Part shown: piece by piece, positions 1-44,649 of the stretch | How the letters are laid out: each line of letters starts with the position of its first letter | Numbering within the stretch: the first letter of the stretch is position 1 | Assembly (NCBI GenBank): GCA_022787565.1 | Contig: JALFVN010000075.1 | Location: 1 to 44,649 of the forward strand | DNA: 44,649 nt | Direction of reading: 5' to 3' | DNA from: Clostridiales bacterium | Lineage (GTDB): Bacteria; Bacillota; Clostridia; Oscillospirales; Oscillospiraceae | Made by a program: the position numbers and the translations under genes | The notes under the pieces: model-generated | What the model was told of the DNA's origin: nothing | Seen by the model: only the letters and a program-made list of their open reading frames with translations | Databases searched by the model: none

Positions 1-1
1 T

Positions 2-145
2 TCCGGCAACGCTGATGCAGCAGCAGAAGCACTGGCAGCAGGCGAGCTGGACTTCAACCCCAATGTCCGGTGTGATCATCACGACCACCATGGGGAAGGT
101 CACTCTTGCGGTTCCCACGGCTGCGGCCATCACTCCTGCGAATGA
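2..145 (+). CDS. C-terminal end of a NifB/NifX-like (dinitrogenase Fe-Mo cofactor domain) protein, partial
   Basis: The window opens inside a reading frame that ends at TGA 143-145. The visible 47 residues have an alanine-rich helix, then an N-P-N-V-R-C segment and a tail very rich in His and Cys (HHDHH, CGSHGCGHH). Small clostridial proteins of the NifX/NifB cofactor-binding domain family often end in this kind of metal-binding tail, so this is the likely family. The core domain lies outside the window. The His/Cys tail probably binds metal, but no function can be shown from this fragment. The gene is probably the chromosomal neighbour of the island that follows. Confidence 0.5.
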   Translation, partial: SGNADAAAEALAAGELDFNPNVRCDHHDHHGEGHSCGSHGCGHHSCE

Positions 146-168
146 AATAGGTGATTAAGCCACGGAAT

Positions 169-405
169 ATGTGTCGTGATTTGAAAAATATAGATAAAGG
201 GGGCGGTAAAACCTATAAGCTATATCTCAGAAAAAGATAATCAATTGGTACATTTTGCAAAGATGAACTGGGGAATGTTTTCTGCGTTAAGGCGATTGAG
301 ATGGTTCATTTTAATGGGCCGCCGCCGGAATGGTACTTGGAAACAAATGCTTTGCTTTTGGAAGGACCCCAATCAGGATTGGGTGAGTATCTCACAGCCT
401 TATAA
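169..405 (+). pseudogene. Possible broken small ORF (frameshift and stop)
   Basis: This fills most of the 324-base gap before the first WYL gene. One frame (codons in step with 403-405 TAA) reads as plausible protein from about 260 to 405, including a run with GPPPEWYLET and EGPQSGLGEY. It is closed upstream by TAA at 238-240. The neighbouring frame, from about 205 to 262, gives a matching upstream half (PISYISEKDNQLVHFAK). A single-base frameshift near 259-263 would join them into one protein of about 65-70 residues. I do not recognise the family. The 61-residue ORF in the other frame (TTG at 245 to 430) has a Trp/Arg-rich composition typical of an out-of-frame reading. Nothing else is evident in this gap. 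Confidence 0.3.
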
Positions 406-469
406 CGCAATAGAGGGCCATTACGGGTGAAGTCGGCCAACAGTAATCCTATTTTGAGGAGGTGAAGAC

Positions 470-1702
470 ATGGCCTATAGTGAACTGATCAAAAACTTTG
501 AGAAAATCCGCGACTACATGAGGGAATTCTATATCTACGGGTTCAAAAGCCGCGAAGACTATACGAAAAAGAGTGCCCGAAGCTATGATGATGAGCGCCG
601 CCGTATAGAAAGCTGGCTCGGTGGATATATGGCTTTCCGTCATACCGGTGAAGGAAAGAATGTCTTCATCTCCGTGGATAATCGCAGCGTTATCTTCAAT
701 CCGCTGCACAACGCCTGGAAGGCAAAGAGTTTCACTGATAAAGATATCGTTCTGCATTTCTGCATCCTGGACATCCTTGCTGACGGCTCTGCGCAGGGCG
801 TGACCGAAATCTCCGATGGTGTTGCGGAGTATCTTTCTCACACCGACACTCCGTTTGAAGTCGATGAATCTACGGTTCGCAAGAAGCTGAAGGAGTACAC
901 GGAACTGGGTATTATCCGGAGCGAAAAAGCCGGACGCTCCCTTCTGTACCGCATTGCAGAAAGCAATGTGGACGTCCCTTCCTGGGAAGATGCCGCAGCG
1001 TACTACTCTGAGGAGGCTCCGTTCGGCGTGATTGGATCGTATCTATTAGATCGGCAGGACGAGGCACCGGAGCACTTCAGCTATAAGCATCACTATCTGC
1101 TCCACACCCTTGATACCCAGGTCTTATTTGACGCTCTGTGCGCCATGAAGGAAAAGCGCTGTGTGGATATTGTGAATTTCAGCATCCGCAAGGATGCTGA
1201 GCACGAGCACCGCGTGTATCCACTGCGCTTTTACATCAGCACACAGACCGGGCGGGAGTATCTCCTGGCTTATCATTACAAATTCCGCAAGCCCATGTTC
1301 TTCCGGCTGGATACGATCCGCTCCATCAAAGCCGGTCCGGTTGAGACTAAGCACGAAAAATACGAGGGCTTTGCCGTCAAGTTCGATGAAAAACTCTGGG
1401 GTGTTTCTACCGGCGGTGATTACAGCGTTGATCATGTGGAGCTCACCCTTCATGTGGAGGACAATGAAAGCTATATTATTGACCGTCTGGAGCGTGAGAA
1501 GCGACACGGGCGGATCGAGCCGATCGACAGTCATACATATAAATTCGTGGCGGACGTGTATGACGCCGGGGAGCTTTTGATGTGGGCACGGAGTTTTATA
1601 GGGCGGGTCGTGAAATTTGAAAGCGACAACAAATTTGCGGTCACCCGGTTTTACGACGATGTGCGGCGCATGGCGGAGATGTACGGAGGTGGGGAAGCAT
1701 GA
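470..1702 (+). CDS. WYL-domain transcriptional regulator, first of a pair
   Basis: This 410-residue protein has a winged-helix-like region at about residues 90-165 and a WYL domain at about 215-300. The WYL hallmark is visible near residues 249-283: Y-P-L-R-F-Y, then G-R-E-Y-L-L-A-Y and F-R-L-D-T-I. WYL domains sense ligands, often nucleic acids or nucleotides, in regulators of defence and DNA/RNA damage genes. A strong ribosome site (GAGGAGG) lies 7 bases before ATG 470. The gene overlaps the next WYL gene by 4 bases (ATGA), so the two are co-translated and may work as a heteromer. They lie directly upstream of the non-coding RNA block and the RNA-repair genes, so they are the best candidates for controlling that locus. 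This role is inferred from position; the WYL assignment is from sequence. Confidence 0.85.
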   Translation: MAYSELIKNFEKIRDYMREFYIYGFKSREDYTKKSARSYDDERRRIESWLGGYMAFRHTGEGKNVFISVDNRSVIFNPLHNAWKAKSFTDKDIVLHFCILDILADGSAQGVTEISDGVAEYLSHTDTPFEVDESTVRKKLKEYTELGIIRSEKAGRSLLYRIAESNVDVPSWEDAAAYYSEEAPFGVIGSYLLDRQDEAPEHFSYKHHYLLHTLDTQVLFDALCAMKEKRCVDIVNFSIRKDAEHEHRVYPLRFYISTQTGREYLLAYHYKFRKPMFFRLDTIRSIKAGPVETKHEKYEGFAVKFDEKLWGVSTGGDYSVDHVELTLHVEDNESYIIDRLEREKRHGRIEPIDSHTYKFVADVYDAGELLMWARSFIGRVVKFESDNKFAVTRFYDDVRRMAEMYGGGEA

Positions 1703-2613
1703 TCTTTTCCGAAATCTACGGCAGCTATTTCAAAGCTGTCTCTGCCATCCTGTCCAAGGCTGTCGATGGTGTGCTTACCGAGCGGGAGCTGACGCGAACT
1801 GTTCTGGAGAATGCTTTCGGGGAAAGTTTGGTCACAATCCCGGCCAAGCTGACAGACGGCAGCTGGCCGCTGATCACGAAGGATTACGGCACGCCGTTAC
1901 TGCATAAGCCCCAAATGCCATTGACCACGCTGGAAAAGCAATGGCTCAAGGCACTGCTGCTGGATCCCCGTGTCCGCCTGTTTGACCCCTCTGAGGAAGG
2001 GTTGGAGGATGTAGAACCGCTCTTTACTCCGGATCAGTTCGTGTACTTCGATCGCTATGCGGACGGGGATGATTACAGTGATCCCCAATATATCGAGCAC
2101 TTTCGCATGATTATCCGGGCCATGCATGAGAAGAGAAAGCTCCGCGTCCGATTCCATGGTCACCAGGGTAACAGACAGAGTTATATCTGTATTCCTTACC
2201 GGCTCGAGTATTCCTCCAAGGACGATAAATTCCGGCTCATTACCGGATTTCGCAACAAACCGCTGACGGTCAACCTTTCCCGGATAGACTCCGTACACAT
2301 TCTTGATCCATGGGAAGAAAATGAGTACAGTTTGCCGCGTGAACGGGAGAAAGCCCTTGTCATGGACCTCTACGATACGCGTAACGCATTGGAGCGGGCA
2401 ATGCTGCACTTCTCCGACTTGGAGAAAGAAACGGAGCGCATTGATGACCGGCGCTATCGGATCACACTTCATTACCGCCAGGGGGATGAGACGGAGATTC
2501 TGATCCGTATCCTCTCTTTTGGGCCGGTGCTGAAAGTGATTGAACCGGAGAGCATGGTCTCACAAATCCGGGAGCGTTTAGCAAAACAGACCGCTCTTTT
2601 GGCAGAAGAATAA
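1699..2613 (+). CDS. WYL-domain regulator, second of a pair
   Basis: A 304-residue WYL protein. The WYL core runs from about residue 149 to 200: R-V-R-F-H-G, then I-P-Y-R-L-E-Y-S, F-R-L-I-T-G-F and N-L-S-R-I. The first 100 residues are not recognisable as a canonical HTH, so DNA binding may rest mainly with the upstream partner. The start ATG overlaps the stop of the first WYL gene. It ends just before a strong intrinsic terminator, so the pair forms its own transcription unit. The fact that it is a distinct paralogue rather than a copy suggests a two-component sensor. No catalytic motif is visible. Confidence 0.8.
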   Translation: MIFSEIYGSYFKAVSAILSKAVDGVLTERELTRTVLENAFGESLVTIPAKLTDGSWPLITKDYGTPLLHKPQMPLTTLEKQWLKALLLDPRVRLFDPSEEGLEDVEPLFTPDQFVYFDRYADGDDYSDPQYIEHFRMIIRAMHEKRKLRVRFHGHQGNRQSYICIPYRLEYSSKDDKFRLITGFRNKPLTVNLSRIDSVHILDPWEENEYSLPREREKALVMDLYDTRNALERAMLHFSDLEKETERIDDRRYRITLHYRQGDETEILIRILSFGPVLKVIEPESMVSQIRERLAKQTALLAEE

Positions 2614-2622
2614 AGAAGATAC

Positions 2623-2664
2623 TTGCGAACTTTCCTCGAAAAAGGAGAGTTCGCAACTTTTTTT
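2623..2664 (+). terminator. Intrinsic terminator after the WYL pair
   Basis: A 14-base arm at 2623-2636 (TTGCGAACTTTCCT) faces 2643-2656 with one or two mismatches, and seven T follow at 2658-2664. This separates the WYL unit from the RNA block downstream. Confidence 0.85.
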
Positions 2665-2710
2665 CCATGATAAATTCTTCCACAGATGGTATTTTATGCT
2701 TGCAAGAAGA

Positions 2711-2773
2711 AAAGCACATACAGCAATGAAATGCATACGACTTCTAATCGTAAGGGCAAATCGAGTGTGCTTT
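2711..2773 (+). ncRNA. Y-RNA-like element A (Arg-TCT-like anticodon loop)
   Basis: A perfect 8-bp helix pairs 2711-2718 (AAAGCACA) with 2766-2773 (TGTGCTTT). Just inside the 5' strand is ACAGCA (2720-2725), seven bases after GAAA (2709-2712), the spacing shared with elements B, D and E. Inside lies a tRNA-like 5-bp stem with the loop CTTCTAA, a canonical Arg(TCT) anticodon loop. A short D-arm-like hairpin precedes it. Only 13 bases separate the anticodon stem from the closing helix, so no normal T arm fits and no CCA follows. It is not a normal tRNA. Its position beside a Ro60-like gene suggests a Y-RNA-type ncRNA; that role is inferred. Confidence 0.5.
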
Positions 2774-2777
2774 GCGA

Positions 2778-2831
2778 AAGATGCCAACAGCAACAACACC
2801 GTCATTATTTCTGATGAAAGCACGGCATCTT
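2778..2831 (+). ncRNA. Y-RNA-like element B
   Basis: A perfect 8-bp helix pairs 2778-2785 (AAGATGCC) with 2824-2831 (GGCATCTT). GAAA at 2776-2779 and ACAGCA at 2787-2792 are again exactly seven bases apart. The helix sequence differs fully from that of element A, so the two strands have changed together. A short hairpin (CGTCA/TGATG) sits inside. Element B begins 4 bases after element A, which points to one transcript or a processed tandem array. No T arm or CCA is seen. Confidence 0.5.
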
Positions 2832-2844
2832 GTTCATAAATGGG

Positions 2845-2926
2845 AACGCCGCCTTGGCCCGCCGGAAATCCGGTATTTTCTCTGGATGACCGGCTCCGAC
2901 GTTTGTCGTTCGCCCTGCGCGGCGTT
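2845..2926 (+). other. GC-rich stem-bounded element C, lacking the shared motif
   Basis: An 8-bp perfect helix pairs 2845-2852 (AACGCCGC) with 2919-2926 (GCGGCGTT), and small hairpins (CCGGAAATCCGG; CGACGTTTGTCG) lie inside. The AA...TT helix ends match the other elements, and it falls in the same head-to-tail series, but GAAA-N7-ACAGCA is absent. It may be a diverged member or simply a structured linker. Confidence 0.3.
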
Positions 2927-2935
2927 TTCGATAGA

Positions 2936-3046
2936 AAGACACAGACAGCATTCTTTCCAGATCCATTAGCTCCAGCTGCGGGGCGTCCGGTTCAGGGCCG
3001 GGAGGTCGCGGGTTGGACTCCCGCATGAATCCTGAAACTGTGTCTT
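2936..3046 (+). ncRNA. Y-RNA-like element D with tRNA-like domain (CAG anticodon)
   Basis: An outer 9-bp helix pairs 2936-2944 (AAGACACAG) with 3038-3046 (CTGTGTCTT). GAAA (2934-2937) and ACAGCA (2945-2950) keep the seven-base spacing. Inside, 2960-3031 folds like a tRNA. The acceptor GATCCAT/ATGAATC pairs at 6 of 7 positions, the D stem is GCTC/GGGC, and a 5-bp anticodon stem carries the loop TTCAGGG with CAG at 2993-2995. The T stem is GCGGG/CCCGC. The T loop TTGGACT departs from the normal TTCRANN, no CCA follows, and a CAG (Leu) tRNA would need a long variable arm that is missing. The outer helix plus tRNA mimic is the layout of bacterial Y RNAs of the YrlA type. Confidence 0.6.
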
Positions 3047-3048
3047 GA

Positions 3049-3141
3049 AAGGCACGAACAGCAAATTCGAATAGCTGAATGGTTTAGCAGCCGGCTCATA
3101 ACCGGCGATTGCGGGTTCGAATCCCGTTTCGTTAGTGCCTT
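3049..3141 (+). ncRNA. Y-RNA-like element E with tRNA-like domain (CAT anticodon)
   Basis: An outer helix pairs 3049-3055 (AAGGCAC) with 3135-3141 (GTGCCTT). GAAA (3047-3050) and ACAGCA (3058-3063) have the shared spacing. The inner tRNA-like fold has a D arm (GCTG/TAGC), a perfect anticodon stem GCCGG/CCGGC with loop CTCATAA (CAT at 3097-3099), and a T arm with the canonical loop TTCGAAT. Only 4 of 7 acceptor pairs form and no CCA follows, so a functional Met tRNA is unlikely. A T-rich run (3142-3158) follows the outer helix, which could end the transcript here. It is the best-formed tRNA mimic of the series and lies 184 bases before the Ro60-like gene. Confidence 0.65.
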
Positions 3142-3223
3142 GTTTTTTTGCTTTTTCACTACACCTTGCGGCTGAAGTGGAGAAAAAATTGACCGCATTC
3201 CAAGAGAATGAGAACAGCAAGTA

Positions 3224-3271
3224 AACTGACGGCTTATACTGCGCCGCAATAATCCGGCGGACCGTTCAGTT
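3224..3271 (+). ncRNA. Bulged hairpin in the leader of the Ro60-like gene (element F)
   Basis: The arm 3224-3232 (AACTGACGG) pairs with 3262-3271 with a single bulged T at 3265, and an inner 5-bp stem CGCCG/CGGCG (3242-3246/3255-3259) follows. Five bases upstream is another ACAGCA (3214-3219), preceded by AGAG rather than GAAA at the same distance. It could be another protein-binding RNA stem or a translational control element in the leader. No T-run follows, so it is not a plain terminator. Confidence 0.35.
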
Positions 3272-3324
3272 CCCACCCGTGTCCGTTTCTTATAAACTAC
3301 AATACTGTAAAGGAGGTCTTTCCC

Positions 3325-4776
3325 GTGCTGGAAGTCCTGAAGAAAACTGCAAACAAAACCTATACCGAAAACGGTGCAGTCACGTATCGCACCAGCGGGA
3401 AGGACTGCCTGGATCTTTTCGCCACCATTGGCGCACTGCGCCGCGCAGACGATCAGGCTATCTGCAACCGCTTTCTGAAAGCGTATGCGGAGAACCCCGA
3501 TCTTGCCATGAAGATCCTGTTCTACGCCCGCGATGTGCGCGGCGGCCTCGGTGAGCGCCGCGTATTCCGGAGCATCCTCACCTGGCTTGCCTCCAACGAA
3601 AAGGGTTCTGTTGTGAAAAACCTCCCCTTTATTGCGGAATATGGCCGCTGGGATGACGTCCTCGTTCTGCTGAAGACCCCGTGCCATAAGGAAGCCCTGG
3701 CTCTGCTGAAAGAGCAGTTCCAGGCGGATCTTGCTGCGCTGGAAGACAGCGGGGATATCTCCCTGCTTGGCAAGTGGCTTCCCTCTGTGAACGCCTCCAA
3801 CCAGGATACGGTTATGCTTGCGAAGATGATCGCCAAGTCCTTCGGTCTGTCAGACCGTGACTACCGCAAGGCGCTGGTGAAGCTTCGCGCGCGTATCCGG
3901 ATCATCGAGAACAACCTGCGTGAGAAGGATTATACCTTCGATTACGCCAAGCAGCCCTCCAAGGCCATGTTCAAATACCGCAAGGCCTTCCTTCGCAACG
4001 ATGGAGACCGCTACGGCGCTTTCATGGAGAAGGTGGACCGTGGTGAGGCAAAGCTTCACACTGGAACGCTGATGCCCTATGAGCTCGTTGAGCGGGCCTA
4101 CAATTGCTCCGAGGAAGAGCGTCGGTCCCTGGACGTCACCTGGCGTCAGCTGGAGGACTTCACCACGGATGAAAATGCGCTCGTTGTGGCGGACGGCTCC
4201 AGCTCCATGTACTGGGGCAGCAAGCCGATGCCCGCGTCGGTCGCGCAGTCCCTTGCGATTTACTTCGCAGAACATAATAAAGGAGAATTCCACAATCACT
4301 TCCTTACTTTCTCGATGACGCCCCGACTGGTGGAGCTCAAAGGTAATGATTTTGTGGAGAAGGTGCGCTACTGCAGAACCTTCAACGAATGCGCCAACAC
4401 TAATCTGGAGGCGGTATTCGATCTGATTCTGCGGGCAGCGGTAGAGAATCATGTTCCGCAGGCTGAGATGCCCGCAAAGCTGTATATCATCTCCGACATG
4501 GAGTTTGATTATTGCGTGAAGAACTCGTCCATGACGAATTTCGAAAACGCGAAAGCCAGCTATGCGGCGGCCGGCTACAAGCTCCCGGACCTTGTGTTCT
4601 GGAACGTAGACAGCCGCAACGAGCAGCAGCCTGTGAAAGAGAATGATCGCGGTGTTGCGTTGGTCTCCGGCTGCAGCCCCCGAATCTTCTCCATGATCAT
4701 GGATGGCGAACTGAATCCGTATGCGTTCATGCTGAGCGTGGTCGACACGGAGCGTTATGCCCCCATCGCTGCGTAA
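3325..4776 (+). CDS. DUF2828 family protein with vWA domain (Ro60-like architecture)
   Basis: This 483-residue protein starts at GTG 3325, 8 bases after AAAGGAGG. The first two thirds are helical and carry family signatures such as K-I-L-F-Y-A-R-D-V-R-G-G-L-G-E-R-R, E-Y-G-R-W-D-D and F-D-Y-A-K-Q-P-S-K-A. The C-terminal part is a von Willebrand A domain with the metal site D-G-S-S-S (D290) and a second acidic motif S-D-M-E-F-D (D391). A helical-repeat domain followed by vWA is the layout of Ro60/TROVE proteins, which bind misfolded RNAs and Y RNAs. The relation of DUF2828 to TROVE is inferred here from layout and context. Candidate Y-like RNAs lie upstream and an RNA ligase downstream, supporting a role in binding damaged RNA. 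The length is normal for the family and the reading frame is intact. Confidence 0.85.
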   Translation: MLEVLKKTANKTYTENGAVTYRTSGKDCLDLFATIGALRRADDQAICNRFLKAYAENPDLAMKILFYARDVRGGLGERRVFRSILTWLASNEKGSVVKNLPFIAEYGRWDDVLVLLKTPCHKEALALLKEQFQADLAALEDSGDISLLGKWLPSVNASNQDTVMLAKMIAKSFGLSDRDYRKALVKLRARIRIIENNLREKDYTFDYAKQPSKAMFKYRKAFLRNDGDRYGAFMEKVDRGEAKLHTGTLMPYELVERAYNCSEEERRSLDVTWRQLEDFTTDENALVVADGSSSMYWGSKPMPASVAQSLAIYFAEHNKGEFHNHFLTFSMTPRLVELKGNDFVEKVRYCRTFNECANTNLEAVFDLILRAAVENHVPQAEMPAKLYIISDMEFDYCVKNSSMTNFENAKASYAAAGYKLPDLVFWNVDSRNEQQPVKENDRGVALVSGCSPRIFSMIMDGELNPYAFMLSVVDTERYAPIAA

Positions 4777-4804
4777 GCCTGGCAACTCCCCAAGGCAAAA
4801 GAAT

Positions 4805-4854
4805 GGGCGCACGGCCTCCGATTGAGTAACGGAATCGCCGTGCGTCCGTTTTTT
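4805..4854 (+). terminator. Terminator or attenuator between the Ro60-like gene and rtcB
   Basis: GGGCGCACGGC (4805-4815) pairs with 4837-4847 with one G-T pair, and GTTTTTT follows. A nested 5-bp stem (CGATT/AATCG) lies in the loop. It would limit read-through into rtcB, giving more of the upstream protein than of the ligase. Confidence 0.75.
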
Positions 4855-4871
4855 GAAAGGAAGGATAGAAA

Positions 4872-6074
4872 ATGATTGAAATACAAGGACTTCACAACAC
4901 TGCCCTTTGTTATACGCCCGCTCTGGAGCCTACGGCTGAAATGCAAATCAAGACCGTATGTGACCAGGAGGCCTTTGCAGGCTGCAAGATTCGAATCATG
5001 CCGGACGTCCATGCCGGAAAGGGCTGTACAATCGGTACGACCATGACCATCCGGGATAAGATCGTCCCCGGCATGGTTGGCGTGGATATCGGCTGCGGTA
5101 TGGAGACCGTGCATCTGGCCGAGAAGGAGATTGACTTTGCCGCCCTTGATGCATTGATCCGGAAAGAGATCCCCTGCGGTCAGAATATTCGCAAGGAAGA
5201 GCATCCCCTGATCGGTGGAATTAATCTTTATCAGCTCCGCTGTGCTCCCTATGTTTCCATCGAGCGGGCAAAGCGCAGCATCGGCACCTTGGGTGGCGGC
5301 AATCACTTTATCGAAGTCGATCGCGGAGAGAACGGTGATTTGTATCTCGTTATCCATTCTGGCAGCCGTCACCTGGGAACTCAGGTCTGCAAGTATTACC
5401 AGGATCAGGGCCGGTTCGCCATGTGGGGCGGCGCTCGTCACCAAATTGATGAACTGATTGCCGAGTACCGTGCCGCAGGCCGTTGGCAGGAGATCCAGAG
5501 CGCAATCAACGAGCTGCGCAAAGAGCATCCCATCAACATCCCCAAGGATCTCGCTTATGTAGAGGGAAAGCTTTTTGACGACTACATCCACGATATGCGC
5601 ATCACCCAGCATTTTGCCGTTCTTAACCGGAAGGCCATGACGGATGTAATCCTGCGCGGCATGGGGCTGACGAAGGTCGAGGAGTTTACGACCATTCACA
5701 ACTATATTGATACGGAGAAGATGATTCTTCGCAAGGGTTCTGTCTCCGCCGAAGCAGGAGAAAAGCTGCTGATTCCTATCAACATGCGCGATGGCAGCCT
5801 GATCTGTATCGGTAAGGGCAACGAGGAGTGGAACTGCTCCGCTCCCCACGGCGCTGGCCGCATTATGAGCCGCAAGCAGGCCTTTGCCCAACTCTCAATG
5901 GACGAATATACCGCCGAGATGGAGGGGATCTGGTCCTCCTGCGTCGTACAGGATACCCTCGATGAATCTCCCATGGCCTACAAGCCCATCGATGAGATTG
6001 TATCAGAAATCGGCCCCACTGCCGAGATCGTTGAGCGTATTCGCCCGGTTTATAACTTCAAGGCCGCTGAATAA
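4872..6074 (+). CDS. rtcB: RtcB-family RNA ligase
   Basis: RtcB joins 2',3'-cyclic phosphate or 3'-phosphate RNA ends to 5'-OH ends, using GTP and Mn2+. This 400-residue protein has the full active site: D45 and H47 in M-P-D-V-H-A-G-K-G, D72 and Cys75 in V-D-I-G-C-G-M, H145 in G-G-N-H-F, H162 in H-S-G-S-R-H, and the guanylated His at H326 in S-A-P-H-G-A-G-R. It is of the shorter RtcB type. Start ATG 4872 follows GGAAGG at about 10 bases. Cyclic-phosphate/5'-OH breaks are what anticodon nucleases leave, so the neighbouring tRNA array and nucleotidyltransferase fit a tRNA repair role. No RtcA cyclase or archease is in the window. Confidence 0.93.
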   Translation: MIEIQGLHNTALCYTPALEPTAEMQIKTVCDQEAFAGCKIRIMPDVHAGKGCTIGTTMTIRDKIVPGMVGVDIGCGMETVHLAEKEIDFAALDALIRKEIPCGQNIRKEEHPLIGGINLYQLRCAPYVSIERAKRSIGTLGGGNHFIEVDRGENGDLYLVIHSGSRHLGTQVCKYYQDQGRFAMWGGARHQIDELIAEYRAAGRWQEIQSAINELRKEHPINIPKDLAYVEGKLFDDYIHDMRITQHFAVLNRKAMTDVILRGMGLTKVEEFTTIHNYIDTEKMILRKGSVSAEAGEKLLIPINMRDGSLICIGKGNEEWNCSAPHGAGRIMSRKQAFAQLSMDEYTAEMEGIWSSCVVQDTLDESPMAYKPIDEIVSEIGPTAEIVERIRPVYNFKAAE

Positions 6075-6113
6075 ATGCTGTGATTCTGCCATTGCAAGAA
6101 CAATGCCGAAAGA

Positions 6114-6509
6114 ATGCTGGAAGCGCTGCAGGCAGAACCTCAGTCAGACGCCGGGAAAACAATCGGCAACATCTTAGGCTACCTGTTTGCCAAATCGGTG
6201 GAAATGACTGTCAACGAGGCCAAAGAGAACCCTACGTTTGAAACCAGGCTGACAGCATCGTACAGTCCGCATGATGCTCTCCAGGGCATACTGCGCTCTA
6301 CGTTGCCTCCTGAGCAACACGCTACCCTTGAAGATGTGATGGAACTGGCACAACAGTTTGGAAAAGACATCTTCGTCTTCATGGAGATGTCGGATAAAAC
6401 TGACGAGGACTTTCCTGAATTGTTTACTCAAGCAGCCATCGTTGTTCAGAAGATAGGGCAAATGTACGCAACTAACGGTTTCGAAGAAGCATGTAAAATC
6501 CGACCGTAA
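6114..6509 (+). CDS. Unknown 131-residue protein between rtcB and rlaP
   Basis: I do not recognise this family. The protein is acidic and mostly helical by composition, with no membrane segment. ATG 6114 has no clear ribosome site. The same frame runs upstream for 13 codons to ATG 6075, directly after the rtcB stop and with AAGG before it. That extension would add a Cys-His-Cys-Lys-Asn-Asn segment, but it contains an in-frame TGA as its third codon (6081-6083). Either the true start is 6114, or the 5' end has been damaged, or TGA is read through. Its place inside the operon suggests an accessory part of the repair system; no function can be assigned. Confidence 0.55.
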   Translation: MLEALQAEPQSDAGKTIGNILGYLFAKSVEMTVNEAKENPTFETRLTASYSPHDALQGILRSTLPPEQHATLEDVMELAQQFGKDIFVFMEMSDKTDEDFPELFTQAAIVVQKIGQMYATNGFEEACKIRP

Positions 6510-6544
6510 GATCAGCGAATACTTTAGGGAGGAGGAAATGCCCT

Positions 6545-7297
6545 ATGAGGGAAACGATCCTGAAAAAGCTGAATGAAATTGAAAAGAAGGAGAACGCAAA
6601 GATCCTGTTGGCGGTCGAGTCCGGCAGCCGCGCCTGGGGCTTTGCCTCCCCCGACAGCGACTACGACGTTCGTTTTATCTATGTGCGGCCCAAGGAGGAT
6701 TATCTTCGTCTGGAAAAGACCAGGGACGTGATCGAGCTGCCCATCGAAGGCGAACTGGATATCAATGGCTGGGATCTGGATAAAACCCTGCGCCTTCTCC
6801 GCGCATCAAATCCAACCCTGTTCGAGTGGTTCTCTTCGCCAATCGTGTACCGGGAAACCGCATTTGCGCAGGAGTTCCGCAGTATCATGCAGCGGTACTT
6901 CTCCTCTAAGCGCGGACTGAGCCACTATCTCAGCATGGCCAGCAGCAACTATCGCGAGTATCTGAAAGGCGATACGGTAAAGGCCAAAAAGTACTTTTAT
7001 GTGCTGCGTCCGGTCCTGGCCTGCCGGTGGATCCTGGATAAGGGGACGCCTCCACCCATGCTGTTTTCGGAGCTGATGGATGCGGAGCGCGACGCTGCCA
7101 TTCTGCCGGATGTGAACAGGCTGCTCGATTTGAAGATGAATGCCCCAGAGATCAAAACGATCCCCAAAATCGAAAGCATCAACCATTACCTCGACAGCAG
7201 CATGGAAGAAGTACGATCCCGTATCGTTCAGCTGCCGGAAGACGCAAGTCATGGGTGGGAGGAATTAGATCAACTCTTCCTCTCACAGCTTGAGTAA
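6545..7297 (+). CDS. RlaP-like nucleotidyltransferase (DNA polymerase beta superfamily)
   Basis: This 250-residue protein carries the pol-beta nucleotidyltransferase signature G27-S28-R29-A-W-G-F followed by D37-S-D39-Y-D41, the metal-binding acid pair, and then Y-F-Y-V-L-R-P-x-L-A-C-R-W with a P-P-M-L-F helix. This is the pattern of Pfam family RlaP, named for its association with RNA-repair ligases. Its proposed job is adding nucleotides to cut RNA ends before sealing; the exact reaction is not known to me. GGAGGAGG lies 8 bases before ATG 6545. It closes the rtcB cluster and is followed by an XRE regulator and tRNA genes. All expected motifs are present and the length is normal. Confidence 0.88.
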   Translation: MRETILKKLNEIEKKENAKILLAVESGSRAWGFASPDSDYDVRFIYVRPKEDYLRLEKTRDVIELPIEGELDINGWDLDKTLRLLRASNPTLFEWFSSPIVYRETAFAQEFRSIMQRYFSSKRGLSHYLSMASSNYREYLKGDTVKAKKYFYVLRPVLACRWILDKGTPPPMLFSELMDAERDAAILPDVNRLLDLKMNAPEIKTIPKIESINHYLDSSMEEVRSRIVQLPEDASHGWEELDQLFLSQLE

Positions 7298-7393
7298 GGA
7301 AAACCATTTTATACTACGGGTTTCTTTACTTCAGGGAAAACAAATGCTATTATAATACCAGAAAACAGGGCAATGCCCGGAAAGGAAAAAGAA

Positions 7394-7531
7394 ATGATCC
7401 TCAGACAATTCTCCGTTTTATTCAAATCCGAATATAAGGATCTTTCGCTGTGCAGCTTTAATCACGAGCAGCACGCTCCTTTGGCACGCCCATATAAGAT
7501 GGAGAACCGAACTGTGAAACGACAGCCGTAA
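7394..7531 (+). CDS. Possible 45-residue small protein
   Basis: ATG 7394 follows AAAGGAAAAAGAA, a fair ribosome site, and a TATAAT box at 7351-7356 lies 37 bases upstream. A -35 match (TTTACT, 7325-7330) is 20 bases away, longer than ideal. The peptide is basic at its end and has no membrane segment. It fills the gap between rlaP and the XRE gene and is followed by a terminator at 7555. It may equally be an untranslated stretch. I do not recognise it. Confidence 0.35.
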   Translation: MILRQFSVLFKSEYKDLSLCSFNHEQHAPLARPYKMENRTVKRQP

Positions 7532-7554
7532 TAGGCTTATCAGGTACTTTCACC

Positions 7555-7589
7555 GGCCGCTTGTCTTGTATGAGGCAAGCGGCCTTTTT
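7555..7589 (+). terminator. Intrinsic terminator before the XRE gene
   Basis: GGCCGCTTG (7555-7563) pairs perfectly with CAAGCGGCC (7576-7584), followed by TTTTT. Confidence 0.85.
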
Positions 7590-7648
7590 GTATTGAGAAT
7601 CAAGTTTGTGGTAAAGGCCAGTATGGCCGGAACAGGAGAGTAAATGAA

Positions 7649-7903
7649 ATGAATCGAATACCGGTCATCGATATGACCGCAACCGGAATCAACATCACCC
7701 GTATGCGTGAGAATGCGGGATTGACGGTAAAGGACGTGCAGGACGTTTTTGGTTTCTCCACGCCCCAGGCCATTTACAAGTGGCAGCGTGGAGCGGCTCT
7801 GCCGACTGTGGACAACCTGGTTGTCCTCGCCGCAATTTTCGGTGTAAAGATCGATGACATCTTGATTTTTCAGGACTGCGGAGTGATCCAGATCTCCGCA
7901 TGA
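7649..7903 (+). CDS. Small XRE-family helix-turn-helix regulator
   Basis: The 84-residue protein is almost entirely one XRE domain: an N-terminal T-G-I-N-I-T-R-M-R start, helix L-T-V-K-D-V-Q-D-V-F-G-F, recognition helix T-P-Q-A-I-Y-K-W-Q-R-G, and the closing L-P-T-V-D-N-L-V-V-L-A segment. AGGAG lies 10 bases upstream of ATG 7649. It has its own short unit after a terminator and ends 32 bases before the first tRNA, so it may be co-transcribed with the tRNA array and could control it. A hairpin (7911-7932, CCAGCCC/GGGCTGG) lies between them without a T-run. Its operator is not obvious. Confidence 0.8.
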   Translation: MNRIPVIDMTATGINITRMRENAGLTVKDVQDVFGFSTPQAIYKWQRGAALPTVDNLVVLAAIFGVKIDDILIFQDCGVIQISA

Positions 7904-7935
7904 CTATAAACCAGCCCAAATGTTCGGGCTGGCGT

Positions 7936-8012
7936 GGTCCCTTCGACTAACTGGTTAGGTCGCCGCTCTTTCAAGGCGGTAATGCTCGGTTCAAATCCGG
8001 CAGGGATCACCA
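7936..8012 (+). tRNA. tRNA-Glu (anticodon TTC)
   Basis: The acceptor GGTCCCT/AGGGATC pairs with one G-T, the anticodon stem is CCGCT/GGCGG with loop CTTTCAA, and CCA is encoded at 8010-8012. First of eleven tightly packed tRNA genes. The outer T-stem pair is mismatched. Confidence 0.88.
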
Positions 8013-8015
8013 TAT

Positions 8016-8089
8016 ACCGGATTGGTGTAACGGCAGCACGCCTGACTCTGACTCAGGAAGTCGTGGTTCAAATCCATGATCCGGTGCCA
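8016..8089 (+). tRNA. tRNA-Gln (anticodon CTG)
   Basis: The acceptor ACCGGAT/ATCCGGT is perfect. The anticodon stem CCTGA/TCAGG has loop CTCTGAC, and CCA is encoded. It reads only CAG; no TTG companion is present in the array. Confidence 0.88.
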
Positions 8090-8095
8090 TGATAC

Positions 8096-8172
8096 AGCCC
8101 CGTAGTGCAGATGGCTAACACGCCTGACTGTCTATCAGGAGATCGCGGGTTCGAGCCCCGTCGGGGTTGCCA
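8096..8172 (+). tRNA. tRNA-Asp (anticodon GTC)
   Basis: The acceptor AGCCCCG/CGGGGTT pairs with one G-T, the anticodon loop is CTGTCTA on a CCTGA/TCAGG stem, and CCA is encoded. GTC anticodons normally carry queuosine, a mark used by some anticodon nucleases. Confidence 0.88.
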
Positions 8173-8175
8173 TAC

Positions 8176-8252
8176 GGCCCCTTAGTCTAATCGGCCAGGA
8201 CGCAGGACTCTCAATCCTGAAATGCCGGGTTCAAGTCCCGCAGGGGTCACCA
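8176..8252 (+). tRNA. tRNA-Glu (anticodon CTC)
   Basis: The acceptor GGCCCCT/AGGGGTC holds, the anticodon stem CAGGA/TCCTG has loop CTCTCAA, and CCA is encoded. Second Glu isoacceptor of the array, reading GAG. The outer T-stem pair is mismatched. Confidence 0.87.
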
Positions 8253-8256
8253 CTAT

Positions 8257-8341
8257 GCCTGCCTGGTGGAATTGGGATACACGTCCGGCTTAAGACCGGG
8301 CGCCGCAAGGATTGGGGGTTCGACTCCCGCTCTGTGCACCA
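8257..8341 (+). tRNA. tRNA-Leu (anticodon TAA), degenerate acceptor
   Basis: The anticodon stem TCCGG/CCGGG with loop CTTAAGA, the leucine-type D arm TGGTGGAATTGG and an extended variable region identify it, and CCA is encoded. The acceptor strands GCCTGCC and TCTGTGC pair at only the first two positions plus G-T pairs, and the T stem has a mismatch, so function is doubtful. Confidence 0.7.
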
Positions 8342-8346
8342 CATAT

Positions 8347-8422
8347 ACGTTCTTAGCTCAGTTGGTAGAGCAGCGGTCTTTTAAACCGCAGGTCGCGGGT
8401 TCGAGCCCCGCAGGGCGTACCA
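8347..8422 (+). tRNA. tRNA-Lys (anticodon TTT)
   Basis: The acceptor ACGTTCT/AGGGCGT pairs with two G-T pairs. The anticodon stem GCGGT/ACCGC carries loop CTTTTAA, and CCA is encoded. Lys tRNA is the classic target of PrrC-type anticodon nucleases. Confidence 0.9.
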
Positions 8423-8425
8423 TAC

Positions 8426-8501
8426 GCGTTCTTAGCTCAGTCGGTAGAGCAGCGGATTCTTAATCCGAAGGTCGCGGGTTCGATCCCCTCAAGGCGCACC
8501 A
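8426..8501 (+). tRNA. tRNA-Lys (anticodon CTT)
   Basis: The acceptor GCGTTCT/AAGGCGC has one C-A mismatch, the anticodon loop is TTCTTAA, and CCA is encoded. It resembles the preceding Lys gene over much of its length, so it probably arose by duplication. Confidence 0.87.
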
Positions 8502-8504
8502 TAT

Positions 8505-8592
8505 GCACGAATGGCGGAACTGGAATACGCGCCAGACTAAGGATCTGGTGCCCGCTATGGGCTTGTGAGTTCGGCTCTCACTTCGTGCACCA
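8505..8592 (+). tRNA. tRNA-Leu (anticodon AAG)
   Basis: The acceptor GCACGAA/TTCGTGC is perfect. The anticodon stem CCAGA/TCTGG has loop CTAAGGA, a long variable arm with a GCCC/GGGC stem is present, and CCA is encoded. A34 in a Leu tRNA is uncommon in bacteria. The T loop TTCGGCT has G where A58 is nearly universal. Confidence 0.85.
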
Positions 8593-8598
8593 TTCATA

Positions 8599-8675
8599 GT
8601 GTGAGTAGCTCAGATGGTTAGAGCGTCGGTTTGTGGCACCGAATGTCGGCGGTTCGAATCCGCTCTCACACCCCA
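8599..8675 (+). tRNA. tRNA-His (anticodon GTG)
   Basis: The acceptor GTGTGAG/CTCACAC is perfect, the anticodon loop is TTGTGGC, the discriminator is C as in His tRNAs, and CCA is encoded. The base before the acceptor is A, so the usual encoded G-1 needed by HisRS is absent. Confidence 0.87.
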
Positions 8676-8678
8676 TAC

Positions 8679-8754
8679 GGGCTCTTAGCTCAGTTGGTAG
8701 AGCGGCAGACTGAAGATCTGCGCGTCCCAGGTTCGATTCCTGGAGAGCCCACCA
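8679..8754 (+). tRNA. tRNA-Phe (anticodon GAA)
   Basis: The acceptor GGGCTCT/AGAGCCC is perfect, the anticodon stem GCAGA/TCTGC has loop CTGAAGA, and CCA is encoded. Confidence 0.9.
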
Positions 8755-8759
8755 AATAC

Positions 8760-8847
8760 GGGAGAATGCCTGAGTCTGGTCAATAGGAGCGGTCCGTAAA
8801 ACCGTCGGTTTCGGCCTGCGTTGGTTCAAATCCAACTTCTCCCACCA
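8760..8847 (+). tRNA. tRNA-Tyr (anticodon GTA)
   Basis: The acceptor GGGAGAA/TTCTCCC is perfect, the anticodon loop is CCGTAAA, the long variable arm is typical of Tyr, and CCA is encoded. Last gene of the array; a terminator follows. Confidence 0.9.
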
Positions 8848-8854
8848 TTTTTCT

Positions 8855-8895
8855 CCAAAGAAGCGGCCATCCATGCATGGGCGCTTCTTTGGTTT
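8855..8895 (+). terminator. Terminator of the tRNA array
   Basis: CCAAAGAAGCG (8855-8865) pairs perfectly with 8882-8892, followed by TTT and T/A-rich sequence. Confidence 0.75.
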
Positions 8896-8943
8896 CAATA
8901 TTAGGGACTGGTGTAACGACCTCTTTCGTGATATAATGACTGT

Positions 8944-9309
8944 GAAAGCAAAACTCTTTACAGCTTTCAGACCGTCAGACTCTTCCGTTTTCACATCGGT
9001 GTAGCGCACACGCTATTTGTCATCTATCGTGATATATCTTTCACTGTGGTACATCTTGGAGAAGTTTTCGTTCACGCGATTTTGAAGCTGGGTACGGACC
9101 GTGGCTTCTTTTTGCTGATATGTTTCGTTGATCCAATCATAAACCGCTTCAGAATACGCAATTAACCGAGCGATTCTCTGATTCTTTTTACTGCTCTTTG
9201 CGAACTTCTCAATAGTGGCCTCGCAGTTTCTTATGTTTCCTTTACACCGACCGATATGCTGGACTGCAAGTTCGAAATCCGCCTTAGCTTCTTTGTACTT
9301 AGTTGCTGC
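8944..9309 (-). pseudogene. Remnant of an SMC/DndD-like AAA ATPase C-terminal part
   Basis: Read on the minus strand this frame gives a coiled-coil-like stretch (E-A-K-A-D-F-E-L-A-V, I-E-K-F-A-K-S-S-K-K) and then the pattern seen near the C-terminus of SMC-like ATPases of the DndD kind: V-N-E-N-F-S-K-M-Y-H, I-T-I-D-D-K-stop-R-V-R-Y, then L-K-A-V-K-S-F-A-F. A TAG at 9013-9015 replaces what is usually Tyr, and the frame loses similarity after S-F-A-F at 8944. The N-terminal Walker A part is missing. It is a decayed piece of a likely defence gene, joined directly to a helicase remnant. Confidence 0.55.
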
Positions 9310-9314
9310 ATTTT

Positions 9315-9412
9315 TTCTTTAGGATTCGTCGTGCTCGCTAGGATAAATGCAGTTTTAATGCTGGGGATATTAACACCTTCGTCCAGACATTTAATTGCAG
9401 CTATCGCTTGAT
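9315..9412 (-). pseudogene. Remnant of a DEAD/DEAH helicase C-terminal domain
   Basis: About 32 codons on the minus strand read Q-A-I-A-A-I-K-C-L-D-E-G-V-N-I-P and then A-F-I-L-A-S-T-T-N-P-K-E. This is helicase motif V and the approach to motif VI of superfamily 2 helicases often found in defence systems. Motif VI itself (Q-R-x-G-R) is lost, and the frame runs into the SMC-like remnant. The piece stops where the terminase remnant begins, so two rearrangements meet here. Confidence 0.6.
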
Positions 9413-9737
9413 AAGGGTCGGCTTCGGCAAATCGATGGGCTTTACCGTTGTTCCTTTTGGACAGGGCTTCAAAGATATGTCGCCCCCGTCAAAGGAATTG
9501 ATGAAGCTTACTCTCGAACAACGGATCGCCCACGGCGGGCACCCGGTGCTCCATTGGATGATGGATAACATTTTCATTCGCTCGGACCCCGCGGGGAATA
9601 TAAAGCCAGACAAGGAAAAAAGTACGGAAAAGATAGATGGTGCCGTGGCCACGATCACGGCTCTTGATAGGGCCATCCGCTGTGGTAACGACACCAGTGA
9701 GTCAGTCTACGATACACGTGGGCTGCTTTTTATTTAA
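9408..9737 (+). pseudogene. Phage terminase large subunit, C-terminal remnant
   Basis: The frame gives the well-known C-terminal end of phage TerL: V-P-F-G-Q-G-F-K-D-M-S-P-P, H-G-G-H-P-V-L-H-W-M, D-P-A-G-N-I-K-P-D-K and K-I-D-G-A-V-A. This is the nuclease-proximal part of the packaging motor. Only about the last 105 residues remain; full TerL proteins are around 500-600 residues. The apparent start (TTG 9408) is inside foreign sequence. It ends at TAA 9735-9737, overlapping the end of the convergent ORF. It marks a deleted prophage at the right side of the island. Confidence 0.75.
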
Positions 9738-10075
9738 GCCGCATTAACGATGTACTGCTGGAGTACAGGCCAGAGCGTGATGAAAGTCTGTAGGAAGGTC
9801 CCACCGATTGAGACGGCCTTTTCAACCTTATCCAGTATGTTCTTCTGTTCTTTTTCGCTCAGCTCAGTCATGAACCTATTCCCAGCAGGCTGAATTTCAA
9901 GATAAGCTACGCCACTTTCTGTGGGGATAACGCGGATAAAGCCCGCCTCGACCAGGGTGTTCAGCTGCCTCTCAAAGCAGCCTTCGGGGAGCTTGGGGTA
10001 CATAGAAGGCAAGACGGAGCGGCATTCAGAAGCCGCGCTAAGCAATTGCAACCATAATGTTTGGATTCTCGACAC
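9734..10075 (-). CDS. Hypothetical protein or C-terminal half of a broken gene
   Basis: A 113-residue frame starting at a GTG, with no good ribosome site and no family I recognise. It contains a wHTH-like stretch (G-C-F-E-R-Q-L-N-T-L-V-E-A-G-F-I-R-V-I) and a hydrophobic C-terminus. Its frame is open a little upstream of 10075 and abuts the exonuclease-like fragment in another frame. It may therefore be the distal part of the same damaged gene. It converges with the terminase remnant. Confidence 0.35.
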   Translation of the reverse strand: MSRIQTLWLQLLSAASECRSVLPSMYPKLPEGCFERQLNTLVEAGFIRVIPTESGVAYLEIQPAGNRFMTELSEKEQKNILDKVEKAVSIGGTFLQTFITLWPVLQQYIVNAA

Positions 10076-10104
10076 ACGCTTATCTGCGTCGAACGGACAT
10101 GGCG

Positions 10105-10335
10105 TGCTCTCGTGAATGCAATGCAGTCCTTTTCGGAGAATGCCGCCCTGTACAAGTCCGTGCTGATACCGCCGAATGCCATATGGTCCGGCTCCTTAAA
10201 GCACTCTGCGCCGGGTTTTACGAAGATTTCCATGCTGGAAACAACATTCCAGCTTTCATCCGTTCTAACCACGGAAAGCTGTGTTAAGAACTTTTCGTTT
10301 TTCTCTATCCACTCTAAATCGAGCAGCACGATCAC
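10105..10335 (-). pseudogene. N-terminal part of a DEDD exonuclease-like gene, frame broken
   Basis: A GTG start at 10335 has AAGGAG 9 bases upstream. The first residues, M-I-V-L-L-D-L-E-W, carry the D-x-E motif of DnaQ-like exonucleases (D6, E8), followed by L-T-Q-L-S-V-V-R and K-P-G. Protein-like sequence continues to about S-E-K-D-C-I-A-F and then turns into composition typical of a wrong frame. The later exonuclease motifs are missing. Most likely it is a truncated or frameshifted gene. Confidence 0.4.
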
Positions 10336-10434
10336 CTGAGGCACCTCCTTACTCTCTCTGTTGTACCCAGTCTACAGCAGGATGAGTCCATTAAACCGGA
10401 CTTTTGAAGGAGGCGCCTGGTTTCTTGAATAGAA

Positions 10435-10683
10435 TCAGCGCAAAACTCTGCCGCAGATGAAGAAACCGAGGCTGGGAGTAATGGGTCTGGGCTTGAACTC
10501 CGGATTGAAAGAGACCATCACAGGCTGCTTGTGTACAACGCCAGCTCCGTCGGTGAACACATCCGGATCATCCGGCTCCTGCTCATCATAGCGTTTGATA
10601 CAACCTTCGCCGTCATATACCATGACGCCGGCCTCTACGGGCTCCAGTGTAGCGCATTGCTGCGCCCAGGCTATATCATCTAT
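10435..10683 (-). pseudogene. LexA/S24-peptidase-like C-terminal remnant
   Basis: The minus-strand frame reads Q-Q-C-A-T-L-E-P-V-E-A-G-V-M-V-Y-D-G-E-G-C-I-K-R-Y-D, then V-M-V-S-F-N-P-E-F-K-P-R and G-R-V-L-R to a TGA at 10435. This matches the end of the autocleavage domain of LexA/cI-like repressors, including the catalytic Lys in I-K-R. The DNA-binding half and the Ser are missing, and the upstream side runs into the terminator of the CNNM operon. Likely the repressor remnant of the lost prophage. Confidence 0.5.
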
Positions 10684-10729
10684 AAAAAACAGACCCAGGT
10701 CGGAGGTATCACCTCCACCAGCCTGGGTC
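10684..10729 (-). terminator. Terminator of the CNNM gene pair
   Basis: On the minus strand GACCCAGG (10729-10722) pairs with CCTGGGTC (10699-10692), with an inner GGAGGT/ACCTCC hairpin, followed by TGTTTTTTATA. Confidence 0.8.
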
Positions 10730-10752
10730 CGTTTCTGTAATATTTCGTTTAT

Positions 10753-12015
10753 TTATTCTTCTTTCGGCTCGTCGGTTTTGACCAGCACCTTTTCCACCCG
10801 GCGGCCGTCCATCTTCAGCACTGTCACCGTCAGGTTTTCGTAGCGGAAGCTGTCCCCAACTTTGGGGAAGGCGCCGAAGGATTCCACCGTCCAGCCGCCG
10901 ACCGTGCCGCTTTCGGCTTCAAAGCTGTCCTCGTCGATGCCCAGAAGCTCCAGAAAATCGTCGATGACCATGGAGCCGTCCAGCTCGTATTCGCCGGTCT
11001 CCCGGCGGACCACCTCATGCTCCACGGTATCTGTCTCGTCCCAGATTTCGCCCACGATCTGCTCCAGCACATCCTCCATGGTCAGTACGCCCAGGGTGCC
11101 GCCGTATTCGTCGGACACGATGGCCAGATGCTGGCGGTCCCGGCGCATCTGGTTGAGTACCGCAGGCAGCTTCATGGTTTTATACACATAGCAGGGAGGC
11201 ATAAGGAGCTTCCGGATATCGGCCCGGCCGTCGTCGGTCATGGCCTTCAGGAAGTGGTTGAGGTAGAGCACGCCGATGATATTGTCGATACTGTCCTCAT
11301 AGACAGGCAGGCGGGAGAAGGGCGCCTCCTCTATGATGGAGAGGATATCGTCCCAGTCGTCGTCAATATCGATGGCCTGAACGTCCACGCGGGCGGTCAT
11401 GACCTCAAAGGCGGAGATATCCGCAAAGCCGATGGCGGCCTGAAGCAGTTCGGACTGGTCCTCGTCCAGCACGTCCTCGTCTTCGGCGGTCTCGATGATG
11501 GACTGAAGCTCTTCCACAGCTTCCTCCGCGTCATCCCCGTCTTCCCCCTTCATGCCGCGGGTGATCAGGTTGATGACAGACACCACCAGCCAAATGACGG
11601 GTTTGAGAATGATCATCAGGGCCGTGATGATATAGGAATCCTGCACCGCCACGTTGTTGGCACACTTTTTGGCAGTAATTTTGGGGATGGTCTCGCCAAA
11701 GGTAATAATCAGCAGGGTGATGATCACCGTGGAGAGCCAGGTATTGTCATCCCGACCGGTGATCAGGATCACAAACACGGAGCCCAGGGAGGACGCCGCG
11801 ATATTCACCAGGTTGTTGCCGATCAGAATGGCGCTGAGCGCGTCGTCGTAATGCTCAGTGATGCGCACGGCGGCTCCCGCGCGCTTTGAACCCTCGTCCC
11901 GGAGTCTTTCAAGGCGCATAGGGTTGCAGGAGGAATAGGACATCTCCGCTGCGGAAAAAAAGGCCGACAGGCAGACGCATACGATGATACCCACGATCAC
12001 AAGATAAAGATTCAC
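10753..12015 (-). CDS. CNNM/CorC-HlyC family membrane protein, distal copy
   Basis: A 420-residue protein with an N-terminal CNNM (DUF21) membrane domain of about four helices (residues 1-150, starting I-V-C-V-C-L-S-A-F-F-S-A-A-E-M-S and with F-G-E-T-I-P-K-I). A CBS pair (about 205-325, containing S-R-L-P-V-Y-E and G-V-L-T-M-E-D-V-L-E-Q-I-V-G-E-I) and a CorC/HlyC transporter-associated domain (about 340-415) follow. The family moves or senses divalent cations such as Mg2+ at the inner membrane, with CBS domains binding adenine nucleotides. It overlaps the upstream paralogue by 4 bases. The start of the pair being co-translated suggests a heterodimer. Confidence 0.92.
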   Translation of the reverse strand: MNLYLVIVGIIVCVCLSAFFSAAEMSYSSCNPMRLERLRDEGSKRAGAAVRITEHYDDALSAILIGNNLVNIAASSLGSVFVILITGRDDNTWLSTVIITLLIITFGETIPKITAKKCANNVAVQDSYIITALMIILKPVIWLVVSVINLITRGMKGEDGDDAEEAVEELQSIIETAEDEDVLDEDQSELLQAAIGFADISAFEVMTARVDVQAIDIDDDWDDILSIIEEAPFSRLPVYEDSIDNIIGVLYLNHFLKAMTDDGRADIRKLLMPPCYVYKTMKLPAVLNQMRRDRQHLAIVSDEYGGTLGVLTMEDVLEQIVGEIWDETDTVEHEVVRRETGEYELDGSMVIDDFLELLGIDEDSFEAESGTVGGWTVESFGAFPKVGDSFRYENLTVTVLKMDGRRVEKVLVKTDEPKEE

Positions 12016-13295
12016 TGCTCGTCGCCTCCTTCCTCGGTCTCAGGAAGCAGGGCAACGTCCAGCTTCAATATGCGGTTATGTTCCATGGCAGAGACGGTCA
12101 CGCTGAGGCCGTGGTAAGTGAAGCTGTCTCCCACCTTGGGGATGGCGGTAAACTGCTCATAGGCCCATTCGCCCATCAGGGTGTTTACCAGTTCCTCGTC
12201 CTCTTCCGGGTCTTCAAAGCCGAGCTGCTCGAAAACGTCGCTGACGGATTCCTCCGCGTCCACCCGGTATACGCCGTTTTCCAGCTGGACCACGGTTTCT
12301 TCCACCACATCGTCCTCGTCCCAGATCTCGCCCACCAGCTCTTCCAGAATGTCCTCCACAGTGACGATGCCCACGGTGCCGCCGTAATTATCGGTGACAA
12401 CGGCCATGTTGATCTTCCGCTTGGACATGACGGGCAGAAGCTCGTCGATATTGGTGCTCTGATGGACGAAAAACACCTCATCCAGCAGAGGCCGCAAATC
12501 CAGATTGCTGCCAAGGCGCAGATAAGCCTTGATGAATTTGCGGATCTGCAAAATGCCGATCACATTATCTATGCTGCCCTCGTAAACCGGCAGGCGGCTG
12601 TGATTCTGAGACTTGATGAGGGACAAAATATCCTCATAGCTGTCCTCAATATTGATGGCCGCAAGGTCTACACGGGGCGTAAGGATGCTCTCCACCGTGA
12701 CGTCACCGAACTGGAGGGCAGAGGAGATCAGATCCCCCTGTTCCTCGTCCAGGGTGCCCTCTTCGGTCATATCCTCGATCAGGTCGTAGAGCTCATCTTC
12801 GGTGACGGAGATCTGGGCGTCGCCCTTGGTCAGCTTTGACGCCGCCTGACCGATTTTGGTAAGCAGGGCAGACAGTGGGCCGAACAGTTTCATAAAGAAG
12901 CACAGGGGCCCGGCACAGGAGAGCAGAAATTTTTCGCTGTATTTTTTTGCGATGCTTTTGGGGAGCATTTCCCCCGCAAAAAACACCACGATCGTTGTAA
13001 CGATGGTGCTTATGGACACCGCACTGAGTCCCCAAGCCCGTGTAACAGCCACCGTTACCAGTGTGGCAATGGAGATATGTACGATGTTCGTACAGATGAG
13101 CAGTGTGCTTATGGCCCGGTCAAATTGATCCAGAACACAAAGCGCTCTCTTTGCGCGGACATTCCCCCTGTCCGCAAGGGTTTTTATCTTTACCCGGGAG
13201 GCCGACGCGACGGCGGTCTCGGTTACGGCAAAATAAGCCGCGCAGAATAACAAAACGATTGCAATGATCCAAGGCAATCGACTGCCATCATCCAT
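12012..13295 (-). CDS. CNNM/CorC-HlyC family membrane protein, proximal copy
   Basis: A 427-residue paralogue of the next gene with the same domain order: CNNM membrane domain (F-A-V-T-E-T-A-V near residue 25; G-E-M-L-P-K-S-I), CBS pair (H-S-R-L-P-V-Y-E, G-I-V-T-V-E-D-I-L-E-E-L-V-G-E-I) and C-terminal CorC/HlyC domain. I chose ATG 13295 (M-D-D-G-S-R-L-P-W) because AAGGAG lies about 13 bases upstream and the longer version would add an unconserved tail. A sigma-A-type promoter lies at 13336-13364. Two linked CNNM proteins are common in Firmicutes. The pair borders the island and probably belongs to the core genome. Confidence 0.9.
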   Translation of the reverse strand: MDDGSRLPWIIAIVLLFCAAYFAVTETAVASASRVKIKTLADRGNVRAKRALCVLDQFDRAISTLLICTNIVHISIATLVTVAVTRAWGLSAVSISTIVTTIVVFFAGEMLPKSIAKKYSEKFLLSCAGPLCFFMKLFGPLSALLTKIGQAASKLTKGDAQISVTEDELYDLIEDMTEEGTLDEEQGDLISSALQFGDVTVESILTPRVDLAAINIEDSYEDILSLIKSQNHSRLPVYEGSIDNVIGILQIRKFIKAYLRLGSNLDLRPLLDEVFFVHQSTNIDELLPVMSKRKINMAVVTDNYGGTVGIVTVEDILEELVGEIWDEDDVVEETVVQLENGVYRVDAEESVSDVFEQLGFEDPEEDEELVNTLMGEWAYEQFTAIPKVGDSFTYHGLSVTVSAMEHNRILKLDVALLPETEEGGDEQ

Positions 13296-13335
13296 TTTAG
13301 GATATACAACTCCTTTATAATTAAAGTTACAGGTT

Positions 13336-13364
13336 AGTATAGCACAAGGGATATTTTCCGTCAA
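13336..13364 (-). promoter_or_regulatory. Promoter of the CNNM pair
   Basis: On the minus strand TTGACG (13364-13359) and TATACT (13341-13336) are 17 bases apart. It is divergent from the promoter of the 13469 gene. Confidence 0.7.
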
Positions 13365-13404
13365 CACGCAAGTCTGAATTAACTGTAAATTGTGGAATTT
13401 GGGC

Positions 13405-13432
13405 TTGTGCTTTGCTATAATAGGTATATAAT
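13405..13432 (+). promoter_or_regulatory. Promoter of the 13469-greA unit
   Basis: TTGTGC (13405-13410) and TATAAT (13427-13432) with a 16-base spacer, 37 bases before the start codon. Confidence 0.55.
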
Positions 13433-13468
13433 ACAGTTTACTGAAAAGCTGTACAAGGAGGTGTTCGT

Positions 13469-13876
13469 ATGAACATTGAGCTTACAGACAAGGAATTCCG
13501 GCGTCTGCTGGACATGGTATATATCGGCAACTGGATATTGAACTCCACCCGGGGCGACGACCGTTTTGAGGACTATGATCTGATCCAGGAGAAACTTTTC
13601 GCCCTCTGTCCTGCCAACGGGATGCGTTCGCTGGTGCAGAACTGGCACGGGCATATCTTCCCCTCCCAGGCCTATGAGGACGGCGGGATACATGAGGCCA
13701 TCGCCGACTATGAGGACGCGGTATTCTACAACATTCTGGCCGAGGAGCTGGCCCGGCGGGATCTGGGGCTGGAGGACTACGACCCGGACGATTTCACCGA
13801 GCTGACCGCCCGGATGGAGGAATACCTGGCCGAGTTTGACAAGAACGGCCTGAACGCCATCAATATTGACATATAA
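13469..13876 (+). CDS. Conserved hypothetical protein upstream of greA
   Basis: A 135-residue acidic, soluble protein with a perfect ribosome site (AAGGAGG, 8 bases before ATG 13469). It has no membrane segment or cofactor motif. Small proteins beginning M-N-I-E-L-T-D-K-E-F-R-R-L-L-D occur in Clostridia, but I know no function for them. It shares a promoter with the GreA-like gene, whose start lies 14 bases after this stop. That suggests a link to transcription or stress, but this is only inferred from position. Confidence 0.75.
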   Translation: MNIELTDKEFRRLLDMVYIGNWILNSTRGDDRFEDYDLIQEKLFALCPANGMRSLVQNWHGHIFPSQAYEDGGIHEAIADYEDAVFYNILAEELARRDLGLEDYDPDDFTELTARMEEYLAEFDKNGLNAINIDI

Positions 13877-13889
13877 ACCGGAGAACATC

Positions 13890-14393
13890 ATGCACGACGA
13901 ACTGACAAAAAACGACATCAAAAAGATGCAGGAAGAGCTGGATTACCGCCGGCTGGAGCTGATGCCCCAGCTGATCGAAGAAGTCAAGCGCACCCGGGCT
14001 TTCGGCGATCTCAGCGAAAATTTTGAGTATAAGGCCGCAAAGCAGGCCCAGAACAAGAACCGCAGCCGTATCCGCTATCTGGAGGGAATGATCAAATCGG
14101 CAAAGGTCATTGATGACCGCTCCAAAGCAGACGAGGTGGGGCTGTTTGACAGGGTGGAGATCTACATGCCGGACGAGGGCGATACAGAGACCATCCAGGT
14201 GGTTACCACCGTCCGCTGCGACCCCAGAAAGGGACTGATCAGCAAAGAGTCCCCCTTTGGCAGGCAGGTGCTTGGCAAAAAGGTGGGCGACCGCTTCACC
14301 GTACAGGTAAGCGAGAGCTACAGCTATGTAGCCGAGATTCGCTCCATTACCAAGACCGAGGACGACGGCTCCGCGCCGCTGATGCAGTTTTGA
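13890..14393 (+). CDS. greA: GreA/GreB-family transcription elongation factor
   Basis: The 167-residue protein has the GreA N-terminal coiled coil (about 1-75) with the diagnostic R-A-F-G-D-L-S-E-N-F-E-Y-K-A-A-K, whose acidic tip residues trigger RNA cleavage in backtracked RNA polymerase. The C-terminal FKBP-like domain (about 85-160) includes S-P-F-G-R-Q-V-L-G-K-K-V-G-D. I chose ATG 13890 with GGAG 7 bases upstream; an in-frame TTG at 13866 would overlap the previous gene. The tail after residue 155 is slightly unusual (D-D-G-S-A-P-L-M-Q-F). A bidirectional terminator follows. It could be a second Gre paralogue rather than the main greA. Confidence 0.9.
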   Translation: MHDELTKNDIKKMQEELDYRRLELMPQLIEEVKRTRAFGDLSENFEYKAAKQAQNKNRSRIRYLEGMIKSAKVIDDRSKADEVGLFDRVEIYMPDEGDTETIQVVTTVRCDPRKGLISKESPFGRQVLGKKVGDRFTVQVSESYSYVAEIRSITKTEDDGSAPLMQF

Positions 14394-14420
14394 GCGAGGA
14401 TTTTTCGTTCAGGTAAAATG

Positions 14421-14460
14421 AAAAATTGCGGGAATACTTGCGTGTATTTCCGCAATTTTT
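14421..14460. terminator. Bidirectional terminator after greA
   Basis: AAAAATTGCGG (14421-14431) pairs with CCGCAATTTTT (14450-14460), with an inner AATAC/GTATT pairing. A and T runs on both sides fit termination on both strands. Confidence 0.85.
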
Positions 14461-14494
14461 CGTGAAGTATGGGCGGAAAAGGGCCGTTCATTCT

Positions 14495-14563
14495 GATATG
14501 CTCCCCATAGAGTAGACACTCGAAATAACAAAAATTTCGAGACTACACTATGGGGAGCATATC
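14495..14563. repeat. Long inverted repeat between greA and tex
   Basis: The arm 14495-14510 (16 bases, GATATGCTCCCCATAG) is perfectly complementary to 14548-14563. After a short mismatched step, CTCGAAAT (14519-14526) pairs with ATTTCGAG (14534-14541), leaving a 7-base loop. The arms are about 30 bases long and no T-run follows in either direction. It may be a MITE-like element, an IS-derived end pair or an unusual terminator for tex. Confidence 0.7.
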
Positions 14564-14586
14564 ATCAGAGTGCAGATCTTATTTTT

Positions 14587-16743
14587 TTACTTTTTCGCCT
14601 GCTTCATGGACAGGGAGATCCGGTGCTTTTTCTCGTCCACGTCCAGGACCACCACCTTGACGATGTCACCCACGGCCACCACCTCGCTGGGGTGGCGGAT
14701 AAACTTATCGCAGACCTGGGAGATATGGACCAGGCCGTCCTGGTGGACGCCGATATCCACAAAGACGCCGAAATCGATCACGTTGCGCACGGTGCCGGTC
14801 AGCTCCATGCCGGGTTTCAGATCCTTGATCTCCAGCACATCCTTCCGCAACAGCACCGGGGGCAGCTCGTCTCGGGGGTCCCGTCCGGGCTTTAACAGCT
14901 CAGACACAATATCCATCAGGGTGGGCACGCCCACAGCACATTCCTCCGCCGCTTTTTCCGGGCCGTAGGCTTCCAGACGCCGGGGCAGCTCGGAAATGTT
15001 CCCCGCTGCCACGTCCTTCAGGGTATAGCCGCAGAGGGCCAGCAGCTTTTCCGCCGCCTCATAGCTCTCCGGATGGACGGCGGTGTTATCCAGCACCTGC
15101 CCGCTCTCCGGCACACGGAGAAAGCCCGCGCACTGCTGGAAGGCCTTGGGGCCCAGCTTGGGCACCTTATTGATCTGCTTGCGGCTGGTAAAGGCGCCGT
15201 TTTCCTCCCGGTAGAGGACAATATTCTTCGCCGTTGTCTTGGTCAGGCCGGAGACCCGCTGCAAAAGAGAGGGCGAGGCCGTGTTGATATCCACGCCCAC
15301 AGCGTTCACACAGTCCTCCACCACGCCGTTCAGCGTCTCCTCCAGCTTGGCCTGGGGCATATCGTGCTGGTACTGGCCCACGCCGATGGCCATGGGGTCG
15401 ATCTTCACCAGCTCTGCCAGCGGGTCCTGAAGCCGCCGGGCGATGGACACGGCAGAGCGCAGGTTCACATCATAGTCCGGGAATTCCTCCGCTGCCAGCT
15501 TGGAGGCGGAGTACACGGAGGCGCCCGCCTCGTTTACAATAGCATAGGCCTGTCCGCCGCCCAGCTCATGGAGCATCTCCACGGTCATCTGCTCCGTCTC
15601 CCGGGAAGCTGTACCGTTGCCGATGGCGATATGCTCCACGCTGTGCCTGCGGATCAGGCCGGACAGGATGCGTATGGCCTCTTTCTTTTTGTTCTCGCTG
15701 AAGGTGGGGTAGACCACAGCCGTATCCAGCACCTTGCCGGTGCCGTCCACCACGGCTACTTTGCAGCCGTTGCGGTAGCCGGGATCCAGGCCCATAGTCA
15801 CCTTGCCCTTCACCGGCGGCTGCATCAGCAGGGGCTTTAAGTTCAGGGCAAACATTTTTATGGCCCCCTCGCAGGCGGTATCGGTCAGGGCAGAACGAGT
15901 CTCCCGCTCCATGGAGGGGAAGATCAGCCTGTCGTATGCGTCATCCGCCGCGGCGCGGACAAAAGCCATGGCCGGGCTGCCCGGCACGATCACCCGGCGG
16001 CGCAGCCGCTGAAGGGCCGCGTCCCGGTCCAGCTCAAGGCTGACCTTCAAAAAGCCCTCCTTTTCGCCCCGGTTGATGGCCAGGATCTGGTGGCCCTGGA
16101 GCCGGTCGATCCGCTGGGCAAAATCATAATACAGCCGATAGACTGAATCCTCCTCTACCGCGGCAACGGATCGCAGGGAAGCGTTTCGCCAGATAAAATC
16201 CCGCAGCAGCTTGCGGATCTCCGCGTCGTCAGAGATCATCTCCGCCACAATATCCGAGGCTCCCGCCAGGGCCTCCTCCACGGTCTCCACGCCCTTTTCG
16301 GGGTCAATGAACGCCGCTGCCAGCTCCTCCGGCGCGGGGCTGCCGTTCTCCTGGGCGAAAAGCCGCAGGGCCAAGGGCTCCAGGCCCTTTTCCTTTGCCA
16401 CGGTGGCGCGGGTGCGGCGCTTTTGCTTATACGGGCGGTACAGGTCTTCCAGCGCGGCCAGGGTGGCGGCATTGTCGATAGCCGCATTCAGCTCCTCCGT
16501 CATTTTCCCCTGCTCCTCAATGGACTTTTTCACCGTCTCCCGCCGCTCCTGCAGGGAGCGCAGATATTCCAGCCGCTCCGCCAGGGTGCGCAGGGCCGTG
16601 TCGTCCATGGCCCCGTGCAGCTCTTTGCGGTAGCGGGCAATAAAGGGAATGGTGTTGCCCTCGTCAAGCAGCTGGATCACATTGTCTATATGGCTCTGTT
16701 CCCGGTTCAGCTCCCGGGCGAGAATTTGATTGATGCTTTCCAA
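14587..16743 (-). CDS. tex: Tex-family RNA-binding transcription accessory protein
   Basis: A 718-residue Tex/YhgF protein. It has an N-terminal helical region with F-I-A-R-Y-R-K-E near residue 34, a YqgF/RNase H-like domain (about 320-420, M-G-L-D-P-G-Y-R-N-G-C-K-V-A), helix-hairpin-helix repeats (about 480-560, including V-G-V-D-I-N-T-A-S and Q-C-A-G-F-L-R-V), and a C-terminal S1 domain (about 640-710, G-T-V-R-N-V-I-D-F-G-V-F-V-D-I). Tex binds nucleic acid and affects transcription; its precise role is unsettled. The start is TTG 16743, with AGGAG 7 bases upstream. A consensus promoter lies at 16770-16798. Length is normal. Confidence 0.95.
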   Translation of the reverse strand: MESINQILARELNREQSHIDNVIQLLDEGNTIPFIARYRKELHGAMDDTALRTLAERLEYLRSLQERRETVKKSIEEQGKMTEELNAAIDNAATLAALEDLYRPYKQKRRTRATVAKEKGLEPLALRLFAQENGSPAPEELAAAFIDPEKGVETVEEALAGASDIVAEMISDDAEIRKLLRDFIWRNASLRSVAAVEEDSVYRLYYDFAQRIDRLQGHQILAINRGEKEGFLKVSLELDRDAALQRLRRRVIVPGSPAMAFVRAAADDAYDRLIFPSMERETRSALTDTACEGAIKMFALNLKPLLMQPPVKGKVTMGLDPGYRNGCKVAVVDGTGKVLDTAVVYPTFSENKKKEAIRILSGLIRRHSVEHIAIGNGTASRETEQMTVEMLHELGGGQAYAIVNEAGASVYSASKLAAEEFPDYDVNLRSAVSIARRLQDPLAELVKIDPMAIGVGQYQHDMPQAKLEETLNGVVEDCVNAVGVDINTASPSLLQRVSGLTKTTAKNIVLYREENGAFTSRKQINKVPKLGPKAFQQCAGFLRVPESGQVLDNTAVHPESYEAAEKLLALCGYTLKDVAAGNISELPRRLEAYGPEKAAEECAVGVPTLMDIVSELLKPGRDPRDELPPVLLRKDVLEIKDLKPGMELTGTVRNVIDFGVFVDIGVHQDGLVHISQVCDKFIRHPSEVVAVGDIVKVVVLDVDEKKHRISLSMKQAKK

Positions 16744-16769
16744 AATATCGCTCCTTCCATAGCCGCGAC

Positions 16770-16798
16770 ATTATACCACAACCGGGGCGCAATGGCAA
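16770..16798 (-). promoter_or_regulatory. Promoter of tex
   Basis: On the minus strand TTGCCA (16798-16793) and TATAAT (16775-16770) are 17 bases apart. Confidence 0.7.
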
Positions 16799-16809
16799 AC
16801 CCATATTTT

Positions 16810-16824
16810 TTGAACGTTGTTCAA
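16810..16824. promoter_or_regulatory. Operator 1 of the TetR-GNAT regulator
   Basis: Palindrome TTGAACGTTGTTCAA, just upstream of the -35 box. The bases that follow (TTAATT) repeat after operator 2. Confidence 0.65.
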
Positions 16825-16831
16825 TTAATTC

Positions 16832-16860
16832 TTGACAATGTTTTCCGGCGGTAGTATATT
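16832..16860 (+). promoter_or_regulatory. Promoter of the TetR-GNAT/ABC operon
   Basis: Perfect -35 TTGACA (16832-16837), 17-base spacer, -10 TATATT (16855-16860). It is bracketed by two TTGAAC palindromes. Confidence 0.8.
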
Positions 16861-16864
16861 TTAT

Positions 16865-16879
16865 TTGAACGATATTCAA
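16865..16879. promoter_or_regulatory. Operator 2 of the TetR-GNAT regulator
   Basis: Palindrome TTGAACGATATTCAA covering the expected transcription start, 55 bases after operator 1. Bound repressor would block initiation, so autoregulation is likely. Confidence 0.65.
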
Positions 16880-16902
16880 TTAATTTTTCAAGGAGTGAGC
16901 AC

Positions 16903-17916
16903 ATGGCAAGAAAGCCGGTTCTGGAAGGCGGCAAAAAAGATGAGCTGATCGACGCGGCGCTGGCCCTCTTTTTTGAAAACGGCTATGAAAACACCTCCAT
17001 CCGCATGATCGCAAGCCGGGTTGGCTGCGAGGTTGGTCTGTTTTATTACTATTTCAAGAACAAGGACGAGGCTTTTTCTCTGGCCATGGACCGTTTCTTC
17101 TCCCGCTATGAGGGCAGGATGGAGGAGCTGGTCCGCCGGGCGGAGCGGGATCCCTACCGGATCATGACCGACGTGTTTGCCTCTCTTGCGGAGGAAACCG
17201 AGCGTTTTCGTCAGCGCTACGGCGCCAAGCTTCACTGGACCGTGCGCTGGGCCATCCGAGAGCGGACTTTGCAGGCTCTGGAGCCCTACATGCTGCGGAT
17301 CATACAGGCTTTGGACCGCTGCGGCCTGCGCTCCCGGCTCAGTCCGGAGGCTACTGCCGCCTTTCTCACCCACGGCATAGGCAGCACCATTATGCACGAG
17401 AGCGGTGCGGAATATTCGGATAAGGCAGCCGAGCTTCGCCGGGGCGTGAATCTGCTGATGGGCGTCTCCGATGAGGAGGGCGAGCTTTTCTCCCCCTACT
17501 ACGCGGGCTACGGCGATATCCCGGCCCTGGTTGAGCTGTTTTCCCGGGAAAAGACGCTGTTTCCTCAGCTTGTGCAGAGCGGGGAACGGCTGCTGCCCGC
17601 CCGGATCTCCGAAAAGGAGGTCTTTGTTCTGCGAAAGAGGCGGCAGATTGCGGGTGCTATTCTGTTCTCCCGCGACAGCAAAAGCCTGGACGCGCTGCTG
17701 GTGGCCCCGGAGTACCGGCGGCAGGGCGGGGCGGAGCGGCTCTGTGTCAGCGCCCTGGCCCAATTTGACGCCGGAGAGGAGCTTCACATTTTGGGCAGCG
17801 TCCCCGAGAGCAGCCCGGCAGAGAGCCTGCTGAAAAAATTTGCCCTGCGCCGGGAGGATGGCAGTCTCATCGTCACCGCGCCGGAGAACTGGAGGATAAA
17901 AAGCCATGACGCCTGA
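16903..17916 (+). CDS. TetR-family regulator fused to a GNAT-like acetyltransferase domain
   Basis: The 337-residue protein begins with a TetR helix-turn-helix (residues about 12-58: D-A-A-L-A-L-F-F-E-N-G-Y-E-N-T-S, I-A-S-R-V-G-C-E-V-G-L-F-Y-Y-Y-F) and a TetR ligand-binding domain to about 200. The C-terminal 90 residues look like an N-acetyltransferase fold: S-L-D-A-L-L-V-A-P-E-Y-R-R-Q-G-G-A resembles the acetyl-CoA loop R-x-x-G-x-G/A. Typical TetR proteins have about 200 residues, so this is a fusion. AAGGAG lies 8 bases before ATG 16903. The gene heads an operon with a kinase-like gene and an ABC exporter, each overlapping the next by 8-11 bases. Autoregulation through the flanking palindromes is likely. 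Whether the GNAT part is catalytic is unknown. Confidence 0.85.
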   Translation: MARKPVLEGGKKDELIDAALALFFENGYENTSIRMIASRVGCEVGLFYYYFKNKDEAFSLAMDRFFSRYEGRMEELVRRAERDPYRIMTDVFASLAEETERFRQRYGAKLHWTVRWAIRERTLQALEPYMLRIIQALDRCGLRSRLSPEATAAFLTHGIGSTIMHESGAEYSDKAAELRRGVNLLMGVSDEEGELFSPYYAGYGDIPALVELFSREKTLFPQLVQSGERLLPARISEKEVFVLRKRRQIAGAILFSRDSKSLDALLVAPEYRRQGGAERLCVSALAQFDAGEELHILGSVPESSPAESLLKKFALRREDGSLIVTAPENWRIKSHDA

Positions 17917-18451
17917 AAGCCTTTCGGTAAACGGAAAACTATACCGGGTACTGCGTCTGCTGGGCCACGGCAAGGGCGGCTATTCCTATCTGGTGACCGA
18001 CGGAGAGCGCCAATACACCCTCAAGCAGATCCACCACGAGCCCTGCAGCTACTACCAGTTCGGCGACAAACTGCAATCGGAGCTGAACGACTATGAAATC
18101 CTCCGCCGGGTGGGCATCCCCATGCCGGAGCTTCTTGCGGCGGACCGGGAAAAGGAGCGGATTTTGAAGGAATACATTGAGGGAGAGCGTATCGACGAGC
18201 TGGTGCTGAGAGACGCCATGCGCCCGGAATATTTCGAACAGATCCGCGCCATGTGCGCTCTTTTGTACCCTGCCGGGCTGAATATTGACTATTTCCCCAC
18301 CAATTTCATTGTCCGGGACGGGCTTTTATACTACATAGACTACGAATGCAACAGCTACATGGCCCAATGGGATTTTGAAAACTGGGGAAACAAATACTGG
18401 AGCAAAACCGAAGAATTTGTGAAATACGCGGAGGAGAGAGAACATGCTTAA
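17906..18451 (+). CDS. Small protein-kinase-like protein
   Basis: A 181-residue protein with kinase-like landmarks: a glycine-rich loop L-G-H-G-K-G-G-Y-S (residues 19-27), a candidate ATP lysine K40 in Y-T-L-K-Q, a catalytic-loop-like N-I-D-Y-F-P-T-N-F-I-V near 127-137 and a metal-site-like Y-Y-I-D-Y-E near 146-151. It is shorter than Ser/Thr kinases and resembles small RIO/aminoglycoside-kinase-like proteins of Firmicutes that sit with ABC transporters. It overlaps the TetR-GNAT gene by 11 bases and the ABC ATPase gene by 8, so translation is coupled. The substrate is not known. A pseudokinase is possible, since the catalytic Asp context is atypical. Confidence 0.7.
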   Translation: MTPESLSVNGKLYRVLRLLGHGKGGYSYLVTDGERQYTLKQIHHEPCSYYQFGDKLQSELNDYEILRRVGIPMPELLAADREKERILKEYIEGERIDELVLRDAMRPEYFEQIRAMCALLYPAGLNIDYFPTNFIVRDGLLYYIDYECNSYMAQWDFENWGNKYWSKTEEFVKYAEEREHA

Positions 18452-19157
18452 AATTGAACATCTTACCAAGCTCTACGGAGAGAAAAAGGCCGTGGATGAT
18501 CTGAGCCTGCACATCGAAAAGGGCGAGATCTACGGCTTTATCGGGCACAACGGTGCGGGCAAAACTACAACCATCAAAGCCTGCTGCGGCATTTTGCAGT
18601 TTGACAGCGGCGAGATCCTGGTGGACGGCGTTTCCGTCAAGGCCGATCCCCTCTCCTGCAAGCGTAAAATCGCCTATATCCCCGACAACCCGGACCTGTA
18701 CGACTTTATGAGCGGCATCAAGTATCTGAACTTCGTGGCGGACATTTTCGGCGTCAGCCAGAGTGAACGGCAGGAGCGCATCCGCCGCTACGCAGACACC
18801 TTTGAGCTGACGGACGATCTGGCCCAGCCCATCGGCAGCTATTCCCACGGTATGAAACAGAAGCTGGCCATCATCTCCGCCCTGATCCACGAGCCCAAGC
18901 TCATCATCATGGACGAACCCTTCGTGGGTCTGGACCCCAAGGCCTCCCATACGCTGAAGCTTCTCATGCGGGACATCTGCGACCGGGGCGGTGCCATCTT
19001 CTTCTCCACCCATGTGCTGGAAGTGGCGGAAAGGCTCTGCGATAAGGTAGCCATCATCAAGGGCGGACGGCTTATCAAGTCCGGCACCATGGAGGATGTG
19101 AAGGGCGACGAGAGTCTGGAGTCCGTTTTCCTGGAACTGGAGGACGACAATGCTTAA
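18444..19157 (+). CDS. ABC transporter ATP-binding protein
   Basis: A 237-residue ABC ATPase: Walker A G-H-N-G-A-G-K-T (34-41), signature-like Y-S-H-G-M-K-Q-K (in place of L-S-G-G-Q), Walker B L-I-I-M-D-E-P, and the D-loop G-L-D-P. It belongs to the ABC-2 exporter type, like the NatA/CcmA group. It overlaps the permease gene by 8 bases, so both halves are made together. Regulation is through the TetR-GNAT gene at the operon head, which hints that the exporter removes the compound sensed by that regulator. The substrate cannot be named. Confidence 0.93.
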   Translation: MLKIEHLTKLYGEKKAVDDLSLHIEKGEIYGFIGHNGAGKTTTIKACCGILQFDSGEILVDGVSVKADPLSCKRKIAYIPDNPDLYDFMSGIKYLNFVADIFGVSQSERQERIRRYADTFELTDDLAQPIGSYSHGMKQKLAIISALIHEPKLIIMDEPFVGLDPKASHTLKLLMRDICDRGGAIFFSTHVLEVAERLCDKVAIIKGGRLIKSGTMEDVKGDESLESVFLELEDDNA

Positions 19158-20742
19158 AGCTTTGATGAAAAAGCAGTTTTCCGAAACTGTTTCCTTCCTG
19201 TTTATGAGCGGCAAAGCCGGAAAGCGCCGCTCTGTGGGCGGCATGATCGGCTACGGCGTTTTGATGCTGTACGTGCTGGCCTGCTTTGGATTTATCTTCT
19301 TTGCCAGCGCGGGAGCCCTGTGCAAGCCCCTTGTGAGCATGGGGCTGGATTGGCTGTATTTTGCCCTGATGGGCATTATGGCCACTGCCATGGGTGTCAT
19401 CGGCAGTGTATTCACCACCCAATCCAAGCTGTACGAGGCAAAGGACAACGAGCTGCTGCTCTCCATGCCCATCCCCAGCAGCCTGATTTTGGTGAGCCGG
19501 CTTCTGGGCCTTTTCGGGCAGGCCCTTGTCTTTGAGCTGCTGGTTCTCCTCCCCGCCGCTGCGGTGTACATTGTCAATTTCGGCATGGGCCTGTCACAGA
19601 TCATCATCTATATTCTGATCTGCCTGTTGCTGCCCCTGTTCACCCTGGGGCTGTCCTGTATTCTGGGCTGGCTCACAGCGTTGGCCTCCTCCCGGATGCG
19701 GAACAAGAGCCTTGTGTCCATGATTTTGTCCATCGGCTTTCTCTGTGTATATTTCTATGCCTACTCCAAAGTCAACACTTATCTCCAGCTCATCCTGGTC
19801 AACAGTGAGGCAGTGGGCGCCGGCATAAGAAAGGCCCTTTATCCCCTGTACCAGATGGGTCTGGCCGCTGCCGGCAGCTGGGCTTCCCTGCTGATCTTCG
19901 GGGCTATGGTGCTGGTGTTCTTTGTTCTGATCTATCTGCTGCTCTCCGTCAGCTTTATCCGCATCGCTACAGGCAAGCGGGGCGCGGCCAAGATCAAATA
20001 CAGCGAAAAGCCCATGAAGCGATCCTCTCAGGAGGCAGCCCTGCTGAAAAAGGAAGCGCTCCGTTTCTGGAGCAGCCCCACCTATATGATGAACTGCTCT
20101 CTGGGCTCCATTATGATGCTGATCGGCACCGTGGTGCTGGTGGTAAAGCTGGACGATTTTCTCCCCATCCTGGCCCAGATCCCGGAGCTGTATGCGGCGC
20201 TGCCCCTGCTGGCCGCCGCAGTCATCGCCCTGATCGGCTCCATGAACGTGGTCACCGCCCCCTCCATCTCTCTGGAGGGCAAGACCCTCTGGCTCACCCA
20301 GTCTCTGCCCGTCAGCGGCTGGCAGGTGCTGAAAAGCAAGCTGACGCTGCATATGCTGATCACTGCTGTCCCCGCCTTTATCTGCATGCTGGTTCTGGCC
20401 GTCGTTTTGAAGGTGGACCCGGTCAGCACCGTACTGTTGCTGGTTTTCTCGGTCATCTATGTGCTGCTCTGCGCCGCGCTGGGGCTGATGATCAACCTGA
20501 AGCTGCCCAACCTGAATTGGACCAACGAGACCGTGGCGGTAAAGCAGAGCGCCAGTGTGATCGTTGCAATGCTGGCCAACTGGGGCATCGCTTTCCTGCT
20601 GTTTATCGGCTATATTTTTCTGGGCGACAAGCTGAGCCAGGCGCTGTTTATGCTGCTCTGCACGCTGCTCAGCGCCGCCGCTTCTGCCCTGGTCCTGCTC
20701 TGGCTGAAAAAACGGGGGCAGAAAATACTGGCCCATCTCTGA
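19150..20742 (+). CDS. ABC-2 type transporter permease
   Basis: The 530-residue protein has about twelve hydrophobic segments in two clusters (residues about 30-260 and 315-525) separated by a basic cytoplasmic stretch (G-K-R-G-A-A-K-I-K-Y-S-E-K-P-M-K). That is the arrangement of large clostridial ABC-2 permeases that pair with a single ATPase. The region L-L-S-M-P-I-P is typical of the family. It is the last gene of the operon and ends just before a bidirectional terminator. It probably exports a hydrophobic compound or peptide. Confidence 0.85.
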   Translation: MLKALMKKQFSETVSFLFMSGKAGKRRSVGGMIGYGVLMLYVLACFGFIFFASAGALCKPLVSMGLDWLYFALMGIMATAMGVIGSVFTTQSKLYEAKDNELLLSMPIPSSLILVSRLLGLFGQALVFELLVLLPAAAVYIVNFGMGLSQIIIYILICLLLPLFTLGLSCILGWLTALASSRMRNKSLVSMILSIGFLCVYFYAYSKVNTYLQLILVNSEAVGAGIRKALYPLYQMGLAAAGSWASLLIFGAMVLVFFVLIYLLLSVSFIRIATGKRGAAKIKYSEKPMKRSSQEAALLKKEALRFWSSPTYMMNCSLGSIMMLIGTVVLVVKLDDFLPILAQIPELYAALPLLAAAVIALIGSMNVVTAPSISLEGKTLWLTQSLPVSGWQVLKSKLTLHMLITAVPAFICMLVLAVVLKVDPVSTVLLLVFSVIYVLLCAALGLMINLKLPNLNWTNETVAVKQSASVIVAMLANWGIAFLLFIGYIFLGDKLSQALFMLLCTLLSAAASALVLLWLKKRGQKILAHL

Positions 20743-20752
20743 ATTATCCAAC

Positions 20753-20790
20753 AAAAAATCTGCAAGCGAAAAACCGCTTGCAGATTTTTT
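20753..20790. terminator. Bidirectional terminator between the ABC operon and the OYE gene
   Basis: A 16-base arm (AAAAAATCTGCAAGCG) pairs perfectly with 20775-20790 around a 6-base loop, with A and T runs at the ends. Confidence 0.9.
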
Positions 20791-20806
20791 ATTCAATTGA
20801 TGTGTA

Positions 20807-22864
20807 TCAGATGCGCATGCAGATATCCCATGCACGCCAGATGACGGTGCGCAGGTTGCCGATAGCCACGCAGTCGCCCACGCGGTGGACATGCGCGCCC
20901 TTCTCGCCCACGGGAGTGGGTACAAAGCCGATGCCGTTGACCACAGCGTCGCACTCCACCTTGAAGCTGCCGTCCGGGCCCTTGACCATGGCATAGCCGT
21001 CGCCGATCTCGGTGACTGTGCTGTGCAGGTACACGGGAACCTTGTGGTACTCCATGGCGTCGCGCAGGAAGGAGGTATTGGCAAGGCAGGTGGCCTGAGC
21101 CGCCACCAGGTCGTTGCCGTACTCCACAATGATGGGGTGCTTGCCCTGGAGGACCAGGTCGTAGGCCGCCTCGCAGGAGGACTGGCCGCCGCCCAGGAAC
21201 AGGACCTTGTCGCCCACTTCCTTCTTCTCCACCAGCAGCTGGGTGAAGTTCAGGGTCTTTTCAAAGCCCTTGATGGAAGGCATGGTTCTGGGAACGGAGC
21301 CGGTGCAGACAATGATCTCGTCAAAGCCCCGGAGAGTGCCCAGGTCGTTGATTTCAGTGTTCAGGTGGATCTCGATGCCCTCTCTGGCCATCTCGTTCTT
21401 GTACCACTGGATCAGCTCTCTGTCGTTCTCCTTGAAGCTCATGGCGGAAGCTGTGATGAACAGGCCGCCCAGCTCGCCGGTCTTTTCAAACAGGACGGGC
21501 TTGTGTCCGCGCTTTTTCAGCACCAGGCAGCACTCCATGCCGCCGATACCGCCGCCGATGACAGCGACCTTCTTGGGGCTCTTGGTGGGGACGATCTTAT
21601 AGCGCTTATGCTGCATGGTGGGCGGGTTCAGTGCGCAGCGGCCCAGATGCAGGGAGTCCTCCAGAGACTGCATGTTCTCAGAACCTGCGGTCTTGGAGAA
21701 GTTGAAGCAGCCGTTGTGGCAGCGGATGCAGGGACGGATCTCGTCCTCTCTGCCGGTTTTGATTTTGGTGACCCAGTTCTCGTCCACCAGGTTCTGGCGG
21801 GCGATGGCCATGGCGTCCAGACGGCCTGCGGCGATCTCCTCGGCAGCCTTGACCGGATCCATACGGCCGGCGCAGGCCACGGGGATCTTGACAAACTGAC
21901 GGATGTGCTCAACGTCTGCCAGGTTGCAGTTGTCAGGCAAATACTGTGGCGGATGTGCCCAGTACCAGGCGTCGTATGTACCGTTGTCGCAGTTGAGGAA
22001 GTCGTATCCGGCCTTCTCCAGGATCTGGACCACTTTTTCGGACTCGGCCATATCGCGGCCAAACTCCTCGAAGTCCTCGCCGGGCATTGCGCCCTTGCGC
22101 CAGCCCTTGGTTTTGGAAACAACGGAGTAGCGCAGGGAGACGGGGAAGTCCGCACCGGCCTGCTGCTTGATGGACTGAACGATCTCGGTGGCAAAGCGCA
22201 GGCGGTTTTCCAGGGAGCCGCCGTACTGGTCGTTGCGGAAGTTCATGTTGGCAATGGCGAACTGGTCCAGGTTGTATCCCTCGTGGACCGCGTGGATCTC
22301 AACGCCGTCAACACCGGCCTCCCGCAGCTTCTTCGCGGTGGCGCCGAAGTGCCAGACCATCTCCTGGATCTCCTCCACGGTGAAGGGGCGGGAATCCAGA
22401 TTGTCCGCCCAGCGGTTGGGCGTGGCGGAGGCGGAGGCGCAGCTGTACTGCACGTCCACAATGGGGCTTGCCAGCTTGTTCAGCAGATCATTTCTGCCCA
22501 GAGCTGCCATCCAGGGGGTAACGGCCATGGAGCGGCCAAAGCCGCCTGCCAGCTGAATGAACAGCTTTCCGCCGGTCTTGTGATATTCGTCCATATAGGG
22601 CTTCAGCAGACGGTACATGCTTCTGTTCTGATCCAGCCACTTTCTGCCCATAGTGTCGCGGATGGTCTGCATGCCGGGAAGAACCAGGCCCACGCCGTCC
22701 TTTGCTCTTTTAAGCAGAAAGTCCGCAGCCTCAGTGTCAAAGTGGGAGGGCTCCAGCCAGCCGAACAGGGATGTGCCGCCCATGGAACACTGAACAATGC
22801 GGTTGGGAATTTCTACACTTCCGATCTTGAACGGAGTAAATAAAGCTTCGTACTTTTCGTTCAT
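20807..22864 (-). CDS. NADH:flavin oxidoreductase of the Old Yellow Enzyme/2,4-dienoyl-CoA reductase type
   Basis: This 685-residue enzyme has an FMN-binding TIM barrel (about 1-365; E-I-H-A-V-H-E-G-Y-N-L and G-G-S-L-E-N-R-L-R-F are family motifs), a 4Fe-4S site (C-I-R-C-H-N-G-C near 372-379, plus a later Cys in R-C-A-L-N-P), and C-terminal FAD/NAD domains (G-G-G-I-G-G-M-E near 418; G-G-G-Q-S-S-C-E near 560). The layout matches 2,4-dienoyl-CoA reductase, enoate reductase and the bile-acid enzymes BaiCD/BaiH. The enzymes reduce C=C bonds next to a carbonyl in anaerobes. The substrate is uncertain. It lies 35 bases after a small membrane protein and behind a promoter with a TTGAAC palindrome. 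Confidence 0.92.
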   Translation of the reverse strand: MNEKYEALFTPFKIGSVEIPNRIVQCSMGGTSLFGWLEPSHFDTEAADFLLKRAKDGVGLVLPGMQTIRDTMGRKWLDQNRSMYRLLKPYMDEYHKTGGKLFIQLAGGFGRSMAVTPWMAALGRNDLLNKLASPIVDVQYSCASASATPNRWADNLDSRPFTVEEIQEMVWHFGATAKKLREAGVDGVEIHAVHEGYNLDQFAIANMNFRNDQYGGSLENRLRFATEIVQSIKQQAGADFPVSLRYSVVSKTKGWRKGAMPGEDFEEFGRDMAESEKVVQILEKAGYDFLNCDNGTYDAWYWAHPPQYLPDNCNLADVEHIRQFVKIPVACAGRMDPVKAAEEIAAGRLDAMAIARQNLVDENWVTKIKTGREDEIRPCIRCHNGCFNFSKTAGSENMQSLEDSLHLGRCALNPPTMQHKRYKIVPTKSPKKVAVIGGGIGGMECCLVLKKRGHKPVLFEKTGELGGLFITASAMSFKENDRELIQWYKNEMAREGIEIHLNTEINDLGTLRGFDEIIVCTGSVPRTMPSIKGFEKTLNFTQLLVEKKEVGDKVLFLGGGQSSCEAAYDLVLQGKHPIIVEYGNDLVAAQATCLANTSFLRDAMEYHKVPVYLHSTVTEIGDGYAMVKGPDGSFKVECDAVVNGIGFVPTPVGEKGAHVHRVGDCVAIGNLRTVIWRAWDICMRI

Positions 22865-22899
22865 TGAATAGTCCTTTCTTTCATTTTTTCACATTCCGC

Positions 22900-23109
22900 T
22901 TACGGCAGCAGAGCCCTGACAAAGTGGATCGGCCAGGCCAGCACGTCCCCGGCCAGTCTCGCTTTGGAGAGCACGGCAAGGAACAGGTCTTCACCCATCC
23001 AGCTCATCAGCTTGTCCTGAACCTCGTCCTCCTGGCACAGCCTGACGGCCAGTACGCCCAGGCTGCCCAAGATCAGGGCCGTAATGAGCTTTTTCGCTTT
23101 TTTCTTCAT
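22900..23109 (-). CDS. Small single-span membrane protein
   Basis: A 69-residue protein starting M-K-K-K-A-K-K, followed by a hydrophobic segment (residues about 8-24: L-I-T-A-L-I-L-G-S-L-G-V-L-A-V), then a soluble amphipathic tail. It could be a membrane anchor or an uncleaved signal sequence. AGGAGGG lies upstream of ATG 23109. It is the first gene of the unit containing the OYE-type reductase. I do not recognise the family; it may help place the reductase at the membrane. Confidence 0.65.
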   Translation of the reverse strand: MKKKAKKLITALILGSLGVLAVRLCQEDEVQDKLMSWMGEDLFLAVLSKARLAGDVLAWPIHFVRALLP

Positions 23110-23140
23110 GTTTTCCCTCCTGTTTGGCTTTTTTTAAATC

Positions 23141-23156
23141 TTGAACTGTGGTTCAA
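23141..23156. promoter_or_regulatory. TTGAAC palindrome downstream of the OYE promoter
   Basis: TTGAAC-TGTG-GTTCAA, a 6+6 palindrome with a 4-base spacer, 14 bases after the -10 box. The half-sites equal those of the TetR-GNAT operators, which have a 3-base spacer. Confidence 0.55.
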
Positions 23157-23170
23157 TACTTGATGTGAAT

Positions 23171-23199
23171 ATTATAATATTTCATCCCGTCTTCGTCAA
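23171..23199 (-). promoter_or_regulatory. Promoter of the small membrane protein-OYE unit
   Basis: On the minus strand TTGACG (23199-23194) and TATAAT (23176-23171) are 17 bases apart. Confidence 0.75.
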
Positions 23200-23304
23200 T
23201 CGATTCAGGAACAATTTATTGGTTATTATGTTATACAATTTTAAGGAATTGTACGGATGTATTGGCTGTATTTGCTATAATATGAGATTTTCCCCCTGGA
23301 AGCG

Positions 23305-23341
23305 AAGAAAACTGCCGCAGGGTCAGCGGGACCTGCGGCAG
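23305..23341 (-). terminator. Terminator downstream of the VOC gene
   Basis: CTGCCGCAGG (23312-23321) pairs with 23332-23341; on the minus strand TTTTCTTC follows. The interval 23342-23454 between it and the VOC stop shows no gene. Confidence 0.65.
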
Positions 23342-23454
23342 CGGTCATTTCTGTTTATTTCAGGCATAGTATCCTTACTGCAGCGCAGGGTGATATCGGC
23401 GCTGCGGATGCCTGACGGGCGCACCTTGTTCAGCGAACAGCTGTCATCTTGCTT

Positions 23455-23823
23455 CTATCCGTTTTTCTGCGTCAGGTGGAAAGCAAAGCCTCCGATCTCG
23501 TTGTTGGAGTAGATGAGCTTGAGCCTGCCGTTTTCATCGTACACAGCAGAATGATCATCAAACTCTATCCCCTTGCTCTCCAGCCACTTGCGGGCGGCAA
23601 AGATGTCGCTCGTGGCAATGGCAAAGTGCCCCATGGTCCCGCGGAAGGGTTTTTTCATTACCTCAAACTGTTCATTGACAAACCATGAGTCCTTCGTCTC
23701 ACGGAGAGGGAAACCGAAAAGTTCCGCCAGGAGCATTGCCGTGGCGGTCCCCTCTTCCGGGCCGGACTGGTTTATGCCCAGGTGCAGCAGCTCAAAGTTG
23801 AAATCATTTGCATTCATATCCAT
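23455..23823 (-). CDS. VOC-superfamily protein, KDPG-aldolase-associated type
   Basis: A 122-residue single-domain vicinal oxygen chelate protein. It resembles the VOC domain often found next to or fused with 2-keto-3-deoxy-6-phosphogluconate aldolases: E-L-L-H-L-G-I-N-Q, A-E-L-F-G-F, G-H-F-A-I-A-T, then W-L-E-S-K-G-I-E-F and E-I-G-G-F-A-F-H-L. His in H-L-G-I and in F-H-L would be metal ligands. I chose ATG 23823 (M-D-M-N-A-N-D) because AGGAGG lies 7 bases upstream; the longer frame has no ribosome site. No aldolase is nearby, so its substrate is open. Confidence 0.75.
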   Translation of the reverse strand: MDMNANDFNFELLHLGINQSGPEEGTATAMLLAELFGFPLRETKDSWFVNEQFEVMKKPFRGTMGHFAIATSDIFAARKWLESKGIEFDDHSAVYDENGRLKLIYSNNEIGGFAFHLTQKNG

Positions 23824-23994
23824 ATGTGTTCCTCCTGTATTATTAATTTCAAGCGCATCCGCCGACAATGCTTTGCTTCTAATCCGCATTTTCTGTCGTC
23901 AGTCAGTTGTGATGTTTAAATTTTATCGCTGTATTTTTCACTTGTCAACAGATGTTGCTTTTTTCTCCTCCGCCGGGCAGAAGAAAGGCAAAGC

Positions 23995-24023
23995 TTGATT
24001 TATGGCAAAAAACAGGGTATGAT
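23995..24023 (+). promoter_or_regulatory. Promoter of the DnaQ-like exonuclease gene
   Basis: TTGATT (23995-24000), 17-base spacer, TATGAT (24018-24023). Confidence 0.65.
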
Positions 24024-24046
24024 GTATTACCAAAGGAGAATGAACT

Positions 24047-24718
24047 ATGCTCGACACCTTATTTGACCGCTTTGACAACATTATCGTTCTGGACACGGAG
24101 ACCACCGGCTTCAGCCCCCGCAGCGAGGAGATCATCGAGCTTGCCATGCTGCATGTCTCCCCCGGCGGCGTGACCCGGGAATACGATCAGTTTATCCGAC
24201 TCAGTCCCGGCAGAAGCATCCCGCCCAAAATCGTTGAGCTCACCGGCATCACAGACGGCATCCTGGAAAGCGAGGGCGTGAGCAAGGCGGAGGTCTGCGC
24301 CGACCTTGCGGACATGCTCAGCCTGGCCCGGCCGCTGGTGGTAGCCTATAACGCTCAGTTTGACCTGGGCTTTCTGTATTATTTCCTCAAGGGCTTTGGA
24401 AAGGCCTCTGCTCTGAAAAACGTGAAGATGCTGGACGCGCTGACGGTCTACCGGGACAGGCGGCCTTTTCCCCACAAGCTCAGCGACGCTGTGGCTGCCT
24501 ACGCTCTTGTCTCCCAGAACACCCACCGGGCCATTGACGACACCAAGGCCACCTACGAGCTGCTATGCGCCATGGATGAGGAGGAGCAGGACCTGCACCG
24601 CTACATAAACCTCTTCGGCTATAACGCAAAATACGGCGTATCCGGCCAGCGGATCTCCTCCGTCTCCTATCGCCCCCAGGGCTATGAAAACAGGATCAAG
24701 CTGTATATGCAGCCATAA
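24047..24718 (+). CDS. DnaQ-like 3'-5' exonuclease
   Basis: A 223-residue DEDDh exonuclease. The catalytic residues are visible: D16 and E18 in V-L-D-T-E-T-T-G-F, D106 in A-Y-N-A-Q-F-D, and H160 and D164/165 in T-H-R-A-I-D-D. The family trims 3' ends of DNA or RNA. It resembles a DNA polymerase III epsilon subunit or a stand-alone exonuclease of Firmicutes. AAAGGAG lies 8 bases before ATG 24047. The C-terminal 50 residues (Y-I-N-L-F-G-Y-N, basic end) are an extension that may set specificity. It is a single-gene unit closed by a long terminator. Confidence 0.88.
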   Translation: MLDTLFDRFDNIIVLDTETTGFSPRSEEIIELAMLHVSPGGVTREYDQFIRLSPGRSIPPKIVELTGITDGILESEGVSKAEVCADLADMLSLARPLVVAYNAQFDLGFLYYFLKGFGKASALKNVKMLDALTVYRDRRPFPHKLSDAVAAYALVSQNTHRAIDDTKATYELLCAMDEEEQDLHRYINLFGYNAKYGVSGQRISSVSYRPQGYENRIKLYMQP

Positions 24719-24749
24719 AAGAATCCTCCGGAGCAAAAGGCGGGTGCTC

Positions 24750-24805
24750 ATAAAAACAGTTTCAGTCCCGGCGGTAATGTCTGCTGGGACTGAAACTGTT
24801 TTTAT
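24750..24805. terminator. Long bidirectional terminator
   Basis: A perfect 20-base inverted repeat (24750-24769 with 24786-24805) flanked by A and T runs. The remaining bases to 24958 hold only weak promoter-like sequence for the AraC gene. Confidence 0.85.
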
Positions 24806-24958
24806 GGAAGCCGTATGATATGATTTTACCCAGACCGATAAACCGGATTTTATCTGAACCTATGTTAATTGAATCGGACAACTTTTGGCATAAAAAGTCG
24901 GGACACACTATTCTGGTTCTGATATAGTAGAGACACAACAGCAAAGGAGCAGTGAAGC

Positions 24959-25813
24959 GTGGAGTGGATGAAATTGGTCGGAGACTCTATTCAGTACATT
25001 GAGAATCATTTATTGGATGACATTTCCGTTGAAGATATTGCCAGGCATATCGGTATATCGTCCTTTTATTACCAAAAAGGCTTTTCTATGCTGTGCGGCT
25101 TCACGGTTACTGAATACATTCGTAACCGCCGGCTTGCATTGGCGGGAAATGAGATCATCGGTACTGATCACACTATCATTGATATTGCTTTGAAATACGG
25201 ATACGATTCTCCCGACAGTTTCACAAAAGCATTTACAAGATTTCATGGCTCTACACCGACTGCCGTCCGAAAGGATAATGTCATGCTGAAATCCTTTGCT
25301 CCGTTAAAAATCAAGGTGCATTTAGAAGGGGGATATCTAATGGATTACAGAATTGAAAAAAAGGGCGAGTTTACCGTTATCGCCAACGCAAAAACATTTG
25401 CCTACGAGGGTGCAAAAGACGTTATTCCACTGTTCTGGCAGGAACACTATGCTTCGGGCAAGGGACAGACGGTGTGCGGAGAATTCGGCATTAACATTGA
25501 TGAAACGATGGGGACGGATTCTTTTGAATATTTGATTGCTGACACCTACAAAGGACAAGAGGTTCCCGAAGGTTTCGTTTTGCGTACCATTCCTTCGTTT
25601 GATTGGGCAATTTTCCCTTGCAAGGGTGCTATGCCGAATGCATTGCAGGATGTCAATACAAAAATCTTCACAGAATGGCTGCCAGCCATCCGTGAATATG
25701 AATTTGCGGCGGGGTATTGTGTTGAGATGTATGATGACCCCCAAAAATATGCCAAGGGAACGATGGACGAGAGTTACTATTGTGAGATTTGGATTCCTGT
25801 AAAGAGAAAATAA
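24959..25813 (+). CDS. AraC-family regulator with GyrI-like effector domain
   Basis: The 284-residue protein has two AraC helix-turn-helix motifs (residues about 10-105: S-V-E-D-I-A-R-H-I-G-I-S-S-F-Y-Y-Q-K-G-F and I-I-D-I-A-L-K-Y-G-Y-D-S-P-D-S-F-T-K-A-F) and a GyrI/SOUL-like ligand-binding domain (about 125-284, ending Y-Y-C-E-I-W-I-P-V). This layout matches Rob/MarA-like multidrug-responsive regulators of Firmicutes. The start is GTG 24959, with AAAGGAG about 9 bases upstream. Lower GC than its neighbours suggests it came by transfer. It converges with a MATE exporter gene, a plausible target, but no operator is evident. Confidence 0.9.
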   Translation: MEWMKLVGDSIQYIENHLLDDISVEDIARHIGISSFYYQKGFSMLCGFTVTEYIRNRRLALAGNEIIGTDHTIIDIALKYGYDSPDSFTKAFTRFHGSTPTAVRKDNVMLKSFAPLKIKVHLEGGYLMDYRIEKKGEFTVIANAKTFAYEGAKDVIPLFWQEHYASGKGQTVCGEFGINIDETMGTDSFEYLIADTYKGQEVPEGFVLRTIPSFDWAIFPCKGAMPNALQDVNTKIFTEWLPAIREYEFAAGYCVEMYDDPQKYAKGTMDESYYCEIWIPVKRK

Positions 25814-25908
25814 TCGGTTAAATCAATTCAGATTTGTCGAACAGATAAAGAGCGCACTTCTATACACCCTTCGGTGTCCCGGGCGCTGCCGCGCCAGTAC
25901 ATCACACA

Positions 25909-25943
25909 AAAACCGACCTATGATCGCATCCATAGGTCGGTTT
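25909..25943. terminator. Bidirectional terminator between the AraC and MATE genes
   Basis: AAACCGACCTATG pairs perfectly with CATAGGTCGGTTT (13 bp, 8-base loop), closing two convergent genes. Confidence 0.85.
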
Positions 25944-25989
25944 AACTGTTTTACTAAAGGCCCCGGGGGGGTTATCTCCGTCTGCGTTG

Positions 25990-27342
25990 TCAAACGGACA
26001 GTCTCTTTTTTCTGAACCGGAGATAATAGACCGCAAAAGCCAGGGAAGTGAGACACCAGGTAACGGGATAACTCATAATGACCGTCCGGATGGTATGCCA
26101 TTGGGGCACCAGGGCAAATACCCACAGTATGCGGGCAAAGCATATCCCAACCGCGGTTATTATTGTTGGTACAAGGGTGTCCCCCATTCCCCGCAGGCTG
26201 CCGCTGAGGACCTCCACCGGCACATACAGCCAATACCAGGGCGCGATGCACAGCATCATCTTTGCCGACATTTCCAGTATTCTTGCATCATCGGTAAACA
26301 GAGCAAAAAAGTATCTTCCTCCCAGAACAAATATCGTTCCGGTCACCACCGTCACCCCTGCGGCAATGGCAAGTCCCAGTTTTATGCTGCTCTTTACCCG
26401 GTCAATACGCTGCGCGCCGTAGTTCTGCCCCACAAATGTCATCACGGCAACGCCGAAAGCGCTCATCACCAGCCAGGTCAGCGCATCCAGCTTCCCCAGG
26501 GCCACCCAGGAGGCCACGGCATCTGTGCCGAAGCCGTTCACCGAAGCGGTAATAATCATATTCGACACGGCATAAAGCACGGACTGGAGTCCGGTTGGCA
26601 GCCCGAGGCGCACTGTGCGCCGCAGCATACGCCTGTCGGCCCTGAGCAGTTTTCGGTTCAGCCGGTAGCTCTCCCGGCTTTTTGCCAGGAAGGAGCAAAC
26701 CAGTACCGCGCTGATCAGCTGGGCCAGAGAAGTAGCGACCGCCACACCGGCAACCCCCATCCGAAATCCGCAGACCAGCAGCAGGTCCAAAACTACATTC
26801 ACAAGGCAGCACAGGATAAGGAAGCCCAGCGGGTGCTTTGCGTCACCGGCCGCCCGGAGAATGGCGGAGCCCATATTGTAGATCATCCCGGGGATCATGG
26901 ACAGATACACCAGCCGCAGATACAGTACGGAGTCCTGCATGGTCTCCGCCGGGGTATCCATGAGCCGCAGAAGCCGGGGCGCCGTTGCTATCCCCAGAAC
27001 GGTCATGATCCCGCCGCATACCGCGGCCAGAATCATCGCCGTATGCACCGAGCGGGAGACGTCCTCTTCATCTCTTGCTCCGATAAACTGGGCAATGATC
27101 ACCGTGGCCCCTGAGGATACGCCGGTAAAAAAGCCGATGATCAGATTCAGGATCTGGGCAGAGGAGCCGCCCACCGCCGCCAGAGCCTCCGTCCCCACAA
27201 AGCGGCCTACGATCATGGTATCCACGGTATTATACAGCTGCTGAAACAGGCTGCCCAGCAGCACCGGGAAGAAGAAGGCAAGAAGCTGCTTCCAGATGAC
27301 GCCTTCGGTTATCTCATTAATCTCTCTCTTCATGCTTTGCAT
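25990..27342 (-). CDS. MATE-family multidrug efflux protein
   Basis: A 450-residue membrane protein with twelve predicted spans in two halves. MATE signatures include L-L-G-S-L-F-Q-Q-L-Y-N-T-V-D-T-M-I-V-G at residues about 28-46 and G-L-P-T-G-L-Q in the second half. The family exports cationic compounds in exchange for Na+ or H+. AAGGAG lies about 12 bases before ATG 27342 (an in-frame ATG three codons later is closer to normal usage). It is 18 bases after the glycosyltransferase gene, so the two form an operon read from the promoter at 28812. Alternatively it may flip a lipid-linked product of that enzyme. Confidence 0.92.
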   Translation of the reverse strand: MQSMKREINEITEGVIWKQLLAFFFPVLLGSLFQQLYNTVDTMIVGRFVGTEALAAVGGSSAQILNLIIGFFTGVSSGATVIIAQFIGARDEEDVSRSVHTAMILAAVCGGIMTVLGIATAPRLLRLMDTPAETMQDSVLYLRLVYLSMIPGMIYNMGSAILRAAGDAKHPLGFLILCCLVNVVLDLLLVCGFRMGVAGVAVATSLAQLISAVLVCSFLAKSRESYRLNRKLLRADRRMLRRTVRLGLPTGLQSVLYAVSNMIITASVNGFGTDAVASWVALGKLDALTWLVMSAFGVAVMTFVGQNYGAQRIDRVKSSIKLGLAIAAGVTVVTGTIFVLGGRYFFALFTDDARILEMSAKMMLCIAPWYWLYVPVEVLSGSLRGMGDTLVPTIITAVGICFARILWVFALVPQWHTIRTVIMSYPVTWCLTSLAFAVYYLRFRKKRLSV

Positions 27343-27360
27343 GGTTTTTTTGTTCTCCTT

Positions 27361-28740
27361 TTACAGAAAACCATCGAAGCGCTGTGTCAATTCGTCCAGC
27401 CTTTCCCGGACTTTTTCCCGGCTTTCCGCGATTTCAGCGCGCATCTCCTGCAGCTCGCTTTTTGTCCCGGAAACCGCGTTCCGCTGCCGCTCCCGGCCCC
27501 GGTAAAGGTCCTCCATGGCCTTTGCCGCGGCGTGGCACATCTCGTCGGAAAAGCGCTCGTGCCGGGGGTAAAGTCCCCGTTTATCATTATAAATCACTGT
27601 CTGATACCGGTCAACCGCTGCGGCTACGGAGCTGTCCCAGGACAGGTAAAGATCCCTCTCCGCATTTTCTCCCACACGTTTTATAAGCTCAGGCGCATCG
27701 CACAGCCTTTGCAGCTTTGCCGCCATAGAAGCCGCGTTTTCTTCCATAAGAAAGCCGTTCACACCGTCCTGCACGTCCTCTGCGGCGCAGCTTCCCTCCA
27801 CCAGCACGCTGGGCAGGGCGCAGGCTGCCGCCTCGCGCACCACAAGGCCGTTGGTGTCAAAGCTTGAGGGGAAAAGGAAAAGGTCCGCACGGCAGTACCA
27901 GGCGCGGATCAAGTTTCTGTCGTGTATGGCCGGAGCAAAAAATACCTTTGCGTCAAGCCCCAGAGCACTGCTGTACGCGCAGATTTCCTCCTTGTCATTT
28001 CCCGCGCCCACAAAGACCATGCGGAAATCCCTGCCGCTGTCCATCATCGTCTTCAGGGCGTCCAGGATGATCCGGATGCCCTTGTACCACATCATCCGTC
28101 CCACAAACAGGAACACCGGCAGCCCTGCCGGAAGGTCATAGTCCTGCGTCACCTGAGCCACCAGCCCATCCGGCACTCTGCCTCTGGGAAAATCCACGCC
28201 GTTGGGCATGACCAGATAATCTCCCTGATAGCCCAGCTTCCGCAGATTCTCCCCCGCGCCCCGGCTCACTGTCCACACCTCGTCGCAGGCGGAAATATTC
28301 TCCACCAGCAGCCTGGCCGCCTCTTCCCGCAGGAGCCTGCTTTTGACGGCGTTGGCAATGTCGATATCAAACTTGGTGTGGTAGGTAAAGACCAGGGGCA
28401 CATGGATCCTGTCCCGCAGGGCTCTGGCCAGGATGGTGGAGGTAATGGGGCAGTGGCTGTGAATGAGATTGAAGCTCTCCCCTTTCAGCCTGTTCATTAC
28501 TTCCGGCGAGAAAGGAATACCGGCCCGATAGCCCACAGCTTTCGTCATATCCACGCTGGGATAGCGGATCACGGGAAAGGCAAAGGCACTGTCATCCGCG
28601 TCCGGGTAGAAGGGCGTCACCACCGCGGCGCGGCCGTACTTTTGGGAGATGATCTGTGCATAGTTGGTCACAGCGTTGGCCACGCCGTCTATGGCAGGCG
28701 GAAAGGAGTCGTTTACAAGGCAGACATTCAGTTTTTCCAT
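27361..28740 (-). CDS. GT4-family glycosyltransferase with C-terminal coiled coil
   Basis: A 459-residue GT-B enzyme. The N-terminal domain begins V-C-L-V-N-D-S-F-P-P-A-I-D-G-V-A-N-A-V, and the C-terminal half has F-V-G-R-M-M-W-Y-K-G and the donor-site region F-P-S-S-F-D-T-N-G-L-V-V-R-E-A-A-A. It resembles enzymes that build glucosyl-diacylglycerol or phosphatidylinositol mannosides. I chose ATG 28740 with AGGGAG upstream rather than the longer frame. The last 70 residues (from about 395) form an unusual coiled coil rich in Glu, Arg and Lys, absent from most GT4 enzymes. The acceptor is unknown, probably a membrane lipid. Confidence 0.88.
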   Translation of the reverse strand: MEKLNVCLVNDSFPPAIDGVANAVTNYAQIISQKYGRAAVVTPFYPDADDSAFAFPVIRYPSVDMTKAVGYRAGIPFSPEVMNRLKGESFNLIHSHCPITSTILARALRDRIHVPLVFTYHTKFDIDIANAVKSRLLREEAARLLVENISACDEVWTVSRGAGENLRKLGYQGDYLVMPNGVDFPRGRVPDGLVAQVTQDYDLPAGLPVFLFVGRMMWYKGIRIILDALKTMMDSGRDFRMVFVGAGNDKEEICAYSSALGLDAKVFFAPAIHDRNLIRAWYCRADLFLFPSSFDTNGLVVREAAACALPSVLVEGSCAAEDVQDGVNGFLMEENAASMAAKLQRLCDAPELIKRVGENAERDLYLSWDSSVAAAVDRYQTVIYNDKRGLYPRHERFSDEMCHAAAKAMEDLYRGRERQRNAVSGTKSELQEMRAEIAESREKVRERLDELTQRFDGFL

Positions 28741-28811
28741 TGGGATCTCCCTTCTGCCGCTTTCTCGGCCAGCGGCACGCCGTTTTCCTTTGGGCTCTTC
28801 GTCCACAGAAG

Positions 28812-28839
28812 ATTATATCTGCCGGCGCACATTTTTCAA
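28812..28839 (-). promoter_or_regulatory. Promoter of the GT4-MATE operon
   Basis: On the minus strand TTGAAA (28839-28834) and TATAAT (28817-28812) are 16 bases apart. Confidence 0.7.
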
Positions 28840-28851
28840 GAGGGAAACGGT

Positions 28852-28890
28852 AAAAAATCTGCCGCTACTGAATACAGCAGCGGCAGATTT
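28852..28890 (-). terminator. Terminator of the 2-oxoacid oxidoreductase operon
   Basis: AAATCTGCCGCT pairs with AGCGGCAGATTT across a 9-base loop; on the minus strand TTTTTT follows. Confidence 0.85.
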
Positions 28891-28908
28891 GTTCATTTGT
28901 TATGGGAA

Positions 28909-29445
28909 TTATCTTGCCGACTCCATGCCGGCGACCAGCGCCTTCTTGTTGCCTTCCAGGAATCTTGCCTTCTTCTCGCCCAGCTCGATGCGGATGGCCT
29001 CCATCATGGTCTCCACACTGGTGATGGGCGCTTTTTCCAGCATGGCGCCCAGGATGGCCACGTTCGCGCCCTTGGGGTTGCCTACTTCTTCCGCGATGCG
29101 GTTGGCATCGCAGTAGACCACCTGGATATCATCGCGCTCAACCTTGCGGTCGATCAGGGACTGGTTCACAACCAGAACGCCGCCCGGCTTGACCTTATCC
29201 TCAAACTTGAGGAGAGAGGGCAGGTTCATGGCCACGATAACGTCTGCCATATCCACCAGAGGTGAACCCACTTCTTCGTCGCTGACGATGACAGAGCAGT
29301 TCGCGGTGCCGCCGCGCATCTCCGGGCCGTAGGAGGGCAGCCAGGAGACGTGCTTGCCGTCCAGCATACATGCCATTGCCACGAATTTACCGATCAGAAG
29401 CATGCCCTGACCGCCGAAACCTGCAAAAATAAACTGTTTCATCAT
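28909..29445 (-). CDS. 2-oxoacid:ferredoxin oxidoreductase, gamma subunit
   Basis: A 178-residue gamma domain (catalytic-domain fold of pyruvate/ketoisovalerate oxidoreductases). It shows the G-F-G-G-Q-G-M-L-L-I-G-K-F start and the S-Y-G-P-E-M-R-G-G-T-A-N-C motif. With the alpha, beta and ferredoxin subunits upstream it forms an enzyme that oxidises a 2-oxoacid with CoA and reduces ferredoxin, or runs in reverse to fix CO2. It overlaps the beta gene by 4 bases and is the last gene of the operon. The ketoisovalerate-type (Vor) versus 2-oxoglutarate-type (Kor) choice cannot be settled here. Confidence 0.9.
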   Translation of the reverse strand: MMKQFIFAGFGGQGMLLIGKFVAMACMLDGKHVSWLPSYGPEMRGGTANCSVIVSDEEVGSPLVDMADVIVAMNLPSLLKFEDKVKPGGVLVVNQSLIDRKVERDDIQVVYCDANRIAEEVGNPKGANVAILGAMLEKAPITSVETMMEAIRIELGEKKARFLEGNKKALVAGMESAR

Positions 29446-30194
29446 AATTTCTCAGCAGCCCCCTTGTCTTTATACACGCCCAGAGGATAGTAAGGGATCA
29501 TGTTCTCTTCCAACCACTTGAGTGCTTCAACAGGGCTGAGGCCCCAGTTGGTGGGGCAGGTGGACAGAACTTCGATCATGCAGAAGCCCTTACCCTCCAG
29601 CTGATACTGGAACGCCTTTTTGATCGCCTTCTTGGTTTTGAGGATATTTGCGTTGTTGTTCACTGCGCAGCGCTCGATATAGTAGGAACCGGGCACCTGA
29701 GAGAGCATCTCAGACATTTTGATGGGTGCGCCGCACCAGGCCTCGTCGCGGCCGTTGGGGGAGGTGGTGGTCTTCTGGCCCACCAGGGTGGTGGGGGCCA
29801 TCTGGCCGCCGGTCATGCCGTAAATGGCGTTGTTCACAAAGACGGTCACGATCTTCTCGCCGCGGTGGGCAGCATGGACGATCTCTGCCGTGCCGATGGA
29901 GGCCAGGTCGCCGTCGCCCTGATAGGTGAATACCACACTGTCGGGCTTTGCGCGCTTGATGCCGGTAGCCACCGCAGGGGCGCGGCCATGGGCAGCCTCA
30001 AACATGTCGCAGTTAAAGTAATCATAGGCAAAGACGGAGCAGCCAACAGGCGCCACGCCCACCACATTGCCGTCCAGCTTCAGCTCATCCAGCACCTCCG
30101 CCACCAGACGGTGGATGATGCCGTGGTTGCAGCCGGGACAGTAGTGGAACTGTTTATCGGTCAAAAGACTGGTCTTTTCAAAGATAACGGACAT
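29442..30194 (-). CDS. 2-oxoacid:ferredoxin oxidoreductase, beta subunit (TPP-binding)
   Basis: A 250-residue subunit carrying thiamine pyrophosphate. It contains C-P-G-C-N-H-G near residue 19, which contacts the cofactor, and the TPP/Mg motif G-D-G-D-L-A-S-I-G about residue 95 with N-N-A-I-Y-G-M-T-G-G-Q about 30 residues later. This subunit performs the decarboxylation step. It follows the alpha gene without a gap and overlaps gamma by 4 bases. The arrangement matches Vor/Kor complexes rather than fused pyruvate:ferredoxin oxidoreductase. Confidence 0.93.
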   Translation of the reverse strand: MSVIFEKTSLLTDKQFHYCPGCNHGIIHRLVAEVLDELKLDGNVVGVAPVGCSVFAYDYFNCDMFEAAHGRAPAVATGIKRAKPDSVVFTYQGDGDLASIGTAEIVHAAHRGEKIVTVFVNNAIYGMTGGQMAPTTLVGQKTTTSPNGRDEAWCGAPIKMSEMLSQVPGSYYIERCAVNNNANILKTKKAIKKAFQYQLEGKGFCMIEVLSTCPTNWGLSPVEALKWLEENMIPYYPLGVYKDKGAAEKL

Positions 30195-31274
30195 TTATTT
30201 ACCCTCCTTCATTTCGAGGATCTTCGTCTTGATCTCTTCGGTGGTGGGCATCAGGCTGCCGCAGTGGCCAAAGAAATCCACAGGCTTTGCGCCGTTTACA
30301 GCCAGCTTCACGTCCTCAAGCATCTGGCCTTCGTTGGCTTCCACGTCCAGCAGTGCCTTTACGCCCTCCCGGTCTGCCGCCGCCTTGAGAGGCGCATCGG
30401 GGAAGGGCCACACAGTGATGGGACGGAACAGTCCGGCCTTAATGCCCATTTCGCGCAGCTCATCCACAGCGGATCTGGCAATACGGGATACCGTGCCGAA
30501 AGCAGTGATGATGTACTCGGCGTCCTCCAGCTTGTATTCCTCCCACATCTGCTCGTTCTTTCTGGCCTCGGCATAGATGGCCTGCAGATGGTCGTTATGT
30601 ACGGTCAGATCCTCGGTGTTGATGAAGAGGGAGTTGATGACCGCGCGCTTTGCGGGATCGTCGCCGGGTTTCCAGCCGGTAGCCGCCCAGGGCTTCTTCT
30701 CGGGATCTACCTTGTAGTCCACCATCTCAGGCATTTCCACAGGCTCCATCATCTGGGCGATGATGCCGTCGGCCAGGAACAGCACGGGCATGCGGTATTT
30801 TTCCGCCTTGTCAAAGGCGAACATCATGATGTTGATGGCTTCCTGAATGGATGCGGGTGCATAGGTCAGCAGGTGGTAGTCGCCATTGCCGCCGCCCTTG
30901 ACGCCCTGGAAATAGTCGCCCTGAGAGGCCTGGATGCTGCCCAGACCGGGGCCGCCGCGCATGACGTTCAGGATCACGCAGGGCAGCTGCGCGCCTGCGC
31001 AGTAGGAGATGCCCTCCTGCTTCAGGCTGACGCCGGGGCTGGAGGAAGAGGTGATGACGCGGGCGCCGGTGCCGGCAGCGCCGTACACCATGTTGATCGC
31101 CGCAACTTCGCTCTCCGCCTGGAGGAAGCAGCCGCCCACCTCGGGCATACGGGCGGACATATATTCGGGAATTTCTGTCTGCGGGGTGATAGGATAGCCG
31201 AAGAAGAAACGTGCGCCGGCGCGGATTGCGGCCTCCGCAATCGCTTCGCTACCCTTCATAAGAGTCAATGCCAT
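30195..31274 (-). CDS. vorB: 2-oxoacid:ferredoxin oxidoreductase, alpha subunit (VorB type)
   Basis: The 359-residue subunit has the family start G-N-x-A-I/E-A-I-A-E-A-A-I-R-A-G-A with F-F-G-Y-P-I-T-P-Q-T-E-I-P-E, the E-S-E-V-A-A-I-N-M-V-Y-G-A-A-G-T-G-A helix, and S-S-S-S-P-G-V-S-L. Proteins of this kind are usually named 3-methyl-2-oxobutanoate dehydrogenase subunit VorB. The alpha subunit binds substrate and CoA with beta. It follows the ferredoxin gene by 13 bases. The complex may serve branched-chain amino acid breakdown or the reverse synthesis from short acids. Confidence 0.92.
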   Translation of the reverse strand: MALTLMKGSEAIAEAAIRAGARFFFGYPITPQTEIPEYMSARMPEVGGCFLQAESEVAAINMVYGAAGTGARVITSSSSPGVSLKQEGISYCAGAQLPCVILNVMRGGPGLGSIQASQGDYFQGVKGGGNGDYHLLTYAPASIQEAINIMMFAFDKAEKYRMPVLFLADGIIAQMMEPVEMPEMVDYKVDPEKKPWAATGWKPGDDPAKRAVINSLFINTEDLTVHNDHLQAIYAEARKNEQMWEEYKLEDAEYIITAFGTVSRIARSAVDELREMGIKAGLFRPITVWPFPDAPLKAAADREGVKALLDVEANEGQMLEDVKLAVNGAKPVDFFGHCGSLMPTTEEIKTKILEMKEGK

Positions 31275-31287
31275 TTTCTATTCCTCC

Positions 31288-31497
31288 TTAATCCTTCTCT
31301 ATCCTGATTGCCACATCGGGGCAGGTGCGTGCGCAGGATGCGCAGCCTATACAAGCTTCCTGGTCGACCACTTCTGCTGGATGGTAGCCTTTTGCGTTGA
31401 GCTTGGTTTTGGAAAGGGCGAGGACATTTTTGGGGCAAGCTCTTGCGCAAAGTCCACATCCCTTACAAACAAGCTCGTTGATCGTTACCTTTACCAT
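31288..31497 (-). CDS. 2[4Fe-4S] ferredoxin subunit of the 2-oxoacid oxidoreductase
   Basis: The 69-residue protein has two complete C-x-x-C-x-x-C-x-x-x-C-P motifs ([12 protein letters not shown] at about 11-22 and [12 protein letters not shown] at about 49-60). It takes electrons from the TPP subunit and passes them to free ferredoxin. A D-subunit as first gene of the cluster is typical of Vor/Kor operons. The short N-terminus before the first cluster suggests a dedicated subunit rather than a general ferredoxin. Confidence 0.93.
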
Positions 31498-31574
31498 GAT
31501 TCAACCTCTTTTCATTTATTTTTTGAAAAATGCCATACAAATCAGGAACCGCATTCCGCGGGAACAAACTTTTT

Positions 31575-32282
31575 TTACTGGCTCAGTCCCTTGATCCAGC
31601 TGTCCCAGTCGCGGTGCATATAGGTGTCGATCGCGATGGGTGTGCCGATATATCTGGGATCGTGCCCTTCCGCCAGGAAGATATCCAGCAGCTCTTTTCT
31701 GCCGGAGGTGTAAGCCACCGGGACGCCGGTGATTTCAGACACCTGTCTGATCATCTCGTAGCCGTCCCGCAGTTCCTCCGGGCCGGTCATCTGGGCAAGG
31801 TTCGTGTTATTGATCATGCCGGTGATCTTCAGCCGGGAGTGAAGCTCCATCTCCTCCTGAAGGCGGATGATCTTTTCCACCGTGCCCGCCAGCGGACGGC
31901 GGATGTTGACAACGTTCAGCACCTCCAGCTCGCCGGGAGCCAGAGCCATGAAATCCTCATGGTAGCGGCCGAGAGCCGTGGAGCCCACCGCGTCGCCGCC
32001 AACGTCGAACACAACGGTGTCCCAGTCCATGGCAAAAGCGGAGGCCACCTCCGCAGGCAGGGACAGGGTTTCGATCCCGGAGCAGGCATAGTTGGGAGAT
32101 ACAAGCCGGATCTCCTTCATGCTGACCAGCTTGCCGTGCTCGGCCAGGCGGAAATAGGTGTTCACCATGTCGAGGTCAAGAAGCTCCGTGCGGCCGTGCT
32201 GCGCAGCTTTCATGGCAAAGTTCAGCGCAAGCTCGGTTTTTCCGCTGCCGTAGTTGCCGATCAGAACGTAATATTTCTTCAT
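31575..32282 (-). CDS. P-loop ATPase (MinD/CobB-like) of the oxidoreductase operon
   Basis: A 235-residue P-loop protein with Walker A G9-N-Y-G-S-G-K15-T, a L-L-D-L-D-M-V-N-T-Y-F-R motif like the deviant-Walker MinD/ParA group, and a Walker-B-like T-V-V-F-D-V-G-G-D. The last region carries T-S-G-R-K-E. It lies 77 bases before the ferredoxin gene behind the shared promoter. I know similar ATP-binding proteins accompany Vor/Kor operons in Clostridia, but the function is not established; assembly of the Fe-S/TPP complex is a fair guess. Confidence 0.75.
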   Translation of the reverse strand: MKKYYVLIGNYGSGKTELALNFAMKAAQHGRTELLDLDMVNTYFRLAEHGKLVSMKEIRLVSPNYACSGIETLSLPAEVASAFAMDWDTVVFDVGGDAVGSTALGRYHEDFMALAPGELEVLNVVNIRRPLAGTVEKIIRLQEEMELHSRLKITGMINNTNLAQMTGPEELRDGYEMIRQVSEITGVPVAYTSGRKELLDIFLAEGHDPRYIGTPIAIDTYMHRDWDSWIKGLSQ

Positions 32283-32330
32283 TGGTCTGCCTGAACCCCC
32301 TCAACAATTAACGAACTTTTTACAGGATAT

Positions 32331-32360
32331 ATATTAACATTTCCGGCTTGTCTCAGTCAA
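32331..32360 (-). promoter_or_regulatory. Promoter of the ATPase-Vor operon
   Basis: On the minus strand TTGACT (32360-32355) and TAATAT (32336-32331) are 18 bases apart, 49 bases before the start codon. Confidence 0.65.
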
Positions 32361-32509
32361 TCATCAATATGACTATATTTCACCTTATTTAAATTGCAAA
32401 TTGACGAACAAAGAAAAGTTTTGCATTTGTTAAAAGGCGTTTTTTCGATTTTTACCCTATTTTTACACTTATTCCGATCACTGTAATGCATTAAATCGAG
32501 TTAACTTAA

Positions 32510-32540
32510 AAAGTACAGGCGGAAAAACCGCCTGTACTTT
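32510..32540. repeat. Hairpin repeat copy 2 in the Vor-atp gap
   Basis: A 13-bp perfect hairpin (AAAGTACAGGCGG with its complement, AAAAA loop). All 31 bases are identical to the hairpin at 32701-32731. The rest of the gap (32283-32730) contains the Vor promoter, an AT-rich stretch and further hairpins at 32611-32626 (GGGGAC/GTCCCC), 32633-32668 and 32671-32702, but no gene. Confidence 0.75.
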
Positions 32541-32632
32541 CAGACTGCAGACAAAGCTATCGGCAGCGTATACAAATGCATGGGGAGAGCGCAGAGAGGG
32601 GACGGGAGTCCCCTTTCGGCGTTCAATCCATG

Positions 32633-32668
32633 CTTATTCGGGAGTATTTTTGAATACTCCTGAATAAG
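32633..32668. repeat. 16-bp hairpin in the Vor-atp gap
   Basis: CTTATTCGGGAGTATT pairs with 32653-32668 with one G-T pair. It has no T-run in either direction, so its function is unclear. Confidence 0.6.
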
Positions 32669-32670
32669 TT

Positions 32671-32702
32671 TTCAAGGCGTCGAACTTTGTCGACGCCTTG
32701 AA
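32671..32702. repeat. 13-bp hairpin next to the atpC terminator
   Basis: TTCAAGGCGTCGA (32671-32683) pairs perfectly with 32690-32702. It overlaps the first bases of the next hairpin, so the two structures compete or stack. Confidence 0.6.
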
Positions 32703-32731
32703 AGTACAGGCGGAAAAACCGCCTGTACTTT
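32701..32731 (-). terminator. Terminator hairpin at the end of the atp operon (repeat copy 1)
   Basis: A 13-bp hairpin identical to that at 32510-32540. It begins at the atpC stop codon (32731-32733). Only CTTT follows the stem on the minus strand, so termination may depend on the adjacent hairpins. Confidence 0.6.
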
Positions 32732-32994
32732 TACTCCATCTTCAGATAAGAGACCAGAACCGTTACCTCATTGTCCGCCACATTGGCAATTCCGTCGCTG
32801 ACGGAGAGGCAGAAAACCTTGTCCTCTCCCACGCGATATTTCAAAATCCCGCTCTTCACCGCGCAGAGCATCGGGGCGTGGCCGGACAGCACCCCCACTG
32901 AGCCGAACTCCGTGGGGATGGAGACATAATTGACCATTTTCTCGTGGCTTTCGCCCTCGGCGGTGACCACGCTGAGCTTTATTCTGTCAGCCAT
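32731..32994 (-). CDS. atpC: ATP synthase epsilon subunit, short form
   Basis: The 87-residue protein matches the N-terminal beta-sandwich of F1 epsilon: S-V-V-T-A-E-G, V-N-Y-V-S-I-P-T-E-F-G-S-V-G-V-L-S-G-H-A-P-M-L and the closing S-D-G-I-A-N-V-A-D-N-E-V-T-V-L. Normal epsilon has about 130-140 residues with a C-terminal two-helix domain that inhibits ATP hydrolysis. That domain is absent here and the terminator starts at the stop codon, so it is not a simple frameshift. It is the last gene of the operon, 8 bases after atpD. Confidence 0.9.
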   Translation of the reverse strand: MADRIKLSVVTAEGESHEKMVNYVSIPTEFGSVGVLSGHAPMLCAVKSGILKYRVGEDKVFCLSVSDGIANVADNEVTVLVSYLKME

Positions 32995-33002
32995 TTCCCA
33001 CC

Positions 33003-35268
<2,266 letters not shown>

Positions 35269-35295
35269 CCGCGCACCTCCCCTCCGCCGTAAGGA

Positions 35296-37539
35296 TTAGC
35301 TGAAATTTCTGCTGAATTCTCCGATCAGCGCTCTGAGTCTGCTGCGCTGTTCATCGCTCAGCTTCTTCCCGCCGTCGATAATGGCGGCAAGCTCCGGCCA
35401 GCCGTTGTGGACAAAGGGGATAAGCTCCCGCTCAAAGCGGCCTACGCTCCTGATGTCCACATCGTCGATAAAGCCCTCGTTGGCGGCAAAAATGGCAATC
35501 ACCTGATCTGCCGCGTCCATGGGGCTGTACTGTTTCTGCTTCAAAAGCTCCGTCACCTTGCGCCCCCGGTTCAGGGCATCCCTGGTAGCCTTGTCCAGGT
35601 CTGAGCCGAACTGGGCAAAGGCCTCCAGCTCTCTGTGCTGAGCAAGATCCATCCTCAGCCGCCCGGACACCTGCTTCATGGCGCCCAGCTGGGCCGCGCC
35701 GCCTACGCGGGACACGGAAAGCCCCGGGTTCACGGCAGGCCGGATGCCGGAGTTGAAAAGCTCCTCCTCCAGGAAGATCTGACCGTCGGTGATGGAGATA
35801 ACGTTTGTGGGAATATAGGCGGAAATATCCCCCGCCTTGGTCTCCACAATGGGCAGCGCGGTCATGGAACCGCCGCCCTTCTCGTCGCTGAGGCAGGCTG
35901 CCCGCTCCAGCAGACGGGAATGGAGATAAAACACGTCGCCGGGGTAGGCTTCCCGCCCGGGCGGACGGCGAAGCAGCAGGGAAATCTCCCTGTATGCCAC
36001 AGCCTGCTTGGAAAGGTCGTCATAGATGATCAGCACATGGCGGCCCTTGTACATAAAATACTCGCCGATGGCCGCGCCGGAATAGGGCGCGATGTAGAGC
36101 ATGGGCGCAGGCTCCGAAGCCGAGGCGCAGACCACGATGCTGTAGTCCATGGCCCCGTTTTCCCGCAGCTTCTCCACGATGCTGGCCACGGTGGACTCCT
36201 TCTGGCCGATGGCCACATAGATGCAGATCACGTCCTTGCCCTTCTGGTTCAGGATGGTGTCTATGGCTATGGCCGTCTTGCCCGTCTTTCTGTCGCCGAT
36301 GATCAGCTCGCGCTGACCCCGTCCGATGGGGACCAGAGCGTCTATGGCCTTTATACCGGTCTGCAGTGGGATGGTCACCGGCTTTCGGTCCAGCACTGCG
36401 GGAGCGGGGCTCTCTATGGGCCGGGTACTCTCTGTCCGGACAGCGCCCATGCCGTCGATGGGGCGGCCCAGGGCGTCCAGCACGCGCCCGATCAGCCCGT
36501 CGCCTACAGGCACCTCAATAATGCGCCCGGTGCGGCGGACCTCGTCGTTTTCCTGCACCTTTCCGTAGTCGCCCAGCAGCACAACGCCCACGTCGTTCTG
36601 CTCCAGGTCCATAACCATGCCGCGAAGCTCACCCGCAAACTCAATGAGCTCGCCGGCCATCACGTCGGACAGGCCGGAAACCCGGCAGATGCCGTTGGAA
36701 AGGCTCTTTACCCTGCCGGTCTGGTATACGTCCACGCCGGCCCGGATCCGGGAAAGTTTCTCTTTCAATGCCCCGGCCATATCGCCTTCCAGAGCATCGC
36801 CCTCCTCCAGGCTCTTTTTCACCCGTTTGAGCATGCCGGAAAGGCTGCCGTCATATACGGTGTCTCCGATCTGGAGACGCACACCGCCGATCAGTGCGGG
36901 ATCGGCCAGGGCCTCCGCCCGGACCTCCGCCGCGCCGAAGCGGCTCTTCACCAGCGCCGCAGTCCGCTCAACAAACTCGTCCGTGGGCTCGGTATCGGCA
37001 CTTACGGTAATATGGATGGGCTCTCCCCGCTCCGCTCTTGCCAGATCGCAGGGGCTGGGGTTCAGCTCGTGCTCAAGATATTCAATAAAACGCTCTTTGA
37101 GCTGTTCTTTTTCTTTTGCCCGGTCTTCTCCGCGCAGAAGTCTGCCCGCAGCCGCGGTAACGCTGTCTGCGGCCATGTCGGTCAGTTCTCTTCTGGCGTC
37201 GTACATTGCATGTCGGTTTTCCCGGCCGGTCTCCCGCCGGATCTCTTCGGCGGCAGTCTGATCGCCGTCCAGCTCCCTCAGGCTGTTTTCCCTGGCACGG
37301 TTCTCGGCGTCGCTGATGATCTGCTCGTTGAGCTTATCGGCCTCCGCTCCGCTGGCATTCAGGTCGTTCTGCAGTGCGGCGGCGTTCTCTTCGGCCTGCC
37401 GGGCTCTCTCCAGATCGCCGGCTATCCTGTCCCGACGGGTCTTGAACATGTTAACGACCAGCTTCCTGCCGAAAAAATAAAGGATCGCGGCAAGGATGGC
37501 AAAGTTAAGAAGTCCGTAAAATATGTTCCATCCGCCCAT
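35296..37539 (-). CDS. atpA: Fused ATP synthase b'-delta-alpha subunit
   Basis: One 747-residue frame holds three modules. Residues 1-160 are a b-type stalk: a membrane helix ([18 protein letters not shown]) and a long charged helix. Residues about 165-245 match the C-terminal domain of delta ([23 protein letters not shown]). From about 254 there is a full alpha subunit ([16 protein letters not shown], Walker [29 protein letters not shown]). Alpha is usually a separate protein of about 500 residues; from ATG 36780 (M254) this part is 494 residues, with GGAAGG 4 bases before that codon. Mycobacteria have a b-delta fusion, but joining alpha too is striking. A separate b gene lies upstream. Confidence 0.93.
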
Positions 37540-37580
37540 GGCTGGGACACTCCTCCTCTCCTGCTGATTTGTTTTTCCGC

Positions 37581-38021
37581 TTATTCTCCCGGGGCATAGC
37601 CGCCGCTGAGCAGCCTGTCGGCAAGCAGAGCGGCAAGCTCGTCCTCGTCTGCCTTCAGCTTCCCGGCTTCACCGGCCTGAAAGCGGCAGACCTCTTCTCT
37701 TGCCCTGCTCCGGCTCTCCTCGGCGCTCTGCCGGGCCTGCTGAAGTGCAGCTTCCCGGCGCTGCTCGTCTGCATTCCGGGCCTGCTCCACAATTTGCTTT
37801 GCCCGGTCCATGCTCTCTTTCCGCTTGGCCTCCAGGAGCATCTCATTGGCCTGCACGGCGGCGAGAGCCTGCTTCTCCGCGTCCAGTCCCTTTTCTATCC
37901 GGGCACTGCGCTCGTCCATGAAGCTGATCAGCGGGTCATACAGGAAGTATTTAAGCAGGAAAAACAGCAGGAAGAAGCTTGCCGCGGTCAAAACCAGCTC
38001 GGAAATATTTATGCTAAGCAT
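37581..38021 (-). CDS. atpF: ATP synthase b subunit
   Basis: The 146-residue protein has one N-terminal membrane helix ([22 protein letters not shown]) followed by the b-subunit pattern [15 protein letters not shown] and a long helix rich in Ala, Glu, Arg and Gln. It forms half of the peripheral stalk. The other half is probably the b'-like domain of the fusion protein downstream, giving an unequal b/b' pair. It sits between atpE and the fusion gene, as in standard operons. Confidence 0.92.
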
Positions 38022-38057
38022 ACCGCATCTTCCTCCGAATGATTGCTTATTTTCATC

Positions 38058-38285
38058 TTATATCTTGCCGACCAGCATGAAGGCGATGAGCAGACCGTAA
38101 ATGGTCAGCGCCTCGATCAGGCCCAGGGCCAGGATCATTGAGGAACGGATCTGACCTGCCGCCTCAGGCTGGCGCGCGATGGACTCCATAGCCTTAGACG
38201 CCACCATGCCCTGAGCGATGGCGGGGCCGCACACGCAAAGGCCCATCATGATTGCAATTGCAAGAGCGATTGTTCCGGATGCCAT
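38058..38285 (-). CDS. atpE: ATP synthase c subunit
   Basis: The 75-residue hairpin protein has two membrane helices and a polar loop with S-I-A-R-Q-P-E-A. The ion-binding carboxylate is E58 in [12 protein letters not shown]25 is in helix 1, but the residue after E58 is Ala rather than the Ser/Thr of Na+-type rings, so proton coupling is the better guess. I chose ATG 38285 because GGAGG lies 8 bases upstream; the longer frame starts at an unlikely TTG that overlaps this site. Confidence 0.93.
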
Positions 38286-38331
38286 AATATTTTCCTCCAA
38301 ATAAAATATTTCTTTAATAATATATATTGTA

Positions 38332-39006
38332 TCAGTGCTCTTCCTCTACGGCCTCAGACACATAGATGGACAGCAGCATGGTAAACACCATCGCCTGGAT
38401 CATGCAGAAAAGCAGACTCAGCACATTCATCAGCACAGGCAGCAGAATGGGGAAGATGTTATAGAGCTGCTCCACCACCATCTCCTCGCCGTACAGGTTG
38501 CCGTAAAGACGGAGAGACAGGGAGAAGGGCCGGACGAACTGCTCAATTATGTTCAGCGGCAGCATGAGAATAAACGGCGTGACAAAGCTGAGCAGATAAT
38601 GCTTAATGCCCCGCTCCCGGATGCCGATGGTATGGGTCGTAAAAAACGCGATGATACCCAGCGCCGCCGTCACCGACAGGCAGGCCGTGGGCACTGCGAA
38701 GCCCTTGATATGCCCCGCTCCCGGCAGCAGTCCCGAATAGTTGCAGACCACAATAAAAATAAAGTAGGTGGCAAAAATGGGGAAATATTTTTTCGCCGTC
38801 TTTGCTCCCATGATGCCGGCAAAATAATTCTGCAGGCTCTCCACCGCCATCTCGGCAATATTCTGCAGCGGGCCGGGCACATCCTTCAGCTTTCTTGTGG
38901 CAAGAATGGACAGGATCGTGAGGATCAGTATAATGACCCACATGGTCACAAGGGTACTGGTGATCTGCACCGGGCCTATGCTGAACAACACATTGGTTCC
39001 TTCCAT
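38332..39006 (-). CDS. atpB: ATP synthase a subunit
   Basis: A 224-residue Fo a subunit with several membrane helices. The essential Arg is in [13 protein letters not shown] about residue 162, next to helix residues [12 protein letters not shown]. It forms the half-channels that face the c ring. I chose ATG 39006 (M-E-G-T-N-V-L) with GGAGG 7 bases upstream instead of the longer frame. It is the first gene of the operon, whose order is a, c, b, b'-delta-alpha, gamma, beta, epsilon; no atpI is visible. Confidence 0.95.
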
Positions 39007-39042
39007 CGTATCACCTCCGTCTCTGTTGATCACAGTCTTCGT

Positions 39043-39071
39043 ATTTTACCGCAGTTTGCGGGAAAAGTAAA
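39043..39071 (-). promoter_or_regulatory. Promoter of the atp operon
   Basis: On the minus strand TTTACT (39071-39066) and TAAAAT (39048-39043) are 17 bases apart. Confidence 0.6.
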
Positions 39072-39116
39072 TGTATTTTCCACGCGTTTCAATAGATTTT
39101 GTAGATTTTTTCACAT

Positions 39117-39683
39117 TTACAGTCTGCCCGTAGCCCACATCCAGCTGAACGCCAGGGCCCAGGAGCCGAAAAGGGCGGTTTTCTGCCGTTCCAGGATCTC
39201 TCTGCGGGTGTACCAGCGTGCCTCGATCTCCTCGCCGGTAGCTCTGTCCGGGTGAAACTCTCCCTCCGCCGTGGCAAAAATACAGATGGTCCGTTCATCC
39301 CCTATCCCCACGGTGCAGGCCGCGGGGGGCAGTATCTCCCTGATCTCCACCAGATCCAGTCCGGTCTCCTCCTTCAGTTCCCGCCGGGCACACATCTCCG
39401 GCGTCTCCCCCGGGTCGATCAGTCCGCCGGGAAAGCCGTAGATCTTCTGGCCCAGCTCCATACGGTACTCGTGGATGAGGGCCATATGCTCGTTTTCTCT
39501 GTCGGTGACGATTATCACCACAGCGTCCGCCGGATGATTGACCAGCTGGTCGAAGCGCTCAATATCGTCCCTGCGGCTGACCATCTCATAGCAGCGCTCC
39601 ACGCCGAGTGGGTCAATATAATGCAGGTCATAGCGGTGAAGAAATTTCCCGCCGTTCTTTTTCTCTATGCTCCTGAACTTCAT
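39117..39683 (-). CDS. NUDIX hydrolase, ADP-ribose pyrophosphatase-like
   Basis: A 188-residue NUDIX protein. The box is complete: G-G-L-I-D-P-G-E-T-P-E-M-C-A-R-R-E-L-K-E within residues about 90-112, continuing E-T-G-L. The surroundings (Y-E-M-V-S-R-R-D, V-V-I-I-V-T-D-R, Q-K-I-Y-G-F-P-G-G) fit ADP-ribose or nucleotide-sugar pyrophosphatases. I chose ATG 39683 with AAGGAG about 8 bases upstream. It runs ahead of the atp promoter but has its own promoter and is probably a single-gene unit. Confidence 0.88.
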   Translation of the reverse strand: MKFRSIEKKNGGKFLHRYDLHYIDPLGVERCYEMVSRRDDIERFDQLVNHPADAVVIIVTDRENEHMALIHEYRMELGQKIYGFPGGLIDPGETPEMCARRELKEETGLDLVEIREILPPAACTVGIGDERTICIFATAEGEFHPDRATGEEIEARWYTRREILERQKTALFGSWALAFSWMWATGRL

Positions 39684-39711
39684 GACCCTTCTCCTTTGCC
39701 GTTCTGTTTGG

Positions 39712-39740
39712 ATTATAGCACAACGGCGGAACAACCACAA
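39712..39740 (-). promoter_or_regulatory. Promoter of the NUDIX gene
   Basis: On the minus strand TTGTGG (39740-39735) and TATAAT (39717-39712) are 17 bases apart. Confidence 0.65.
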
Positions 39741-39871
39741 TCCTTATCTCTCCGCCCGGTTCGAACAGGCGAAAAGGCTGTTGCTTTTCGTATTTTCAGG
39801 GGTATATAATAATGGCTGCCGAACAAAACGCTTTGCGGTTTATTCGCGCGGCTCCGGCCGCGCAATTCCAG

Positions 39872-39898
39872 AAAAACAGCTCCTTCACGCTGTTTTTT
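39872..39898. terminator. Orphan terminator-like hairpin in the NUDIX-nitrilase gap
   Basis: AAAAACAGC (39872-39880) pairs with GCTGTTTTT (39889-39897), and T follows. No gene ends here on either strand. The rest of the 39741-40074 gap holds another hairpin (GCGCGGC/GCCGCGC, about 39846-39863) and the nitrilase promoter, but no gene. Confidence 0.5.
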
Positions 39899-39967
39899 CC
39901 AAATATATACAGCTTCCGGAAGCTGAACTGAGCGCGGTTTCCCGCTCCGTTTCCGTCAGGATATCCA

Positions 39968-39996
39968 TTGACAAGAGGGCATTCTCCTGATAAACT
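39968..39996 (+). promoter_or_regulatory. Promoter of the nitrilase-mnmA-tcdA operon
   Basis: TTGACA (39968-39973), 17-base spacer, TAAACT (39991-39996). Confidence 0.7.
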
Positions 39997-40074
39997 ACAT
40001 GAACATAGTATTTTAATAGGATTATCCAGGTCCGCAGTGTGTGGCTATCCAACATCACGGGAGGAGCAAACCGC

Positions 40075-40851
40075 ATGAGACTTGCCATGGCGCAGATGCG
40101 CATGAGCGCATCCATTGATGAAAATCTGAAAAAATCCCTTGCTCTGATGGAGCGGGCAAAGGCAGCGGGAGCGGAGCTGATCTTCTTCCCGGAGCTTCAG
40201 CTGACGCCCTTTTTTCCCCAATTTAAAAAGCGGGATGCCTCCAGCTGGCTTATGGACGTCCAGGCTCCTGAACTCCGGGCCATACGGGAAAAGTGCCGGG
40301 AGCTGGGTCTCTTTGCCAGCCCCAATGTGTATCTGGCGCAGGAGGGAAAAAGGTATGACGCCTCCCTGCTGATAGGCGGAGAGGGCGAGCTTCTGGGCAT
40401 TTCAAAAATGGTGCACATTGCCCAGGCCAGGTACTTTTATGAGCAGGACTATTATACCCCCAGTGACAGCGGATTTCGGGTTTATGATACGCCCTTTGGC
40501 CGTATCGGTATTGTCATCTGCTTTGACCGGCATCTGCCCGACGGGATCAGAAGCTGTGCCGCCCAGGGCGCGGAGCTAATTTTGATCCCCACGGCCAACA
40601 TCGAGGGGGAACCGCTGGAGCTTTTCGAATGGGAGGTGCGGGTTCAGTCCTTCCAGAGCACGGTGTTCACCGCCATGTGCAACCGGGTAGGGCCGGAGGG
40701 CGAAATTGTTTTCGCCGGCCAGTCCCTGGTCGCCGGGCCGGACGGCAGTCTGCTGTTCAAGGCCGGCGGGCAGGAAGAGCTGCTCATTGTGGATGTGCCG
40801 CTGGAGGCGGCGGGCCGGGAACGGGCGCTGCGGCCCTGGCTCAGTCTATAA
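40075..40851 (+). CDS. Carbon-nitrogen hydrolase (nitrilase family amidase)
   Basis: The 258-residue protein has the Glu-Lys-Cys triad of the nitrilase superfamily: E40 in I-F-F-P-E-L, K111 in G-I-S-K-M-V-H and C149 in I-V-I-C-F-D-R-H-L-P-D. The surroundings resemble N-carbamoylputrescine amidase and related omega-amidases, so a small amide or carbamoyl substrate is likely. I chose ATG 40075 because GGGAGGAG lies 8 bases upstream; an upstream in-frame start lacks one. It is 15 bases before mnmA and begins the operon, though a link to tRNA modification is not obvious. Confidence 0.9.
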   Translation: MRLAMAQMRMSASIDENLKKSLALMERAKAAGAELIFFPELQLTPFFPQFKKRDASSWLMDVQAPELRAIREKCRELGLFASPNVYLAQEGKRYDASLLIGGEGELLGISKMVHIAQARYFYEQDYYTPSDSGFRVYDTPFGRIGIVICFDRHLPDGIRSCAAQGAELILIPTANIEGEPLELFEWEVRVQSFQSTVFTAMCNRVGPEGEIVFAGQSLVAGPDGSLLFKAGGQEELLIVDVPLEAAGRERALRPWLSL

Positions 40852-40866
40852 CGGGGATGATGGAAG

Positions 40867-41955
40867 ATGTCAGAAAAGAAAAGCGCGCTGATCGCCATGA
40901 GCGGCGGCGTGGACAGCTCCGTTGCCGCATATCTGATGCAGCAGCGGGGCTTTCGCTGCGAGGGCACGACGATGCGGCTGTATCGGAACGCAGATATCGG
41001 CTTGAGCCAGTTTCACTCCTGCTGCTCCCAGCGGGATATTGACGACGCCAGCGAGGTGGCGTTCCAGTTGGACATTCCCTATGAAGTTCTGGATTTCACC
41101 ATGGATTTCAAGAGCTGTGTCATGGAGAAATTTGTCCGGACCTATGAGGCGGGCGGGACGCCGAACCCCTGTATCGACTGCAACCGGTACCTGAAGTTCG
41201 ACAGCCTCCTGCGCTTTGCACGGGAAAAGGGCCTGGAGTATATCGTGACCGGTCATTATGCCCGCATCGGATATGATGAGGCCTCCGGCCGCTATCTGCT
41301 GAAAAAAGCCCTGGATCAGAGCAAGGATCAGAGCTATGTGCTCTACATGCTGACCCAGGAGCAGCTTTCCCACACACTGTTTCCTCTGGGCGAGCTGAAA
41401 AAAACGGAGGTGCGGGAGCTTGCGGAGCGGCTGGGCTTTGTCAACGCCCGCAAGCACGACAGTCAGGATATCTGCTTCGTGCCGGACGGGGACTATGTGA
41501 AATTCATGGAGCAGTACACCGGCAAAAAATATCCGGAAGGCCCGTTCCTGAACCTGGACGGGGCTGTCATTGGGCAGCATCGGGGCGCGGTGCGCTACAC
41601 CATAGGGCAGCGGAAGGGGCTGGGGCTTGCCATGAGGGAGCCGGTGTATGTCTGTAAAAAGGACATGGAGGCAAACACTGTCTCCGTTGGGCCCGAGAGC
41701 GCCCTGTACACCGGCACCCTGTTTGCCCGGGACATCAACTGGATCTCCGTTCCCGGCCTTGACGGGCCCATGCGCGTCAAGGCCAAAACCCGCTACCGTC
41801 AGGCGGAGCAGCCGGCCACCGTTTACCCGGAAGGGCCGGACTGCATACGGCTGGAATTCGACCAGCCCCAGCGGGCCGTGACCGTGGGTCAGGCTCTGGT
41901 TTTGTACGACGGCGATCTGGTCGTCGGCGGCGGCACCATTTCCCGGGTGCCCTGA
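40867..41955 (+). CDS. mnmA: tRNA-specific 2-thiouridylase MnmA
   Basis: The 362-residue enzyme adds sulfur to U34 of Lys, Glu and Gln tRNAs. It shows the ATP-binding loop A-M-S-G-G-V-D-S-S (residues about 10-18), the first catalytic Cys C102 in T-P-N-P-C-I-D-C-N, the second catalytic Cys C203 in S-Q-D-I-C-F, and the C-terminal G-Q-R-K-G-L-G-L and beta-barrel region. The length is normal. Its sulfur is passed on from a cysteine desulfurase, and one is encoded four genes later in the same operon. The tRNAs it modifies include those in the array at 8 kb. Confidence 0.96.
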   Translation: MSEKKSALIAMSGGVDSSVAAYLMQQRGFRCEGTTMRLYRNADIGLSQFHSCCSQRDIDDASEVAFQLDIPYEVLDFTMDFKSCVMEKFVRTYEAGGTPNPCIDCNRYLKFDSLLRFAREKGLEYIVTGHYARIGYDEASGRYLLKKALDQSKDQSYVLYMLTQEQLSHTLFPLGELKKTEVRELAERLGFVNARKHDSQDICFVPDGDYVKFMEQYTGKKYPEGPFLNLDGAVIGQHRGAVRYTIGQRKGLGLAMREPVYVCKKDMEANTVSVGPESALYTGTLFARDINWISVPGLDGPMRVKAKTRYRQAEQPATVYPEGPDCIRLEFDQPQRAVTVGQALVLYDGDLVVGGGTISRVP

Positions 41956-41963
41956 AAAATAAA

Positions 41964-42383
41964 ATGACTGGATGTGATCCCTTGGATAAATGTTCCCCCG
42001 GATGCGGGCAAAAACACTGCGGCGCCTGCTGCGGCGGTTCCTGTTCCGGCTGCGGCGGCACACTGCAGCTGACTCAGGGAGAAATCGACTTGCTGTTTTG
42101 CTTTGCGCAGATCCCCTTTCTCCCTGTAGCCCTGGAGGAAAAGTCCGGGCAGCCCGTCTTTCTGGAAGAAGGGGAAGCGCGGGCAGCGCAGCTTTCGCCC
42201 ATTATCAGCGCCCTTTCCCAAAAGGGCCTGATCCGTCTGGACTATGACCTCCCTCTTTCAAACTTTGATTACGGAAAATACCGGGCCTTTCCGCGCTGCG
42301 GGAGCATGGCCCTTACCGCCGCGGGCCTGCAGGCGGTAGAACAGCTGGAGATACAGGGAATCGAGGAAGAAAGCAATGCTTAA
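41964..42383 (+). CDS. Cys-rich N-terminal protein of unknown function
   Basis: A 139-residue protein. The first 33 residues contain nine cysteines (C-D-P-L-D-K-C-S-P-G-C, K-H-C-G-A-C-C-G-G-S-C-S-G-C), a likely Fe-S or zinc site. The rest looks like a small winged-helix: L-T-Q-G-E-I-D-L-L-F, I-S-A-L-S-Q-K-G-L-I-R-L-D-Y-D-L-P. That layout suggests a redox- or metal-sensing regulator or a sulfur carrier. It overlaps tcdA by 8 bases and follows mnmA by 8, so it belongs to the tRNA-modification operon. I do not recognise a named family. Confidence 0.75.
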   Translation: MTGCDPLDKCSPGCGQKHCGACCGGSCSGCGGTLQLTQGEIDLLFCFAQIPFLPVALEEKSGQPVFLEEGEARAAQLSPIISALSQKGLIRLDYDLPLSNFDYGKYRAFPRCGSMALTAAGLQAVEQLEIQGIEEESNA

Positions 42384-43143
42384 TCAATTTTCACGGACAC
42401 AGCTCCTCCTTGGCCAGGAGGGCATGGAAAAGCTGTACCGGGCCCGGGTTGCAGTGTTCGGGATCGGCGGCGTCGGCGGCTATACCGTAGAGGCTCTCGC
42501 CCGCAGCGGCGTGGGCACACTGGACCTGATCGACGACGACAAGGTCTGTCTGACCAATCTGAACCGGCAGATCTTCGCCACCCGCAAAACTGTGGGGCAA
42601 TATAAGGTGGATGTGGCCCAGCAGCGGATATTGGAGATCAACCCCAAAGCCGTCGTCCATACTTACAAGACCTTTTACGCGCCGCAGACAGCGGAACTGT
42701 TTGACTTCAGCCAATACGACTATGTGGTGGACGCCATAGACACCGTTACGGGCAAGCTGGAGCTGGTGGAGCAGGCGGAAAAGGCCGGCGTCCCCATTAT
42801 CAGCAGCATGGGCGCCGGAAACAAGCTGGACCCTACCGCTTTTGAGGTGGCGGATATCTATGAGACCTCCGTCTGTCCCCTTGCCCGGGTCATGCGCAAG
42901 GAGCTGAAAAAGCGGGGCATAGAGAAGCTGAAGGTGGTCTACTCCAAGGAACCCCCCATGACCCCGCTGGATGATATGTCCATCAGCTGCCGCACAAACT
43001 GTATCTGCCCGCCGGGCACAGCGCGGAAATGCACGCAGCGGAGGCAGGTGCCGGGCAGCAACGCCTTTGTGCCCTCAGTTGTGGGGCTGATCATCGCCGG
43101 TGAGGTGGTAAAGGACCTGACCGGGGCAGGAGGCACAACGTGA
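42376..43143 (+). CDS. tcdA: tRNA threonylcarbamoyladenosine dehydratase TcdA
   Basis: A 255-residue E1-like enzyme with a nucleotide-binding G-I-G-G-V-G (29-34), the L-I-D-D-D-K-V motif, N-L-N-R-Q-I (adenylation Arg region) and D-A-I-D-T-V. The segment S-M-G-A-G-N-K-L-D-P, a Cys in S-V-C-P-L, and C-R-T-N-C-I-C-P-P-G-T are typical of TcdA/YgdL. It turns t6A37 into cyclic t6A using ATP. It overlaps the Cys-rich gene by 8 bases and the desulfurase by 4. In other bacteria it depends on a cysteine desulfurase, which fits its next neighbour. Confidence 0.93.
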   Translation: MLNQFSRTQLLLGQEGMEKLYRARVAVFGIGGVGGYTVEALARSGVGTLDLIDDDKVCLTNLNRQIFATRKTVGQYKVDVAQQRILEINPKAVVHTYKTFYAPQTAELFDFSQYDYVVDAIDTVTGKLELVEQAEKAGVPIISSMGAGNKLDPTAFEVADIYETSVCPLARVMRKELKKRGIEKLKVVYSKEPPMTPLDDMSISCRTNCICPPGTARKCTQRRQVPGSNAFVPSVVGLIIAGEVVKDLTGAGGTT

Positions 43144-44264
43144 TCTATCTGGATTATTCGGCAAATACCCCGGCGGATCCCGCCGTGCTGGAGGCCTTTC
43201 TGGCTGCGGAGCAAAGCTTCATCGGCAATCCCAATTCCAATCGCCCTGCGGGGCAGGCAGCCCGGCAGGAAATGGCCCGGGTCACCGATTCCCTTGCGTC
43301 CATGCTGGGGCTCAGCCCTGCGGAGATCATCTATACCTCCGGCGCCAGTGAGTCCAACAACCTGGCGCTGAAGGGTATTGCCCAGGCCTCCCGGCATATT
43401 GGCAGGCACATCATCTCCACCGCACTGGAGCACTCCTCCGTGGGCGGGACGCTGACCGCTTTGCAGCGTCAGGGCTATGAGATCGACCTGGCAGGTATTC
43501 GTTCTGACGGGAAGATCGACCTGGAGCAGCTGCAGGAGCTGCTGCGCCGGGACACCATTCTGGTCTCCGTCTGTGCAGTGGACAGTGAGCTGGGTACCGT
43601 ACAGCCCATAAGGCAGATTGCGGAAATCCTCCGCGACTTCCCTGACTGCCGGCTTCATGTGGACGCCACCCAGGCCGTAGGCAAAACGGAGCTTGTGCTG
43701 GAGGGTGTGGACACCATGAGTATTGCACCCCACAAGTTTTACGGGCTGAATGGCAGCGGACTGCTGCTGAAACGAAAGGACCTGGTGATCGAGCCCCAGA
43801 TCCACGGGGGAAGCAGCAGCACCATTTACCGCAGCGGAACCCCGGCCCTGGCGCTGGCGGTCTCCGTGGAGAAAGCCCTGAAGCTGGCCCTGGAAAACCA
43901 GGAACAGCGGATACGCTGCGTCAGCGAGCTGAACAGGGAGCTTCGCGCCGCCCTGTCCCGGTATCCGCAGGTTCGCTTCAACAGCCCGGAGGACGCCGTG
44001 CCTCATATTCTGAATCTCAGCGTTACCGGCGTGAAGGGCACCGCTTTTCAGCGCGCGCTGGGAGAGGAGGGCGTCTGTGTTTCGGTCAAATCCGCCTGCT
44101 CTGCAGACGGCACCCCCTCCAAGGCGGTGTTTGCCGTCAGCCGGGACAGGAAAAACGCCCTGTCCTCCTGGCGGATCAGTCTCAGCCATCTGACTACCCG
44201 GGAGGAACTTGCCCAATTCATGCAGGCCTTTGACCGCTGCTGCCACCGGCTGCTTTCCCAATAG
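43140..44264 (+). CDS. Cysteine desulfurase (NifS/IscS-like)
   Basis: The 374-residue PLP enzyme starts at GTG 43140, overlapping the tcdA stop (GTGA). It begins I-Y-L-D-Y-S-A-N-T-P as in NifS-type proteins. Conserved points include I-Y-T-S-G-A-S-E-S-N-N, the PLP lysine K199 in A-P-H-K-F-Y-G, and the catalytic Cys C320 in K-S-A-C-S-A-D-G. It draws sulfur from cysteine and would supply MnmA and TcdA. No iscU or scaffold gene follows, so it looks dedicated to tRNA. The nine-residue approach to the catalytic Cys is slightly unlike classic IscS. Confidence 0.93.
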   Translation: MIYLDYSANTPADPAVLEAFLAAEQSFIGNPNSNRPAGQAARQEMARVTDSLASMLGLSPAEIIYTSGASESNNLALKGIAQASRHIGRHIISTALEHSSVGGTLTALQRQGYEIDLAGIRSDGKIDLEQLQELLRRDTILVSVCAVDSELGTVQPIRQIAEILRDFPDCRLHVDATQAVGKTELVLEGVDTMSIAPHKFYGLNGSGLLLKRKDLVIEPQIHGGSSSTIYRSGTPALALAVSVEKALKLALENQEQRIRCVSELNRELRAALSRYPQVRFNSPEDAVPHILNLSVTGVKGTAFQRALGEEGVCVSVKSACSADGTPSKAVFAVSRDRKNALSSWRISLSHLTTREELAQFMQAFDRCCHRLLSQ

Positions 44265-44308
44265 GCGTCCGGTTATCTTCACTTGGGATTTTTTCGCCAA
44301 AAGGCGTA

Positions 44309-44337
44309 TTGACACGGAAAAGAAAGCGCGCTAATAT
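44309..44337 (+). promoter_or_regulatory. Strong promoter at the right edge
   Basis: Perfect TTGACA (44309-44314), 17-base spacer, TAATAT (44332-44337). It has no gene of normal length after it inside the window. Confidence 0.75.
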
Positions 44338-44375
44338 ACTACCCATAACCGGACTATGTTAATGGGGCTATCATT

Positions 44376-44453
44376 ATGCTGCCGGCTGTTTCTGTATGTA
44401 TGTGTATGATGATGCGAAACATCGTTCGCACCATCTTATGCAGTACCCCCTGA
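44376..44453 (+). CDS. Possible Met/Cys-rich leader peptide
   Basis: A 25-residue frame from ATG 44376 contains C-M-C-M-M-M-R and later I-L-C-S-T-P, with five Met and three Cys. A second frame, ATG 44356 to TGA 44409, gives a 17-residue Cys/Leu-rich peptide (G-L-S-L-C-C-R-L-F-L). Neither has a strong ribosome site. Both lie just after a strong promoter and before a series of perfect hairpins, the layout of an amino-acid attenuator. A regulated gene would start beyond the window. It may also be an untranslated leader. Confidence 0.35.
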   Translation: MLPAVSVCMCMMMRNIVRTILCSTP

Positions 44454-44475
44454 AAGCCTTATGCAGCGGAAAAAT

Positions 44476-44621
44476 GAGGGAGACCGCACAAGATGTGCGG
44501 TCTCCCTCCAGCTTGTCAAAAAAGTCCTGTCGGGACTTTTTTGACCGCTTCTTCCGCCGAGCGTTTTGAAATATTCAAAACGCTGCTTCGCCCAAAAAGC
44601 TTGAAAAATCAAGCTTTTTGG
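44476..44621 (+). repeat. Four consecutive perfect hairpins
   Basis: The hairpins are 44476-44508 (14 bp), 44515-44545 (13 bp, with an internal A6/T6), 44560-44584 (11 bp) and 44592-44621 (13 bp). T-rich arms in the second and fourth resemble terminators. They lie in a leader after the promoter at 44309. Confidence 0.7.
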
Positions 44622-44649
44622 CGGCGGGTTATTGTAACGCGAGGCGGGC

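What the first reader, a model, noticed from the sequence alone, without database searches (positions are those of the whole stretch)
2709..3141. Four tandem RNA elements with an invariant GAAA-N7-ACAGCA motif and covarying closing helices
Seen directly: GAAA and ACAGCA are separated by exactly seven bases at 2709, 2776, 2934 and 3047. Those seven bases begin a 7-9 bp helix whose 3' strand lies 54-111 bases on. The helices are AAAGCACA/TGTGCTTT, AAGATGCC/GGCATCTT, AAGACACAG/CTGTGTCTT and AAGGCAC/GTGCCTT. Different sequences with full pairing are strong covariation evidence for RNA. The conserved ACAGCA just inside the helix looks like a protein-binding site, plausibly for the Ro60-like protein.
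Basis: partly seen in the sequence, partly recalled or inferred. Interest (0 to 1): 0.92.

Follow-up and report, generated by a model that had tools for sequence, protein, structure and literature searches.

The report
tRNA-mimic RNA array for Ro-like protein
Next to a bacterial relative of the Ro60 RNA-binding protein lies a row of small RNAs that share one docking handle but carry different pieces of tRNA, which looks like a set of tRNA look-alikes working with an RNA-repair operon.

Summary
Each element is a closing helix of about 8 bp, then ACAGCA on its 5' side, then a variable interior. A covariance model finds elements in 75 of 80 further DUF2828 loci (169 hits, all on the DUF2828 strand). 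In 291 genomes of the class, 11 of 12 with DUF2828 have hits, against 5 of 279 without; the twelfth has ACAGCU versions. Phages carry them too. DUF2828 is a full-length profile homologue of Ro60/TROVE, but TROVE-linked Y RNAs use a different handle. I read this as a Y-RNA-like RNP of the DUF2828 branch: the handle docks the Ro-like protein, and the tRNA-mimic modules engage tRNA-directed enzymes, most likely as decoys or tethers in tRNA damage and repair (RtcB, RlaP and a second tRNA set lie nearby). The RNA class is close to certain; binding and function are inferred. New variant of a known kind, as far as the papers I could reach show.

The parts
2709..2774 (+). Element 1: arm 2711-2717 (AAAGCAC) with 2767-2773, ACAGCA 2720-2725; interior holds an anticodon-arm mimic 2736-2752 (TACGA CTTCTAA TCGTA, anticodon UCU)
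2776..2832 (+). Element 2: arm 2778-2785 with 2824-2831, ACAGCA 2787-2792; interior a short hairpin, class unclear
2934..3047 (+). Element 3: arm 2936-2944 with 3038-3046, ACAGCA 2945-2950; interior a tRNA-Leu(CAG)-like body 2960-3032 with 6 of 7 acceptor-type pairs and no CCA
3047..3142 (+). Element 4: arm 3049-3055 with 3135-3141, ACAGCA 3058-3063; interior a tRNA-Met(CAU)-like body 3065-3135 with a shortened acceptor stem and no CCA; the handle is followed by a run of T
3325..4776 (+). DUF2828/DUF7788 protein (483 aa), profile homologue of Ro60/TROVE
   Evidence: Pfam; profile comparison
4872..6074 (+). RtcB RNA ligase
6114..6509 (+). 131-aa protein, no family found
6545..7297 (+). RlaP nucleotidyltransferase of RNA repair
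470..1702 (+). WYL-domain protein 1
1699..2613 (+). WYL/WCX-domain protein 2
2623..2664 (+). Terminator-like hairpin between the WYL genes and the array
   Evidence: 2 sites found, 1.1 expected in shuffles; this one has 14 pairs
7936..8847 (+). Array of 11 tRNA genes; 8 of 11 anticodons duplicate tRNAs found elsewhere in this genome

Best explanation
The four elements are small structured RNAs of a Y-RNA-like class that belongs to the DUF2828 branch of the Ro60 family. SHOWN by sequence: a common handle (helix of about 8 bp, flanked by A before and G after, then 0-2 nt and ACAGCA on the 5' side) carries exchangeable modules, many of them tRNA-derived, travels with DUF2828 genes in bacteria and phages, and lies on their strand. 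The tRNA-derived modules are of two complementary kinds: canonical-order tRNA bodies or lone arms that keep the anticodon arm but run into the handle where a tRNA would have its CCA end, and permuted T-acceptor-D modules that lack the anticodon arm. INFERRED: the handle docks the DUF2828 protein, and the module is recognised by enzymes that act on tRNA. INFERRED and less sure (about 0.4): the anticodon-bearing modules are decoys or reloadable bait for anticodon nucleases, since without a CCA end they should not be charged or used in translation, yet they offer the cleavage site. RtcB and RlaP would mend cut RNAs, the neighbouring tRNA set would replace lost tRNAs, and the WYL proteins would control the locus.
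For: Handle: 156 of 214 ACAGCA sites within 2.2 kb upstream of DUF2828 have an exact 7-bp arm, 10 of 320 elsewhere in the same loci; arms swapped between sites give 23.9 on average, 35 at most in 500 shuffles. The 57 same-composition hexamers other than ACAGCA and its two neighbours by one base (AACAGC, CAGCAA) pair in 11-24% of sites, ACAGCA in 43%. Association. Modules: of 152 elements 50 hold a 5-bp/7-nt anticodon-type arm (shuffled mean 1.9, max 6) and 52 a T arm (0.29, max 3); 12 of 35 elements with a T arm that ARAGORN does not call pass my permuted test, against 1.7 on average and 5 at most when the part after the T arm is shuffled. Consensus folds with compensatory changes in 15 of 21 and 19 of 23 pairs (the rows had been picked for such arms). 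Of 21 ARAGORN-called bodies none has CCA at its 3' end. Protein: DUF2828 against TROVE profiles, probability 99.4, E 5e-21, 406 columns. Context: RtcB, RlaP, WYL; a WYL gene upstream in 34 of 64 loci with room, RtcB starting 1.3-3.5 kb after the DUF2828 start in 26 of 64; second tRNA set. Print: YrlA is described with a basal stem for the Ro protein and a D, T and acceptor-arm tRNA-like domain (passages of PMC8394870); Hughes et al. suggest that YrlA could competitively inhibit an anticodon nuclease (passages of PMC7790460).
Against: No binding, expression or decoy activity was tested. 72 of 152 interiors are unassigned, which a pure tRNA-decoy reading does not explain. Hughes et al. detected no fragments of YrlA, which argues against cleavable bait, though not against competitive inhibition. 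The window's mimics (UCU, CAG, CAU) do not overlap its own second tRNA set. RtcB is not next door in 38 of 64 loci by my tblastn test. No defence-system model matched beyond WYL and two very weak Cas hits. The last base of the motif varies (ACAGCU, ACAGCC). Four phage loci (L106, L107, L109, L112) and one plasmid locus (L113, E 0.28) gave no good model hit, though L112 has an ACAGCA site with a strong helix. A canonical-order tRNA-like body also shows by eye in a TROVE-type array (L192), so such modules may not be special to DUF2828. Single-sequence folds are only mildly better than shuffles.
Confidence: 0.6

Rival explanations
1. Tethers for RNA decay: each RNA hooks the DUF2828 protein to a nuclease or other tRNA-binding enzyme through its tRNA-like module, as YrlA is reported to do for PNPase, so that damaged tRNA or rRNA is destroyed rather than spared.
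For: Architecture as YrlA in the PMC8394870 passages; permuted T-acceptor-D modules match that description; DUF2828 is a Ro60 homologue.
Against: Lone anticodon arms and canonical tRNA bodies are not in the YrlA description I could read; why one locus would need up to eight elements is unclear.
Confidence: 0.25
2. Damage sensors: cleavage of the anticodon-type modules, or their release from DUF2828, is what the WYL proteins read, so the array works as a fuse that induces the repair genes.
For: A WYL gene lies upstream in 34 of 64 loci; in Salmonella tRNA fragments are said to activate the rtc operon (passage of PMC8394870).
Against: No WYL hit in 30 of 64 loci; no ligand data.
Confidence: 0.12
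3. Cis-acting leader elements that control translation or termination ahead of the DUF2828 gene.
For: Most elements lie upstream of the gene; the last handle in the window is followed by a run of T.
Against: Elements also lie downstream of the gene (L042, L048, L068, L088; phages L100, L104, L105) and among tRNA genes; many interiors are tRNA mimics.
Confidence: 0.04
4. Decaying tRNA pseudogenes or a selfish repeat without function.
For: Modules resemble tRNA genes; numbers differ between close relatives.
Against: Compensatory change in the handle and arms; hits in genus and class sit at DUF2828 genes but for five genomes.
Confidence: 0.02

Closest known systems
Bacterial Y RNAs / YrlA, partners of TROVE-type Ro60 (Rsr)
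   Same: Ends pair into a basal stem said to hold the Ro protein; tRNA-like module; encoded beside a Ro60-family gene, in Rhizobium L189 with RtcB and RtcR; tandem copies occur (L188, L189, L192, by eye).
   Different: Different handle: ACAGCA inside the helix here; at TROVE genes other repeats, such as GCGAAUG...UACAUCG-like ones in L188 and L189 (by eye); R1 finds none at 12 TROVE loci at E<=10. Here also lone anticodon arms. The protein is matched by DUF2828, not by the TROVE Pfam model.
tRNA
   Same: D, anticodon and T arms with tRNA-like loops; the Rfam tRNA model matches elements 3 and 4; 5-7 acceptor-type pairs in 21 ARAGORN-called bodies.
   Different: 0 of 21 bodies have CCA at the 3' end; they run into the handle instead.
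Highly transcribed non-coding regions of Listeria phage CKA15 (PMC12282133; passages, section 8 and part 1 of the discussion seen)
   Same: Three ACAGCA sites with helices lie directly upstream of CKA15_055, the DUF2828 homologue, behind a TTGACA-17-TATCAT promoter seen by eye; the authors suggest Y RNAs for three very highly transcribed regions within 2 kb upstream.
   Different: R1 supports only one of the three at E 0.0033, another at 0.35. The one region the authors place (26,236-26,727) has no ACAGCA; whether the element region is one of the other two is not stated in what I read.

Membership tests
Bacterial Y RNA (YrlA type) | Encoded beside a Ro60-family gene | tested here: met
   DUF2828 adjacent, full-length profile homologue of TROVE; PF05731 itself gives no match in this genome
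Bacterial Y RNA (YrlA type) | Basal stem formed by the 5' and 3' ends | tested here: met
   RNA ends themselves are unknown
Bacterial Y RNA (YrlA type) | tRNA-like domain with D, T and acceptor arms | tested here: inconclusive
   12 of 152 elements pass my permuted test, none of them in the window; elements 3 and 4 hold canonical-order tRNA bodies instead
Bacterial Y RNA (YrlA type) | Same Ro-binding sequence as TROVE-linked Y RNAs | tested here: not met
   no R1 match at 12 TROVE loci; other repeats seen there by eye
Bacterial Y RNA (YrlA type) | Tethers Ro protein to PNPase | not testable with these tools
   needs biochemistry
Ro60/TROVE protein | Homology over the whole length, vWA included | tested here: met
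   weak with narrow profiles (3%, vWA part only), strong with diverse ones (99.4%, 406 columns)
Ro60/TROVE protein | Match to Pfam TROVE (PF05731) | tested here: not met
Ro60/TROVE protein | Ring fold | not tested
tRNA | CCA end after the acceptor stem | tested here: not met
   0 of 21; other tRNA genes of this genome do encode CCA
Rfam families other than tRNA | Match at gathering score | tested here: not met
   window and 14 related loci; sub-threshold hits

The most novel reading that the evidence does not exclude
The array is a genome-encoded library of anticodon decoys: a Ro-like protein displays tRNA bodies without CCA and lone anticodon arms of chosen specificities to soak up anticodon nucleases, while RtcB/RlaP mend and the second tRNA set replaces what is lost. 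Phages and bacteria would share this system on the two sides of tRNA warfare, each changing its modules to fit the nucleases it meets.
Probability: 0.35. Interest if true: 0.92.

Novelty: new variant of a known kind. Interest (0 to 1): 0.78.

Why it matters
It gives DUF2828 proteins, whose homologues occur in 682 of 50,697 phage records and in many gut Clostridia, a candidate RNA partner that can be recognised by sequence, and it shows Ro-type RNAs carrying exchangeable tRNA parts, bare anticodon arms included. What bacterial Ro RNPs do is an open question; here the modules name the tRNAs whose enzymes should be checked first.

Tried and rejected
Cis-leader, pseudogene and selfish-repeat readings were considered and disfavoured (see rivals). 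Rfam gave only tRNA at gathering score; two sub-threshold hits (Plastid-ycf2 on the other strand, Xoo5) were taken as chance. PDB profile searches found no clear relative of DUF2828 by sequence: one hit at E 0.83, then five up to E 10, best an unrelated-looking conserved protein at E 0.029 and two TROVE chains at E 1.5. The first DUF2828-TROVE comparison was too narrow and failed. A mobile-element reading found no support in the 10 further ORFs of the window that I scanned, which include ATP synthase and PFOR genes. My first neighbour count covered only 62 of 80 loci and was redone. One search was a mistyped fold request and is not used. Rows dropped: 4 of 156 elements before the module counts (no G after the helix, or interior of 140 or more); 5 of 55 short elements, by hand and without a rule, before the model alignment; 49 of 129 relatives were not returned by the scan.

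Full report
OBSERVATION. The pattern GAAA-N7-ACAGCA is present at exactly the four stated positions, against 0.08 expected, and the four closing helices pair as described. Folded alone, the elements are only mildly more stable than shuffles (z -1.4 to -2.2). Pfam gives the genes around them as WYL, WYL, [array], DUF2828/DUF7788, RtcB, an unknown 131-aa protein, and RlaP; 11 tRNA genes follow at 7936-8847.

THE FAMILY. I searched species-representative genomes with an alignment of six DUF2828 proteins; the best 80 of 129 relatives were returned. Within 2.2 kb upstream of the DUF2828 start, 156 of 214 ACAGCA sites have an exact 7-bp arm within 250 nt; elsewhere in the same loci 10 of 320 do; arms swapped between sites give 23.9 on average and 35 at most in 500 shuffles; 70 of 81 loci (80 plus the window) have at least one. 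The consensus is A-A-A-R-R-Y-R-C-N-N-ACAGCA-A, and the helix is followed by G in 152 of 156. The G of GAAA is not conserved. Of the 60 hexamers with this composition, ACAGCA pairs in 43% of sites, the two that overlap it by five bases in 26% and 37%, and the other 57 in 11-24%.

COVARIATION AND MODEL. In 50 short elements (50 of 55 that I had) the seven selected pairs pair by selection; they show AU/GC and CG/UA exchange. The next pair, not used in selection, is paired in 33 of 48 with six pair types, and the one after that in 19 of 48. On the whole alignment four of the five measures exceed all 500 shuffles; the number of further pair types does not (16 against 19.7). The model R1 gives 169 hits at E<=0.01 in the 80 loci, all on the strand of DUF2828, in 75 of 80 loci by my reading of the list (up to 48 of these hits are training rows). 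Of the other five loci, L049, L083 and L084 have hits at E<0.01 in a smaller search, L033 has 50 nt upstream only, and L041 has none. Sixteen phage and plasmid loci, absent from training and picked by me for spread from 682 phage and 4 plasmid records, give hits at E<=0.05 in 11 (10 of 14 phage loci, 1 of 2 plasmid loci). All 56 hits are on the + strand.

SPECIFICITY. In the window's genome R1 reports only the array at E<=10 (3 of 4 elements; 150 of 493 first-look candidates scored). In 61 genomes of the genus, DUF2828 matches 8 and R1 hits 6, all among those 8; all 18 hits lie beside the gene on its strand. Of the other two, G039 has a 39-aa fragment only, and G019 (215 nt upstream on its contig) shows one imperfect element by eye. 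In 291 genomes of the class, DUF2828 passes its cut-off in 12 and R1 hits 16: 11 of the 12 and 5 of the 279 others. Of the five, G348 has two good hits on a 3.9-kb contig in which I found no DUF2828, and four have single hits at E 0.0017-0.0084, about what 291 genomes at E 0.01 would give by chance. Both large searches used stricter filters and scored 86 and 18 candidates a genome, and some of these genomes may be ones that training rows came from, which I did not check. The twelfth, G328, carries two ACAGCU handles just upstream of a divergent DUF2828 (27% identity). A Staphylococcus phage (L108) has ACAGCC/ACAGCU versions.

MODULES. Of 152 elements, 50 hold a 5-bp stem with a 7-nt anticodon-type loop (shuffled mean 1.9, max 6 of 200 shuffles), 52 a T arm (0.29, max 3), and 48 some other 5-bp/7-nt hairpin (26.0, max 39). 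My sorting: 21 canonical tRNA bodies by ARAGORN, 24 lone anticodon arms, 9 anticodon plus T arm, 14 T arm only, 12 permuted, 72 unassigned. Of 19 distinct lone anticodon arms, 15 have C32 and A37-A38, and N36 is U in 12, A in 5, G in 2 (the filter itself demanded C or U at 32, U33 and a purine at 37). The permuted test passes 12 of 35 elements that have a T arm and no ARAGORN call, against 1.7 on average and 5 at most with the part after the T arm shuffled. RNAalifold folds 27 canonical-type elements (the 21 plus 6 that I added by eye) into handle, D, anticodon and T arms; 15 of 21 pairs show changes on both sides, and 98.2% of cells pair against 81.8% in shuffles. Fourteen permuted ones (12 plus 2 from phages, by eye) fold into handle, T arm, acceptor hairpin and D arm; 19 of 23 pairs show changes on both sides. 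No structure was given to the program, but the rows had been picked for such arms, so the variety of pairs counts here and not the pairing itself. The acceptor helix is not in the consensus of the 27, yet the 21 ARAGORN-called bodies keep 5-7 acceptor-type pairs each (ARAGORN looks for them); 0 of 21 have CCA at the 3' end. So one kind of module keeps the anticodon arm and ends in the handle instead of CCA, and the other keeps the acceptor side and lacks the anticodon arm.

PROTEIN. Narrow profiles matched DUF2828 and TROVE only in the vWA part (3%). With 24 diverse DUF2828 and 9 diverse TROVE proteins the match is 99.4%, E 5e-21, over 406 columns. The CKA15 authors report D. radiodurans Rsr as the best HHPred match of a DUF2828 homologue (PMC12282133). 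The fold was not tested because structure prediction was off.

CONTRAST WITH TROVE Y RNAs. R1 finds nothing at 12 TROVE loci at E<=10. In six of the eight phage and plasmid loci among them I read seven non-coding gaps. By eye, four loci (L185, L188, L189, L192) hold tandem repeats of other handles, such as GCGAAUG...UACAUCG-like ones, some with T-arm sequences and one, in L192, with what looks like a canonical-order tRNA body. Tandem Y-RNA arrays and tRNA mimicry are therefore not unique to DUF2828; the ACAGCA handle is what differs. I saw lone anticodon arms only in DUF2828 arrays but did not search TROVE ones for them.

CONTEXT. A WYL gene lies upstream in 34 of 64 loci with room, and RtcB starts 1.3-3.5 kb after the DUF2828 start in 26 of 64. 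ARAGORN finds tRNA genes outside my exact elements within 3 kb upstream in 18 of 80 loci (some may be modules of elements that the exact test missed), and the phage loci viewed often hold tRNA arrays. In this genome 8 of the 11 anticodons of the downstream array duplicate tRNAs found elsewhere. In Listeria phage CKA15 three ACAGCA sites with helices lie directly upstream of CKA15_055 (record about 25,385-25,543); R1 supports one at E 0.0033. The paper reports three very highly transcribed non-coding regions within 2 kb upstream of that gene but, in what I read, places only one, which lacks the handle.

MECHANISM. Shown: structure, modules, association, homology. Inferred: docking of the Ro-like protein on the handle (likely); engagement of tRNA-directed enzymes by the modules (likely); decoy against anticodon nucleases (about 0.4), against tether for decay (0.25) or sensor (0.12). 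Anticodon-bearing modules without CCA favour anticodon-directed enzymes; the permuted ones favour enzymes of the acceptor side and fit the YrlA description. That known anticodon nucleases include PrrC is recalled. The 72 unassigned interiors remain unexplained.

NOVELTY. No held paper has DUF2828 together with RtcB; four name DUF2828 (listing only) and are on plants; the listings showed none that I could recognise as describing such arrays. Burroughs and Aravind 2016 and Chen et al. 2014 are not held, and Sim et al. 2020 was not looked up, so part of this, the phage handle above all, may be in print. I therefore rate it a new variant of a known kind.

Noticed in passing
window 7936-8847: Eleven tRNA genes, 8 with anticodons that duplicate tRNAs elsewhere in the genome; looks like a spare set.
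   Followed up: partly
window 2833-2933: About 100 nt between elements 2 and 3, with a GC-rich hairpin; the near relative L018 has about 24 nt there.
   Followed up: no
L185, about 4120-4560 (crAss001): By eye, tRNA-like halves separated by what looks like a TROVE-type handle in the anticodon region, at two places.
   Followed up: no
L192 1228-2417 (Rhizobium phage RHph_Y65): By eye about eight tandem repeats beginning GTTGCGA before the TROVE gene.
   Followed up: no
L191 15-2415 (Haloarcula halophila plasmid): Sixteen ARAGORN tRNA genes directly before a TROVE gene in an archaeon.
   Followed up: no
L102 4477-4968 (Listeria phage CKA15, record 26,236-26,727): Non-coding region; the paper gives about 67% of phage transcripts at 40 min to two ORFs in it; it has no ACAGCA handle.
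   Followed up: no
L181 2942-3210: Genome G348 has an array on a 3.9-kb contig with no DUF2828 found.
   Followed up: partly
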